A stretch of 47,165 bases of DNA from Chitinophagaceae bacterium. Lineage in GTDB: Bacteria; Bacteroidota; Bacteroidia; Chitinophagales; Chitinophagaceae. Shown piece by piece: positions 1 to 47,165 of this stretch. Where the stretch lies: contig CANJQU010000022.1 in assembly GCA_947476485.1 (NCBI GenBank), positions 1-47,165 on the forward strand. The letters run 5' to 3'. Position numbers and translations under genes: made by a program. The notes beneath the pieces were generated by a model. It saw nothing but the letters and a program-made list of their open reading frames with translations, had not been told where the DNA came from and did no database searches. Numbering within the stretch: position 1 is the first letter of the stretch; each line of letters begins with the position of its first letter.

Positions 1-292
1 CCCCGGTCATGACATTCACAAAAAAACTGAAGCCGCTCTTATGTCCCTTCGAAAGAAATTCCAGCGTAGCGAAAATGGAACCGGTGAGTGTGAGCACGCC
101 TAAAATGAGATTGGCCACTTTATGTTTATACCAGGCTTGTATACCAAAAATGGCGAGCGCAATAAATGCCCAGTAATTGAAAAAACCGCCCCATAAAAAG
201 CTAAGCAACAGATCAATTACTCCCAGCAAAATGAAGTAGCCATAGGCTACGTACACCAATTTCTCATAGGAACTTAACTTCTGTTTCTCCAT
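1..292 (-). CDS. Small integral membrane protein, C-terminus cut off by window edge
   Basis: Reading the minus strand from the ATG at 290-292 gives 97 open codons running off the window start, so only the N-terminal part is visible. It begins MEKQKLSSYEKLVYVAYGYF and contains three hydrophobic stretches (about residues 13-32, 37-50 and 56-72), so it should sit in a membrane. I do not recognise a family and see no catalytic motif. The next gene at 377-799 lies on the same strand with an 84-bp gap, so the two may be co-transcribed. The start choice rests on this being the first ATG of the open frame. Confidence 0.6.
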   Translation of the reverse strand, partial: MEKQKLSSYEKLVYVAYGYFILLGVIDLLLSFLWGGFFNYWAFIALAIFGIQAWYKHKVANLILGVLTLTGSIFATLEFLSKGHKSGFSFFVNVMTG

Positions 293-376
293 TGCTATAA
301 ACTATTACTACCTGCTTTTTCCCCTGGCGCTGAGTGAGACGTCGCGGTGCAGCGTCCTCTACGACCAACTAAACTA

Positions 377-799
377 TCAAGCTTTCATCTTCTCTTTTGC
401 CTTCCACTCTTCCATCTTCTCTTTTTCATTAACAGACACAGAGAGTATTATCTTCCACTGGTTGTTTTTGTCCAGCTTAAGTGTATAGTGATAATCGCAA
501 TCGTAAATGAGCTTTTTAAATACATCCAGGTATTGCCATTTCACCTTCACATTTACGATCCGGTCTGTGCAGGGGCGCTTGCTCCAAATGTGAGGTACGA
601 CGTTGGCTATACCGAATTGCCGGTAGAACCCTGTTCCCTGATTAAAAAATCCTTCCAGTTTACCTGCATCGCTGAAAAAGCTGGTCGCGTCGTCAGAGAG
701 CATGGAACAAGGAATATTGTATAGAAAAGCCATTCCCTTAGTATTATAGGTTTCAAGGGCCCTGGCGTATGTGTCAAAAAAATCGTTGAGTTGTTGCAT
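377..799 (-). CDS. Small SnoaL/NTF2-like domain protein
   Basis: A soluble 140-residue protein without signal peptide. The N-terminal helix (LNDFFDTYARALETYNTKGM), a middle section on hydrophobic and aromatic residues, and a C-terminal run of beta-strand character (WQYLDVFKKLIYDCDYHYTL, then WKIILSVSVN) match the pattern of SnoaL-like/NTF2-like alpha+beta barrels. That fold is used by many small enzymes and ligand-binding proteins, so the fold is suggested but no reaction can be named. The tail is highly charged (EKEKMEEWKAKEKMKA). It is transcribed away from pyrR, and the 144 bp between them should hold both promoters. Fold assignment is by pattern only. Confidence 0.5.
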   Translation of the reverse strand: MQQLNDFFDTYARALETYNTKGMAFLYNIPCSMLSDDATSFFSDAGKLEGFFNQGTGFYRQFGIANVVPHIWSKRPCTDRIVNVKVKWQYLDVFKKLIYDCDYHYTLKLDKNNQWKIILSVSVNEKEKMEEWKAKEKMKA

Positions 800-916
800 G
801 GAGGGAAACCGGCTATATCACAGTTCAAGGCAACGAAAGTACCACTTAAAATTTATGTGTAAATGAGTGAAAAAACATTTTTCCCATACTAATTCGTAAA
901 ATAAGCGGCGTATGAT

Positions 917-924
917 TATTTTTG
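917..924 (+). promoter_or_regulatory. -7 promoter box for pyrR-pyrB
   Basis: TATTTTTG matches the Bacteroidota -7 consensus TAnnTTTG exactly and lies 19 bp before the pyrR GTG start, giving a very short leader. No good -33 TTTG is seen at the usual 19-21 bp spacing, so the match is partial. Confidence 0.5.
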
Positions 925-943
925 GTACCAAATACTACTCCTT

Positions 944-1477
944 GTGAAGACCCTGCTCAATAGTGAGAAACTGAACATAACGCTGCAGCGGTTGGCTCAT
1001 CAACTGGTAGAAAACCACCTTTCTTTTAAAGATACCGTGATCATCGGCATCCAGCCGCGAGGCATTTTTCTTTCGGACCGGATATACAAAATGGTGAAAA
1101 AGATAACCGGGAATAAAAAAATAGATTACGGCCGGCTGGATATAACTTTTTACCGGGATGATGTGCAGAGCCGCGATATTCAGGTACCAACAGATACCGA
1201 CATCCCGTTCAGCATAGAAGGGAAATCGGTAGTGCTGATAGACGATGTATTGCATACCGGACGAACCATACGCTCTGCAATGGATGCACTGATCGATTAT
1301 GGGCGCCCGAAGAACGTGGAGCTATTGGTGCTGGTGGACCGGCGTTTCAGTCGCGAACTGCCTGTGCAGCCCGACTATGCGGGACACAGCGTAGATACGA
1401 TACTTACCCAAAAGGTGAAAGTGTATTGGAAGGAGAAGGACGGAAAAGACGAAGTAGTACTTCTGGATAAAGTGTAA
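944..1477 (+). CDS. pyrR: Bifunctional pyr operon regulator / uracil phosphoribosyltransferase PyrR
   Basis: PyrR-type protein of the type I phosphoribosyltransferase fold, 177 residues, the normal family length. The PRPP-binding motif VVLIDDVLHTGRT is at residues 96-108, and the N-terminal half (LLNSEKLNITLQRLAHQLVE, then IGIQPRGIFLSDRI) is characteristic of PyrR rather than of Upp or PyrE. In well-studied Firmicutes PyrR binds pyr mRNA in response to UMP and also makes UMP from uracil and PRPP. The frame has no ATG near its start, so the GTG at 944 is chosen; it gives the family's usual N-terminus. pyrB follows on the same strand 99 bp later, supporting a pyrimidine role. Confidence 0.93.
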   Translation: MKTLLNSEKLNITLQRLAHQLVENHLSFKDTVIIGIQPRGIFLSDRIYKMVKKITGNKKIDYGRLDITFYRDDVQSRDIQVPTDTDIPFSIEGKSVVLIDDVLHTGRTIRSAMDALIDYGRPKNVELLVLVDRRFSRELPVQPDYAGHSVDTILTQKVKVYWKEKDGKDEVVLLDKV

Positions 1478-1500
1478 TTGTGAATTGGTCATATGGGACC

Positions 1501-1537
1501 TGGATTGTTCAAAGATCAATGAAACACATACAATCCA
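1501..1537 (+). promoter_or_regulatory. Weak hairpin between pyrR and pyrB
   Basis: TGGATTGT (1501-1508) is complementary to ACAATCCA (1530-1537), an 8-bp stem around a 21-nt loop. It has no run of T after it and does not resemble the known PyrR-binding loop, so it is only a candidate leader structure. Confidence 0.25.
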
Positions 1538-1576
1538 ATTCTAAAAGACTAACTACATCAAAAAAAAGATAAAAAT

Positions 1577-2503
1577 ATGCTGTCTGTAAAACATCTGCTT
1601 GGAATAAAGGAACTGACCGTAAAGGACATAGAGCAGATATTTAAAACAGCCGACAACTTCAAACAGGTTTTGCAGCGGCCCATAAAGAAGGTCCCCACAC
1701 TCCGCGATACTACAGTTGCCAATATATTTTTCGAGAACTCCACGCGTACGCGCCTTTCTTTCGAACTTGCTGAGAAACGACTTGGCGCAGATGTTGTCAA
1801 TTTTTCTGCTTCGGGCTCATCTGTATCAAAAGGTGAAACGCTGATAGACACCGTAAATAATATACTGGCAATGAAAGTGGACATGGTGGTGATGCGCCAT
1901 GCAGCCAGCGGCGCGCCGTGGTTCCTTGCCAACCACATAGATGCCAGCATAATAAATGCCGGGGACGGGACCAATGAGCACCCCACACAAGCCTTGCTTG
2001 ACGCATACTCCATAAGAGAAAAGCTGGGCAGCCTGGCAGGCAAACGTGTGACCATAATAGGAGACATCATGCACTCGAGGGTGGCCCTTAGCAATATCTT
2101 TTGTCTTGCGAAAATGGGAGCGGAAGTAACCGTTTCGGGACCGCCAACACTAATACCCAAGCATATTGAATCACTGGGCGTCCGGGTAGAATACAATGTA
2201 AAGAAAGCGCTGGAATGGTGTGATGTGGCCAATGTGCTGCGTATACAACTGGAGCGCCAGCACAAACCCCTGTTCTCTACCCTGCGCGAATATGCACTAT
2301 ACTACGGCGTGAACCGCCAGATGCTCGACAGCCTGGAGAAAGAGATCGTGATAATGCACCCCGGCCCCATAAACCGTGGAGTGGAGCTTAATTCGGATGT
2401 GGCGGACTCTAAGCAATCGATAATACTGGACCAGGTGGAGAATGGCGTGGCAATAAGAATGGCGGTGATCTACCTGTTGTCGGGCAAAAGGGAAATGGAA
2501 TAA
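1577..2503 (+). CDS. pyrB: Aspartate carbamoyltransferase catalytic subunit
   Basis: Catalyses carbamoyl phosphate plus L-aspartate to N-carbamoyl-L-aspartate, the committed step of pyrimidine synthesis, in the cytoplasm. The 308-residue length is typical. The carbamoyl-phosphate-binding STRT sequence is at residues 55-58 within FFENSTRTRLSFE. The HPTQALLDAY motif and the late MHPGPINRG motif place it with aspartate rather than ornithine carbamoyltransferases. The start at 1577 is the first ATG and gives the usual N-terminus (LLGIKELT). It follows pyrR on the same strand and is probably co-transcribed. No regulatory pyrI gene is adjacent. Confidence 0.96.
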   Translation: MLSVKHLLGIKELTVKDIEQIFKTADNFKQVLQRPIKKVPTLRDTTVANIFFENSTRTRLSFELAEKRLGADVVNFSASGSSVSKGETLIDTVNNILAMKVDMVVMRHAASGAPWFLANHIDASIINAGDGTNEHPTQALLDAYSIREKLGSLAGKRVTIIGDIMHSRVALSNIFCLAKMGAEVTVSGPPTLIPKHIESLGVRVEYNVKKALEWCDVANVLRIQLERQHKPLFSTLREYALYYGVNRQMLDSLEKEIVIMHPGPINRGVELNSDVADSKQSIILDQVENGVAIRMAVIYLLSGKREME

Positions 2504-2586
2504 TAATAAAAATTCCAAAGAACAAAACCCAAAGTCCAAATAAAAATAAGGAGACCAGGCATATCTACCCAAGAACAAACTTTCCA

Positions 2587-2952
2587 ATGAACTTACGTGC
2601 GCTACATATCCCCTTCTACATTGGATTGTCCATATTTCTGATTGGCGTACTTTTTAAGATTCAGCATTATCCCGGATCACTTTACTGTCTTTTAGCCGGC
2701 CTGATAACAGAGTTAGTATTTGTTGTATTCGTAATCGTTGAGGTGCTGCGCTCAACAAAAGCAAGTAAAGCGACAAAGGCGATCTGGGCGATCGGGTATC
2801 CCGCTATACCTATTGTCGCTATGCGCTTTCTGCCAATGCTGCTGCTTGGGCTACTACTTTTTCTTTGGGGATTGGCCTATCTTAACGGCGGAAGAAAGCT
2901 ATTTTTATTTAAAAGAACGATGTCTGAAAAATTCCCTTTTGATTCGATATGA
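2587..2952 (+). CDS. GldL-like small membrane protein
   Basis: A 121-residue, very hydrophobic protein with about four predicted membrane helices. Residues 11-60 contain the pattern GVLFKIQHYPGS followed by LITELVFVVFV, closely resembling the N-terminal membrane region of gliding-motility protein GldL, where a conserved FKIQHWPG-type turn joins two helices. The long cytoplasmic C-terminal part of GldL is missing, so this is not the T9SS motor protein itself but a short relative of unknown role. Its TGA overlaps the ATG of the next gene (ATGA at 2949-2952), so the two are translationally coupled. Confidence 0.55.
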   Translation: MNLRALHIPFYIGLSIFLIGVLFKIQHYPGSLYCLLAGLITELVFVVFVIVEVLRSTKASKATKAIWAIGYPAIPIVAMRFLPMLLLGLLLFLWGLAYLNGGRKLFLFKRTMSEKFPFDSI

Positions 2953-3362
2953 ATAGCCCGCTGGTTCACGCGTTTATAGTGCGGCACAAATTAGCCGTTA
3001 TCTCCACAGCCAACAAGGATGGCAATCCTGAGGCTGCGTTGATCGGCATCGCGGTGTGCCCCGACCTTGATCTTGTATTCGATACAGTAAAAACGTCGAG
3101 GAAGTACAAGAACCTAATAGAAAATCCGCAGGTGGCCCTGGTGATGGGATGGGATAACGAGATCACGGTGCAATATGAAGGGGAAGTAACCGAGCTTGGA
3201 GCCGGGGATGAACAGTATAAAGAAATTTACTTCGCGGCATTTGCTGATGGCCGGGAACGCGCAGAAACGTGGCCGGACATCGTGCACTTTAAGGTCACTC
3301 CTAAATGGATCCGGTACAGCGATTTTAATGAGGGCCAGGAGATCATAGAATTTGAGTTTTAA
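2949..3362 (+). CDS. Pyridoxamine 5'-phosphate oxidase family protein (FMN-binding split barrel)
   Basis: A 137-residue single-domain protein. The N-terminal HKLAVISTANKDGNPEAALIG and the later DTVKTSRKYKNLIENPQVAL are typical of the small PNPOx-like split-barrel family, whose members bind FMN, F420 or haem and reduce or bind small molecules. The substrate cannot be read from sequence. It is shorter than true PdxH (around 200 residues) and lacks its C-terminal domain, so pyridoxine metabolism is not implied. The start overlaps the preceding membrane-protein gene by 4 bp. It converges with the minus-strand gene ending at 3416. Confidence 0.8.
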   Translation: MNSPLVHAFIVRHKLAVISTANKDGNPEAALIGIAVCPDLDLVFDTVKTSRKYKNLIENPQVALVMGWDNEITVQYEGEVTELGAGDEQYKEIYFAAFADGRERAETWPDIVHFKVTPKWIRYSDFNEGQEIIEFEF

Positions 3363-3415
3363 TCGCCTATTCGTGGTGAACGCGCCCTGCCAAAAGTCCG
3401 GAAATGCACAGCACG

Positions 3416-3811
3416 CTACTTAATAAGATCTGTTATCTCCATTTCCTTTCCCTTCAGTGCATAATACAGGTTTTGCAACTGGTGCAAATTTCTTATATCC
3501 ATGAAATGTATTACCGGCTCACCTTCGCGATTTAATAAAGAAATATAGCCTTCGCTGAATTCCAACTGATAAATGTGATCGTCGACGCCTATCCGGAATC
3601 GACCGAAATCGTTAAACCCGCAGTTTCCGGCCAATAATTCTGTAGTAATGGAAATGGGCTTTAAATCTGCAGCGTTGATCTTTACTGTTTTACCGCTGGC
3701 GGCAAGAACCTCTATTCTGCCATCGTTTGCGTCACTGTGTATTGCGGTGATCAGCGCGGGAACCCCTTCAACTTCTGCGTAATTTCCGATCCTAACTTCT
3801 AAAGCTTTCAT
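3416..3811 (-). CDS. Conserved hypothetical protein
   Basis: Unrecognised soluble protein of 131 residues from the internal start MKALEVRIGNYAEVEG; the frame is open to 3868, but the extra 19 N-terminal residues look unlike the rest. The N-terminal half resembles a small beta-barrel (RIGNY... VPALITAIHSD... IEVLAASGKTVKINAADLKP). The C-terminus has a heptad-like helix ending HQLQNLYYALKGKEMEI. I have the impression that short Bacteroidota proteins with a similar LHQLQNLYYAL ending exist, but cannot name a family. There is no signal peptide or membrane helix. The gene stands alone, its 5' side facing the 1.2-kb gene-free region. Confidence 0.6.
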   Translation of the reverse strand: MKALEVRIGNYAEVEGVPALITAIHSDANDGRIEVLAASGKTVKINAADLKPISITTELLAGNCGFNDFGRFRIGVDDHIYQLEFSEGYISLLNREGEPVIHFMDIRNLHQLQNLYYALKGKEMEITDLIK

Positions 3812-4035
3812 GCAATTCGTTTTCGTGAACAATACCGGAGTACGCTCCGGCTTTTCATTTGGGTACATAGTCTGCTATCAGGAAAGTAAAACAGTGCCAC
3901 AGAATAATATGCCGGGCAACTTCAAACCACTACATAAGTGATTTTAACAGATAAAGAAATAACAGGAATGCAGAATTGAATGGTACTTTAGCGAAATTAC
4001 CCCACATTGAAGCGTGTAGCTGTTAAAATAAAAGG

Positions 4036-4108
4036 GCGCAGGTTAGTAGTTATTTGTATTTAAGATACGACCAAGCAGCCACAAACATCAAATAGACTAC
4101 GCCTGCGC
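4036..4108 (-). repeat. 73-bp hairpin element, copy A
   Basis: Read on the minus strand it starts GCGCAGGCGTAG and ends CTACTAACCTGCGC. The ends form a 7-bp stem (GCGCAGG with CCTGCGC), then a bulge and a second 4-bp stem (GTAG with CTAC). Inside, TATTTG pairs with CAAATA. The loop carries TGATGTTT and TTGGTCGT (complement at 4083-4090 and 4067-4074). A T-rich tract (CCTTTTATTTT) follows the right arm in this orientation. Copy B has the same length, ends and loop, but a different, still complementary inner stem. Confidence 0.75.
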
Positions 4109-4130
4109 TTACTTTTAAGTGTAGCGCCTG

Positions 4131-4176
4131 TATCCCTGATGTTTAGAAAAGTTGGTCGTTTTAGAGTACCAGGATA
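4131..4176 (+). repeat. Degenerate third copy of the hairpin loop, copy A-prime
   Basis: TGATGTTT (4137-4144) and TTGGTCGT (4152-4159) repeat the conserved loop of copies A and B, here on the plus strand. TATCC (4131-4135) and GGATA (4172-4176) can close the loop. The outer GCGCAGG/CCTGCGC arms are absent. Because A and A-prime are inverted relative to each other, the two loop segments are exactly complementary and could pair into one long hairpin from 4067 to 4159. Confidence 0.5.
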
Positions 4177-4321
4177 GAACAATGAACTATATACTATCTT
4201 TCGATCTTCTTAGTGTTATTACCGCCTACATCGACGAAAATTTATTGTAAATAGCAGGGGTTAAAGATAAAGGAAAGGTGGAAAAATAAAGCTCAAAAGG
4301 GCAATATTTTCGCTGATTTTT

Positions 4322-4354
4322 TTTGTGGGGAACATAAAAATCTGATTATCTTTG
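4322..4354 (+). promoter_or_regulatory. Strong Bacteroidota-type promoter (TTTG-N21-TATCTTTG)
   Basis: TTTG at 4322-4325 and TATCTTTG at 4347-4354 match the -33 and -7 boxes of the Bacteroidota housekeeping sigma factor, with 21 bp between. It is the best full promoter match I found in the window. Transcription should begin near 4360 and run into hairpin copy B; no protein start with a plausible frame follows. Confidence 0.65.
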
Positions 4355-4360
4355 CGCCGA

Positions 4361-4515
4361 GAATTATTCCCCTGTTTTCCAAAACGGCCAATTTTAAGAA
4401 CATATGGGTAATACTTGCTTGCAGACAATGGCGCAGGCGTAGTTTTACTAGATGTTGGGTGCTTGGTCGTACCTTGAGAACAGTAATAGCTACTAACCTG
4501 CGCTATTTTTATTTC
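4361..4515 (+). ncRNA. Candidate small RNA ending in hairpin copy B
   Basis: Predicted from three observations. A near-perfect promoter ends at 4354, no usable reading frame follows, and the 73-nt hairpin at 4431-4503 is followed directly by TATTTTTATTT, as in an intrinsic terminator. The implied transcript is about 155 nt. It is not a tRNA (no T-loop) and shows no tmRNA or RNase P signatures. A 6S-type RNA is possible but cannot be shown from sequence alone. Confidence 0.35.
4431..4503 (+). repeat. 73-bp hairpin element, copy B
   Basis: Same orientation-specific layout as copy A: GCGCAGGCGTAG at the left, CTACTAACCTGCGC at the right, 73 bp in total. The inner stem is TTACT (4445-4449) with AGTAA (4482-4486), different in sequence from copy A's TATTTG/CAAATA but equally complementary, i.e. 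compensatory change. Inside the loop GGTGC and GTACC can also pair around TTGGTC. The hairpin is followed by TATTTTTATTT. Confidence 0.75.
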
Positions 4516-4657
4516 ATTTCCAGCCCACTACCCGCCCGGTAAAATCCACACAAGCCGGAACAATGCAAATAGGGGCCGATATCTTGCTTAATACTACATC
4601 AGTAAGCCCCAACGTACCTGTAAACACTGGCAGGCCGAACACCAGATTTTTTATCAT
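4514..4657 (-). other. Uncertain short open frame (47 codons)
   Basis: The minus strand encodes MIKNLVFGLPVFTGTLGLTD and continues to ...DFTGRVVGWK before a TGA at 4514, 10 bp from hairpin copy B. The plus strand of the same segment is also open (58 codons from ATG 4563 to 4739). The stretch is more GC-rich than its flanks, as coding DNA is here, but neither frame is recognised and no ribosome-binding site stands out. It may be a small peptide gene, a gene remnant or chance. Confidence 0.2.
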
Positions 4658-5067
4658 CGACTCATTCAAAACTGCGATATGTTCATTTGTCTTAGATCAT
4701 TTAAAAAAACCACGCGTTTCAGACAATATAAAGTTATAAAAAACGACAAATATAAATATCGATGAAAAATAATATAGTCGGCATGATTTTTATTTGACAA
4801 CTCCAATTTGCCTTATATTCTGTGAAATTCCAAGGAAAAGAATAAGGGCTATTTAAAGCAGGTCTGCGCCTGGTTATCATTATCGTCTGCGTATGCAGCA
4901 AAGAGTTGATGATCTGCATAGTATTTTACCCAAGAATAGTACAAGTAGACTTCCAAGCTGTTCATCTTTGCATTAGGCAGGTGGTACATTATTGCGTTGC
5001 AGACCTGAAAAAAACCAGCTTTTTGTTGTATTTTGGCTATCGTTTTAACCACTTCAATTCAATCGAG

Positions 5068-5703
5068 ATGAGACATTATTTACTGGTACTGGTTGCGTTG
5101 GTTATGTGTTCAGCGGCATATGCACAGCAGGCGGATACTGCGGCAAGTCCTGTCAGTAAAAAGAAGCATGTTAAACCTGCGAAGCCACCTGTCTGCTACA
5201 TCGGGTTCAGCTCTGGCATGAACAATACAACGGGTTTTCTTGGTCTTGATTTTAATATCCGTGTTAATAAGTTTGTTACCCTGGATGCCGGGGCAGGCCC
5301 GAGCACATGGGGGAACAAGCTCTATTTAGGCGGTAAATATTATCTTCAGAAAGCCCACAGAGGTTGGGCGCTTGCAGGCGGTTTTTCGTTCAGCTCGGGC
5401 GAGGAAAATATGCATGTAACTGCGGCCACGTATTACGGCACCGAAAGAGTGCACCTGGCGCTGCGGCCACAGACCAACGCATTTATCGGCGTATACCGCT
5501 ACTGGACCCTGGGCAAAAAATACAACCGCATTTTTGTTCACGCCGGAAAGTCGATCGCTTTACACCCGGTACGTTTTCACGAGACCTATGGCGACCCGCT
5601 TACTGAAGATGCTAAGCGGCAGATCAGGAATATGAGCCCCGGCGGCTTTTTAGGCGGATTGACGTTGGGCGGCGGGTTTTCGTTTGGATTGTACAGAAAG
5701 TAG
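5068..5703 (+). CDS. Secreted outer-membrane beta-barrel-like protein
   Basis: From the ATG at 5068 the product begins MRHYLLVLVALVMCSAAYAQ, a clear signal peptide; an upstream in-frame ATG at 4906 would put 54 unlikely residues before it. The mature part opens with a basic linker (SKKKHVKPAKPP). It then shows alternating hydrophobic and polar strands rich in glycine and aromatics (YIGFSSGMNNTTGFLGLDFN, WALAGGFSFSSG, GGLTLGGGFSFGLYRK), ending in an aromatic-containing strand as outer-membrane barrels do. At about 210 residues it would form an eight-strand-sized barrel. No specific function can be assigned. Confidence 0.7.
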   Translation: MRHYLLVLVALVMCSAAYAQQADTAASPVSKKKHVKPAKPPVCYIGFSSGMNNTTGFLGLDFNIRVNKFVTLDAGAGPSTWGNKLYLGGKYYLQKAHRGWALAGGFSFSSGEENMHVTAATYYGTERVHLALRPQTNAFIGVYRYWTLGKKYNRIFVHAGKSIALHPVRFHETYGDPLTEDAKRQIRNMSPGGFLGGLTLGGGFSFGLYRK

Positions 5704-5812
5704 GGTAAACAGGTAAAAGGATAAAAGGGATAAAACAGCAAATACAAATGAGAATAATTCACCTGTGCAAACCTTTTAACCAATAAACCATTTAACTAAT
5801 CAACTCATACCG

Positions 5813-5820
5813 TATCTTTG
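5813..5820 (+). promoter_or_regulatory. -7 promoter box for accD
   Basis: TATCTTTG matches TAnnTTTG, 25 bp before the accD ATG. TTTA at 5791-5794 sits at about -33 spacing and differs from TTTG by one base. Confidence 0.55.
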
Positions 5821-5844
5821 CCGTCTGTTTGAAAAAAACAATCT

Positions 5845-6714
5845 ATGTCATCAACCTGGTTTCGTCGTAATAAGAAAGGCATACTTACCACTACCGAAGA
5901 AAAAAAGGAAACTCCCGACGGATTATGGCACAAGTGCCCTCAGTGCAAGGCTACCAGTACCGTAAAGGAATTGCATGACAATCTATACGTTTGTCATTCG
6001 TGCAATTATCACAACCGCATTAATTCTGCCGAGTACTTCGAGATCCTGTTCGACAATAACGAATATAAATTACTCTTCGAAAATATTGTTCCGAAAGACT
6101 TTCTTGGCTTCGTAGACATGAAGCCTTATGATGAAAGACTGCTGGAAGCACAAAAAAATACCGGGCTGAAGGATGCCATGACCGTGGGTGAAGGACAACT
6201 GAACGGGATGGGATTTGTAGTAGCGTGTATGAATTTTAATTTCATAGGCGGTTCGATGGGCTCGGTAGTGGGTGAAAAAATCAGCAGAGCGATCGACCAT
6301 TGTATTGCAAACAAACTGCCGCTCATGGTCATTTCCAAGTCAGGTGGCGCACGCATGATGGAAAGCGCGTTCTCGCTGATGCAGATGGCCAAAACAGCCG
6401 CCAAACTGACGCAGCTAGCCAAGGCCCAGCTACCCTACATTTCGCTGATGACGGACCCTACAACGGGCGGCGTTACAGCATCGTATGCGATGCTGGGCGA
6501 TATAAACATCGCTGAACCTAATGCACTCATTTGTTTTGCAGGCCCGCGTGTAATAAAGGAAACCATCAAGAAGGACCTCCCTGCCGGTTTCCAGCGGTCA
6601 GAGTTCCTGCTGGAGCATGGCTTCCTGGACTACATAGCAGACCGTAAGACACTTAAATACAAACTCGGTTTAGCCATTGAATGGTTCATGAAAGAAAGTT
6701 CCCTGATGGCTTAA
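5845..6714 (+). CDS. accD: Acetyl-CoA carboxylase carboxyltransferase subunit beta
   Basis: Forms the carboxyltransferase of acetyl-CoA carboxylase together with AccA, moving carboxyl from biotin to acetyl-CoA to give malonyl-CoA for fatty-acid synthesis. The N-terminal zinc ribbon is intact, with Cys at residues 31, 34, 50 and 53 (CPQC...CHSC). The crotonase-like core follows, with [12 protein letters not shown] and SGGARMMES forming the acyl-CoA oxyanion region and [14 protein letters not shown] further on. Length 289 is normal. The start at 5845 lies 25 bp after a good promoter box. accA is not in this window; smpB follows 33 bp downstream. Confidence 0.97.
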
Positions 6715-6747
6715 TTTTCTTACAGACAAGCGCATACCCCTCCTGCT

Positions 6748-7194
6748 TTGGTAGATAATGTTTTCATAAAGAACCGACCCGCTACATTTGAATATGCCAT
6801 TGAAGACCGGCTTAAGGCCGGAATAATGCTCACAGGCTCCGAGATCAAATCTATCCGCAATGGCAAAGTGAGCTTTAATGACAGCTATTGCCTGTTTGTG
6901 GACGGCGAGCTTTGGATCAAGAGCCTCTATATAGCCGAATATGTTAATGCCGGCTATGCCGGTCACATACCTGTTCATGACCGAAAACTTTTGTTGCAAA
7001 AAAAGGAGCTAAAAAAATGGCAGGCCAAAGTAAAAGAAAAGGGCTATACTATTGTTCCGCTGAATATCTTCATCAATGAGAAGGGATATGCAAAAGTAGA
7101 AATAGGACTGGGCAAGGGCAAAAACCTGCACGATAAGCGCGAAAGCATTAAATCGAAAGATGTGGAGCGGGAAATGAAACGGTATCTCAAGTAA
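6748..7194 (+). CDS. smpB: SsrA-binding protein SmpB
   Basis: Small RNA-binding protein that carries tmRNA (SsrA) to stalled ribosomes for trans-translation. The 148 residues match the usual length. Diagnostic segments are FEYAIEDRLKAGIMLTGSEI, the strand GELWIKSLYIAEY, and the C-terminal basic tail that enters the decoding centre (KGKNLHDKRESIKSKDVERE). No ATG or GTG lies in frame near the expected start. TTG at 6748 gives the family-typical N-terminus (VDNVFIKNRPATFEY), so a TTG start is inferred. The ssrA gene was not found in this window. Confidence 0.93.
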   Translation: MVDNVFIKNRPATFEYAIEDRLKAGIMLTGSEIKSIRNGKVSFNDSYCLFVDGELWIKSLYIAEYVNAGYAGHIPVHDRKLLLQKKELKKWQAKVKEKGYTIVPLNIFINEKGYAKVEIGLGKGKNLHDKRESIKSKDVEREMKRYLK

Positions 7195-7320
7195 CCGGTC
7201 CGTTGGCTGGCGAGCGTGAAAATGTGCAAATTTCCCAAAGGTCTTTACGCCCAAGAAAACAGATATCGATCCCGGAGTTTCTCAAGTTCAATTCAGACAG
7301 CAGAGAGATCGCATATTAAC

Positions 7321-8649
7321 TCACTCAACTTCTTCAGTAAACACTATGTCATGATGGGTGAGCTCTGTGAGCACAGGGCGATAGATGGACGGCATAATAG
7401 GCATAATGACCCCGGTAGGAGGTTTGATCTTCTTTGTAAGCACCATGCGCGCAAGGATACCTATCGGCAATCCAACGGTCTTGGCCATCGCCGAATATTC
7501 CCGGTTCTCGCCCTTGATCACCATGGTGCTGGTAAGCTTTATCTTCCGGTCTTTGTGCAGATATTCGATCTCATGCTGCATGGCAACCATATCTTTTTCA
7601 ACAGAGGCCATTTTCCATTTATCCAGCAGCAATTCCAGCAGTACGTCGGCAGATGAGCATGTACCTGGTTTCAATGAAGTTTCATCAAATAACCCAAGCC
7701 ATTGCAGCATGGAAATCACTTTATCATCTTCCTCAACTTCCAGTCTTTTTGCAATATGCTGCTGTAGTGTAACCTTGTTTTTGTAACCGGTCCTTGCTTT
7801 CAGCAACGAAGCATATGTGAAACCCTTCGTATCAAAAGCATCATCCTGGTTAGTAAGGCCCAGATTAATGATCGCGTTCCAGCCTTTACAGAATGAAGGG
7901 TAACGCAATGTAGCCCGCAGGAAAGTTTTAATATCCGGCACCTCATAAAGATCAAGGTACCTCAGTGAGTCGCGATTAGGATAATAAGCGAGCATACCGA
8001 GATCATCGACCTTTACCTTTTTATTGTGCTCAAACATTTTTTCGTAAGGCACCTCTACGATTTTGCCGCCGCTCAGGTATTTTGCACCGCCAAAACCGGC
8101 AGTAATCACATTCCTGGGGTTCCAGCTAAATTTATAATGCCACGGGTTATTATCACTTTCGGGCGCTATGAGCCCGCCGCAATAAGATTTGAAACTTGTA
8201 ATGGTTCCGGCAACCCGGTGAATACTATGTATTATTTTATTCGCAGTCATGTGATCAATGCCGGGGTCAAGACCCATCTCGCACATGAACATAAGACCAG
8301 CCTCTTTCACATCCTTATCCATTTCTTTCATTTCTTCTGAAATGTAAGAAGACGTAATAAGGTTTTTTTTATGTTTTAGACAATCTTTAGCAAGGTGTAT
8401 ATGAAGATGCGGAGGCATTAGGGAAACAACAATATCAGCACGCTTTACGAGCGGCTCCCGGTCTGATGCCTTGGAAATGTCTATTACTGCAGCTTCCGCA
8501 TATGGACTTTTCTTTATCTTATCCGCAATGGCATTTTCATCACCATCAGCGACTATCACCTTCCACTTATTCCGCGGAGCATGGGTGAGCAAATATTGAA
8601 TAAGATAAATTGATGATTTACCGGCACCGGCAATCAATATTGTCTGCAT
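7321..8649 (-). CDS. Saccharopine dehydrogenase family protein
   Basis: NAD(P)-dependent oxidoreductase of the saccharopine dehydrogenase (Lys9-like) family, 442 residues. The N-terminus MQTILIAGAGKSSIYLIQYL is a Rossmann nucleotide-binding motif. The conserved EMGLDPGIDHMTANKIIHS segment sits mid-protein, as in saccharopine reductases. The open frame extends to 8691, but the promoter box at 8689-8696 and the immediate Rossmann motif favour the ATG at 8649. In eukaryotes the family joins glutamate and aminoadipate semialdehyde to saccharopine. Which substrate the bacterial member uses is not visible here; there are no lysine-pathway neighbours. It converges with smpB. Confidence 0.85.
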   Translation of the reverse strand: MQTILIAGAGKSSIYLIQYLLTHAPRNKWKVIVADGDENAIADKIKKSPYAEAAVIDISKASDREPLVKRADIVVSLMPPHLHIHLAKDCLKHKKNLITSSYISEEMKEMDKDVKEAGLMFMCEMGLDPGIDHMTANKIIHSIHRVAGTITSFKSYCGGLIAPESDNNPWHYKFSWNPRNVITAGFGGAKYLSGGKIVEVPYEKMFEHNKKVKVDDLGMLAYYPNRDSLRYLDLYEVPDIKTFLRATLRYPSFCKGWNAIINLGLTNQDDAFDTKGFTYASLLKARTGYKNKVTLQQHIAKRLEVEEDDKVISMLQWLGLFDETSLKPGTCSSADVLLELLLDKWKMASVEKDMVAMQHEIEYLHKDRKIKLTSTMVIKGENREYSAMAKTVGLPIGILARMVLTKKIKPPTGVIMPIMPSIYRPVLTELTHHDIVFTEEVE

Positions 8650-8688
8650 ATTTCTTTCAAAAAAATGTAAAAACCAAAGTAACTTCAC

Positions 8689-8696
8689 CAAAGTTA
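8689..8696 (-). promoter_or_regulatory. -7 promoter box for the saccharopine dehydrogenase gene
   Basis: On the minus strand this reads TAACTTTG (TAnnTTTG). It lies 40 bp before the ATG at 8649 and supports that start over the longer open frame. Confidence 0.5.
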
Positions 8697-8768
8697 ATAG
8701 TATTGCCTAATAATTTCATAACGCTTTTTTACCTATATTTTTAATCAATTCATTAAATACTTAATAAC

Positions 8769-9206
8769 ATGAATGTAATATGGAAGGCAAACAATATCTC
8801 TCTCGAAATCATTAACAATAATTCCGTTAACACAATTGCTGAGCATCTGGACATAAAATTCACAGAGATAGGTGCAGATTTCCTGAAGGCCACAATGCCT
8901 GTGTGCTCAAAAACACACCAGCCCTACGGATTGCTACATGGCGGTGCGTCAGCCGTATTAGCGGAAACAGCAGGCAGTGTGGCATCATGGCTTTCTATTG
9001 ACACTGCAAACCAGATATGCGTAGGAATAGAGATAAACTGCAACCATATAAAAGCAAAAAGAAATGGTATAGTTACCGCAACGGCAACACCTTTACATAT
9101 AGGCAACACCACTCATGTATGGGATATAAAAATAAGAGATGAGCAGGAAAATTTAATTTGTGTGAGCCGGCTTACTGTAGCAGTGCGCAAGGCACCCAAC
9201 CGCTAA
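8769..9206 (+). CDS. Hotdog-fold acyl-CoA thioesterase, MenI-like
   Basis: A 145-residue hotdog-fold thioesterase. The signature LLHGGASAVLAETAGSVAS contains the catalytic glutamate of the PaaI/MenI group. VGIEINCNHIKAKRNG and PLHIGNTTHVWDIKIRDEQ follow closely the pattern of E. coli MenI (YdiI), which hydrolyses 1,4-dihydroxy-2-naphthoyl-CoA in menaquinone synthesis. Bacteroidota respire with menaquinone, so that role is plausible, but no men genes are adjacent and related enzymes hydrolyse other aromatic or acyl-CoAs. It is divergent from the saccharopine dehydrogenase gene. Confidence 0.82.
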   Translation: MNVIWKANNISLEIINNNSVNTIAEHLDIKFTEIGADFLKATMPVCSKTHQPYGLLHGGASAVLAETAGSVASWLSIDTANQICVGIEINCNHIKAKRNGIVTATATPLHIGNTTHVWDIKIRDEQENLICVSRLTVAVRKAPNR

Positions 9207-9231
9207 AAAAGTGTGCCATCAAAAAGGTTGG

Positions 9232-9993
9232 CTACTTCCTTTCAGGAACATTAAATAAGCGGCTTGTTATAACCGGGATAAAAAAGATAGAGATCGTGAT
9301 CGCAGATATACCCCAGTCGGCCTGTGGGCTTTCTAAGAATTCTGTAATGGCAGAGGTGGGGTAAAAATGCTCGTAAAGCGAAAGAGTAAGCTTTATCCCT
9401 AAAATGCCAATAACCCCATAGGCGCATGCCTCGAGGAACGGAAAGCGCTCCATAAGGGTAACAAAGGCCTGGGCCACAAATCTCATTGCCAGGATGCCGA
9501 TAAACACACCGCACAGGATAATGAGTATATTATCTGAAAAAGCTACTGCGGCAAACACATTATCCATAGAAAAAGCAAGATCCATGAGCTCGACGGAAAT
9601 AACCGTAGCCCAGAAAGCGCCTATACGGCCGGAGGTCAATTTATGTAACCAGTTATTCTCCGGATTTTCTTTCTTTTTGTGTATGGCTTTTTGCCCCCTA
9701 CCCTTCAGCCACTTTATTACCAGGAACAAAAGATATATCCCGCCAACCGCTTTAAGCCACCATATCTTTATTAAGTAAGACGCCAGCAGCAGGCATGCAC
9801 CCCTGAAAAAATAAGCGCCGAAAATGCCATACTTCAGCGCGCGCTTTCTATCGCGCGGAGAAAGGTCCATGACCATTGTCGCGAGCACGGCCGCATTATC
9901 TACAGAGAGCAGGCTTTCTATCAGGATGAGGTTACCAATGATCAGGAGTGTTGCAAGCGGATCCCTGACTATTTCCTGTATGAGTTCGTACAT
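9232..9993 (-). CDS. TerC family integral membrane protein
   Basis: A 253-residue polytopic membrane protein with about seven helices. The first helices contain the TerC signature (ILIESLLSVDNAAVLATMV), and a second related acidic motif lies in MDLAFSMDNVFAAVAFSDN; these intramembrane aspartates and asparagines are thought to handle metal ions. Family members such as Alx and YceF-type transporters export manganese or load it onto secreted proteins, and others are linked to tellurium resistance. No ter gene cluster is present, so a general metal-homeostasis role is more likely than tellurite resistance. A -7 box lies upstream at 10049-10056. Confidence 0.9.
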   Translation of the reverse strand: MYELIQEIVRDPLATLLIIGNLILIESLLSVDNAAVLATMVMDLSPRDRKRALKYGIFGAYFFRGACLLLASYLIKIWWLKAVGGIYLLFLVIKWLKGRGQKAIHKKKENPENNWLHKLTSGRIGAFWATVISVELMDLAFSMDNVFAAVAFSDNILIILCGVFIGILAMRFVAQAFVTLMERFPFLEACAYGVIGILGIKLTLSLYEHFYPTSAITEFLESPQADWGISAITISIFFIPVITSRLFNVPERK

Positions 9994-10048
9994 TCCAAAA
10001 ACTAAGTGTAAAAAATAAAACCCACACGCGGGCGGGCTGGATACGTGC

Positions 10049-10056
10049 CAAAAGTA
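10049..10056 (-). promoter_or_regulatory. -7 promoter box for terC-like gene
   Basis: The minus strand reads TACTTTTG (TAnnTTTG), 56 bp before the ATG at 9993. The divergent flavoprotein gene starts at 10116, so this intergenic space must hold promoters for both directions. Confidence 0.45.
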
Positions 10057-10115
10057 CTGAAAATTGATTTATCAAATTGCCGGCCTTAAATAAGCTTTAC
10101 TACTTTTACAAAGCA

Positions 10116-11273
10116 ATGCCACTACACGACAAATCAAAGCAGTATGACGTAGTGATAGCAGGGGCAGGACCAGCAGGCTGTGCATGTGCCCTTGCACTAA
10201 AAGATGCGGGATTAAAGGTGGCGCTGCTGGATAAGGCTACCTTTCCAAGGGATAAAGTATGCGGAGATGCTATACCGGGGCGGGCGATAAAGACACTTAG
10301 CGCCATTGACCAAAACTATGAAGCCGCATTCAAACACTTTACTGAAAAATGCGAAACCAAACGAACATCACTTTATTATAAAGAACGGTCAATAACATTT
10401 GACTGGGTAGGCAGCGCCTACACCTGCACACGCATGGACTTTGATAATTTCCTGCTGACGCTGGTAAAAGACCATACAGCAACCGACATATTTACAAGCA
10501 CCCTGCCCCACTTGTTTACTGCCACCAATGGCGGCATTTCAATTGCGATCAAGAACAATGACATCGACTTTCATGCCAAAATTCTGATCGGTGCAGACGG
10601 CGCCCAGTCTGCAGTTGCTAAACAACTAACGAGCAAAACACTGGACAGAGCACATCATGTAGGATCCGTAAGGGCATATTTTTCAGGTGTTGCGAATTTA
10701 GAGAACAGCACCACCGAGATATATTTTGAGAAGAAGTTTCTACCCAGTTACTTATGGGTGTTCCCATTGCCGGGAAATATGGCGAATGTAGGCTTCGGAA
10801 TGTTGTCGGCAGAAATAGCCCGGCGGAAAGTAGATCTAAAAAAGGTTTTCTACGACTTTATAGAACAAACGCCCCGACTGAAAGAACGATTCCGAAATGC
10901 TGTACAGGTGGGCGACCTGCAAGGATTTGGACTGCCCCTGGGATCAAGGATAACAACCATTTCCGGCGACAACTTTATGCTTTCGGGCGATGCGGCATCG
11001 CTGATAGACCCGATATCAGGCGATGGTATTGGCAATGCGATGCTAAGCGGCAAGCTGGCTGCCGAACAGGCAGTAAAATGTTTCCAGGCAGGTAATTTCA
11101 CGAAGGGATTTATGCACGGGTATGATGACGCACTGCTCGGCAAACTTGCCAACGAATTAAAAATGCGATATAAAACACAGCGAATACTTTCGAGCATGCC
11201 AATACTACTGGACGGTGTGTTTCTTGCCTGCAGAAGCAAAGCGCTTAAGAGATTTATTCAGAAAGGACTTTAA
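10116..11273 (+). CDS. Geranylgeranyl reductase family FAD-dependent oxidoreductase
   Basis: Flavoprotein of the geranylgeranyl-reductase/PHBH superfamily, 385 residues from the ATG at 10116; a TTG 39 bp upstream in frame is less likely. The dinucleotide-binding motif VVIAGAGPAGCACAL is at the N-terminus, followed by a FPRDKVCGDAI segment characteristic of this family. The second FAD motif, SGDAASLIDPISGDGIGNAM, comes near residue 295. Members reduce double bonds of isoprenoid chains (menaquinone tails, lipids) or oxidise aromatic substrates. The substrate cannot be told here. It ends just before a strong shared terminator. Confidence 0.88.
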   Translation: MPLHDKSKQYDVVIAGAGPAGCACALALKDAGLKVALLDKATFPRDKVCGDAIPGRAIKTLSAIDQNYEAAFKHFTEKCETKRTSLYYKERSITFDWVGSAYTCTRMDFDNFLLTLVKDHTATDIFTSTLPHLFTATNGGISIAIKNNDIDFHAKILIGADGAQSAVAKQLTSKTLDRAHHVGSVRAYFSGVANLENSTTEIYFEKKFLPSYLWVFPLPGNMANVGFGMLSAEIARRKVDLKKVFYDFIEQTPRLKERFRNAVQVGDLQGFGLPLGSRITTISGDNFMLSGDAASLIDPISGDGIGNAMLSGKLAAEQAVKCFQAGNFTKGFMHGYDDALLGKLANELKMRYKTQRILSSMPILLDGVFLACRSKALKRFIQKGL

Positions 11274-11291
11274 AGAAATTGCGGCCAACAA

Positions 11292-11324
11292 AAATATAGC
11301 CCGCGAAAATCGCGGGCTATATTT
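11292..11324. terminator. Bidirectional intrinsic terminator
   Basis: AAATATAGCCCGCG and CGCGGGCTATATTT form a perfect 14-bp stem around a 5-nt AAAAT loop, between the converging genes ending at 11273 (plus) and 11354 (minus). Each arm ends in an A/T run, so it can act on both strands. Confidence 0.85.
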
Positions 11325-11353
11325 ACAATTCAAGGCAGGCGTACCTGCGTGGG

Positions 11354-12256
11354 CTATCTCCCGCCGTTGCTTATAAAGTCGTTTAATACCTTCTTATCTG
11401 AATCGAAATTGAATACACTACCTACTTTGTAGTAGTTATTCTGATCTACCGTTTTGCCGAAAGCAAATTTCGCAAACGCCATTTTTGTATTTTCAAAAGA
11501 GAACAACCGGCAAATTTCCATCACCTGGTTTGTGCTGATGTAGTTGCTGCTTAGTATGGTCTTAGCAGTAGAGAGTTTGGTATCCTCAAATGAACCGTCC
11601 GCTATGCTGCGCTTTACATCATTAAATGTCTGTGGATCCATTGCCACGGGCGCCGGTGGTGGGGGTGGAGGTGGTGGCGTACTCTGATGCCAGTTGTGGC
11701 CCTTATCACGGCCATATCCGTTATCATTGGTTGTGGTGGTAGTAGTCTGTGTCACCAGTTCTCCCGTATTGGGATCAGTGTATGTGGTCTCTGTTACGGT
11801 ATTGATCCGTTGCGGCTTGCCATAGTTCATAACATACTCATCACGGGGCGCGCGATAGCCACGATCTATCTCTGTACACTTATGAAACTTCAGCTTTGCA
11901 CGGCCGTCGCGGTCACGCACTATTTTCAACACCATATTCACTTCTTTTCCATCAACGGGATCGGCAATATTGATCTTTCTCCTGATAGCCGGCGTGCGGT
12001 TATCAGCGAAGATCACCTGTACGTCATTACCATAGCCAGGCAACCCTTCCACCCTGATCTTGGATTGCGGCTGGTTGTTCTGATTGACGCCATTCATCAC
12101 GAGAAAAAACTGTTCTCCATTCTCCGAGAAAACAGAAAGAGCACTGCATTCATGGGCGATACTCTTGCGCCCCATAGGATATTGCCGGTCGCTTTGAGCA
12201 AATGACATTACCGGAATAAATAAAACAAACAATAAGTGTACTGATCTCAATTTCAT
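11354..12256 (-). CDS. Secreted DUF4476 domain protein
   Basis: From the ATG at 12256 it begins MKLRSVHLLFVLFIPVMSFA followed by Q, a signal peptide; the open frame reaches 12340 but gives an implausible 28-residue extension. The C-terminal about 90 residues (FNDVKRSIADGSFEDTKLS ... FSFENTKMAFAKFAF) match the DUF4476 pattern seen in Bacteroidota periplasmic or surface proteins, built of short helices around phenylalanine repeats. A Thr-rich stretch (TQTTTTTT) and a run of eight prolines link it to the N-terminal domain, which may be beta-rich. Function unknown. A -7-like box (TATTTTTG on the minus strand) lies at 12338-12345. Confidence 0.75.
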   Translation of the reverse strand: MKLRSVHLLFVLFIPVMSFAQSDRQYPMGRKSIAHECSALSVFSENGEQFFLVMNGVNQNNQPQSKIRVEGLPGYGNDVQVIFADNRTPAIRRKINIADPVDGKEVNMVLKIVRDRDGRAKLKFHKCTEIDRGYRAPRDEYVMNYGKPQRINTVTETTYTDPNTGELVTQTTTTTTNDNGYGRDKGHNWHQSTPPPPPPPPAPVAMDPQTFNDVKRSIADGSFEDTKLSTAKTILSSNYISTNQVMEICRLFSFENTKMAFAKFAFGKTVDQNNYYKVGSVFNFDSDKKVLNDFISNGGR

Positions 12257-12449
12257 AAAAAACGATTTTAAAACACAATGATAAATAAAATAATTGAGTA
12301 CATAAATTGATAAATGAAGTAAATGCAAAATTGAATCCAAAAATAACAGGGAGACAACGGGTGCGGGGTTTTACGTTTTATTTAACACCGCCTTGCCGTT
12401 ACCTAATTTGAAAACAGGCATAAACATCATAACCAAAAACATAAATGCT

Positions 12450-13364
12450 ATGCGCTCTAAAAAACTATTGTGGCTGGCGCCACTCTTTACAATGGCCGCA
12501 TGTGGCCGTGGCGAAATGAACAGGGCCGAATATAGCCCCGCGGCCTCGGTACAAGCCGACTCGACCGGCGTTGCCGGAGCCGTTACAGACAACTACGCTG
12601 CCGGTGTGCCGCTCAACTCCCCTGCCCGAAAAATAAAGCGGACGGCTGACTTTCACTGCAAGGTCCGGAACGTATTCAGCTCGGTGACAAAACTGGAACA
12701 ACTGGTAAAAGCCACCGGCGGCATAGTGCAGGAGAGCCAGATAGAAAACAGCAACACTGAAGTTAAAACATCTTATTACAAACCCGACTCGCTAAAACAA
12801 ACACATACCTATACTACCACAGCGCTGCTAACGCTGAGAGTGCCGGCACAGCACCTGGATTCAGTAATAAACTCAATACCTGAGCTGAGCAGCTTCATCG
12901 ATTCCCGCACACTAAAGCAGAATGATGTGACCTACCGGTTTCTTACAAACGAGCTTAAAAACAACGCAGACCAGTCAAATGCCACGACAGCCATGCGGCT
13001 GGCAAAGAAAAGCAAGGACGCCCTGGATGTTCAACGGTTCGATGCCGAGAAGACCGGACAGCATATAGACAGAAAAATAGAGAACATGCAGATAGTAGAC
13101 GATGTGAACTATGCAACACTGACCGTGGCATTCTCGCAACCGGAGCAGGTATTTATGCAAACAATTGTGAACCCCGAATATATTACACGCACTCCATTTA
13201 TCACTCGGTGCAGGGCTGCATTAGCGGCAGGATCTGAAATGGTGGGGGCGATCATTGTGGGGCTTATAAGCATCTGGCCATTGCTGCTGGTGATCGCGGC
13301 AATATTGATCATCTATAGCAGAGTGCGACAGAGAAAACAAACGATAGCAGTAAGACAGGCATAG
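12450..13364 (+). CDS. DUF4349 domain lipoprotein
   Basis: The ATG at 12450 gives a lipoprotein signal (LLWLAPLFTMAAC, lipobox cysteine then GRGE), so it should be lipid-anchored in the envelope. The 304-residue product has the DUF4349 layout. There is an N-terminal region with IKRTADFHCKVRNVF, then VTKLEQLVKATGGIVQES and LTLRVPAQHLDSVIN. A coiled-coil-like helix follows (around AKKSKDALDVQRFDAEKTGQ), and a C-terminal membrane helix near residues 265-290 precedes a basic tail. Function of the family is unknown. It is divergent from the DUF4476 gene and converges with the YqaE-like gene across a hairpin at 13379-13421. Confidence 0.78.
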   Translation: MRSKKLLWLAPLFTMAACGRGEMNRAEYSPAASVQADSTGVAGAVTDNYAAGVPLNSPARKIKRTADFHCKVRNVFSSVTKLEQLVKATGGIVQESQIENSNTEVKTSYYKPDSLKQTHTYTTTALLTLRVPAQHLDSVINSIPELSSFIDSRTLKQNDVTYRFLTNELKNNADQSNATTAMRLAKKSKDALDVQRFDAEKTGQHIDRKIENMQIVDDVNYATLTVAFSQPEQVFMQTIVNPEYITRTPFITRCRAALAAGSEMVGAIIVGLISIWPLLLVIAAILIIYSRVRQRKQTIAVRQA

Positions 13365-13378
13365 CAGATCAGGAAAGG

Positions 13379-13421
13379 CGCGCTTAAGCACAGGCACAAA
13401 TTGCGGGTGTGCTTAAGCGCG
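13379..13421. terminator. Perfect 14-bp hairpin between converging genes
   Basis: CGCGCTTAAGCACA (13379-13392) and TGTGCTTAAGCGCG (13408-13421) are exact complements around a 15-nt loop. It lies between the gene ending at 13364 and the stop of the next minus-strand gene at 13413, which it overlaps. There is no T run, so it would stop transcription only with help, or protect mRNA ends. Confidence 0.6.
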
Positions 13422-13610
13422 TCTCATTTCCCGTACAATGCGGCGGGTTCTCCGGTCTGCCCTGCTGTTCTGAAGGTCTAAAACCGCCCATATAGCAGCA
13501 GGCAGCCAGCCAATGATGGTACATTGCAGTACAAGACAAACAATAAACCTGAGTATTCTACCCCGAAGCAAAAAAGATAACCAAGGGAGCAATATTGCGA
13601 TCAGTGTCAT
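13413..13610 (-). CDS. YqaE/Pmp3-like small membrane protein
   Basis: A 65-residue peptide with two membrane helices (TLIAILLPWLSFLL and IVCLVLQCTIIGWLPAAIWA) and a basic, arginine-rich tail (RADRRTRRIVREMRR). The order helix, short basic loop, helix with GWLPAAIWA matches the Pmp3/YqaE family of stress-associated proteolipids (family pattern: LLPP...GW.PG..HA), although the usual second proline and glycine are changed. Bacterial YqaE-type proteins respond to osmotic or membrane stress, but their exact action is unclear. Its last codons lie inside the hairpin at 13379-13421. Confidence 0.65.
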   Translation of the reverse strand: MTLIAILLPWLSFLLRGRILRFIVCLVLQCTIIGWLPAAIWAVLDLQNSRADRRTRRIVREMRRA

Positions 13611-13666
13611 TGGCTATGGGTATTCGAATTTTACGATAAATAAAGTCACAACTTACCCGGCATAGA

Positions 13667-14650
13667 TCACTTTACCAGGTACATCACTTCCTTTATCAGC
13701 TTCACCGTACGCGGCACATCGGGCAGGTAGGCTGCCACGAGGTTTGGCGCATAGTGCATGTTGGCATCGGCAGAACAGATGCGGCGTATGGGTGCATCCA
13801 GGTAGTCGAACGCTTCCTTCTGAACACGATAAGTTATTTCAGAAGATATTGACCCGAAAGGCCATTGTTCTTCTACGATCACAAGCCGGTTCGTTTTCTT
13901 CACAGAGTCAACAATGGTTTGCCAGTCGAGCGGGCGGATGGTTCGCAGGTCTATTACCTCTGCGCTGATATTTTCCTTAGCGAGCTCATCGGCGGCGCCC
14001 ATAGCTACCCGCATCATTTTATTGTAGGAAACGATGGTCACATCAGTGCCTTCGCGCTTCACAGCCGCCTTGCCTATTGGAATCAAATATTCTTCTTCCG
14101 GCACCTCGCCGGTATCGCCATAATGCGTTTCAGACTCCATGAATACCACAGGATCCTCATCACGTATCGCAGACTTCAGCAAACCTTTGGCATCATATGG
14201 ATCGATAGTAGAGATAACCTTCAGACCCGGAACATTTGCATACCAGTTTTCAAAAGCCTGTGAGTGCTGGGCTGCAAGCTGACCGGCAGAACCGTTTGGC
14301 CCGCGGAAAACGATGGGGCAGGTAAAGTGACCGCCACTCATAGAAACCACTTTGGCAGCATGGTTAACGATCTGGTCTATCGCCAGCTCGGCAAAGTTCC
14401 ACGTCATAAATTCTATGATCGGACGGGTGTTATTCATTGCCGCACCTACACCTATGGCAGCAAAGCCAAGCTCAGAAATAGGAGTATCGATCACCCTTTT
14501 CGCGGTGAACTCATCGAGCATGCCCTGGCTCACCTTGTAGGCGCCATTATATTGGGCTACTTCTTCGCCCATAAGAAACACGGCCGGATCGCGGCGCATT
14601 TCCTCTTCCATTGCTTCCCTTAGTGCCTGTCTTAACGGTATAGTGCGCAT
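13667..14650 (-). CDS. pdhB: Pyruvate dehydrogenase E1 component subunit beta
   Basis: Beta chain of the alpha2beta2-type E1 that, with thiamine diphosphate, decarboxylates pyruvate and loads acetyl onto E2 lipoyl groups. The 327 residues match the family. The N-terminus MRTIPLRQALREAMEEEM is followed by VFLMGEEVAQYNGAYKVSQG, a typical start. FVGAAM-like and FMTWNFAELAIDQIVNHAAK segments follow, and the C-terminal transketolase domain ends with VVEEQWPFGSISSEI. The E1 alpha and E2 genes are not in this window, so the complex is split across the genome. A -7 box TACCTTTG on the minus strand (14705-14712) gives it its own promoter. Confidence 0.95.
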   Translation of the reverse strand: MRTIPLRQALREAMEEEMRRDPAVFLMGEEVAQYNGAYKVSQGMLDEFTAKRVIDTPISELGFAAIGVGAAMNNTRPIIEFMTWNFAELAIDQIVNHAAKVVSMSGGHFTCPIVFRGPNGSAGQLAAQHSQAFENWYANVPGLKVISTIDPYDAKGLLKSAIRDEDPVVFMESETHYGDTGEVPEEEYLIPIGKAAVKREGTDVTIVSYNKMMRVAMGAADELAKENISAEVIDLRTIRPLDWQTIVDSVKKTNRLVIVEEQWPFGSISSEITYRVQKEAFDYLDAPIRRICSADANMHYAPNLVAAYLPDVPRTVKLIKEVMYLVK

Positions 14651-14704
14651 ATTATAAAATTCAAAAGTAAAATGTCAAAAATAGAAAAATCAACAGATAA
14701 GGTG

Positions 14705-14712
14705 CAAAGGTA
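14705..14712 (-). promoter_or_regulatory. -7 promoter box for pdhB
   Basis: Minus strand TACCTTTG (TAnnTTTG), 55 bp before the ATG at 14650. Two further loose matches (TACTTTTG at 14662-14669 and TATTTTTG at 14676-14683) lie closer, so the true start point is uncertain. Confidence 0.45.
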
Positions 14713-14723
14713 ATCATACAAAG

Positions 14724-15326
14724 TTATTTTCCCTCAGGATGGAAGGTAACCTTACTATATGAAGTATCTTTTTTCATCATTACGACCAGGCTTGTGTCTG
14801 TGAGCTCTGTTATCTCCCATATTATTTTTTCATGCTCCATCCCCACATTCATATCCTCTAAAGTAAGCATATTATCTGTTCCCAACCTCCATTTGCTGGT
14901 GTCAATTGCGCCATTAAACGAAAGGTAAACAATACTGTCCCGGTTAAAAGTAAGCGTTGTATTGGAAATAGCCTGCTGCTGCATACTTTTTGAACTATCG
15001 AATTGTTCCTGTGTGACGCGGCGGAGGCTGTCTACATTTTTTGTATTGTAAAGCCTTAGGTTGGTAGCGGCATCATTGTTCTTGCCAAACGTATCAATGA
15101 AAAGCTGTGTCCGCAAATAAAAATCGTCGATCTCCCTGTTTTCCAACCGGACTGAGCGCCATGAACCAACAAGCTTAGCACGATCAAAAGCGCCAATCGC
15201 GACACCATCCTTACCGGGGGCGTTAGTACCGCTGTCAGAACACGAGCCGAAAACCACAAAAAGCACTGCGGGTATCCAGGTCGCAAGGTAGCTAGCTATC
15301 GTTCTGTAACTTTTTCTAATGATCAT
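14724..15326 (-). CDS. Lipoprotein of unknown function, lipocalin-like
   Basis: A 200-residue protein with a lipoprotein signal (SYLATWIPAVLFVVFGSCSD, lipobox FGSC). After a small linker the mature part begins with KLVGSWRSVRLENREIDDFY. This GxW motif after an N-terminal strand is the hallmark of Bacteroidota lipocalin-like lipoproteins. Later strands (TLTFNRDSIVYLSF, SKWRLGTDNMLTL, IIWEITELTDTSLVVMM) fit an eight-strand barrel. Ligand unknown. Its first 11 bp overlap the end of the upstream gene (15316-15690), so the two are translated from one message and probably act together at the cell envelope. Confidence 0.6.
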   Translation of the reverse strand: MIIRKSYRTIASYLATWIPAVLFVVFGSCSDSGTNAPGKDGVAIGAFDRAKLVGSWRSVRLENREIDDFYLRTQLFIDTFGKNNDAATNLRLYNTKNVDSLRRVTQEQFDSSKSMQQQAISNTTLTFNRDSIVYLSFNGAIDTSKWRLGTDNMLTLEDMNVGMEHEKIIWEITELTDTSLVVMMKKDTSYSKVTFHPEGK

Positions 15327-15690
15327 TTTTCTCTTCTTTTCCCGGCTTTAAATATTTTTTCTGTTGCAGATCATACAGATCAAATTCGCCCTCTTTTTTG
15401 CTAAGCAAAAAGCCACGGCTACCATTCTCCGGTACGATCAAGGTGAACTTCTCTGAAGGATAGGCATTTTGCTGAAACAATATTTCGATTTCCACCGGTC
15501 CGGGGCTGAGCTCTGAAATGATGCAGTAGTTCTTACCATACCTGGGCAACATTCGGCCGTGAAGTTTCACGTAGAAGGGAGTGGTCTTATCTCCCTGGAT
15601 ATACAAATAAGATAATGGTTGCGCAAAAACATTTGATACGAACAAAATGAAACAAGTAACGACAAAAATGCCCCTGGCGCGAACTACCAT
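15316..15690 (-). CDS. Small secreted protein of unknown function
   Basis: A 124-residue protein with a signal peptide (IFVVTCFILFVSNVFAQP). The mature region SYLYIQGDKTTPFYVKLHG, then NYCIISELSPGPVEIEIL and FTLIVPENGSRGFLLSKKEG, reads as short beta strands. I believe similar short domains occur in other Bacteroidota envelope proteins that share the YIQGD...PFYVK...G pattern, but I cannot name the family. The charged tail (KYLKPGKEEKNDH) is encoded by the overlap with the next gene, a lipocalin-like lipoprotein. A joint role is likely. Confidence 0.55.
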   Translation of the reverse strand: MVVRARGIFVVTCFILFVSNVFAQPLSYLYIQGDKTTPFYVKLHGRMLPRYGKNYCIISELSPGPVEIEILFQQNAYPSEKFTLIVPENGSRGFLLSKKEGEFDLYDLQQKKYLKPGKEEKNDH

Positions 15691-15735
15691 TTCCTGCTTT
15701 ATTTTTTGAAATTTTCTCTTTGGAATTTCTCTTTG

Positions 15736-16245
15736 CTATTCAAGCTCTATCAGCACGGCCCCTTTTTCTACCGCTGTTCGTTCAGCCACCTTAATTGCTT
15801 TTACGGTAGCTGTTGCACTTGCTTTGAGGATGTTCTCCATCTTCATTGCCTCTAATATCACCAGGGCATCACCCTTGTTTATCTGCTGACCGGGTGTCAC
15901 CAGCACTTTGAGCACCATACCCGGCATTGGCGCTTTAACGGGCTCTGCCTTCTGCATAGAACGCAGATCCATGCCCATATTGCTCAGCAGCAGATCTATC
16001 GGCTCCTGTATGTTTGTCTTATACAATTGTCCGTTGATCCTTACGGTTACCTCCTTGTTCTTCCGGTCGGTCTTTTCAATGACAGCAGTATAACTTTTAC
16101 CATTGTGCAATATGCTGATCAACCCGTTTGGCTGCCATGCTGCATCCCAACCAGCCTGTCCGGCAGGCAGGTCATTTATTACATAACTTCCGCCTTCCTC
16201 TTTTATAGAAAAGACATTCTTATCATTTACCGTGACCTGTAACAT
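15736..16245 (-). CDS. Biotin carboxyl carrier protein (biotinyl/lipoyl domain)
   Basis: Carries biotin for a biotin-dependent carboxylase. The C-terminal biotinyl domain (about residues 101-169) has the EAMKMEN motif with the biotinylated lysine at residue 135. It also has the conserved APMPGMVLKVLVTPGQ strand region. The N-terminal part resembles the carrier subunit of acyl-CoA (e.g. propionyl-CoA) carboxylases or the decarboxylase gamma chain. Residues 26-32 read LPAGQAG, encoded by a palindromic repeat (see 16150-16170), and are probably a foreign insertion into a surface turn. No carboxylase subunits are adjacent. A -7 box is at 16270-16277. Confidence 0.88.
   Translation of the reverse strand: MLQVTVNDKNVFSIKEEGGSYVINDLPAGQAGWDAAWQPNGLISILHNGKSYTAVIEKTDRKNKEVTVRINGQLYKTNIQEPIDLLLSNMGMDLRSMQKAEPVKAPMPGMVLKVLVTPGQQINKGDALVILEAMKMENILKASATATVKAIKVAERTAVEKGAVLIELE
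16150..16170 (-). repeat. In-frame palindromic repeat inside the biotin carrier gene
   Basis: The plus strand reads CCAGCCTGTCCGGCAGGCAG here, a GC-rich near-palindrome centred on TCCGGC that encodes LPAGQAG on the minus strand. To my knowledge similar LPAG(R/Q) peptides encoded by CCTGCCGGACAGGC-type repeats occur scattered in Bacteroidota proteins. Only one copy is visible in this window. Confidence 0.55.
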
Positions 16246-16269
16246 TACTGCAGTTTAAATTAATTGGGA

Positions 16270-16277
16270 CAAAAATA
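16270..16277 (-). promoter_or_regulatory. -7 promoter box for the biotin carrier gene
   Basis: Minus strand TATTTTTG (TAnnTTTG), 25 bp before the ATG at 16245. Confidence 0.45.
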
Positions 16278-16328
16278 GGGATTTGGCATTGTATCAGGAA
16301 CCCTTGATGCAAAACCAGCCAGAATCAA

Positions 16329-16724
16329 TTACGAACGCTGACTTTTAAGTGTTTCCAAATAGTCCGGGATGCCGTAATCGATGAATATCTCTTCGTCCTT
16401 CGCTATCGGGCGGAGTGCAGTAATAATCAGTTCACTGTCTTGCGCAGACATCCCGTCGTAGAACTGCAACTCATATTTTGCATTGGCAGGATCCTGGTTG
16501 TTGTACAAAGAACCAAAACCGAGCGCCATCATAGTCCCCTCCGCCTCATGTGCATATAAATAGTTCCCTAATACGGTATTCATGGCGAGTGTTGTGTCCT
16601 TAGGGGATAATATTAATATGGGGCAGACTTCAATAATCTCTCCCTTCTTTAGTTTTGCAGATGCAAACACTCCCCTACCTGCATTTTTTATACCTGACTT
16701 TGCTACGTAAATCTTAATTTCCAT
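16329..16724 (-). CDS. SET-domain protein (putative protein-lysine methyltransferase)
   Basis: A 131-residue protein consisting of little more than a SET domain. The N-terminal GIKNAGRGVFASAKLKKGE is the classic SET start. LGFGSLYNNQDPANAKYEL provides the NHS-like motif region (here YNN), and the C-terminal AKDEEIFIDYG is the ELTYDYG equivalent that helps build the active site. SET enzymes transfer methyl groups from S-adenosylmethionine to lysines of proteins. The target in this bacterium is unknown. It lacks the pre- and post-SET cysteine clusters of eukaryotic enzymes, as usual for small bacterial forms. Confidence 0.85.
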   Translation of the reverse strand: MEIKIYVAKSGIKNAGRGVFASAKLKKGEIIEVCPILILSPKDTTLAMNTVLGNYLYAHEAEGTMMALGFGSLYNNQDPANAKYELQFYDGMSAQDSELIITALRPIAKDEEIFIDYGIPDYLETLKSQRS

Positions 16725-16814
16725 TCTTAATTCCTAAATTGTTATTGATCCAGGACGGAAAGGTCTGATTATTTGGCGACATTATTGTATCGTGCGATAT
16801 AAGAAAGGGTATTT

Positions 16815-17870
16815 TTATGCCGAGGTCCTGTCCAGGGTAAAGCCGAATGAGGATCCGACGCCAACTTTACTCCTCACATTTACAGTCTGCCCGTGAGCCT
16901 CTACTATGTGCTTTACGATTGCAAGGCCCAGTCCGGTGCCACCTATAGCGCGCGCCCTGCTGCGGTCGGCACGGTAGAAACGTTCAAAGATGCGCGGCAG
17001 GTGCTCCTCTGCAATGCCCGGGCCATCATCCGATATTTCTATGTACACATGCTTATCGTCCATTTCATAGCAGCCCGCTATTACAGAACCCTGGTCATTG
17101 CCATACTTAATGGCGTTTTCAACGAGGTTCACAAGCACCTGTTTTATTTTTTGCTTGTCAGCTATTACAAGTACAGGACGTTCTGTTCCTTTCTTGAATA
17201 TCAGTTGTATGCCCCGGTCCTTTGCTTTCAGTGACAGTTCCTCATACACATCCTTTATCAGATCCTGTATCACAAAGGTCTCCTGGATCACCGGTATTTT
17301 TCCCGATTCCAGTTTTGATATTTCGTCCAGGTCATCCACCAGGCGCACCAGCCTGTCTATACTCTTGGATGCATTTGTAAGGAATTTTCTATTCACCTCT
17401 TTATCTTCCAGTGCGCCACCTAATAAGGTGTCCACATATCCCTGGATGGAAAAGATAGGGGTCCGAAGTTCATGCGCAAGGTTCATTAAGAACTCTTTCC
17501 GGAATTGCTCATTGGCCTGCAGCACTTCTATCTCATCCTTTCTTTGTGTGGCCCACTTCTCCACATCCTCGCTCACTTCTTCTATGGATTTTTGAGGCAG
17601 AATATTCTTGTAAAAGAACTCTTCTTTCTTGGTAGCCTTGATCTGGTATATGAACTTATATATGATCTTGATCTTACGGTATATGAACCGTTGTAGCGTA
17701 TAATAGTAAATGGCATAGACAACAATAAATGTAGACCCAAAAACTACTACCGGCACGTACCATTCCTGGTGCAGCAACAGGCTAAGCAATGCATTGGCAG
17801 CCGCTATAAGTACAGCAGTGATAAATGATAAGAGACGCGGAGAGAGATTTTTTGTATCCAGTACGGACAT
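16815..17870 (-). CDS. Sensor histidine kinase, PhoR-like
   Basis: Membrane sensor kinase of 351 residues. Two helices (about 12-33 and 38-58) enclose a very short external loop, so it probably senses the membrane or a partner rather than a large ligand. A coiled linker leads to the H box (NLAHELRTPIFSIQG, phospho-accepting His133). The ATPase domain is complete: N box NLVENAIKYG, G1 box DDGPGIAEEHLPRIFERFYR and G2 box GGTGLGLAIVKHI. It follows the response regulator gene on the same strand, 180 bp away, and should be its partner. The architecture is like PhoR but without a PAS domain. Confidence 0.93.
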   Translation of the reverse strand: MSVLDTKNLSPRLLSFITAVLIAAANALLSLLLHQEWYVPVVVFGSTFIVVYAIYYYTLQRFIYRKIKIIYKFIYQIKATKKEEFFYKNILPQKSIEEVSEDVEKWATQRKDEIEVLQANEQFRKEFLMNLAHELRTPIFSIQGYVDTLLGGALEDKEVNRKFLTNASKSIDRLVRLVDDLDEISKLESGKIPVIQETFVIQDLIKDVYEELSLKAKDRGIQLIFKKGTERPVLVIADKQKIKQVLVNLVENAIKYGNDQGSVIAGCYEMDDKHVYIEISDDGPGIAEEHLPRIFERFYRADRSRARAIGGTGLGLAIVKHIVEAHGQTVNVRSKVGVGSSFGFTLDRTSA

Positions 17871-18050
17871 GTGGCTAAGTTAACTAAAAAAGAAACCCCA
17901 ATCCATAAAAAGGAAGTAGTTTATGATAAACATCCGGATCTCAAAAACCGCATCGGGTAGTACCGAAACTCCTTAAAAAGAAATCAAATGCGCAACAACT
18001 CGGCAGCGTGTGCAAAAGAATAGCCCCTATTTTCACAAACGGAAAGTGCG

Positions 18051-18737
18051 TTACTCCATCTCAAACTTATAACCTACACCCTTTACGGTAGTTATAAGGT
18101 CGATTCCAACCTTCTGCCGGATCTTACGGATATGGACGTCTATTGTGCGGTCTCCAACGATCACATCTGTGCCCCATACCCGCTGCAGTATTTCATTGCG
18201 CAGGAAAACACGGCCAGGTTTGGATGCAAGGAGTGATAAGAGTTCGAATTCTTTTTTGGCGAGCAGTATATCAACACCCTTGTAAGAAACAGTGAATTTG
18301 GTCTTATTTATTTCGAGGTCGCCAAAGGTTTGCTTTTGCTCCTGATCGTCATCCTTTCGGAAGCGACGGAGTGCAGAGCCAATGCGTGTTGCAAGCAGCT
18401 CTGGCTTGATGGGTTTAGAGATGAAATCGTCGGCGCCTATTTTCAGTCCCTCGATTTCATACTTCTCGTCGTTGAGCGCAGTAAGAAATATAATGGCCGT
18501 ATCATCAAATTCATGCATTGCCCTGAGCTCCCTGATGGTCTCAATACCATCCTTATTGGGCATCATTATGTCAAGGAGAATAAGATCCGGCCTGAAATCC
18601 TTTGCCTTCCGGATAGCTTCTACCCCATCCTTCGCCGCAGCGATAAGGTAGCCCTTACTTTTTAAATTATAACTAATGAACTCGACTATATCCGGTTCAT
18701 CGTCAACAATCAGAATTTTGCCCGGGAATACTTCCAT
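18051..18737 (-). CDS. OmpR/PhoB-family response regulator
   Basis: A 228-residue two-domain regulator. In the receiver domain the acidic pocket is in ILIVDDEPDIVEF, the phospho-acceptor Asp56 in DLILLDIMMPNKDG and the conserved lysine in DDFISKPIKPELL. The C-terminal winged-helix DNA-binding domain carries KKEFELLSLLASKPGRVFLR and DRTIDVHIRKIRQKVG, then ends KGVGYKFEME. It would be phosphorylated by the histidine kinase encoded downstream and switch target promoters. The signal cannot be deduced; PhoB-like naming is by architecture only. A candidate promoter box lies at 18758-18765. Confidence 0.94.
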   Translation of the reverse strand: MEVFPGKILIVDDEPDIVEFISYNLKSKGYLIAAAKDGVEAIRKAKDFRPDLILLDIMMPNKDGIETIRELRAMHEFDDTAIIFLTALNDEKYEIEGLKIGADDFISKPIKPELLATRIGSALRRFRKDDDQEQKQTFGDLEINKTKFTVSYKGVDILLAKKEFELLSLLASKPGRVFLRNEILQRVWGTDVIVGDRTIDVHIRKIRQKVGIDLITTVKGVGYKFEME

Positions 18738-18757
18738 AATTTCACCAAATCGTTTAT

Positions 18758-18765
18758 CAAAAGTA
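18758..18765 (-). promoter_or_regulatory. -7 promoter box for the two-component genes
   Basis: Minus strand TACTTTTG (TAnnTTTG), 21 bp before the regulator ATG. A TTTTG lies upstream (18782-18786) with a 17-bp gap, slightly shorter than usual. Confidence 0.45.
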
Positions 18766-18842
18766 CCTGCTCTGCATTAAGTCAAAATGAACCCCGCATT
18801 ATGGAATTGTTAAGCCTCGCCCAAAACAGCTACAAAGCAACA

Positions 18843-18884
18843 ATGCGGTAGCGGAAAATGTTAGTACATCTCTCACTACCGCAT
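18843..18884. terminator. Possible terminator hairpin after the coiled-coil gene
   Basis: ATGCGGTAG (18843-18851) and CTACCGCAT (18876-18884) form a perfect 9-bp stem with a 24-nt loop, just past the stop at 18909. No clean T run follows on the minus strand, so function is uncertain. Confidence 0.35.
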
Positions 18885-18908
18885 CGTTTGTTTTTATGCA
18901 ATGTGTTA

Positions 18909-19841
18909 TTATTTCAACGTCACTGAGCCACTACCAACTTTATAACCCTCGCTGTATACCTCTATTGTAAATGCGCCTCTCGGATAATCGCCATCCTGCT
19001 TCCAGTCGGCCATTACATTCTTCAATGGCTGACCTTGTGTTAGCGGCACTCCTTTCACCAGAGAGAAAGACATCTGGTCGCCCTTGCTCGTATTGAGCAT
19101 ACCCGAGCCATTTGCAGGACTGGTAAGTATGTTGCCATCGGGCGACATGATACGGAGATAAAGCTGCTTGGTACCACTTTCAGCGATCCTGTTCTCGTCA
19201 ATATCAAACATGATCCGCAGCACGTCCACTTTCTTAGCCTTTGTTGTCTCTTTTTCCTTACCGTTTCTTTTCAGGTGAATGGGCTCCATGCGTATGTTCG
19301 ACACAGTTAGCACAGACGCCAGCCTTTTAATAGCTGCATTCTGAGATACCGTAGAGTCGCGTTCTTTCGTCAATGTTTTATTCTGCCCGGTGAGCACTGT
19401 ATTTTCTTTCTCGAGCTCAGCTATACGAGCTTCATATTGTTTGCTCTTGTCATTAAGCGTATTGATCATTTCGCGGGCCTGTGCCAGTTCAGCCTTTGTT
19501 GATTTTTCATTACGAAGTACCGCAGATATCTGGTTGCGCAGCTTTACCATTGCTTCTTTATCACCCTGCAATGCACTATCCATCTTCGCATTCTGGGTGG
19601 TGAGCTGGTCTATCTTTGCTGATGCAGCATCAAAATCTGACTGAAGCGATGCACGGTCTGTATTCACCGAATCTATCTGTTGCTGCTTTTGCTTCAGCAC
19701 AACATCATTATCTTCCGCCATTTTGTTCTTGCTCATAAACAGGTAAATGCAGCCTGCCAGCAAGATCAAAATAACTACCCAGTAAATGATGGAATTATTC
19801 TTTTTTGGCTGTTGCGGGTTAGTTTCATTAATTTGGCTCAT
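18909..19841 (-). CDS. Membrane-anchored coiled-coil protein
   Basis: A 310-residue protein with one membrane helix near the N-terminus (IIYWVVILILLAGCIYLFM) after a polar leader. A long coiled coil follows (about residues 45-165, with repeats such as ESKQYEARIAELEKENTVLT-like heptads). The C-terminal globular domain from about 185 onward (VDVLRIMFDIDENRIAESGT, KQLYLRIMSPDGNIL, GAFTIEVYSEGYKVGSGSVT) looks beta-sandwich-like. It probably projects into the periplasm. I do not recognise a named family. It is divergent from the exonuclease gene at 19954; a minus-strand TATATTTG at 19930-19937 may drive it. Confidence 0.6.
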   Translation of the reverse strand: MSQINETNPQQPKKNNSIIYWVVILILLAGCIYLFMSKNKMAEDNDVVLKQKQQQIDSVNTDRASLQSDFDAASAKIDQLTTQNAKMDSALQGDKEAMVKLRNQISAVLRNEKSTKAELAQAREMINTLNDKSKQYEARIAELEKENTVLTGQNKTLTKERDSTVSQNAAIKRLASVLTVSNIRMEPIHLKRNGKEKETTKAKKVDVLRIMFDIDENRIAESGTKQLYLRIMSPDGNILTSPANGSGMLNTSKGDQMSFSLVKGVPLTQGQPLKNVMADWKQDGDYPRGAFTIEVYSEGYKVGSGSVTLK

Positions 19842-19953
19842 AACTTACTTTCTTTAGTTTAGCGTGGTTAAAAAATTAATCCTTGGTTAGTATAACTTTG
19901 TGAGTATAGTGATTGGATTAAAGTTTGCACAAATATAATATACACTTTTTAGA

Positions 19954-20679
19954 ATGGAGCAACTAAAAGGGATTTTGTTTATTGATATAGAAACCGTGCC
20001 AGTGATGCACAGTTTCGATCAGCTATCAGATGCCATGCAGGCGGAGTGGATCAGGAAATCAAAATCATTAAAGAGCTCAAGTGACGCGATCGCAGACCCA
20101 GCAACGCTTTTCGGGGAGCGCGCAGGTATCTTTTCGGAATTTGCAAAGGTGGTTTGCATCGGGTTCGGCAGCTTGCAGCCAGATGGTAAAACATGGAAAA
20201 TGCGGTTAAAATCGCTGGTAAATGATGATGAGAAAATTTTGTTAAATGACTTCTGCACAGTCATTGAGCGGTTTTCAAAGCACTTTAAAGACATCCGGTT
20301 TTGCGGGCACAACATCAGGGAATTTGATATCCCCTTCCTTTGCCGTCGCATGGTTATCAACAATATTGCCTTGCCGGACTGTATGCAGGTATCAGGTAAA
20401 AAGCCATGGGAGGTGACCCATTTAGACACTATGGAGATGTGGAAATTCGGCGACTATAAAAACTATACTGCGCTCTCTTTGCTTGCAACTGTACTCGGTA
20501 TACCGTCGCCAAAATCAGATATCGACGGCAGCCAGGTTGCGGGTGTTTACTGGGAAGATAATGACCTGGAGCGCATAGGTAAGTATTGCCTGCAAGATGT
20601 ACTCACCAGCGCCAAAGTATACCTGCGGCTGAAAGGAATAAACAATATAGAACCGGAACCCGTGTTTGTAACAGACTGA
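19954..20679 (+). CDS. PolB-type 3'-5' exonuclease-like protein
   Basis: A 241-residue RNase H-fold nuclease related to the proofreading domain of DNA polymerase B. The DEDD-type acidic residues are visible: ILFIDIETVP (Exo I), CGHNIREFDIPFLCRR (Exo II), and YCLQDVLTSAKVY (Exo III), with the WKFGDYKNYTALSLLATVLG stretch between. This stand-alone family is common in Bacteroidota and is predicted to trim DNA or RNA 3' ends; its biological role is unsettled. A TAACTTTG box at 19893-19900 may be its promoter. It converges with the TPR signalling cluster. Confidence 0.85.
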   Translation: MEQLKGILFIDIETVPVMHSFDQLSDAMQAEWIRKSKSLKSSSDAIADPATLFGERAGIFSEFAKVVCIGFGSLQPDGKTWKMRLKSLVNDDEKILLNDFCTVIERFSKHFKDIRFCGHNIREFDIPFLCRRMVINNIALPDCMQVSGKKPWEVTHLDTMEMWKFGDYKNYTALSLLATVLGIPSPKSDIDGSQVAGVYWEDNDLERIGKYCLQDVLTSAKVYLRLKGINNIEPEPVFVTD

Positions 20680-20699
20680 TACCTCAACTATATCAGCGC

Positions 20700-22253
20700 C
20701 TACTTGCTGCCTTCCGTGCCCGGCTTGGGTTTCGATGGCTCGTAAAGCTCTATGGTGTCATCTGCAAGTGTTATTACCTGCATGATGCTGTTGTCAAGGT
20801 CTTCTACGGCGCGGTTGATCTGGGGAGTTATGTCCTTGCAAAACTCTTCCGGTGTCAGAAATTCCATAATGGTCATTGCCCCCATGACCCGTGCAAGCGG
20901 CTCTCGCATTTTGTGTGCGTTGTACTGCACCAGCTCCACTAACTTTCTGCTGGCGTGCGATAGCTTCTCATTGCTCTCCTCCAGTTCCTTTGTACGAACC
21001 TCGATCGTATGCTCCTGCTCATTAACTAATTTTTTAATGATGTTGTTTGCCCGGTACTTCTGCCGGTATGCCAGATATGATATCAGCGCAATCACCAGGA
21101 GGAAACTCGCAAAAGCGATGGCTGCAAAGCGCATGCTCCGTTCCGTTTTCAGATTCGCTGCGTTTATCTTTTCTGTATTCCTTTTATCAGCCTCCAGCCG
21201 GAGCCTTGCCTGTTCACTCTGTGCACCCAGTTTTTCAAGTTGATTTTTCAGTATCTCTTCCTCAAATTTCTTCTTAGCTTCTGCCTCGGCTGTAATTCGT
21301 TTAAACTCACTTTCGAGGAGTTGTTCCTTAAGCCGCCTCTGTTCTTTAAGTTCAGACAATTCTTTCTCCGAATTTGCCGACATCTCCTTTTTTTCATACT
21401 CGCTGGTAATCGCTGCCTTAAGCATGTCTTCCCTGGCTTTCAGGGAATCCGTCGGGTCTTTGTATACATGACCATCGTTGGCTGTAATTGCCGCCGCGGT
21501 AACAATGTTCTCCAATTCCTGTTTGATCTTCAAGGCTTTGAAGCTGTTCCCTACCGTCATTGAATTTTCGCCGATACTATTGTAAAACGATGCAACATCC
21601 GTGGAGTTAACCAGCCTGAATGCGTTAAACAGGTATTCCTTCGCATTGGTATAGTCTCCCAGGTCCTCATAACAAATGCTGATACTTGCTGAAATCCGTG
21701 CAATTTCAGTTTTATCATCCAGCTCTTTCGCTGTCTCCAATGCCTTAAAATAATAGCTTAGGGATTTGTTGAAATTGCCAAGCTCTGAAAACGACAGGCC
21801 GATATTTTTATAGACACTTAGCAGTTCTTTCTTATCCCCGGTGCCTTCCTTCAGTTTCAGTAAGTTAGTAAGCGCTCCTTTGAAATCGCCTTTGTACAGG
21901 TAATTTGTAGAAAGGCAGTAGTAAGCGCCATCAATACCCTTCTTCCATTTTATTTTTTCGGCAAGAGCAAGAGAAAACTGGCCATACTTGATACCTTCAT
22001 CTACACGGCTCCTGGAGTAATTCAATGACAGCGCCTGGAGCAGGCTGACCTTATCGGAATCGTCTTTTTTTCGGAAGTAGTCGGAATTAAGTTCTCTAAG
22101 CAGGGAGTCGGTCAGAGCCGGCCCTTGTTTTTGGGCATAGCCACTAACACCGGTCATTAACACTAAAATACTGAGCAGTATAATTCTCACAAGCGCACAG
22201 GTCAATTTAAAGGCAAAATAACTGATATTTATCAGCATATTACGCATTAGCAT
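20700..22253 (-). CDS. TPR/coiled-coil membrane protein with a lone histidine-kinase dimerisation segment
   Basis: A 517-residue protein. The N-terminal hydrophobic signal (ILLSILVLMTGVSGYAQ) is followed by five or more TPR-like repeats (about 60-240), a charged coiled coil and a membrane helix (FAAIAFASFLLVIALISYLA). The cytoplasmic tail RTKELEESNEKLSHASRKL leads into VQYNAHKMREPLARVMGAM. That piece resembles the H box of histidine kinases of this type (NAHxxREPLARxxG), but no N, G1 or G2 ATPase boxes follow before the natural stop. It is clearly related over its sensor half to the cyclase at 24521-26455. It may be a phosphorelay partner or decoy. Confidence 0.7.
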   Translation of the reverse strand: MLMRNMLINISYFAFKLTCALVRIILLSILVLMTGVSGYAQKQGPALTDSLLRELNSDYFRKKDDSDKVSLLQALSLNYSRSRVDEGIKYGQFSLALAEKIKWKKGIDGAYYCLSTNYLYKGDFKGALTNLLKLKEGTGDKKELLSVYKNIGLSFSELGNFNKSLSYYFKALETAKELDDKTEIARISASISICYEDLGDYTNAKEYLFNAFRLVNSTDVASFYNSIGENSMTVGNSFKALKIKQELENIVTAAAITANDGHVYKDPTDSLKAREDMLKAAITSEYEKKEMSANSEKELSELKEQRRLKEQLLESEFKRITAEAEAKKKFEEEILKNQLEKLGAQSEQARLRLEADKRNTEKINAANLKTERSMRFAAIAFASFLLVIALISYLAYRQKYRANNIIKKLVNEQEHTIEVRTKELEESNEKLSHASRKLVELVQYNAHKMREPLARVMGAMTIMEFLTPEEFCKDITPQINRAVEDLDNSIMQVITLADDTIELYEPSKPKPGTEGSK

Positions 22254-22353
22254 TGTTATTGCCTTGTAAATATAACTTTTTTTTACTGATCCTTTCTTAT
22301 TTATCCGGGAGCATGGTAAGACCTGCTACTCCCGTTTGCAATAGATATCTTCG

Positions 22354-24489
22354 TTAAGAAGTTGGCTTTGCGGGCAACACAAAATACATTTTCAGGGCAC
22401 CTTTGTTCTTGGCATGTATCTCACCGCGATACACACACGTAAACTTATCTTTTATAAGCGCGTATGTTGTCTCAGAAACATTGATCTGACCGGCTACGCT
22501 GCTTTGCTCCATGCGCGCAGCGGTGTTAACGGTATCGCCCCAGATATCATAAGCAAACTTTTTCATCCCTACGATACCAGCGATCACACTTCCTGTATGA
22601 AGGCCTACCCTGACATGAAATGTTTTCTCGCCCAACTGCCTGTGCCGCTGGCACATATAAGCGCTCATCTCCATTGCCGCCCTCACAGCATTTTCCGCAT
22701 GCGAAGCATCCGCCACCAGCAGCCCTGCCACCGAAAGATAGGCGTCACCGATCGTTTTTATCTTTTCTATATTATACCTGCCTATGATCCCGTCAAATGC
22801 CTTAAAACAGATATTAAGCTCATCGATAAGCTCCTGCGCACTCATCCGCTCGCCCGCCTTTGTAAAGTCGACAAAATCCGTGAACAGAACGGTAACATTA
22901 TCAAATTGCCTGGCTGTAGCATGGCCGTTTTTCTTCAGTTCCTCCGCGATCTCAGCAGGAAGAATGTTCAGCAACAGATCGTCCGACCTCTTCCTTTCCA
23001 TTTCTGCCTTCCGCCGCTCTCTATGAAAAAATACAAGAAACACAGAAAGAAGCACGATACCTGTAACGTACAGCAACTCCTCCCACCTCTTTTTAGAAAC
23101 AATAAGCTTCTGCATTTCAAGTTCCTTATCCTTAAGCTCCAGGACGCTTTTATTATCCACCGCAGCAAGGCGTGTCGCCTTATCGGCCGAAAAAATGCTG
23201 TCTCTTTTAGTGATGGCCACATGATAAGCCGCAAGCGCTTCCCTGTCTCTGCCCGACATTGCAAGCGCTTCGGAAAGATAGGTGTATATCTCCTCCGCTG
23301 TTTCTGTGCCGCCGCCATAGGTTGTAAGTGCAGTATCCAGCAAGCCGATCGCCTTTTGAAGACGGGCAGCCCGCCCCTCAGGAATGAAATCATTTTGAGG
23401 AACAACAAGCGAACTGTCCTTCACGATCTCCACCAATACCTCACCAAGACCCATCTGCCATAAATGATCCGGGAAATTAACTTCTTTACCTTCTTCATAA
23501 CACCTCAGGTAACAGTCTATGGCCCTCAGATACTCCTTTTTCGCCTGGTAAACTTTCCCCGTGCTTCTGATCGCGTTGACAGCCTTTATCCTGTTAGTGT
23601 TGTTATTATCTCCGTTTGCTGCAAATCGGGAGAATACACCATAAGATTGCTGATAGTATTTGAGCGCCTTGTCGTATTCCTTTGTTTCGATGCATATCTG
23701 CCCGAGCGCATTTTGTACCGTTGCCATACCTATCTCCGAATGGATGCGCTGATAATAGTCAAAAAGTTTGCTGAGGTACTTGACTGCGCCGGCGTAGTTT
23801 TTTGCAGGTATGTAGATATCGGTGGCGAGGTTGTACCATAAAGCAGCAATGTGGGCCGTATCTTTCAACGTCTCGTATTTCTTTAGCGCGGTGAAGTAAT
23901 ACTCCAGCGCTTTATCCATGATATGCAGCGACAAATAGCCCGCGCCGATCTTATCATAACACTCTGCCTCTTCAGCGTCTTTCTCACTTTTCCGGCACAG
24001 GTCCAGGTTGCTGAACAGGCAATCCATCGCCTTGCCGTTATTGTTCTGCGTGCGATACAACGAAAACAATCTGAAATTCGCCTCTTTGATACCGGGAAGA
24101 AAGTTCAGCTTTTCGGCGAGAGATTTTGACCTGCGTAAATAATAATCGCAATTGCTGCTGTCCTGCACATAAAAAAAATAGGCGTTGCTTATACTCATTA
24201 GCAGCCGAACCTTGTTAGTATCCTCTTTGGCCTTAGGCACCTGTATCAACAGTGAGTCAATAAGCGGCATACCCTCCTTTCCCTGCGCAGATGCATAAAA
24301 CACGCCCAATGAGAAAACCGGGAGGAACATTAACGTTTTATACAACACTGAACGACTGATAAACCTGCCCGATGAACCACACAATACAACAACAAAACGG
24401 GAATAATACTCCCCCATTAAGGCATAAACAGATGTTAGCCGACCGAGAATAGTGTTGTGCCTGGCCATTATGATGATACAAACTAACAC
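22354..24489 (-). CDS. TPR-containing class III adenylate cyclase
   Basis: Up to 711 residues. An internal start at 24330 (MFLPVFSLGVFYASAQ) would give a cleaner signal peptide, so the exact start is uncertain. TPR repeats fill about residues 100-440, then comes a membrane helix (WEELLYVTGIVLLSVFLVFF). The C-terminal class III cyclase domain contains VTVLFTDFVDFT and TIGDAYLSVAGL (metal-binding aspartates). It also has IEKIKTIGD (adenine-selecting lysine) and YDIWGDTVNTAARMEQ (adenine-selecting Asp, plus transition-state Asn/Arg). It is therefore predicted to make cyclic AMP from ATP in response to an envelope signal read by the TPR part. Confidence 0.88.
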   Translation of the reverse strand: MLVCIIIMARHNTILGRLTSVYALMGEYYSRFVVVLCGSSGRFISRSVLYKTLMFLPVFSLGVFYASAQGKEGMPLIDSLLIQVPKAKEDTNKVRLLMSISNAYFFYVQDSSNCDYYLRRSKSLAEKLNFLPGIKEANFRLFSLYRTQNNNGKAMDCLFSNLDLCRKSEKDAEEAECYDKIGAGYLSLHIMDKALEYYFTALKKYETLKDTAHIAALWYNLATDIYIPAKNYAGAVKYLSKLFDYYQRIHSEIGMATVQNALGQICIETKEYDKALKYYQQSYGVFSRFAANGDNNNTNRIKAVNAIRSTGKVYQAKKEYLRAIDCYLRCYEEGKEVNFPDHLWQMGLGEVLVEIVKDSSLVVPQNDFIPEGRAARLQKAIGLLDTALTTYGGGTETAEEIYTYLSEALAMSGRDREALAAYHVAITKRDSIFSADKATRLAAVDNKSVLELKDKELEMQKLIVSKKRWEELLYVTGIVLLSVFLVFFHRERRKAEMERKRSDDLLLNILPAEIAEELKKNGHATARQFDNVTVLFTDFVDFTKAGERMSAQELIDELNICFKAFDGIIGRYNIEKIKTIGDAYLSVAGLLVADASHAENAVRAAMEMSAYMCQRHRQLGEKTFHVRVGLHTGSVIAGIVGMKKFAYDIWGDTVNTAARMEQSSVAGQINVSETTYALIKDKFTCVYRGEIHAKNKGALKMYFVLPAKPTS

Positions 24490-24520
24490 TGTGCCATCAT
24501 AAATACGCTACCGGCACTGA

Positions 24521-26455
24521 TTAAATGATTGAGGAAACGTCCCGGGATGAAGCTACCGGAGAAGACACGTAATACATCTTCATCATCCCTTTATTCTTGG
24601 CATCTATCTCGCCCCGGTATTCGCATTTGAACTTATTCTTTACCAGTGCATAAGTCGTTCCGGAGATATTTATCTTCCCGGGTTCGCTGCTTTGCTCCAT
24701 ACGGGCCGCAGTATTCACGGTATCACCCCAAATGTCATAAGCAAACTTCTTTACCCCAACTATTCCGGCCACAACACTGCCGCTGTGTATGCCAATGCGG
24801 ATTTCAAAAGTCTTTCCCCCAAGCTTTTCATGCCTTTTTTGCATGAAATCCATTATTTCAATTGCCGCATTCACAACCTTTGCCGCATGTTCCGCATCGG
24901 CTATTGGCAGCCCGCACACAGCAAGATAGGCATCGCCTATGGTCTTGATTTTTTCAATATGGTATCTGCCTGTTATTTCATCAAACGTTTTGAAGCAGGT
25001 ATGCAATTCATCGATCAGCGCCTGTGGATCCATGCGCTCACTTATTTGTGTAAAGCCTACAAAATCGGTAAACAGTACGGTTACATCATCAAAATGACGC
25101 GCCGCTGCGCTGCCTTTATCTTTAAGCTCCTCGGCCACCTCGGCAGGAAGAATGTTGAGCAGCAGTTCTTCCGAACGTTGCTTCTCGTTCGATATGATAA
25201 TATGGTCTTTATGTTTCTGCCGGAAAGCTCCGATCGCTATAATAGCGATCACCAGCAACAGCAGGCTTCCCCCAACCGCTGCATACCTGATGCTTTTCTC
25301 CCTTCTTAGTTCCTCTTTTGCGATCGCATCCTTCTTTTCCTGGTTGACCTTTTCGATGGCGTCATTATTTTTCCTTTCCTGTTCCTTTCTCTGCTGCTGG
25401 GCTTCGATCAATGCCGTTTTTTGAGCAAACTCATACTCTATCTGCTTTTCTTTAAGCTGCTGTTCAAACTTTAGCTTCTGGCGTTCCTCCTCTGTCTTTG
25501 CCTGTGTGGCCTTCTTCTCATACTCATACGACAGCGCTTCCTTGAGCATATACTCGAGGGCCCGGGCAGAGTCGCCCTGGCTTTTATAACCAAGACCATT
25601 GTTGGTTTCAATGGCAACTTTAGTTGCCAAATTCCCAAGCTCCTCCCGCTTCTTCAATGCCTTAAAGTCATTTCCCAGGGAAGAAGGCGATGCGCCGATA
25701 CTACCATAAAAGTCTGCGATACTCGATGTGTTGCTAACTTTTAGTCCCTTAAAAAGGTACTCCTTGGCTTTTGTATAGTCGCCCATATCCTCGTATACAA
25801 TACTTATCTGCCCGGTGGTGCTTGCAATTTCACGTTTATCACCCATCTCCTCGGCGATCCTCAAGCTTTTGAAATGATTTTCCAACGCCTTGGGATAGTC
25901 GTTCAGATGTGAATATGCGAGACCGATATTCCGGTAAACTAATACCAGGCCACGCTTGTCCCGTACTTCCTCGGCTGCCTTGAGTTGCAACAACAGATAC
26001 TTTAGCGCATTGCGGTAATCACTCTGCCTGGAATAAAAAGTTGCTATGTACCCACACGTGGCAGCAACACCACTTTTATCCCCGGTCTCTTCGTATACTT
26101 TTAATGCAGCCGAAAAATACCCCAGAGCTTTGCTGTACTCATTCCTGCGGAAATAGTTTGAACCCAGGCTATTATTCGCTGCGGCTATACCTTTTTTCCA
26201 CCGTAGCTTTTCTGAAAGTGCAAGCCCCTGCTCACCATACCTGATCCCTTCTACAGTGTTTACTATAGCATAACTCAGCGACAGCAGATCCAGCAAGCCG
26301 GCCCTGCCGGAATCTTCCTTATTTACGTATTTTTCAGAATCAAGTTCTTTAAGTAAGGAATCAATAACCGGCTGGCCCGCTGTTTTTTGTGTCTGTGCTC
26401 CCGCCGAGATGCAAAAAAATATCAAGAGAATAACTACCCGTATCACATGTTTCAT
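24521..26455 (-). CDS. TPR-containing class III adenylate cyclase
   Basis: From the ATG at 26455 (MKHVIRVVILLIFFCISAGA, signal peptide) the protein has 644 residues; the open frame extends to 26524 without adding sensible sequence. TPR repeats (about 60-260) are followed by a Glu/Lys/Gln-rich coiled coil and a membrane helix (YAAVGGSLLLLVIAIIAIGA). The cyclase domain has all key residues: VTVLFTDFVGFT, IEKIKTIGDAYLAV and YDIWGDTVNTAARMEQ, indicating ATP specificity. The catalytic part closely resembles that of the neighbouring cyclase, whereas the sensor half is closer to the 20700-22253 protein, a mosaic relationship. Confidence 0.9.
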   Translation of the reverse strand: MKHVIRVVILLIFFCISAGAQTQKTAGQPVIDSLLKELDSEKYVNKEDSGRAGLLDLLSLSYAIVNTVEGIRYGEQGLALSEKLRWKKGIAAANNSLGSNYFRRNEYSKALGYFSAALKVYEETGDKSGVAATCGYIATFYSRQSDYRNALKYLLLQLKAAEEVRDKRGLVLVYRNIGLAYSHLNDYPKALENHFKSLRIAEEMGDKREIASTTGQISIVYEDMGDYTKAKEYLFKGLKVSNTSSIADFYGSIGASPSSLGNDFKALKKREELGNLATKVAIETNNGLGYKSQGDSARALEYMLKEALSYEYEKKATQAKTEEERQKLKFEQQLKEKQIEYEFAQKTALIEAQQQRKEQERKNNDAIEKVNQEKKDAIAKEELRREKSIRYAAVGGSLLLLVIAIIAIGAFRQKHKDHIIISNEKQRSEELLLNILPAEVAEELKDKGSAAARHFDDVTVLFTDFVGFTQISERMDPQALIDELHTCFKTFDEITGRYHIEKIKTIGDAYLAVCGLPIADAEHAAKVVNAAIEIMDFMQKRHEKLGGKTFEIRIGIHSGSVVAGIVGVKKFAYDIWGDTVNTAARMEQSSEPGKINISGTTYALVKNKFKCEYRGEIDAKNKGMMKMYYVSSPVASSRDVSSII

Positions 26456-26615
26456 ATCTGCTATTATTCGTTCAACCGTTCTTTGCATTATTAATTCCAA
26501 TCCAGAAGTTTCAACATACAACATAGATCATCTGTTTGCAACACGCTAAAATGAGTTGCAAATTTACGAAAGTCTGGCCGCAGCAGCCTTTATTTTCCTA
26601 ATTTCACGCCCAGTT

Positions 26616-27638
26616 ATGACTGCGGAATTAAAGAAGCTTTTTCAGACACTGCAACTGCGCCAGTTTGCGCCGGTGTATCTCATAGACGGGGAAGAGCCAT
26701 ATTATCTTAACCTGATCACTGATTATTTTGAGAACCAATTGCTCACAGAGGCCGAGCGCGACTTTAACCTGATCGTCTTATATGGCAAAGATTCTGAATG
26801 GGCGGATGTGATCAATGCATGCCGTCGCTTCCCGATGTTTGCTGAGAAGCAGGTAGTCATACTCAAGGATGCCGCATCATTAAAAGGAGATTCAGGTGAG
26901 AACAAGGGATTAAATGCCCTGCTTAGCTACATTGAAAAGCCATCGCCGTCAACCATTTTTCTTATAGAGCATGCGGGTAAAAAAGTAGATGGTAAAACAA
27001 GGTTTGCAAAAAAGGCGAAGGAAAAAGGCACCTGCTTTACTTCCGACAAAATAAAAGACGACAGCATTCCGCAATGGATACAGGGCCACGGAAAAGATAT
27101 AGACTTCCATATAGGCCAGCGGGAGTCTGAAATGCTGGCATCCTTCCTGGGCAACGACCTGCAACGTATAGTCAATGAGATAGAAAAGGTTCGCATTAAC
27201 GTGCCCGGTGAGAAAGAGCTGACCCAACAGATCATTCAGAAATACATAGGTATCAGCAAGGAGTACAACGTTTTTGAATTCCCCGAAGCGCTCACCAGCG
27301 GCGACAGGGATAAGCTCTATCGCATGCTCACATACTTTCTTGCTAACTCAAAAGCAGCACCAATGCCGCTGCTCATTGGTTTATTTTACAATCACTTCAA
27401 CCGGCTATACCAGGCCAATTTTTTAAGGGGCAAGACTGACAAAGAGGCCGCCGCGGCCCTGGGCATTTCACCCTGGCTTGTGAAGAACATACTCGCTTCG
27501 GCGCAACACTGGCCACTGCACCGTGTGGAACGCTGCATGCTGCTGTTGAGCAAGTACAGCACTATGGCGGTTGGCATAAAAAACACAGCTAATGACCGGG
27601 AATTACTTAAAGAAATGGTGGGGCAAATGATGGAATGA
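26616..27638 (+). CDS. holA: DNA polymerase III subunit delta
   Basis: Delta subunit of the clamp loader, which opens the sliding clamp and loads it onto DNA. The ATG at 26616 gives 340 residues starting MTAELKKLFQTLQLRQFAPV. The family-typical VYLIDGEEPYYLNLITDYFE follows; an in-frame TTG at 26556 is less likely. Other HolA features are LNALLSYIEKPSPSTIFLIE, ASFLGNDLQRIVNEIEKVRI, YIGISKEYNVFEFPEAL and the C-terminal helical collar region (ALGISPWLVKNILASAQHW). Single housekeeping gene divergent from the cyclases. The small adjacent S15 hydrolase gene converges with it. Confidence 0.93.
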   Translation: MTAELKKLFQTLQLRQFAPVYLIDGEEPYYLNLITDYFENQLLTEAERDFNLIVLYGKDSEWADVINACRRFPMFAEKQVVILKDAASLKGDSGENKGLNALLSYIEKPSPSTIFLIEHAGKKVDGKTRFAKKAKEKGTCFTSDKIKDDSIPQWIQGHGKDIDFHIGQRESEMLASFLGNDLQRIVNEIEKVRINVPGEKELTQQIIQKYIGISKEYNVFEFPEALTSGDRDKLYRMLTYFLANSKAAPMPLLIGLFYNHFNRLYQANFLRGKTDKEAAAALGISPWLVKNILASAQHWPLHRVERCMLLLSKYSTMAVGIKNTANDRELLKEMVGQMME

Positions 27639-27655
27639 TCTCCGCCCTCCCGCCC

Positions 27656-29497
27656 TCATTTCTCATCACTTACCACGGGCAATTCTATGTATGTAGCATA
27701 TTGCTTGTTGTGATAAATGTTCTGAGTAGACTTAATAAAGTCCTTACTGGTAGCGAGGAAAATATTTGGAACGAAGGATTGCGGGTTCATATCAAATATC
27801 GGGAACCAGGAGCTCTGTATCTGTACCATAATACGGTGCCCTTTTTTAAATACATGGTTTACCTGGTGCAGGCCAAATGAATATTCTTCCACCTTTCCTG
27901 GTGTTATCAACTCTGGTTTTGAAAAGCTTTTTCGAAACCTCCCCCTGAAAATGTCGCCGGCCACCATCAGCTCAAACTGGCTCATGGTGATATCCTTTTT
28001 ATACATATCCGGGTAGACATCTATCAGTTTTACCACCCAGTCGGCATCAGATCCGGAAATACTGGCAAATAAGTGCGCTACCACATCGCCTGTAATTGTA
28101 AGGTCGTTTTCGAGGGTATCTGTCTTGTACGTTAGCACATCGGGGCGGTGATCTGTTTGCCGCTGGTCTTCGACCAGCCAGGTTTCCCATTCAGAACTGT
28201 CGGAATAAGTAACCTCTATAGGCCGCTCCCTGTAGGAAACAGGATTTTCGGGATCACTTACATAGCTGTCAAATCCATCCGCTCCACTTGCCGGCTTCTT
28301 AAAAGACAGCGCTTTATGATCCTGTAAATAAAGCTTCGCAGGCGTCGCAGACTTGTCTGGCCATGTGTCATACTTCTTCCAGAGGTTTGAACCGGTCTGA
28401 AAACATTCTGCTTCGGTGAACTTACCATCCCCCTTGCCCTTCAGCCAATAGTCAAACCAATTTTTCTGTATTACCTGGAAATCAGCCGCTGTGTTACGCC
28501 CGAAACGATGATCGCCAATTCCCGATGCATTCAGGTCATTCCATTGTCCGTGGCACCAGGGGCCCAGCACAATATAATTGTAATGGCTTACCGCATCGAA
28601 CTTTTCCATTTTTGAATACAGTGCCTGCGGACCATGCATATTTTCCTGGTCCCAGTAGCCACCCACATGCAGTATAGGTACCCTCGGAGTATCTGAATAG
28701 TTCACCGGAGCTTTACCTGACCAGTATTCGTCATAGTTCGGATGTGCTATGAAGTCATTCCAGGTGGGGATCTTTTTATGGAAATACTTTTTATTTACAT
28801 TCGACAACGGACCGAGGTCAAGATACCAGTCATACAGATCATACATAGGGAATGGAAAAGAAGTATCCCCTTTGACGGACTCTTCCCCATAAGAATATTC
28901 GAACCCAAAGGAAAGCCGGAAAGCCCCATTGTGAAAAAAATCATCGCCCAGGAAAAAGTCGCCAACGGTGCCTTGTGGAGAAACTGCTTTCAGGGCCGGG
29001 TGCGGTTTTATGGCGCTGATCAGCGCCAGCTCTCCGGGATAAGATATTCCCAACTGCCCTACTCTGCCATTGCTGTTGGTGTTTTTCAGCAGCCAGTTTA
29101 TCAGGTCATAGGTATCTGAAGCTTCGTCAATAGCGTCCCGGTTATTCTTATCGAAAGCGCCCTCCATAATAAACTCTCCCTCGCTTTTCTGCTTACCCCT
29201 GATATTCTGATATACGAAAATGTATCCTTCCTTAGCCATATTTTGCACATATGGGTCCTTTTCGGGGCTGAGCACACCTATATTCCAATCCCCATACGGT
29301 GAACGCATAAGCAAGACCGGCAGCGGTCCGGTAACGTTGTCAGGGGTGTAAATTCTGGTGAACAACTTTATTCCGTCCCTCATCGGCACCATCACTTCGG
29401 TCTTCGTATAATGCAGGGCGCTATCCTGGGCCAGAGCGGGTGCGTATAGAGCCATCAGCAATAACAGTGTACAATACAAAAATCGTCGTTCGCTCAT
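27656..29497 (-). CDS. CocE/NonD family hydrolase (S15 X-Pro dipeptidyl peptidase type)
   Basis: Secreted 613-residue hydrolase with signal peptide (LYCTLLLLMALYAPALAQ). The N-terminal alpha/beta-hydrolase part has the family start VMVPMRDGIKLFTRIY and the oxyanion region MRSPYGDW. The nucleophile motif GISYPGE carries Ser152, and LHVGGYWDQ contains a probable catalytic Asp. The C-terminal jelly-roll (from about residue 400, with LTITGDVVAHLFASISGSDA and DFVVKLIDVYPD-like strands) matches PepX C-terminal domains. Family members cleave acyl bonds in cocaine, glutaryl-acylase substrates or X-Pro dipeptides. The exact substrate is unknown; a peptide or ester scavenging role in the periplasm is inferred. 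Confidence 0.9.
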   Translation of the reverse strand: MSERRFLYCTLLLLMALYAPALAQDSALHYTKTEVMVPMRDGIKLFTRIYTPDNVTGPLPVLLMRSPYGDWNIGVLSPEKDPYVQNMAKEGYIFVYQNIRGKQKSEGEFIMEGAFDKNNRDAIDEASDTYDLINWLLKNTNSNGRVGQLGISYPGELALISAIKPHPALKAVSPQGTVGDFFLGDDFFHNGAFRLSFGFEYSYGEESVKGDTSFPFPMYDLYDWYLDLGPLSNVNKKYFHKKIPTWNDFIAHPNYDEYWSGKAPVNYSDTPRVPILHVGGYWDQENMHGPQALYSKMEKFDAVSHYNYIVLGPWCHGQWNDLNASGIGDHRFGRNTAADFQVIQKNWFDYWLKGKGDGKFTEAECFQTGSNLWKKYDTWPDKSATPAKLYLQDHKALSFKKPASGADGFDSYVSDPENPVSYRERPIEVTYSDSSEWETWLVEDQRQTDHRPDVLTYKTDTLENDLTITGDVVAHLFASISGSDADWVVKLIDVYPDMYKKDITMSQFELMVAGDIFRGRFRKSFSKPELITPGKVEEYSFGLHQVNHVFKKGHRIMVQIQSSWFPIFDMNPQSFVPNIFLATSKDFIKSTQNIYHNKQYATYIELPVVSDEK

Positions 29498-29610
29498 CGG
29501 AGGTTACAATATCATTTAAATAAGATGCTTATTTCGGCAAAGTAACTAATTAAAAATAGAACTAACCAGCTCCTCCAACATGACCAGATCGCATGCGACA
29601 AGTTAGTTTG

Positions 29611-29618
29611 TATTTTTG
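29611..29618 (+). promoter_or_regulatory. -7 promoter box for the T9SS protein gene at 29719
   Basis: TATTTTTG within GTTTGTATTTTTGAAT. The surrounding sequence resembles the 24-bp promoter repeats at 31612 and 32217. The implied leader to the ATG at 29719 is about 95 nt. Confidence 0.4.
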
Positions 29619-29718
29619 AATCATATAATAAATATGCGCGGTAAATACCCTATCTTTTCTTAGAATTTAGCTGTCTTATTGATGGAAATCGATTTTCCCA
29701 GCCTAAACCTAATAAAAC

Positions 29719-31545
29719 ATGCAAAAAAATTACCTTAAATGCTTGACTGCAGCTATTTGCATTTTGTTTGGCGCGGACCTTAAAGCCCAGACCTACACGC
29801 ACGGCCACATTACGGCCATGGCCATGCCGATGCTGAGTCATGATTCTACCCAGTGCCGGTCAAATGGGAACGTAATGTACAATATCACAATTGACACCTC
29901 CTATGTGGGCGACTCCGTTATGATCGTAGATACCGGAACCCACATGCTGATCGGGGCGTATGGAAATTCCTCAGGTGCCAGCCCTTGGGTCTTTTCCGCA
30001 ATGGTCCCTATCTATAACCCTGTGGTCACTGACGACCAGATCTCTGGCGGCGGAGTTATGTTCGTGGGCCCTACAATTAAGATCACCCGAAATACAGATA
30101 CAATAAACGGCATAAATAATATGTTTTTCCTGCCGGTATCTAACCCATGTGAATATGGAAATGTTTCGGGGAAGGTATATATCGATAACAACGGCGACTG
30201 CACTTTCAACACCGGCGACGATGCGCTAAATGCAATAGTGCTGACCAGTAATGCGACCCTGTCTGGTTCTGTGCCTTCTATCAGTTCGAATGCATATTCC
30301 GATGCTTCCGGAAATTATCTGATGACCGTACAAAACTCATGGATGACGAATTACACTGTAAGCGTGCCGCCGGATTATATATTCATCTTTCCGGCATCAC
30401 CTTGCTTTTCAGGATCTTACACTTATACTTCGCTACCGCAAACAGGCGTGGACTTCCCATTACTTTGCACCAGCAACATTGATGTTCAGTGCTATGCGGG
30501 ATCTCCGGCTTCGGTCAGGATCAATACGCCCTTTTTTATACAGCCATATGTAAGTAACACAGGTTGCGATGTAGCATCGGGACAATTAAAACTAGTGAAA
30601 GACAGCCTCGTGGCCTATGATCCGTCTTTGAGCTACAATCCTGCGGTGTCTGTCATTGGCGATACCCTGATATGGGACTACACCAACCTTACAAATCTCA
30701 GCGGCGGCGCATACTGGAATTATTTCTTGTCAAGAATTCATTTAACGGCAGACACCTCCGTACACGTAGGAGACACACTTTGCTTCCGCGTGTTTACAAA
30801 CATTCTCGCGGGCGATGTTAACCCGGGGAATAATGACTATAGCATTTGCCTGCCGGTTGTTTATTCTTATGACCCCAACATGAAGGAAGTGAGCCCATCA
30901 GGAGCCGGACCGGAAGGCTATATTTCCCCAACTACCGACTCCCTTGTTTATACCATACATTTCCAGAACACAGGCACCTCTTATGCCGCTAACGTAAACA
31001 TCATTGATACACTGGATGCTGACCTGGCTCCAACCAGTCTGAAAATACTAGGCACCAGTCACACTATGTCTCCCGAATGGCTGGCTCCCGGCGTTGTTAA
31101 ATTCAATTTTAACAACATCTACCTGCCAGACAGCAACACTAATGAGGTCGCAAGCCACGGCTTTGTGCGGTTTTCGGTAAAATTGGATCCAAGCCTGGCG
31201 CCAGGCACGCAGATAAAAAATAAAGGCTACATCTATTTCGACTTAAACCCTCCGGTACTCACGAATACCGCGCTCAACACGATTGCTATTCCTACTAATA
31301 CCGGGCTGTTGAGTTCAGGCAGCAGCTTAAATGTTTACCCTAACCCGGCTGCTGATCATATCACGATCGAAAACCTCCAAAATTGCAAAATTTCGATACA
31401 GAATATGAACGGCTCTGTTGTATGGGAACAAAACGTCACCGGCAACAAAACGCAGATAGATATAAGCAGGTTGCCATCAGGTATATATATACTGAGGTGC
31501 GTTGGGCAGAACGCCACCACAGTTAAAAAGTTTATTAAAGAATAA
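29719..31545 (+). CDS. T9SS type A sorting domain-containing secreted protein
   Basis: Large extracellular protein of 608 residues. Signal peptide (LKCLTAAICILFGADLKAQ); middle part with SdrD-like/carboxypeptidase-regulatory style segments (VSGKVYIDNNGDCTFNTGDD). A conserved Bacteroidota module follows, beginning SYDPNMKEVSPSGAGPEGYI and continuing LVYTIHFQNTGTSYAANV (DUF11-like). The C-terminal about 75 residues are a type A sorting domain (LNVYPNPAADHITIEN ... LPSGIYILRCVG ... KKFIKE), which directs transport across the outer membrane by the T9SS and anchoring. Role on the surface unknown. The gene ends at a clear terminator. Confidence 0.88.
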   Translation: MQKNYLKCLTAAICILFGADLKAQTYTHGHITAMAMPMLSHDSTQCRSNGNVMYNITIDTSYVGDSVMIVDTGTHMLIGAYGNSSGASPWVFSAMVPIYNPVVTDDQISGGGVMFVGPTIKITRNTDTINGINNMFFLPVSNPCEYGNVSGKVYIDNNGDCTFNTGDDALNAIVLTSNATLSGSVPSISSNAYSDASGNYLMTVQNSWMTNYTVSVPPDYIFIFPASPCFSGSYTYTSLPQTGVDFPLLCTSNIDVQCYAGSPASVRINTPFFIQPYVSNTGCDVASGQLKLVKDSLVAYDPSLSYNPAVSVIGDTLIWDYTNLTNLSGGAYWNYFLSRIHLTADTSVHVGDTLCFRVFTNILAGDVNPGNNDYSICLPVVYSYDPNMKEVSPSGAGPEGYISPTTDSLVYTIHFQNTGTSYAANVNIIDTLDADLAPTSLKILGTSHTMSPEWLAPGVVKFNFNNIYLPDSNTNEVASHGFVRFSVKLDPSLAPGTQIKNKGYIYFDLNPPVLTNTALNTIAIPTNTGLLSSGSSLNVYPNPAADHITIENLQNCKISIQNMNGSVVWEQNVTGNKTQIDISRLPSGIYILRCVGQNATTVKKFIKE

Positions 31546-31566
31546 AACACTCTTTGAGCAATTATG

Positions 31567-31597
31567 AAAGGCAGGTTGAAAAATACCTGCCTTTTTT
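31567..31597 (+). terminator. Intrinsic terminator after the T9SS gene
   Basis: AAAGGCAGGT and ACCTGCCTTT form a perfect 10-bp stem with an 8-nt loop, followed by a T run, 22 bp after the stop codon. Confidence 0.85.
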
Positions 31598-31611
31598 ATT
31601 TACTCGGATTA

Positions 31612-31635
31612 AAGTTTGTAATTTTGAATAAATAA
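31612..31635 (+). repeat. 24-bp direct repeat, left copy, with promoter box
   Basis: AAGTTTGTAATTTTGAAT plus AAATAA, identical to 32217-32240. It contains TAATTTTG (31619-31626), a TAnnTTTG promoter box for the toxin-antitoxin genes starting at 31646. Confidence 0.8.
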
Positions 31636-31645
31636 TTCCGGCCTT

Positions 31646-31879
31646 ATGTCTGTAAATTATGTATCTGATAATAGTGGGGCAACAATTGCCATACAAATCC
31701 CTATTGAAGATTGGAAGCGGATCAAAGAAAAATATCCTGATATAGACTCACCAGAGGATGGCACACCTGAGTGGCAAATGAAGTTAATGAAACAACGCCT
31801 GAAAATGATCGAAAAGGATCCGGAATCGATAATGGACATTGACGGATTATTTGAAGAGCTGGATAAAGAAATAGACTAG
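31646..31879 (+). CDS. Antitoxin component of a RelE/ParE-type module
   Basis: A 77-residue acidic protein directly upstream of a RelE/ParE-type toxin gene (2-bp gap), the typical order antitoxin then toxin. The N-terminal strand (TIAIQIPIEDWKRIKEKYP) resembles the short addiction-module proteins that bind toxins through a flexible tail. The C-terminus is highly acidic (IMDIDGLFEELDKEID). It has no clear DNA-binding motif such as ribbon-helix-helix or Phd fold, so the assignment depends on gene order. It should neutralise the downstream toxin and possibly regulate the operon. Confidence 0.6.
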   Translation: MSVNYVSDNSGATIAIQIPIEDWKRIKEKYPDIDSPEDGTPEWQMKLMKQRLKMIEKDPESIMDIDGLFEELDKEID

Positions 31880-31881
31880 CA

Positions 31882-32190
31882 ATGGCGTTCCGGTTATCTT
31901 ACTTTAAGGCGGCAAAAGATGATGTCAAAGAAGCCAAAATATGGTATCACGATCAGCTTCCCGGATTGGAAAAAAGATTTGCCAAAGACCTGAAAAATAC
32001 AATAATCAGACTTCAGCTAAATCCATATGCGTTTGCTCTCCGGTACGAAAAATTCCGGATCAGTCACACCGATATATTCCCATATTCAATACATTTCTAC
32101 ATTGACAATGTGGCAAACCGCATTGTAATAGTTGGTATTGTACACGATAGCAGGGATAATGCTTTTTTAAAAGTCCGGAAAAAGGAATAA
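31882..32190 (+). CDS. Type II toxin-antitoxin system RelE/ParE family toxin
   Basis: A 102-residue RelE/ParE-fold toxin. The N-terminal FRLSYFKAAKDDVKEAKIWY gives the first strand and helix. GLEKRFAKDLKNTIIRLQLNP is the second helix, and the strands FRISHTDIFPYSIHFYID and RIVIVGIVHDSRD complete the fold. ParE members poison gyrase, whereas RelE members cut mRNA. Catalytic residues that would distinguish them are not obvious, so the mode is open. The start ATG follows the antitoxin stop by 2 bp, so both are made from one transcript. Genes like this stabilise plasmids or chromosomal segments. Confidence 0.85.
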   Translation: MAFRLSYFKAAKDDVKEAKIWYHDQLPGLEKRFAKDLKNTIIRLQLNPYAFALRYEKFRISHTDIFPYSIHFYIDNVANRIVIVGIVHDSRDNAFLKVRKKE

Positions 32191-32216
32191 CCTTTAAATG
32201 CTACAATACAGTCCGG

Positions 32217-32240
32217 AAGTTTGTAATTTTGAATAAATAA
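32217..32240 (+). repeat. 24-bp direct repeat, right copy, with promoter box for hmgA
   Basis: Identical to 31612-31635 and directly upstream of hmgA (ATG at 32248). It contains TAATTTTG at 32224-32231. Confidence 0.8.
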
Positions 32241-32247
32241 AACACCA

Positions 32248-33408
32248 ATGCCTCATTATCATTCAGCAGGGAAAATACCACGTAAACGACATACGCAGTT
32301 TCGAAAACCCGATGGAGCTTTATATTCAGAGCAGTTGTTCAGCACCGAAGGCTTTTCATCGAATTCATCCCTGTTATATCACGTTCACCCGCCTACTAAT
32401 ATTGTGCGCGCAGAAGAGCCGGTAAATGTAGCGCCCGTGGCAGCCACACCTAATATCCTGAAACATCGCAGCTTCCAGGGCTTCAAGGTGGCACCAGACG
32501 CCGACTACTTAAAAAGCAGGAAAACGGTCCTGTTCAATAATGATGTACAGCTTACGCTTGCTGCACCAACAAAGGGCCTGACCGAAAATATTTTTTACAA
32601 AAATGCCGATACGGATGAAGTTCTTTTTATCCACGAAGGCAAGGGCACACTAAAAACACAGTATGGCCAGATACCTTTTGAATACGGCGACTATGTAGTG
32701 ATACCACGTGGCACTATATACCAGGTGGAATTTGAGAACGAGCACAACAGGCTCTTTATTATCGAATCTTTCAGCCCCATTACATTCCCAAAACGGTACC
32801 TGAGCAAGTACGGTCAGCTACTGGAAAATTCGCCTTTTTGCGAGCGCGATCTGCGCCTGCCACAAGACCTCCAGACAATAGACCAGAAAGGAGAATACCT
32901 GGTTCAGGTAAAAAAGAAAGGCTTCCTTTACCCAATATGGTATGGCCATCATCCCTTTGATGTAATCGGTTGGGATGGTTGCGAATATCCTTATGCACTC
33001 AGCATTCACGACTTTGAACCCATCACAGGTCGCGTGCACCAGCCACCACCCGTTCACCAGACTTTCGACGCACACAACTTTGTGATCTGCTCATTCGTTC
33101 CACGGTTGTTCGACTACCACCCACTATCCATACCTGCACCCTACAATCATAGCAATATAGACAGCGATGAAGTGCTCTACTATGTAGACGGCGACTTTAT
33201 GAGCCGTAAGCATGTGGAGCGTGGCATGATCACGTTGCACCCTGCCGGCATACCACACGGACCGCATCCTGGCACCGTAGAAAAAAGCATTGGTGCGAAA
33301 GAAACCAAAGAGCTCGCGGTAATGGTCGATACCTTCCACCCGCTGATACTCACAAAGGACGCTATAGACATTGAGGATGATAAGTATGTTTACAGTTGGA
33401 TAGAGTAG
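32248..33408 (+). CDS. hmgA: Homogentisate 1,2-dioxygenase
   Basis: Iron-dependent enzyme that opens the ring of homogentisate to maleylacetoacetate in tyrosine breakdown. 386 residues. The N-terminus HYHSAGKIPRKRHTQFRKPD matches the Bacteroidota form. Cupin-like strands hold FIHEGKGTLKTQYGQIPFEY, and the C-terminal part contains the metal-binding HPAGIPHGPHPG region together with NHSNIDSDEVLYYVDGDFMS. The next gene, hppD, makes its substrate, and the two are only 70 bp apart. Neither maleylacetoacetate isomerase nor fumarylacetoacetase is in the window. Confidence 0.92.
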   Translation: MPHYHSAGKIPRKRHTQFRKPDGALYSEQLFSTEGFSSNSSLLYHVHPPTNIVRAEEPVNVAPVAATPNILKHRSFQGFKVAPDADYLKSRKTVLFNNDVQLTLAAPTKGLTENIFYKNADTDEVLFIHEGKGTLKTQYGQIPFEYGDYVVIPRGTIYQVEFENEHNRLFIIESFSPITFPKRYLSKYGQLLENSPFCERDLRLPQDLQTIDQKGEYLVQVKKKGFLYPIWYGHHPFDVIGWDGCEYPYALSIHDFEPITGRVHQPPPVHQTFDAHNFVICSFVPRLFDYHPLSIPAPYNHSNIDSDEVLYYVDGDFMSRKHVERGMITLHPAGIPHGPHPGTVEKSIGAKETKELAVMVDTFHPLILTKDAIDIEDDKYVYSWIE

Positions 33409-33478
33409 TGAAAAACCATAAATAAAATATCAAACCAAACAAGAAACGATTCAAATTCCTAACGCCTAATTCCTAAAA

Positions 33479-34609
33479 ATGGACCATCTTACTACCAGTC
33501 AGAAAATGACACTTGCAAAGGACTTTTTACCAATCAACGGTACAGACCACATTGAATTTTATGTAGGCAATGCCAAGCAGGCTGCACATTTTTACAAAAC
33601 AGCTTTCGGCTTCCAGTCGCTTGCCTATGCAGGTCCGGAAACCGGTATGCGCGATATCGCTTCTTATGTATTGCAACAAGGCAAAATTAGGCTGGTGCTC
33701 ACTACGCCATTAAAATCAGGCGGACCTATATCTGAGCATGTACATAAACATGGTGATGGGGTAAAGATCCTCGCCCTTTGGGTTGATGACGCATATAAGT
33801 CTTACGAGGAAACCGTAAGCCGCGGTGCAAAAGCGTACATGGCGCCAAAAACAATAAAAGACGAAAATGGCGAAGTGCGATTAAGTGCGATCTATACCTA
33901 TGGCGAAACAGTTCACATGTTTGTGGAGCGCAAGAATTACAACGGCATTTTTATGCCCGGCTATAAAGAATGGAAAAGCAGCTATAACCCTACTGATGCC
34001 GGCCTGCTGCATGTAGATCATTGCGTAGGCAATGTGGGCTGGAACCGCATGAACCCCACCATAAAATGGTATGAAGACGTGATGGGTTTTGTAAATATCC
34101 TGTCCTTCGACGACAAGCAGATAAATACCGAATACTCCGCGCTTATGAGCAAGGTGATGAGCAACGGCAACGGCTTTGTGAAGTTCCCGATCAACGAGCC
34201 AGCAGAAGGAAAGAAAAAATCCCAGATCGAAGAATACCTCGATTATTATGAGGGCGAAGGCGTGCAGCATATCGCCATTGCAACCAAGGATATTATTACA
34301 ACAGTAAAAGACTTAAAATCACGTGGAGTAGAATTCCTGGATGCGCCACCCGCCGCATACTATGAGGAATTACCTGCACGAGTGGGCAAAATAGATGAAG
34401 ATATAGCAGCGTTACAGGAACTGGGCATACTGGTTGATTGTGATGAGGAGGGCTACCTGCTGCAGTTATTCACCAAGCCAGTAGAAGACCGCCCTACCCT
34501 GTTCTTTGAGATCATACAACGCAAGGGCGCACAAAGCTTTGGCGCAGGCAACTTTAAAGCCCTATTTGAAGCCATAGAGCGCGAACAAGCGAAAAGAGGC
34601 AATTTATAA
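33479..34609 (+). CDS. hppD: 4-Hydroxyphenylpyruvate dioxygenase
   Basis: Converts 4-hydroxyphenylpyruvate to homogentisate with loss of CO2. The 376-residue protein has two vicinal-oxygen-chelate domains. The iron ligands His181 (HVDHCVGNV), His264 (GVQHIAIAT) and Glu344 (LFFEIIQRKG) are all in place, with the conserved YYEELPARVG segment before the last. The first domain starts DFLPINGTDHIEFYVGN. It follows hmgA on the same strand and forms a two-gene tyrosine-degradation unit; a terminator follows at 34637. Some relatives feed homogentisate into pigment or quinone synthesis, but the adjacent hmgA argues for breakdown. Confidence 0.96.
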   Translation: MDHLTTSQKMTLAKDFLPINGTDHIEFYVGNAKQAAHFYKTAFGFQSLAYAGPETGMRDIASYVLQQGKIRLVLTTPLKSGGPISEHVHKHGDGVKILALWVDDAYKSYEETVSRGAKAYMAPKTIKDENGEVRLSAIYTYGETVHMFVERKNYNGIFMPGYKEWKSSYNPTDAGLLHVDHCVGNVGWNRMNPTIKWYEDVMGFVNILSFDDKQINTEYSALMSKVMSNGNGFVKFPINEPAEGKKKSQIEEYLDYYEGEGVQHIAIATKDIITTVKDLKSRGVEFLDAPPAAYYEELPARVGKIDEDIAALQELGILVDCDEEGYLLQLFTKPVEDRPTLFFEIIQRKGAQSFGAGNFKALFEAIEREQAKRGNL

Positions 34610-34636
34610 TATTGATTAGTAAATATTACCCAGTGC

Positions 34637-34674
34637 AGATTTGCCAACTTTAAAAAAGTTGGCAAATCTTTTTT
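34637..34674 (+). terminator. Intrinsic terminator after hppD
   Basis: AGATTTGCCAACTT and AAGTTGGCAAATCT form a perfect 14-bp stem with a 5-nt loop, followed by TTTTTTA. It closes the hmgA-hppD unit. Confidence 0.9.
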
Positions 34675-34888
34675 ATGACCAGAGGTTTTTTAACAAATAA
34701 TAAATTCTGGCATAAAAGTTGTTGATTATATCGTTGTCTTGATCCCCGTGCATTAGTTCCGTGCAATACCTTTTTTAGAAAATTCATAGTGTTCATTGTT
34801 TTTGCAAGCCGAGCCGGCTGCAAAATAAAAATTTCATTTTATAATATTTAATTAAAAATTTATACTTTTAAACTCAAATTTCCCCCTA

Positions 34889-37207
34889 ATGAAAAACCTG
34901 TACATTACCTTATTTGCGATTCTATTAGCCTTTTCTTCCCGCGCACAAATACTTGGAACCCCTTCGGTTTGTGTTGGCTCAACAACATCTCTAAGTGATC
35001 CCGGATCGGGCGGATCGGTTTGGGCAAGTAGCAATACGGCCGTTGCAACCATCGGCAGTTCTTCGGGAATACTTACCGGTATTACGGCAGGCACGGTTAC
35101 CATCAATGAATCAGGACCGCTAATGTATTCTGCCAGTATTGTTGTAACAGTTAACCCAAACCCACTAACCCCGACCGTATATCCAAATCCCGTTTGTTTA
35201 GGAAGCACATCAGCGTTGACAGACGTAACTCCTGGTGGCACTTGGTCCAGCGCTGCACCAGCTGTAGCTGCGGTTGACAGCATTTTAGGAACAATTACAA
35301 CGTACTCACCCGGCACCGTTACAATAAGTTACATTTTAGGATATACGGGATGCTATGTAACGGCTACGCTGACCGTCAATGTTGTACCAGCCCCAATTAC
35401 CGTTATTGGCTCCCTGGAACTATGTGTATATGGAGGGACCGCAACGTTGTCGGATGCTGTTCCCGGTGGCACATGGACAAGCTCTTCGGTTGCCGTAGCG
35501 GCTGTACACCCGGTCACAGGCGTTGTTAGTGCCGTTACTGCCGGCACCGCAACCATATCATATTCCATCGCTTCAGGCTGTTCAGCAAGCGTTATTGTTA
35601 CTGTGGATCCGAGCCCTGCAGCTATCACCGGCCCCTCTGTCGTTTGCACGGGATCAACGATATCGCTCACAGATGCCACACCCGGCGGATCGTGGAGCAG
35701 CAGCACTACCGGAGTAGGCAGTGTCTCGGCGACCGGAGCTATGACCGGTTATACAGCGGGCACAACTACTATTAGCTATTATCTCACGCCCACCTGCGCC
35801 AGTACAGTTGTCATTACTGTAAACCCTGCACCGGCTGCAATAACAGGCAGTCCCATCATCTGCTACCCCGGCTCTACAACGTTTATGGATGCCACACCCG
35901 GGGGCTACTGGTATACCAGCACACCAGGGATTGTAACCATCGTTAGCGCAACCGGTGTTGCAACGGGCGTTGTGCCGGGTACTGCGACCGTATATTATAC
36001 GATACCTACTTCATGTATAGCATCTGTTGTGGTCACAGTTGAAGCAATGCCCGCAATCAGTGCTGGCGCTACCGTCAACTGCGGCGGCACATTTAGCCTC
36101 ACCGGCAGCGGAGCGGGAATCGGAGGCACCTACCTTTGGTCACCCGGAAGCGGTCTTTCATGTTCCGCATGTGCGTCACCTACGGCAACGATCGCATCCT
36201 CCGCCACCTACTCGCTGATCGGAACCGCAGTTTCAGGCTGTTACGGCATTGCCACGGTTACGTTAGACGCAGACCGCATATCAGGTTATATCAGTTTAAC
36301 TGCCGCCCCAACTGATACGCTCAAGGTCTGGCTCATCCAATTCAACCCTTCAGACAGCTCGCTCATCGCAGAGGATTCTACTCTTTCCTGCGTGGACGAC
36401 GGTACGCCATACTATGAGTTCGCCGGCAAGCCGGCTGGCAGCTACATGGTTAAAGCCAAATTGCTCAGCAGCATTCCTGGCACTTCCGGTTATGTACCTA
36501 CCTATGGGCTTTCCAGTAATGTGTGGGATTCCGCAGCGACAATAACACACATGGTCGGCGCTACAGATACACAGCACATTAACATGATCTATGGTACGGT
36601 ACCTTCAGGTCCGGGCTTCATTGGGGGACTTATTTCCTCGGGAGCTGGCCGGGGTACCTCAGGCGGAGTACCTGTTGAGGGCATGCTCGTTTATCTTAAA
36701 GATGCAGCTACCAATGCCATCCTTACCTATACTTATACAGATGCTGCGGGCGCATATTCCTTCAGCGGTATCGCAAATGGCTCTTATACGATCTACCCGG
36801 TCGATTACCATTACTCCACCATTCCATGGGCGGGCGTTACTTTATCCACTTCTGCCGAAACAGCAACCGGGATCAGCTTTTATCAGCACACAGTGCATGG
36901 CACCATCACACCACTAATTACCACACCGGTTCCGGTTTGTTGTGGACCGACCATAACCGAAACAGGCTTTTTCCCAAATCCTGCTTGTAATGAAATAAGC
37001 TTCTACTGGAAAAATGCACCTATAGGTAACGTTGACTTACGGATAACTGATATTACAGGAAGGGAAGTTTACCACTTCCCGGTCAATGTGTCTGACCATA
37101 CGGGTATTTTGAAATTGAACATTTCCTCGTTGAATATTGGCATTTATGTCGTTTCACTTAGATCAAAAGATATTAACTATATGAATAAGCTGACAATACA
37201 AAAATAG
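34889..37207 (+). CDS. T9SS-exported protein with BIG2 Ig-like repeats
   Basis: 772 residues. Signal peptide (YITLFAILLAFSSRAQ), then five BIG2-type domains of about 73 residues each (about 21-388). These carry the pattern PGGTWSS...VAAV...GTATISY, and most have a Cys in the first strand. A PKD-like domain with a CSACASPTATIASS segment follows, then a module (about 460-690) starting ISGYISL and containing VKAKLLSSIPGTSGYVPTYG and carboxypeptidase-regulatory-like ADAAGAYSFSG-type sequence. The module is closely related to one in the next protein. The last about 75 residues are a T9SS type A domain (FFPNPACNEISFYW ... LNIGIYVVSLRSK). Probably an adhesin or surface-layer element. Confidence 0.88.
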   Translation: MKNLYITLFAILLAFSSRAQILGTPSVCVGSTTSLSDPGSGGSVWASSNTAVATIGSSSGILTGITAGTVTINESGPLMYSASIVVTVNPNPLTPTVYPNPVCLGSTSALTDVTPGGTWSSAAPAVAAVDSILGTITTYSPGTVTISYILGYTGCYVTATLTVNVVPAPITVIGSLELCVYGGTATLSDAVPGGTWTSSSVAVAAVHPVTGVVSAVTAGTATISYSIASGCSASVIVTVDPSPAAITGPSVVCTGSTISLTDATPGGSWSSSTTGVGSVSATGAMTGYTAGTTTISYYLTPTCASTVVITVNPAPAAITGSPIICYPGSTTFMDATPGGYWYTSTPGIVTIVSATGVATGVVPGTATVYYTIPTSCIASVVVTVEAMPAISAGATVNCGGTFSLTGSGAGIGGTYLWSPGSGLSCSACASPTATIASSATYSLIGTAVSGCYGIATVTLDADRISGYISLTAAPTDTLKVWLIQFNPSDSSLIAEDSTLSCVDDGTPYYEFAGKPAGSYMVKAKLLSSIPGTSGYVPTYGLSSNVWDSAATITHMVGATDTQHINMIYGTVPSGPGFIGGLISSGAGRGTSGGVPVEGMLVYLKDAATNAILTYTYTDAAGAYSFSGIANGSYTIYPVDYHYSTIPWAGVTLSTSAETATGISFYQHTVHGTITPLITTPVPVCCGPTITETGFFPNPACNEISFYWKNAPIGNVDLRITDITGREVYHFPVNVSDHTGILKLNISSLNIGIYVVSLRSKDINYMNKLTIQK

Positions 37208-37227
37208 AAACCAATATATGTAAAACT

Positions 37228-37256
37228 AAAAAAATGCCTTTCCAGGGCATTTTTTT
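37228..37256 (+). terminator. Intrinsic terminator
   Basis: AAAAAAATGCC and GGCATTTTTTT form an 11-bp stem around a 7-nt loop, 21 bp after the stop of the BIG2 gene. Confidence 0.85.
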
Positions 37257-37356
37257 AGTTTGAGGCAAAAAAAATAAATAATTCCTGAACTTTTACTCAC
37301 ATTTTTAATACTGTTCACGTCATATATACAGAGCGAAAAAAAATCGCGACATAAAA

Positions 37357-37364
37357 TATATTTG
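37357..37364 (+). promoter_or_regulatory. -7 promoter box for the second BIG2 gene
   Basis: TATATTTG matches TAnnTTTG, 35 bp before the ATG at 37399. It lies just after the preceding terminator, so this gene is independently transcribed. Confidence 0.5.
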
Positions 37365-37398
37365 TAAACTATCTTTAACCTCTAAAAATTAGAAACTT

Positions 37399-39315
37399 AT
37401 GAGACTTTTTACCCTGACAATGCTGGCGATGTTCTTTTCGTTCGCATCATTCGCAATCGGCCCTATCAGCCCTTCCTCAGGCGGCCTCTGTATCGGATCT
37501 TGTCTCTATCTGTCGGCAGACAGCACCAGCGGCCTTGGCGGCTCATGGAGCTGCAGCCCCACTTCAGTAGCAACTATCGGCGGCACCACCATCGGTAGTC
37601 TTTGTGGTGTTTCGGCCGGTGTCGTTACAGTCACATACACGAATAGTGCCGGCACATCTTATGGCACCTATACCGTGAGCCCTGTTCCATCGCCTATCAC
37701 AGGTGGCCCTACTTCTTTCTGCGTAGGCTCAACTGCTACTTTCATGGACGCTACTCCAGGTGGAGTATGGAGCACAACCGCTTATACCGGTTATGCAACG
37801 GTTGGCGCAGCTACCGGTATTGCAACCGGTGTAACTCCCGGCATGTTTTATCTGCATTACACTGTCGGAGGTTGTGCCTACACAACAATGGATACCGTTC
37901 TGGGTACAACCGGCCATTTCATCGGCGGACCATCAACCGTTTGTGTTGGGTCTACTATCACACTCGTAGATAGCACAGGTTCAAGCGGCGGTGCATGGAG
38001 CAGCAGCAGTCCTGCGATAGCAACTGTTAGTACAGCAGGTGTTGTAACCGGTGTTGCAGCTGGCACAGCAACGATTTCACTGGCAATAACCAGCGTATGC
38101 GGCACTACCTACTCTACTCATGTAGTTACCGTTACTACTGGCAGCATCGGTTCTATTTCAGGTCCGGCAGCGATCACCGTTGGTGGAACAGGACTATTCA
38201 GTTGTTCACCTGCCGGCGGAACATGGAGCAGCACTCCAACTTCAGTTGCAACGATAGATGCGGCTGGCACTGCTACAGGTGTATCCGTAGGTGCAGCAGT
38301 AATATCTTATACTGCTATAAGCTGTGGCTCACCATTGACTACTACGACTACTGTTTCAGTAAATGCTCTTGACGGTATATCGGGCCACGTAAATTTTGGC
38401 AGCGCCGCTTATTATGGCAACGTTAAGGTATGGCTTATCACCTATAATCCTTCTACGTTCGACCTCCAGGCTTCAGACAGCATGACCTACTATTGCATGG
38501 GTACAAGTGTTTACTACCAGTTTACCGGTTTGGCTTCTGACTCTTTCAGGATCAAGGCTTCAGTAGGTGACAGCAGCTTCCTTGGCGGCGGAACTACCGG
38601 CTACATCCCAACTTATCATAACAGCACTTTCTACTGGCATGATGCAAATGTGGTTTATCACACTGCAGGTACTTCGGATATCAACAAAGACATCAATATG
38701 CTTACCGGTACAGCTACTTCGGGCCCGGGCTTCATAGCAGGCAACGTTCTTACCGGCGCCAACAGGGGCACCTCAGGAAGCACACCGGTTGTAAACCTGC
38801 ATATTGTTGCCAAGAGCAATACTACAGGCAACGTGGTACAAATGGCATATACAGATGCTACAGGGCATTATACATTGAGCAGCCTGCCTTATGATAGTTA
38901 TACAGTATTCCCAGACTCGTTGAACTACACTACTATGCCTTATACTGCTATTACGCTTAGCTCCGGCAGCCCGTCAACAAGTGCAGCTACATTTATGCAG
39001 CATACCATTTCTATGTCTATCACTCCTTATACAGAGCGTGCGAACAGCGTGAACACACAGGTTGCTTCCGTATCGGTTTACCCTAACCCTACTTCAGGCA
39101 AACTGAACCTGTTCTGGAACGAAACAGCTACAGAAAAAGCTACCATCGCTATCTCGGATATCACAGGCCGCGAAATATACAGCAATACAATTACTATGAC
39201 TGAAGGAAGCGGTGTTACTGCGGTTGATCTTTCTTCTTTCACAAATGGCATGTATATCATCACTGTGAAATCTGCTTCAATTAACTACAACAACAAAATA
39301 GAAATTCAACACTAA
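37399..39315 (+). CDS. T9SS-exported protein with BIG2 Ig-like repeats
   Basis: 638 residues. Signal peptide (LFTLTMLAMFFSFASFA), four Cys-containing BIG2-type domains (about 20-320). A module like that of the previous protein follows (GISGHVNFGSAAYYGNVKVW, later TGYIPTYHNSTFYWHDANVV and a TDATGHYTLSSLPYDSYTVF carboxypeptidase-regulatory-like unit). It ends with a T9SS type A domain (VSVYPNPTSGKLNLFWN ... FTNGMYIITVKS). The ADATGHYTLSS-like units usually form sandwich spacers. Export to the surface is inferred from the tail. Its strong terminator and own promoter indicate a single-gene transcript. Confidence 0.88.
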   Translation: MRLFTLTMLAMFFSFASFAIGPISPSSGGLCIGSCLYLSADSTSGLGGSWSCSPTSVATIGGTTIGSLCGVSAGVVTVTYTNSAGTSYGTYTVSPVPSPITGGPTSFCVGSTATFMDATPGGVWSTTAYTGYATVGAATGIATGVTPGMFYLHYTVGGCAYTTMDTVLGTTGHFIGGPSTVCVGSTITLVDSTGSSGGAWSSSSPAIATVSTAGVVTGVAAGTATISLAITSVCGTTYSTHVVTVTTGSIGSISGPAAITVGGTGLFSCSPAGGTWSSTPTSVATIDAAGTATGVSVGAAVISYTAISCGSPLTTTTTVSVNALDGISGHVNFGSAAYYGNVKVWLITYNPSTFDLQASDSMTYYCMGTSVYYQFTGLASDSFRIKASVGDSSFLGGGTTGYIPTYHNSTFYWHDANVVYHTAGTSDINKDINMLTGTATSGPGFIAGNVLTGANRGTSGSTPVVNLHIVAKSNTTGNVVQMAYTDATGHYTLSSLPYDSYTVFPDSLNYTTMPYTAITLSSGSPSTSAATFMQHTISMSITPYTERANSVNTQVASVSVYPNPTSGKLNLFWNETATEKATIAISDITGREIYSNTITMTEGSGVTAVDLSSFTNGMYIITVKSASINYNNKIEIQH

Positions 39316-39337
39316 AAAATAACTTTCAGTTATTTTA

Positions 39338-39367
39338 AAAAAAGCCCTGTTTTTGCAGGGCTTTTTT
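39338..39367 (+). terminator. Intrinsic terminator
   Basis: AAAAAAGCCCTG and CAGGGCTTTTTT are perfectly complementary (12 bp, 6-nt loop), starting 23 bp after the stop codon. Confidence 0.9.
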
Positions 39368-39529
39368 GTTGCGATTTTTTCACCCTGGTTATACGTTTGG
39401 TATGATTGTTGCCGTCTATCATTGTAGCTGAAAAATAGATATAGATCAGGGTGTGCAGAATGGGCTTAATTTTAGGATCGATTAGTGAACTTTACGTCTG
39501 TTATTCTTTTTTGTTTTTTGATTTGATCT

Positions 39530-42478
39530 ATGATTAAACTATTTACCCTGACACTTCTGCTATGCCTCATTTCGATCGTATCATTTGCGGTTAGCCCGAT
39601 CAGCGGCACAACAAGCGTATGTGCGGGTGGATCAAGAACTTTATCAGATTCTACACCCGGCGGACATTGGAGCAGCAGCAATACTGCGGTCGCAACAGTT
39701 GGCTCTTTAACCGGGGTAGTTACTGGTGTCTCAGCAGGTACCTGCACCATTATATATACCGTTGGCACGGACATTGCAACCGCTATATTCACTGTTAATC
39801 CGGCGGCAGGCCCAATCTCGGGCGGCACGACAGTAGCAGCAGGATCAACAATGACCCTTACTGACGTAGTCTCGGGCGGCACCTGGAGCAGTAATACTAC
39901 TTCGGTTGCTACAATAGGTTCATCCACTGGTGTGGTAACCGGCATCTCGGCGGGCACCACCACCATCTACTATGCTACCCCCGGTGGCTGCTATACCTAT
40001 CTTGTAATAAGCGTTACGGGCATCGCACCCGTACAGCCCATTAGTGGCGCGGCAATTGTCTGTGTCGGCTCCTCCGGAACTTTATCAGATGCTACCGCCG
40101 GCGGGCACTGGAGCAGCAGCAATACGTCTATTGCTACCGTGGGCTCAACTACCGGCATTGCTACCTGCGTTTCAGCAGGCACCTGCACCATTACCTATAC
40201 GGCAGGAGCTGGTATGGCAACAATTACATTTACAGTAACACCGGCCGCAGCGCCAATCACGGGTGGCGCTACCGTTGTTGTGGGCTCCACATTGTCGTTG
40301 AGTGATGCCACTCCGGGCGGCACCTGGAGCACCAGCGGCACCTCCGTAGCAACGATTGGTTCACTATCGGGTGTATTGACTGGTCTATCGCCCGGCACCG
40401 TAAATGTTTATTATTTGCTACCCGGCGGCTGCACTGCTTATCTTATTGTAACAGTTACACCCACGGTTGTCTTACACGGCATCAATGGCATACCCAATGT
40501 TTGCGTTGGAAGTACAGGAACATTAACCGACTCTACCGCAGGCGGGCATTGGACCAGCAGCAATATTTCCGTTGCTGCCGTAGGTTCTTCAACCGGAGTG
40601 GTAACAGGCGTTTCAGCCGGCACATGCACTATTACTTATACGGTGGGCGCCAGTTATGTAACAGCAACTTTTACAGTCAATGCAACCGCTCCTATCGCTG
40701 GCGCTACTACTGTATCTGCCGGATCAACAATAGCATTATCTGACGACGTTTCTGGCGGCACCTGGCTGAGCAGCGATCCTTCTGTTGCGTCCGTAGGGTC
40801 ATCCACAGGTGTAGTAACCGGTGTGTCTGCAGGAACGGTCAGTATCTACTATGTAAATCCCGCTGGTTGCGGAACATATGTTATCGTAACAGTTACTGCA
40901 ACTATCCCCATCCATAGCATTAACGGCGTTGCTACTGTGTGCGTTGGTTTCACCACGGTGCTCAGCGACTCAACAACCGGGGGACACTGGAGCAGCAGTA
41001 ATACCACAGTAGCCACCATAGGCTCGTCAACCGGCATTGTAACAGGCGTTTCGGCGGGCACATGTACCATTACCTATGCCATCGGCCCGGGCATCGCTAC
41101 CATCACATTTACAGTTAATGCCGCGGCACCTATATCGGGCAGCACCACTGTATCGGTTGGATCGGCAATAACATTGTCTGATTCCGTTTCAGGAGGCACA
41201 TGGCTCAGCAGCGACGCGACCGTTGCGACCGTCGGTTCAGCTACCGGTATCGTAGCCGGTGTATCCGCAGGTACAGCAAATATCTATTACATAAATCCGG
41301 CAGGCTGTGCCGCTCATATTGTTGTGACGGTTACCCCTGCTGCCGCCGTCCCCGGCATCCGGGGCGCCACTGTTGTTTGCATAGGTGGCACAAGAACCCT
41401 GACAGACTCAACTGCGGGAGGACAATGGAGCAGCAGTAATACGTCCATTGCAACCATTGGCTCATCCACCGGCATTGTTACCGGCGTTTCGCCCGGTACA
41501 TCAACCATTACCTATACTGTCGGCGCCAGCTATGCAACCATCACCTTCACCGTTAGCCTGGCTCCTGGCCCCATCTCGGGTGGCACATCCGTATCCGTAG
41601 GTGGTACTCTTTCCCTTACCAATGCGGTTCCCGGAGGAACCTGGCTGAGCAGCAATCCTTCTATCGCCAGTGTGGGCTCCTCTTCCGGTATCGTCACAGG
41701 TATCGCATCCGGCGCTACAAATATTTACTACATGGCATCAGGTGGATGCGGCTCCTATGTTATTGTTTCAGTGACCGGTGGTGGCGCCGCTCTGCATGGC
41801 ATCCATGGTATCACCAATATTTGCCCCGGCCTTACCAGTACCTTAACAGACTCCACCGCTGGTGGGCACTGGAGCAGCAGCAACATAGCCATAGCAACAG
41901 TTGGCGCATTCACAGGTGTGGTAACCGGTATTGCCCCAGGCACGACAACAATTTCGTATACAGTTGGTGCCAGCATTACCACCATCCTGTTCACAGTTAG
42001 CCCTGCCGCGGGTCCTGTTATGGGAAGTTCCTCTGTAACATCGGGCACTACCACAACATTGAGCGATGCAGTTCCCGGAGGGTCATGGACTACCAGCAAC
42101 TCTGCCGTTGCCACGATCGGCTCTTCCTCCGGCATTGTTATGGGCGTGTCTGCCGGCAGTGTGAATATTTACTATATAACTCCGGCGGGCTGCGCCACCT
42201 ATCATACTATGACGGTGATTGCATCACCCGGCTTCAGTCTCTTTCCTAATCCTGCTTCCGACCGGCTATATATTTACTGGCAGGATCAGTCTATGGGCCA
42301 GGCTGTAGTAACCCTCTCCGATATGTCGGGCCACATCGTTTACCGTTCCCCTATTGACTTCACCACATCCGTTGGCCAGGTTGAAATACCTGTTTCCCGA
42401 TTAGAGACTGGAATATACTTATACGACATTGCAAGCGGCAACACGCATACCGCAGGCAGAATAAATGTTGCAAGATGA
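39530..42478 (+). CDS. T9SS-exported protein with twelve alternating BIG2 repeats
   Basis: 982 residues: signal peptide (LFTLTLLLCLISIVSFA), then twelve BIG2-type domains of 71-76 residues, then a T9SS type A domain from about residue 903 (FSLFPNPASDRLYIYW ... LETGIYLYDIASG). The domains alternate strictly. Type A has a VCxG strand, GGHWSSSNT and GTCTITYT. Type B has GGTWxS and NIYYxxPxGC. Six A-B pairs of about 147 residues are present. Ordered tandem Ig domains suggest a rod-like surface protein. The regular Cys pattern could allow disulfides in the exported protein. Confidence 0.9.
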   Translation: MIKLFTLTLLLCLISIVSFAVSPISGTTSVCAGGSRTLSDSTPGGHWSSSNTAVATVGSLTGVVTGVSAGTCTIIYTVGTDIATAIFTVNPAAGPISGGTTVAAGSTMTLTDVVSGGTWSSNTTSVATIGSSTGVVTGISAGTTTIYYATPGGCYTYLVISVTGIAPVQPISGAAIVCVGSSGTLSDATAGGHWSSSNTSIATVGSTTGIATCVSAGTCTITYTAGAGMATITFTVTPAAAPITGGATVVVGSTLSLSDATPGGTWSTSGTSVATIGSLSGVLTGLSPGTVNVYYLLPGGCTAYLIVTVTPTVVLHGINGIPNVCVGSTGTLTDSTAGGHWTSSNISVAAVGSSTGVVTGVSAGTCTITYTVGASYVTATFTVNATAPIAGATTVSAGSTIALSDDVSGGTWLSSDPSVASVGSSTGVVTGVSAGTVSIYYVNPAGCGTYVIVTVTATIPIHSINGVATVCVGFTTVLSDSTTGGHWSSSNTTVATIGSSTGIVTGVSAGTCTITYAIGPGIATITFTVNAAAPISGSTTVSVGSAITLSDSVSGGTWLSSDATVATVGSATGIVAGVSAGTANIYYINPAGCAAHIVVTVTPAAAVPGIRGATVVCIGGTRTLTDSTAGGQWSSSNTSIATIGSSTGIVTGVSPGTSTITYTVGASYATITFTVSLAPGPISGGTSVSVGGTLSLTNAVPGGTWLSSNPSIASVGSSSGIVTGIASGATNIYYMASGGCGSYVIVSVTGGGAALHGIHGITNICPGLTSTLTDSTAGGHWSSSNIAIATVGAFTGVVTGIAPGTTTISYTVGASITTILFTVSPAAGPVMGSSSVTSGTTTTLSDAVPGGSWTTSNSAVATIGSSSGIVMGVSAGSVNIYYITPAGCATYHTMTVIASPGFSLFPNPASDRLYIYWQDQSMGQAVVTLSDMSGHIVYRSPIDFTTSVGQVEIPVSRLETGIYLYDIASGNTHTAGRINVAR
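39599..42235 (+). repeat. Six A-B pairs of BIG2-encoding DNA repeats
   Basis: The DNA encoding the twelve domains repeats with a period of about 440 bp (two domains). Recurrent blocks are GG(C/A)GGCACCTGG, CACTGGAGCAGCAG and ACCGG(T/C)(A/G)T(T/C)GTAACAGGCGTTTC-like sequences. Divergence between units is moderate, so the array is old enough to have drifted or is under selection. Confidence 0.7.
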
Positions 42479-42505
42479 TAGTGGTTCAAACAAAACCTTA
42501 TCAAT

Positions 42506-42534
42506 AAAGGGTGCCTCAAAAGGCACTTTTTTTT
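42506..42534 (+). terminator. Intrinsic terminator
   Basis: AAAGGGTGCC and GGCACTTTTTTTT form a stem around TCAAAA, 28 bp after the stop of the large BIG2 gene, with a long T tract. Confidence 0.9.
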
Positions 42535-42562
42535 GTTAAGAAAGCTTTCACAGGCTAAACTG

Positions 42563-42570
42563 TATATTTG
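42563..42570 (+). promoter_or_regulatory. -7 promoter box for the L,D-transpeptidase gene
   Basis: TATATTTG matches TAnnTTTG, 20 bp before the ATG at 42590; the gene follows a terminator and so needs its own promoter. Confidence 0.5.
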
Positions 42571-42589
42571 TCAAACCCACCAGTAACGT

Positions 42590-43363
42590 ATGGCTTTGAA
42601 AGTAAAAACGGTTTTGATGACATGGATCGGCATAATTGCCTGTCTTTACACGCCGGTTTTATTTGCCCAGGAAGACTCTGCGAGTTTCAGAGCGGCCCAG
42701 TTCGCCTCCTCCCGCGTATCCGACTCATGGAAAAAATACAACGACACGCTGGAAAAAGAATTCCGTAAAAAGAACATTACCTACCCGCCGAAGGACATTT
42801 ACTTACGTGCCTTTAAATCCCAGAATGAAATGGAGCTGTGGGCACGTAATAATGAGAGCAGCGAATACAAACTCGTTAAAACCTACCACGTATGTGCAAT
42901 TTCCGGGGCACTTGGCCCAAAACGCATGCGGGGAGACCGGCAGGTACCGGAAGGCTATTATTTCATTGAAGACTTCAACAATGCCAGTGACTTCTACCTT
43001 TCCCTGCAACTCAATTACCCTAACTATTCCGACCTCTTACTTGGCAACCAGGAGACCGGCGGCGATATTTATATACACGGTGGCTGCGTTACAGTTGGCT
43101 GCCTGCCCATGACCAACCCCGGCATCCAGGAGATATATACTGTGTGTCTTAATGCGCGGATCAATGGCCAGCAATACATTCCGGTTCATATCCTCCCTAC
43201 CCGCCTCAACAAAAACGGCATGTCATACCTGAACAGGGAATTCCCCAACGACCCGGTAAAACGCCAGTTCTGGGCCGACCTGAAAACCGGCTACGATTAT
43301 TTCGAAAAATACCATAAGTTAATGCCGGTAATGTACTCACCGGAGGGGAAATATGTCAACTGA
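42590..43363 (+). CDS. L,D-transpeptidase (YafK/YkuD-type)
   Basis: 257 residues with a signal peptide (LMTWIGIIACLYTPVLFAQ). The YkuD catalytic motif appears as DIYIHGGCVTVGCLPMTNP, with His163 and Cys166/Cys171; the later cysteine in VGCLPM fits the active site of YafK-type enzymes. Such enzymes form 3-3 peptide cross-links or cut the link between the peptidoglycan and lipoproteins. Upstream FPLRAFKSQNEMELWARNN-like sequence matches the family N-terminal part (YLRAFKSQNEMELW). It acts in the periplasm on cell-wall peptides. The following gene is a DUF4249 lipoprotein on the same strand. Confidence 0.9.
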   Translation: MALKVKTVLMTWIGIIACLYTPVLFAQEDSASFRAAQFASSRVSDSWKKYNDTLEKEFRKKNITYPPKDIYLRAFKSQNEMELWARNNESSEYKLVKTYHVCAISGALGPKRMRGDRQVPEGYYFIEDFNNASDFYLSLQLNYPNYSDLLLGNQETGGDIYIHGGCVTVGCLPMTNPGIQEIYTVCLNARINGQQYIPVHILPTRLNKNGMSYLNREFPNDPVKRQFWADLKTGYDYFEKYHKLMPVMYSPEGKYVN

Positions 43364-43382
43364 GGCGAAATATCAAAACCCG

Positions 43383-43390
43383 TATCTTTG
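43383..43390 (+). promoter_or_regulatory. -7 promoter box before the DUF4249 gene
   Basis: TATCTTTG matches TAnnTTTG but is only 10 bp before the ATG at 43401, so either the mRNA is almost leaderless or translation starts at the in-frame ATG at 43422. Confidence 0.5.
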
Positions 43391-43400
43391 CACTCCATAA

Positions 43401-44318
43401 ATGAAGCCCTTTTACCAAAATATGACGCACAGGTTAAGACTAATCATCGCATTCTTATTTGTAATCTCCCTCGCTTCCTGCCAGAAAGAGGTGCACATCA
43501 ATCTTGGCTCTGCTCCGCCACAGGTAGTTGTACAGGGGGCTATTGAGACCAATCTCCCCCCGTATGTAGTGCTTACCAGTACCATCGGTTTTTTCAACAG
43601 TGTGGATCTCACCACACTTCAGAACAGTTTTTTGCACGGCGCACTTATAACCGTATCAGATGGGACTAATACAGTAACACTGAAGGAGTATTCCATCGAT
43701 ACAGGCAGTAACAGTAAGTTTTTCGTCTATTCGGTAGATACTGCCACTACTGCAGGCATTATGTATGGCCAGGTAGAAAAGTATTATACGCTTAGCGTCA
43801 CATACAATGGAGTTACTTACAAATCAGTCACAAAGATCCCTGCCCCGAAAGGTGTTGACACCCTCTGGTTCGCTCCGCCTATTTTCACAAACGACAAAAC
43901 ACCCGATAGCGCCGTTACGCTATATGCCAACTATTCCGACCCGGATACACTGGGTAATTATGTACGGTATTTCACCAGGAGAAATAATGAACAATACTAC
44001 CCCTCCGGCATATTCTCTGACGATATTGTAAATGGCAAGATCATCAGGAATATTGATCTTTATGCTGGCTATGACGATAGCACCAATGTAAACGGTGATT
44101 CACTCAGGTATTTCTACCCCGGCGATACGGTAACACTCAAATGGTCCGAAATAGACAAAGGAGTTTATGAGTTTTGGAACACATACCAATTTGCGAGCAA
44201 TGCTATCGGCAACCCGTTTTCCTCGCCTATAAATGTGAAAACAAATATGACAAATGGCGCGCTGGGCGTATGGTGTGGCTACGGCACTTTGCTTAGCACT
44301 ATTGTAGTGCCGCATTGA
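43401..44318 (+). CDS. DUF4249 family lipoprotein
   Basis: 305 residues with a lipoprotein signal (LIIAFLFVISLASCQKE, lipobox LASC). The mature N-terminus PQVVVQGAIETNLPPYVVLT, then ITVSDGTNTVTLKE and YYTLSVTYNGVTYKSVTKIP, is typical of DUF4249 proteins. These Bacteroidota lipoproteins are often encoded next to TonB-dependent receptors and are thought to help bind or process a ligand. No such receptor is adjacent here, so it may be a stray member. ATG 43401 or 43422 is possible; the box at 43383 favours the second. Confidence 0.85.
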   Translation: MKPFYQNMTHRLRLIIAFLFVISLASCQKEVHINLGSAPPQVVVQGAIETNLPPYVVLTSTIGFFNSVDLTTLQNSFLHGALITVSDGTNTVTLKEYSIDTGSNSKFFVYSVDTATTAGIMYGQVEKYYTLSVTYNGVTYKSVTKIPAPKGVDTLWFAPPIFTNDKTPDSAVTLYANYSDPDTLGNYVRYFTRRNNEQYYPSGIFSDDIVNGKIIRNIDLYAGYDDSTNVNGDSLRYFYPGDTVTLKWSEIDKGVYEFWNTYQFASNAIGNPFSSPINVKTNMTNGALGVWCGYGTLLSTIVVPH

Positions 44319-44349
44319 TGTAGCTCCATCTAAAATACCAATAACCGTA

Positions 44350-44386
44350 TTTTGAAATCGTCTACCACATTTCAAATTTCTTTTGC
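44350..44386 (+). terminator. AT-rich terminator candidate
   Basis: TTTGAAAT (44351-44358) and ATTTCAAA (44369-44376) form an 8-bp stem followed by TTTCTTTT, after the DUF4249 stop codon. The stem is weak because it is A/T rich. Confidence 0.45.
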
Positions 44387-44417
44387 ATCTTCGTGATCCA
44401 ATTAAAGAATTCCCAAA

Positions 44418-45365
44418 ATGAGTGATATAGAAAAAGTACACTGCTTTATTATAGGTTCAGGACCTGCCGGATACACAGCAGCAATATATGCAGCCCGTGC
44501 AAACCTAAAGCCGGTACTATACCAGGGACTGCAACCCGGTGGCCAGCTTACCATAACAACCGATGTAGAGAACTACCCCGGCTATCCTAATGGCGTTATG
44601 GGCCCACAGATGATGGTGGATTTCGAACAGCAGGCACAGCGCATGGGCGCAGACATCCGCTGGGGCATGGTCACCAAAGTTGACCTCTCCAAAAAACCTT
44701 TCAGAATAGAAATAGACGAAGAAAAGTGGATAGAGGCCGATGCCGTAATTATCGCCACAGGTGCATCCGCAAAATGGCTGGGACTTGAATCTGAAGACCG
44801 GCTCAACGGCCACGGAGTATCCGCATGTGCCGTGTGCGATGGATTTTTCTTCAAGAACCAGGAAGTTGCTATTGTAGGCGCGGGAGATACTGCCTGCGAA
44901 GAAGCTCTGTACCTTTCAAAACTCTGCACTAATGTGCACATGTTCATTCGTCGCCACGAAATGCGCGCCAGCAAAGTGATGCAGGACCGTGTAATGAAAA
45001 CCGCCAACATCAAAGTATACTGGAATACTGATACAGTTGAAGTGCTGGGAGAGCATAAGGTAGACAGCGTGAAAGTCCGCAACACGCAAACGAACGAGGA
45101 AAGCGTCATACCGGTAAAAGCATTTTTCGTAGCCATCGGCCATCAACCAAACTCAGACCTTTTCAAAGGTATGCTGGACATGGACGATCAGGGCTACCTC
45201 ATCACACAGCCCGGCTCTACCCGCACCAATATCGAAGGCGTTTTTGCCTGCGGCGATGTGCAGGATAAAATATACAGGCAGGCAGTAAGCGCAGCCGGCA
45301 GTGGCTGTATGGCAGCCCTGGATGCAGAACGCTACCTCGGCGCGCTGGAACATCACGGCGGCTAA
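44418..45365 (+). CDS. trxB: Thioredoxin reductase
   Basis: FAD/NADPH-dependent enzyme that reduces thioredoxin. 315 residues. FAD motif IIGSGPAGYTAAIYAARANL at the N-terminus, redox motif CAVCDG (Cys137 and Cys140), NADPH motif VAIVGAGDTACEEALYLSKL, and the C-terminal FAD segment GVFACGDVQDKIYRQAVSAA. All positions fit low-molecular-weight bacterial TrxB. The start codon is the ATG at 44418, with a GPAGYT N-terminus as expected. The 99-bp gap before it holds the AT-rich hairpin. It maintains cytosolic thiols and supports ribonucleotide reductase. Thioredoxin itself is not nearby. Confidence 0.97.
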   Translation: MSDIEKVHCFIIGSGPAGYTAAIYAARANLKPVLYQGLQPGGQLTITTDVENYPGYPNGVMGPQMMVDFEQQAQRMGADIRWGMVTKVDLSKKPFRIEIDEEKWIEADAVIIATGASAKWLGLESEDRLNGHGVSACAVCDGFFFKNQEVAIVGAGDTACEEALYLSKLCTNVHMFIRRHEMRASKVMQDRVMKTANIKVYWNTDTVEVLGEHKVDSVKVRNTQTNEESVIPVKAFFVAIGHQPNSDLFKGMLDMDDQGYLITQPGSTRTNIEGVFACGDVQDKIYRQAVSAAGSGCMAALDAERYLGALEHHGG

Positions 45366-45422
45366 TGGAACGACCGGAGCATCTTTTATGTTGATATAGC
45401 TGGTAGCCTCTAAAAACACCTG

Positions 45423-46349
45423 ATGTTGAAAAAGCACCTCTGTTGCATATTACTCTTGCTTGCCTCAATCACACTCCGCGCACAGAGTGAAGATAAGCCA
45501 TTCATCATCACCCTCGGCATAGCGCAGGATGGCGGTTACCCGCATATGGGCTGCATAAAGCAATGCTGCAACCAGGCATGGGTCCATGACACCATGAAAC
45601 GATGGGTCGTATCCCTCGCATTGGTAGACCCGGCCACAAAAAAATGGTGGCTTTTCGAAGCGACTCCCGATATAAAAGAACAACTTCACTATTTCCAGTC
45701 GCTCACACAGGGACAATACCGCTTCCTCCCTGAAGGTATATTTGTAACGCACGCACACATAGGTCATTATACCGGCCTTATGGAACTTGGCAAGGAAGTA
45801 ATGAGCACAAAGGAAGTTCCGGTATACGCCCTGCCACGCATGAGCGCTTTCCTTGAAACAAATGGCCCATGGAGCCAACTCATCAGCATGCACAACATAG
45901 CATTGCCATCGATGCGGGCAGACACGCCCGTTCGGCTTACATCAAACATTTCAGTCACAGCATTTACCGTGCCTCACCGCGATGAATATTCTGAGACGGC
46001 CGGCTTTGAAATAAATGCAGGAAACAAAAAGTACCTGTTCATCCCTGATGTTAACAAATGGGACAAGTGGGAGAGAAACATAGTAGACGAAGTGAAAAAT
46101 GTGGATATCGCCTTTCTGGATGCAACTTTCTATGAAGCGGGCGAGCTGCCCGGTCGCAATATCAGCGAGGTGCCACACCCTTTTGTCAGCGAAACAATGA
46201 AGCTATTTCAGGCTGAGCCACCAACAATAAGAGCAAAGGTCTGCTTCATTCATTTTAATCACACCAACCCGCTGATGTGGGATCCCGCCAAACGGACACT
46301 GGTTGAAAAAAATGGGTTCCTGGTATCTGGACAGGGGAAACGCTACTGA
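45423..46349 (+). CDS. PqqB-like metallo-beta-lactamase-fold hydrolase
   Basis: 308 residues with a signal peptide (HLCCILLLLASITLRAQ). The fold begins FIITLGIAQDGGYPHMGCIK, a PqqB-like start with a CxQCC cysteine cluster, and the metal-binding motif is THAHIGHYTGL (His110, His112, His115). Later DEYSETAGFEINAGNKKYLF and PDVNKWDKWERNIVDEVKNV match PqqB-type proteins. In PQQ producers PqqB is a cytosolic factor for cofactor synthesis; here the signal peptide and absence of other pqq genes suggest a different secreted hydrolase. Confidence 0.8.
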   Translation: MLKKHLCCILLLLASITLRAQSEDKPFIITLGIAQDGGYPHMGCIKQCCNQAWVHDTMKRWVVSLALVDPATKKWWLFEATPDIKEQLHYFQSLTQGQYRFLPEGIFVTHAHIGHYTGLMELGKEVMSTKEVPVYALPRMSAFLETNGPWSQLISMHNIALPSMRADTPVRLTSNISVTAFTVPHRDEYSETAGFEINAGNKKYLFIPDVNKWDKWERNIVDEVKNVDIAFLDATFYEAGELPGRNISEVPHPFVSETMKLFQAEPPTIRAKVCFIHFNHTNPLMWDPAKRTLVEKNGFLVSGQGKRY

Positions 46350-46402
46350 TCCCCTCTACTCTATTGATGTTCATAATTTCCAAGGCATTAAACGAAATTT
46401 TA

Positions 46403-46410
46403 TATTTTTG
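46403..46410 (+). promoter_or_regulatory. -7 promoter box for the final TPR gene
   Basis: TATTTTTG matches TAnnTTTG, 6 bp before the ATG at 46416, which implies a near-leaderless mRNA or a downstream start. Confidence 0.45.
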
Positions 46411-46415
46411 TTAGG

Positions 46416-47165
46416 ATGCGTATTTTTATCGCCACTATCCTCGTTTCGCTGCTAAGTATGCAAGCCTTTGCATCCGCCGAAGATACTGTGCTTAAGCGCC
46501 TGCTAAGCATAAGCAATGATACGCAGCGTATGGATGCATTCCATGATTATGCAGACTATGCGCTGATAGATCATCCCCGCGAGGTGATAAGCATCGGAAG
46601 AGTGCTATTGCACGATGCCGTAGCCGCAGGGAAATTGCCGCAGGTAGCCATGGCCGAAAGAATTATTGGTATCGCCTATGAGAACATAACGGACTATCCC
46701 AAAAGCCTGGAATACTACCTCGGGGCACTACGCATTCACAAAGACATCCTGGACTACCGTGCACAGATCACAGACTTACTCCACATAGCCCGTATTTATG
46801 ATCTCACCGATGACAGGGCCGCTGAGAAAAAATACGTAATGGAGGCAATGGCTATTTGCGATCAGCATGCCGATAATGAAAGAATAAGAAAAAAACGATC
46901 GAACGTGGTCGATTTCCTCGCCACTGTTTATAAAAAAGAAGGCAAATACGATAGCGCTTTCAAATTGTACAATGAAGCCATTGAACTCGCCCGTAAAGAA
47001 AACGACAAATTCCAGCAAATGGGATCGCTGTGCAACATGGCTATCGCTTTAAAGAACACGAAAAATTATGAAGCCTCGCTCTCAAACTACAACAGCGCGC
47101 TCGCCTTGCTCGATACCACTAATGATAAATATGAGATGAGTATTATCGCCGCGAACATGGCTATC
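46416..47165 (+). CDS. TPR-repeat secreted protein, truncated by window end
   Basis: Open for 250 codons to the window edge. The start MRIFIATILVSLLSMQAFAS is a signal peptide. TPR-like helix pairs follow, such as AMAERIIGIAYENITDYPKS-type repeats at about residues 78-110 and YDSAFKLYNEAIELARKEND near 185. It resembles the sensor halves of the three signalling proteins at 20.7-26.5 kb, which also carry a signal and TPRs, so it may belong to the same type of sensor; the output domain lies outside the window. Confidence 0.75.
   Translation, partial: MRIFIATILVSLLSMQAFASAEDTVLKRLLSISNDTQRMDAFHDYADYALIDHPREVISIGRVLLHDAVAAGKLPQVAMAERIIGIAYENITDYPKSLEYYLGALRIHKDILDYRAQITDLLHIARIYDLTDDRAAEKKYVMEAMAICDQHADNERIRKKRSNVVDFLATVYKKEGKYDSAFKLYNEAIELARKENDKFQQMGSLCNMAIALKNTKNYEASLSNYNSALALLDTTNDKYEMSIIAANMAI

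Follow-up and report, generated by a model that had tools for sequence, protein, structure and literature searches.

A candidate leader RNA with two alternative sets of covarying helices in Bacteroidota

The window analysed here is a 47,165-nt stretch of DNA from a Chitinophagaceae bacterium (assembly GCA_947476485.1, contig CANJQU010000022.1, positions 1 to 47,165). It contains a divergent gene pair, gene A (3416–3868, minus strand; 150 aa) and gene B (5068–5703, plus strand; 211 aa, with a signal-peptide-like N terminus), neither of which has a Pfam match; the 38 relatives of the gene B protein indicate no function. Two copies of a structured element lie between the genes in inverted orientation, copy A with gene A as the next gene in its direction and copy B directed towards gene B. 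The original prediction described the copies as 73-nt hairpins at 4036–4108 (minus strand) and 4431–4503 (plus strand) with common ends and loop words, and exactly these elements are present. As claimed, TATTTG is complementary to CAAATA and TTACT to AGTAA in the inner stems, and T-rich tracts follow both copies in their own orientation (4025–4035, minus; 4504–4514, plus). The copies share 80% identity (E = 4.8e-11), copy A being the best match to copy B elsewhere in its own genome.

The hairpin is real, but the unit is about twice as long: each 73-bp hairpin supplies the 3′ half, and a segment upstream of it the 5′ half, of an RNA measuring about 155 nt. When the genus copies were compared together with their upstream DNA, the words ACGRCCAA, CTGTTYTC and AACATC were found 5′ of the hairpin; each is complementary to a word of the hairpin loop, TTGGTCGT, GAGAACAG and GATGTT respectively. 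In the copy from genome G027, CCAGTTCTCAA is perfectly complementary to TTGAGAACTGG. Copy B and one unlinked copy are 82% identical over window positions 4370–4520, with flanks that do not match, and BLAST comparisons among unlinked copies likewise show similarity ending close to the limits of a roughly 150-bp unit with unrelated flanks. The loop, which had been taken for a conserved one on a covarying stem, covaries with the 5′ half across the family: the ‘fixed loop’ consists of the 3′ strands of helices P1, P2 and P3, which pair with the segment upstream of the 73-nt element. This covariation rules out a fixed recognition loop.

From 5′ to 3′, the RNA is composed of S1, P1, AAA-P2-(A)ATTT, P3, S1′, S2, P3′, GGT-nn-P2′-ACC, P1′, S2′ and a T-run. 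The complete predicted RNA of copy B occupies 4355–4514 on the plus strand, its start being placed after a Bacteroidetes-type −7 promoter box, TATCTTTG, located by sequence at 4347–4354. The 5′ strand of S1, TATTCCC (4365–4371), pairs by eye and with one mismatch with S1′, GGGTAATA (4406–4413). P1 is formed by CTGTTTTC (4372–4379) and GAGAACAG (4476–4483). The 5′ strand of P2, ACGGCCAA (4384–4391), stands in the AAA-P2-(A)ATTT frame, and its partner P2′, TTGGTCGT (4463–4470), in the apical GGT-nn-P2′-ACC unit (4458–4473). P3 comprises AACATAT (4399–4405) and AGATGTT (4450–4456). The outer stem of the terminator-type hairpin is built from the S2 5′ strand (4431–4442) and S2′, CTACTAACCTGCGC (4490–4503), and is followed by the T tract.

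Copy A extends on the minus strand from P1 through the T tract over 4025–4170, with the P2 strands ACGACCAA (4152–4159) and TTGGTCGT (4067–4074) and a poorly pairing P1 3′ strand, TTAAATAC (4056–4063). It looks decayed, since an exact TAnnTTTG box is absent from the 150 nt upstream (4171–4320, minus strand), the GGT/ACC frame is altered, and P1 has TTAAATAC where its orthologue in G005, with an exact P1 (GTACTC/GAGTAC), has GAGTAC. When folded as RNA, neither copy is equalled in stability by any of 200 shuffles on either strand; folding as single-stranded DNA is weaker, with 16, 6, 4 and 0 of 200 shuffles folding equally well.

A covariance-model search, which had been proposed as a check, found further copies. 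Model R1, made from 11 genus copies, has matches in 9 of 35 genus genomes, the window's own included, although 11 of its 13 matches had served to build it. In the window's own genome, a further copy (C171) scores E = 5.2e-16 with R1, which is not an independent score because this copy helped build the model, and 8.1e-5 with a second model, R2; a weaker copy (on C144) scores 0.07 with R1 and 3.0e-5 with R2. R2 covers only the 3′ half, without the P2 5′ strand, and derives from 59 of the 64 sequences that passed a diversity filter (alignment A3). R2 members occur in at least 42 of 395 Bacteroidota genomes and at least 21 of 171 genera, and copy numbers range from 1 to 6; all these counts are lower bounds, as the filters were strict and nine candidates were scored per genome.

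An exact-match pattern scan with the 16-mer GGTGCTTGGTCGTACC yielded at least 118 stretches in a species-genome collection and 15 in viral contigs. Among the matches listed, 106 of the 133 loci have the 5′ partner word upstream; the other 27 were set aside, some being chance matches and some real but cut or variant copies (L057, L092 and L125 score with R2). Some analyses used sets of 105, 104 or 99, having lost loci with flanks of insufficient length or a differing 5′ word. The 106 kept loci, among the matches listed, carry Bacteroidota-type names, including one Candidatus Kapaibacterium, with six exceptions: three viral contigs (L144, L146 and L148) and three bins with the labels Verrucomicrobia, Chlamydiae and Roseburia, possibly the result of faulty binning. 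Twelve genomes were searched individually: all six from Bacteroidota contain matches, the Verrucomicrobia-labelled bin contains one, and the five genomes of other phyla that had been reached through chance 16-mer matches give no match. Cultured carriers include Phocaeicola vulgatus ATCC 8482, Bacteroides clarus, Flavobacterium and Chryseobacterium, so the mechanism is directly testable. The P. vulgatus copy occupies NC_009614.1:2760971–2761078 on the minus strand. A second copy on the same strand lies 1.6–6.5 kb away at L066, L092, L113 and L115 (4 of 100 loci searched, among the matches listed), those at L113 and L115 being weak (E about 3e-4). At L042, L111 and L130, a second 5′ half (AAAACGACC...) is seen by eye within about 200 nt after the first copy.

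Helix P1 gives standard pairs in 779 of 840 cells in the true register (among the matches listed), compared with 33–43% at slid registers and a mean of 49.4% (maximum 54.4%) when partners were swapped; many loci come from related species, so that the cells are not independent events. Seven of the eight P1 positions show all four Watson–Crick pairs. The exact 16-mer was required in this set, which makes its invariance in the derived sets circular, and the constant apical stem carries no information. The look that is free of this circularity is the P2 test on R2 matches. The 55 copies inspected comprised 44 of the 69 matches outside the window's own genome and 11 genus copies known before R2; 53 of them have a complementary upstream word, as picked by a script that takes the best complement and has no chance control. 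The automatic match at L182 was poor, that at L166 unconvincing, and L167 and L194 failed. The 23 strings obtained reduce to 19 distinct, exactly complementary versions after removal of two doubtful rows, one shortened version and one wobble version of the window type; examples are ACTGGTA/TACCAGT, ACCGCGAA/TTCGCGGT, ACCTAGGAA/TTCCTAGGT and ATTGCCAAA/TTTGGCAAT.

The terminator-type hairpin covaries as well. For S2 with the inner and apical stems, among the matches listed, 87.8% of cells are paired against 81.0% after shuffling, and there are 81 double-change cells against 32.2; none of 500 shuffles reaches either value. Pairs with a double change number 14 against 11.4, a count reached by 13 of 500 shuffles (among the matches listed), and all these statistics are highest at slide 0. 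The helix formed with a sequence's own partner is longer than that formed with the partners of others in 97 of 99 sequences for P1, 94 of 99 for P3, 87 of 99 for S1 and 70 of 99 for S2 (among the matches listed). Stem changes keep pairing in P1, P2 and S2; the further copies found with the models and the abundance of paired changes uphold the view that selection acts on the folded form. Little unpaired sequence is conserved beyond AAA/ATTT and GGT/ACC. The stems preserve their pairing with hardly any constraint on sequence, which makes the family a clean set of natural examples of alternative RNA folding.

The sequence TAnnTTTG, which we take to be the Bacteroidetes −7 promoter consensus, occurs exactly in the 80 nt upstream at 70 of 99 loci, compared with 10 of 99 reversed stretches, and in 4 of 99 80-nt stretches starting 60 nt after the 16-mer (all among the matches listed). 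A T-run lies 3′ of the RNA at 91 of 103 loci against 32 of 100 control stretches, again among the matches listed. The original prediction left open whether the folded form is RNA or single-stranded DNA; the box upstream and the T-run downstream favour RNA. The opposite strand folds equally well by z-score and was also considered as the functional one, but the promoter box, the T-run and the gene favour the strand described here.

The reading we prefer, at a probability of about 0.5, is that the RNA is a leader that works as a transcription attenuator through four segments of alternating complementarity. In the proposed fold A, S1 would pair with S1′ and S2 with S2′ ahead of the T-run, giving two hairpins, the second of which would be an intrinsic terminator. 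In fold B, P1, P2 and P3 would join the 5′ half to the hairpin loop, and their inner extensions would consume the S2 5′ strand, giving one long hairpin in which the terminator is blocked. Because S2 covaries and the RNA usually ends in a T-run, the terminator fold and the long alternative hairpin are expected to compete, and we infer from the pairing patterns that they would exclude each other in the cell. The A-rich and U-rich flanks of P2 and the GGT/ACC around P2′ suggest that P2:P2′ may start where two apical loops kiss, with pairing then zipping outwards. The RNA would set the amount of transcription reading into the following gene, in response to a trigger that may be a protein, a ligand, temperature or the speed of transcription.

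This attenuator reading is based on two incompatible covarying helix sets, the T-run, the promoter box, a same-strand gene and the small number of boxes in between. Sequence tests find both the terminator hairpin with its T-run and the competing antiterminator helix, and both helix sets, the promoter box and the T-run are observed, as is a same-strand gene at most loci outside the window's genus. An upstream promoter followed by a promoterless gene on the same strand fits the family, but not the window's genus or gene B. An ordinary terminator alone was considered; it accounts for S2, not for the paired 5′ half. A leader peptide is not favoured either: by eye, an early ATG is frequent among Alistipes-group copies, and none was seen in the Bacteroides and window groups, so that no leader peptide common to the groups was seen.

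Predicted energies put the long fold ahead in 97 of 104 sequences, by a mean of 8.9 kcal/mol, and the two folds within 5 kcal/mol of each other in 25 of 104 (both among the matches listed); the gap is rough, since the fold A energy came from folding the two halves separately and the fold B energy from forcing P2. In window copy B the two folds are close in energy (terminator fold −45.3, long fold −41.7 kcal/mol), and its counterpart in G005 leans the opposite way (long fold −43.7, terminator fold −39.9 kcal/mol). With the long fold favoured in most sequences, most copies would be expected to read through without a trigger, which counts against an attenuator.

The helices of both topologies covary, and this would also be expected if the RNA formed a single compact pseudoknot, a loop–loop complex of its two hairpins with a ligand, a protein or another molecule of the same RNA as its binding partner. 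The recurrent AAA-P2-(A)ATTT and GGT-nn-P2′-ACC frames resemble a tertiary or binding motif. Such a structure is nevertheless improbable, because S1/S1′ join the ends of a P1–P3 helix of more than 20 bp and, on geometric grounds, sharp bends would be needed; the downstream genes, moreover, have no metabolic theme.

The gene following the RNA is oriented non-randomly in the family. The first right-hand ORF is on the same strand at 82 of 91 loci, three more loci having no ORF, and under a rule without open-ended ORFs the count is 75 of 94 (p = 5e-9), both among the matches listed. In the model-found set, 44 of 54 copies have the next ORF on the same strand (54 of the 55 copies were counted, L167 being omitted). 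The left-hand gene is on the same strand in 48 cases and on the other in 32 (among the matches listed), and in 19 against 35 in the model-found set. For the window's genus the split is even: of 10 copies, the window's own two excluded, 5 have the next ORF on their own strand.

The locus itself fits a leader poorly. About 550 bp (4515–5067) separate copy B from gene B, compared with 196 nt from model match to gene in G005, where the layout is the same; by eye, the extra DNA holds a short reading frame on the minus strand, perhaps what is left of a gene. Gene B has its own promoter-like box just upstream of its start, and this box is recognisable in G000, G001 and G004 and less clearly in G005. 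The orthologous divergent genes in G001 and G004 lie 222 and 213 bp apart with neither RNA present, while the stretch beside gene A is recognisable in all four genomes. The flanking stretches being kept where the RNAs are missing, the A/B pair was gained or lost as a unit; the box and the RNA-free orthologues show that copy B is not needed to supply gene B with a promoter. At this locus, the data from the window and its genus are what weighs most against a leader.

Three rival readings remain, in the order small RNA, single pseudoknot and mobile element. The lack of strand bias in the genus and the two relatives without the pair make the first of these the main one: a stand-alone small RNA, about 155 nt long, that acts in trans and has a promoter and a terminator to itself, and whose neighbour would be incidental or reached by leak-through only. 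The promoter box and T-run that enclose most family loci would suit it, as would copies that share only about 150 bp within unrelated flanks, the box of gene B and the even split of next ORFs in the genus (5 of 10). It is still rather unlikely for the family, where the same-strand bias (82 of 91) and the scarcity of boxes beyond the T-run (4 of 99), both among the matches listed, tie the RNA to the gene that follows; its variable helices are complementary within one molecule, and a conserved single-stranded seed was not seen in it.

The inverted arrangement of copies A and B could also be that of a mobile or DNA-level element, either a MITE-like unit or a recombination site folding as single-stranded DNA. 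The outer arms of the pair (30 nt) are 83% complementary, the orthologous intergenic regions in G001 (222 bp) and G004 (213 bp) lack the pair, and in G013 a truncated methylase ORF borders directly on the copy, the junction lying exactly at GCGCAGG. Copies within one genome, however, differ by paired changes instead of being near-identical, the promoter box and T-run recur, a recombination site needs no two alternative helix sets, and no recombinase was found among the 10 neighbouring window proteins scanned; a mobile element is thus very unlikely. A comparison with MITE and REP elements found the same divergence by paired changes and element-free orthologous sites, with no target duplication identified. 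The A/B inverted repeat was rejected as the unit, a close inverted pair being present only in G000 and G005 among the 35 genus genomes. Integron attC sites have core sites RYYYAAC/GTTRRRY at the 3′ end of cassette genes. A DNA-level cassette site of this kind was also rejected, because the linked gene lies 3′ of the element, on the wrong side; the core motif was compared by eye only.

In G013 (L161, 7811–8020), a truncated C5-methylase-like ORF ends exactly at the start of the RNA, at GCGCAGG, which also encodes part of the methylase ICAG motif. No continuation of the methylase was found among the ORFs listed beyond the RNA copy, and this copy has no T tract.

The genes downstream of the RNA are diverse, forming 86 clusters among 122 proteins, short and doubtful ORFs included. 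Signal-peptide or lipobox-like starts, scored by a home-made rule, are found in 43 of 64 downstream proteins against 110 of 578 background ORFs (among the matches listed). One cluster contains 13 TonB-dependent-receptor-type proteins, two of them checked in Pfam. Other downstream types are OmpA, BspA-type LRR, DUF4352, YpsA, an EcoRI methylase, an ion channel, ZnuA, an FGE-sulfatase, a Tae4-type effector, a type III methylase, an ECF sigma factor and response regulators; Pfam scans revealed no common function or pathway. A broader version of the attenuator reading, which we regard as possible but doubtful, is that these RNAs are phylum-wide portable switches in which intramolecular kissing would choose between terminator and antiterminator, serving as a generic gate for unrelated accessory or cell-surface genes. 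The genes so gated would include TonB-dependent SusC-type receptors, lipoproteins, a secretion effector and DNA methylases.

The claim that the element matches no known family holds for Rfam 15. At the gathering cut-off the window gives 0 matches, and 17 loci give only four tRNAs and one group II intron; in E-value mode there are 0 matches at L046 and, at the window locus, one sub-cut-off match to a Caenorhabditis snoRNA family (E = 0.46). No description of the RNA appeared among the articles listed by searches of openly accessible journal literature. If the attenuator reading is true, a regulatory RNA carried by at least one-tenth of sampled Bacteroidota genomes (at least 42 of 395) would be missing from Rfam 15, and the family would be a possible source of programmable switches.

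In attenuators of the trp and his type, four segments pair alternately as 1:2, 2:3 and 3:4, the 3:4 hairpin being followed by a T-run. The RNA described here resembles them in its alternate four-segment pairing and terminal T-run, but differs in having no leader peptide common to the groups (by eye), extra helices P1–P3 and mutually unrelated downstream genes. With riboswitches and orphan cis-regulatory leaders it shares a 5′ position before same-strand genes at most loci, a covarying fold and a terminator; unlike a riboswitch, it has little conserved unpaired sequence, no common pathway and no known ligand. In kissing antisense pairs such as CopA/CopT, loops are presented to each other and then zip into a longer duplex; here a comparable course would unite both partners in one molecule.

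The FopS/GibS RNAs of Bacteroides, according to the portion of PMC11697453 covered here, have a single-stranded 5′ seed and one terminator hairpin, act in trans and are in Rfam. On that portion of the source, they resemble the present RNA in being multi-copy RNAs of Bacteroidota that end in an intrinsic terminator, and SusC-type receptor genes recur in both; they differ in that the present RNA has a paired 5′ half (P1–P3, S1) and no Rfam match. The paired 5′ half, in place of a single-stranded seed, sets it outside this group as characterised there. The part of PMC8040213 covered here reports thousands of candidate RNAs from human microbiomes, and its supplement may hold a piece of this RNA. 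The part of PMC9723704 covered describes 64 structured 5′ regions in Flavobacterium psychrophilum.

Several recurrent neighbours were observed. Proteins of about 80 aa (MNNFNxVFxAIK...), which have no window match at E ≤ 1, are encoded near three genus copies, one or more at each (L159, 9191–9418 and 10307–10534; L164, 6973–7200 and 7459–7713; L161, 8306–8539). Eight copies (L044, L071, L075, L089, L102, L103, L116 and L140) lie upstream of one protein family, mostly 330–380 aa long with a CxxC-like motif; the two members scanned have no Pfam assignment. At Alistipes-group loci with unrelated genes, such as L027, L073 and L093, a second hairpin, GTTAAACGGTTGCC...GTTTAAC, recurs by eye between the T-run and the start codon, and its TGCCATC is the complement of GATGGCA, which stands at the RNA's 5′ end.
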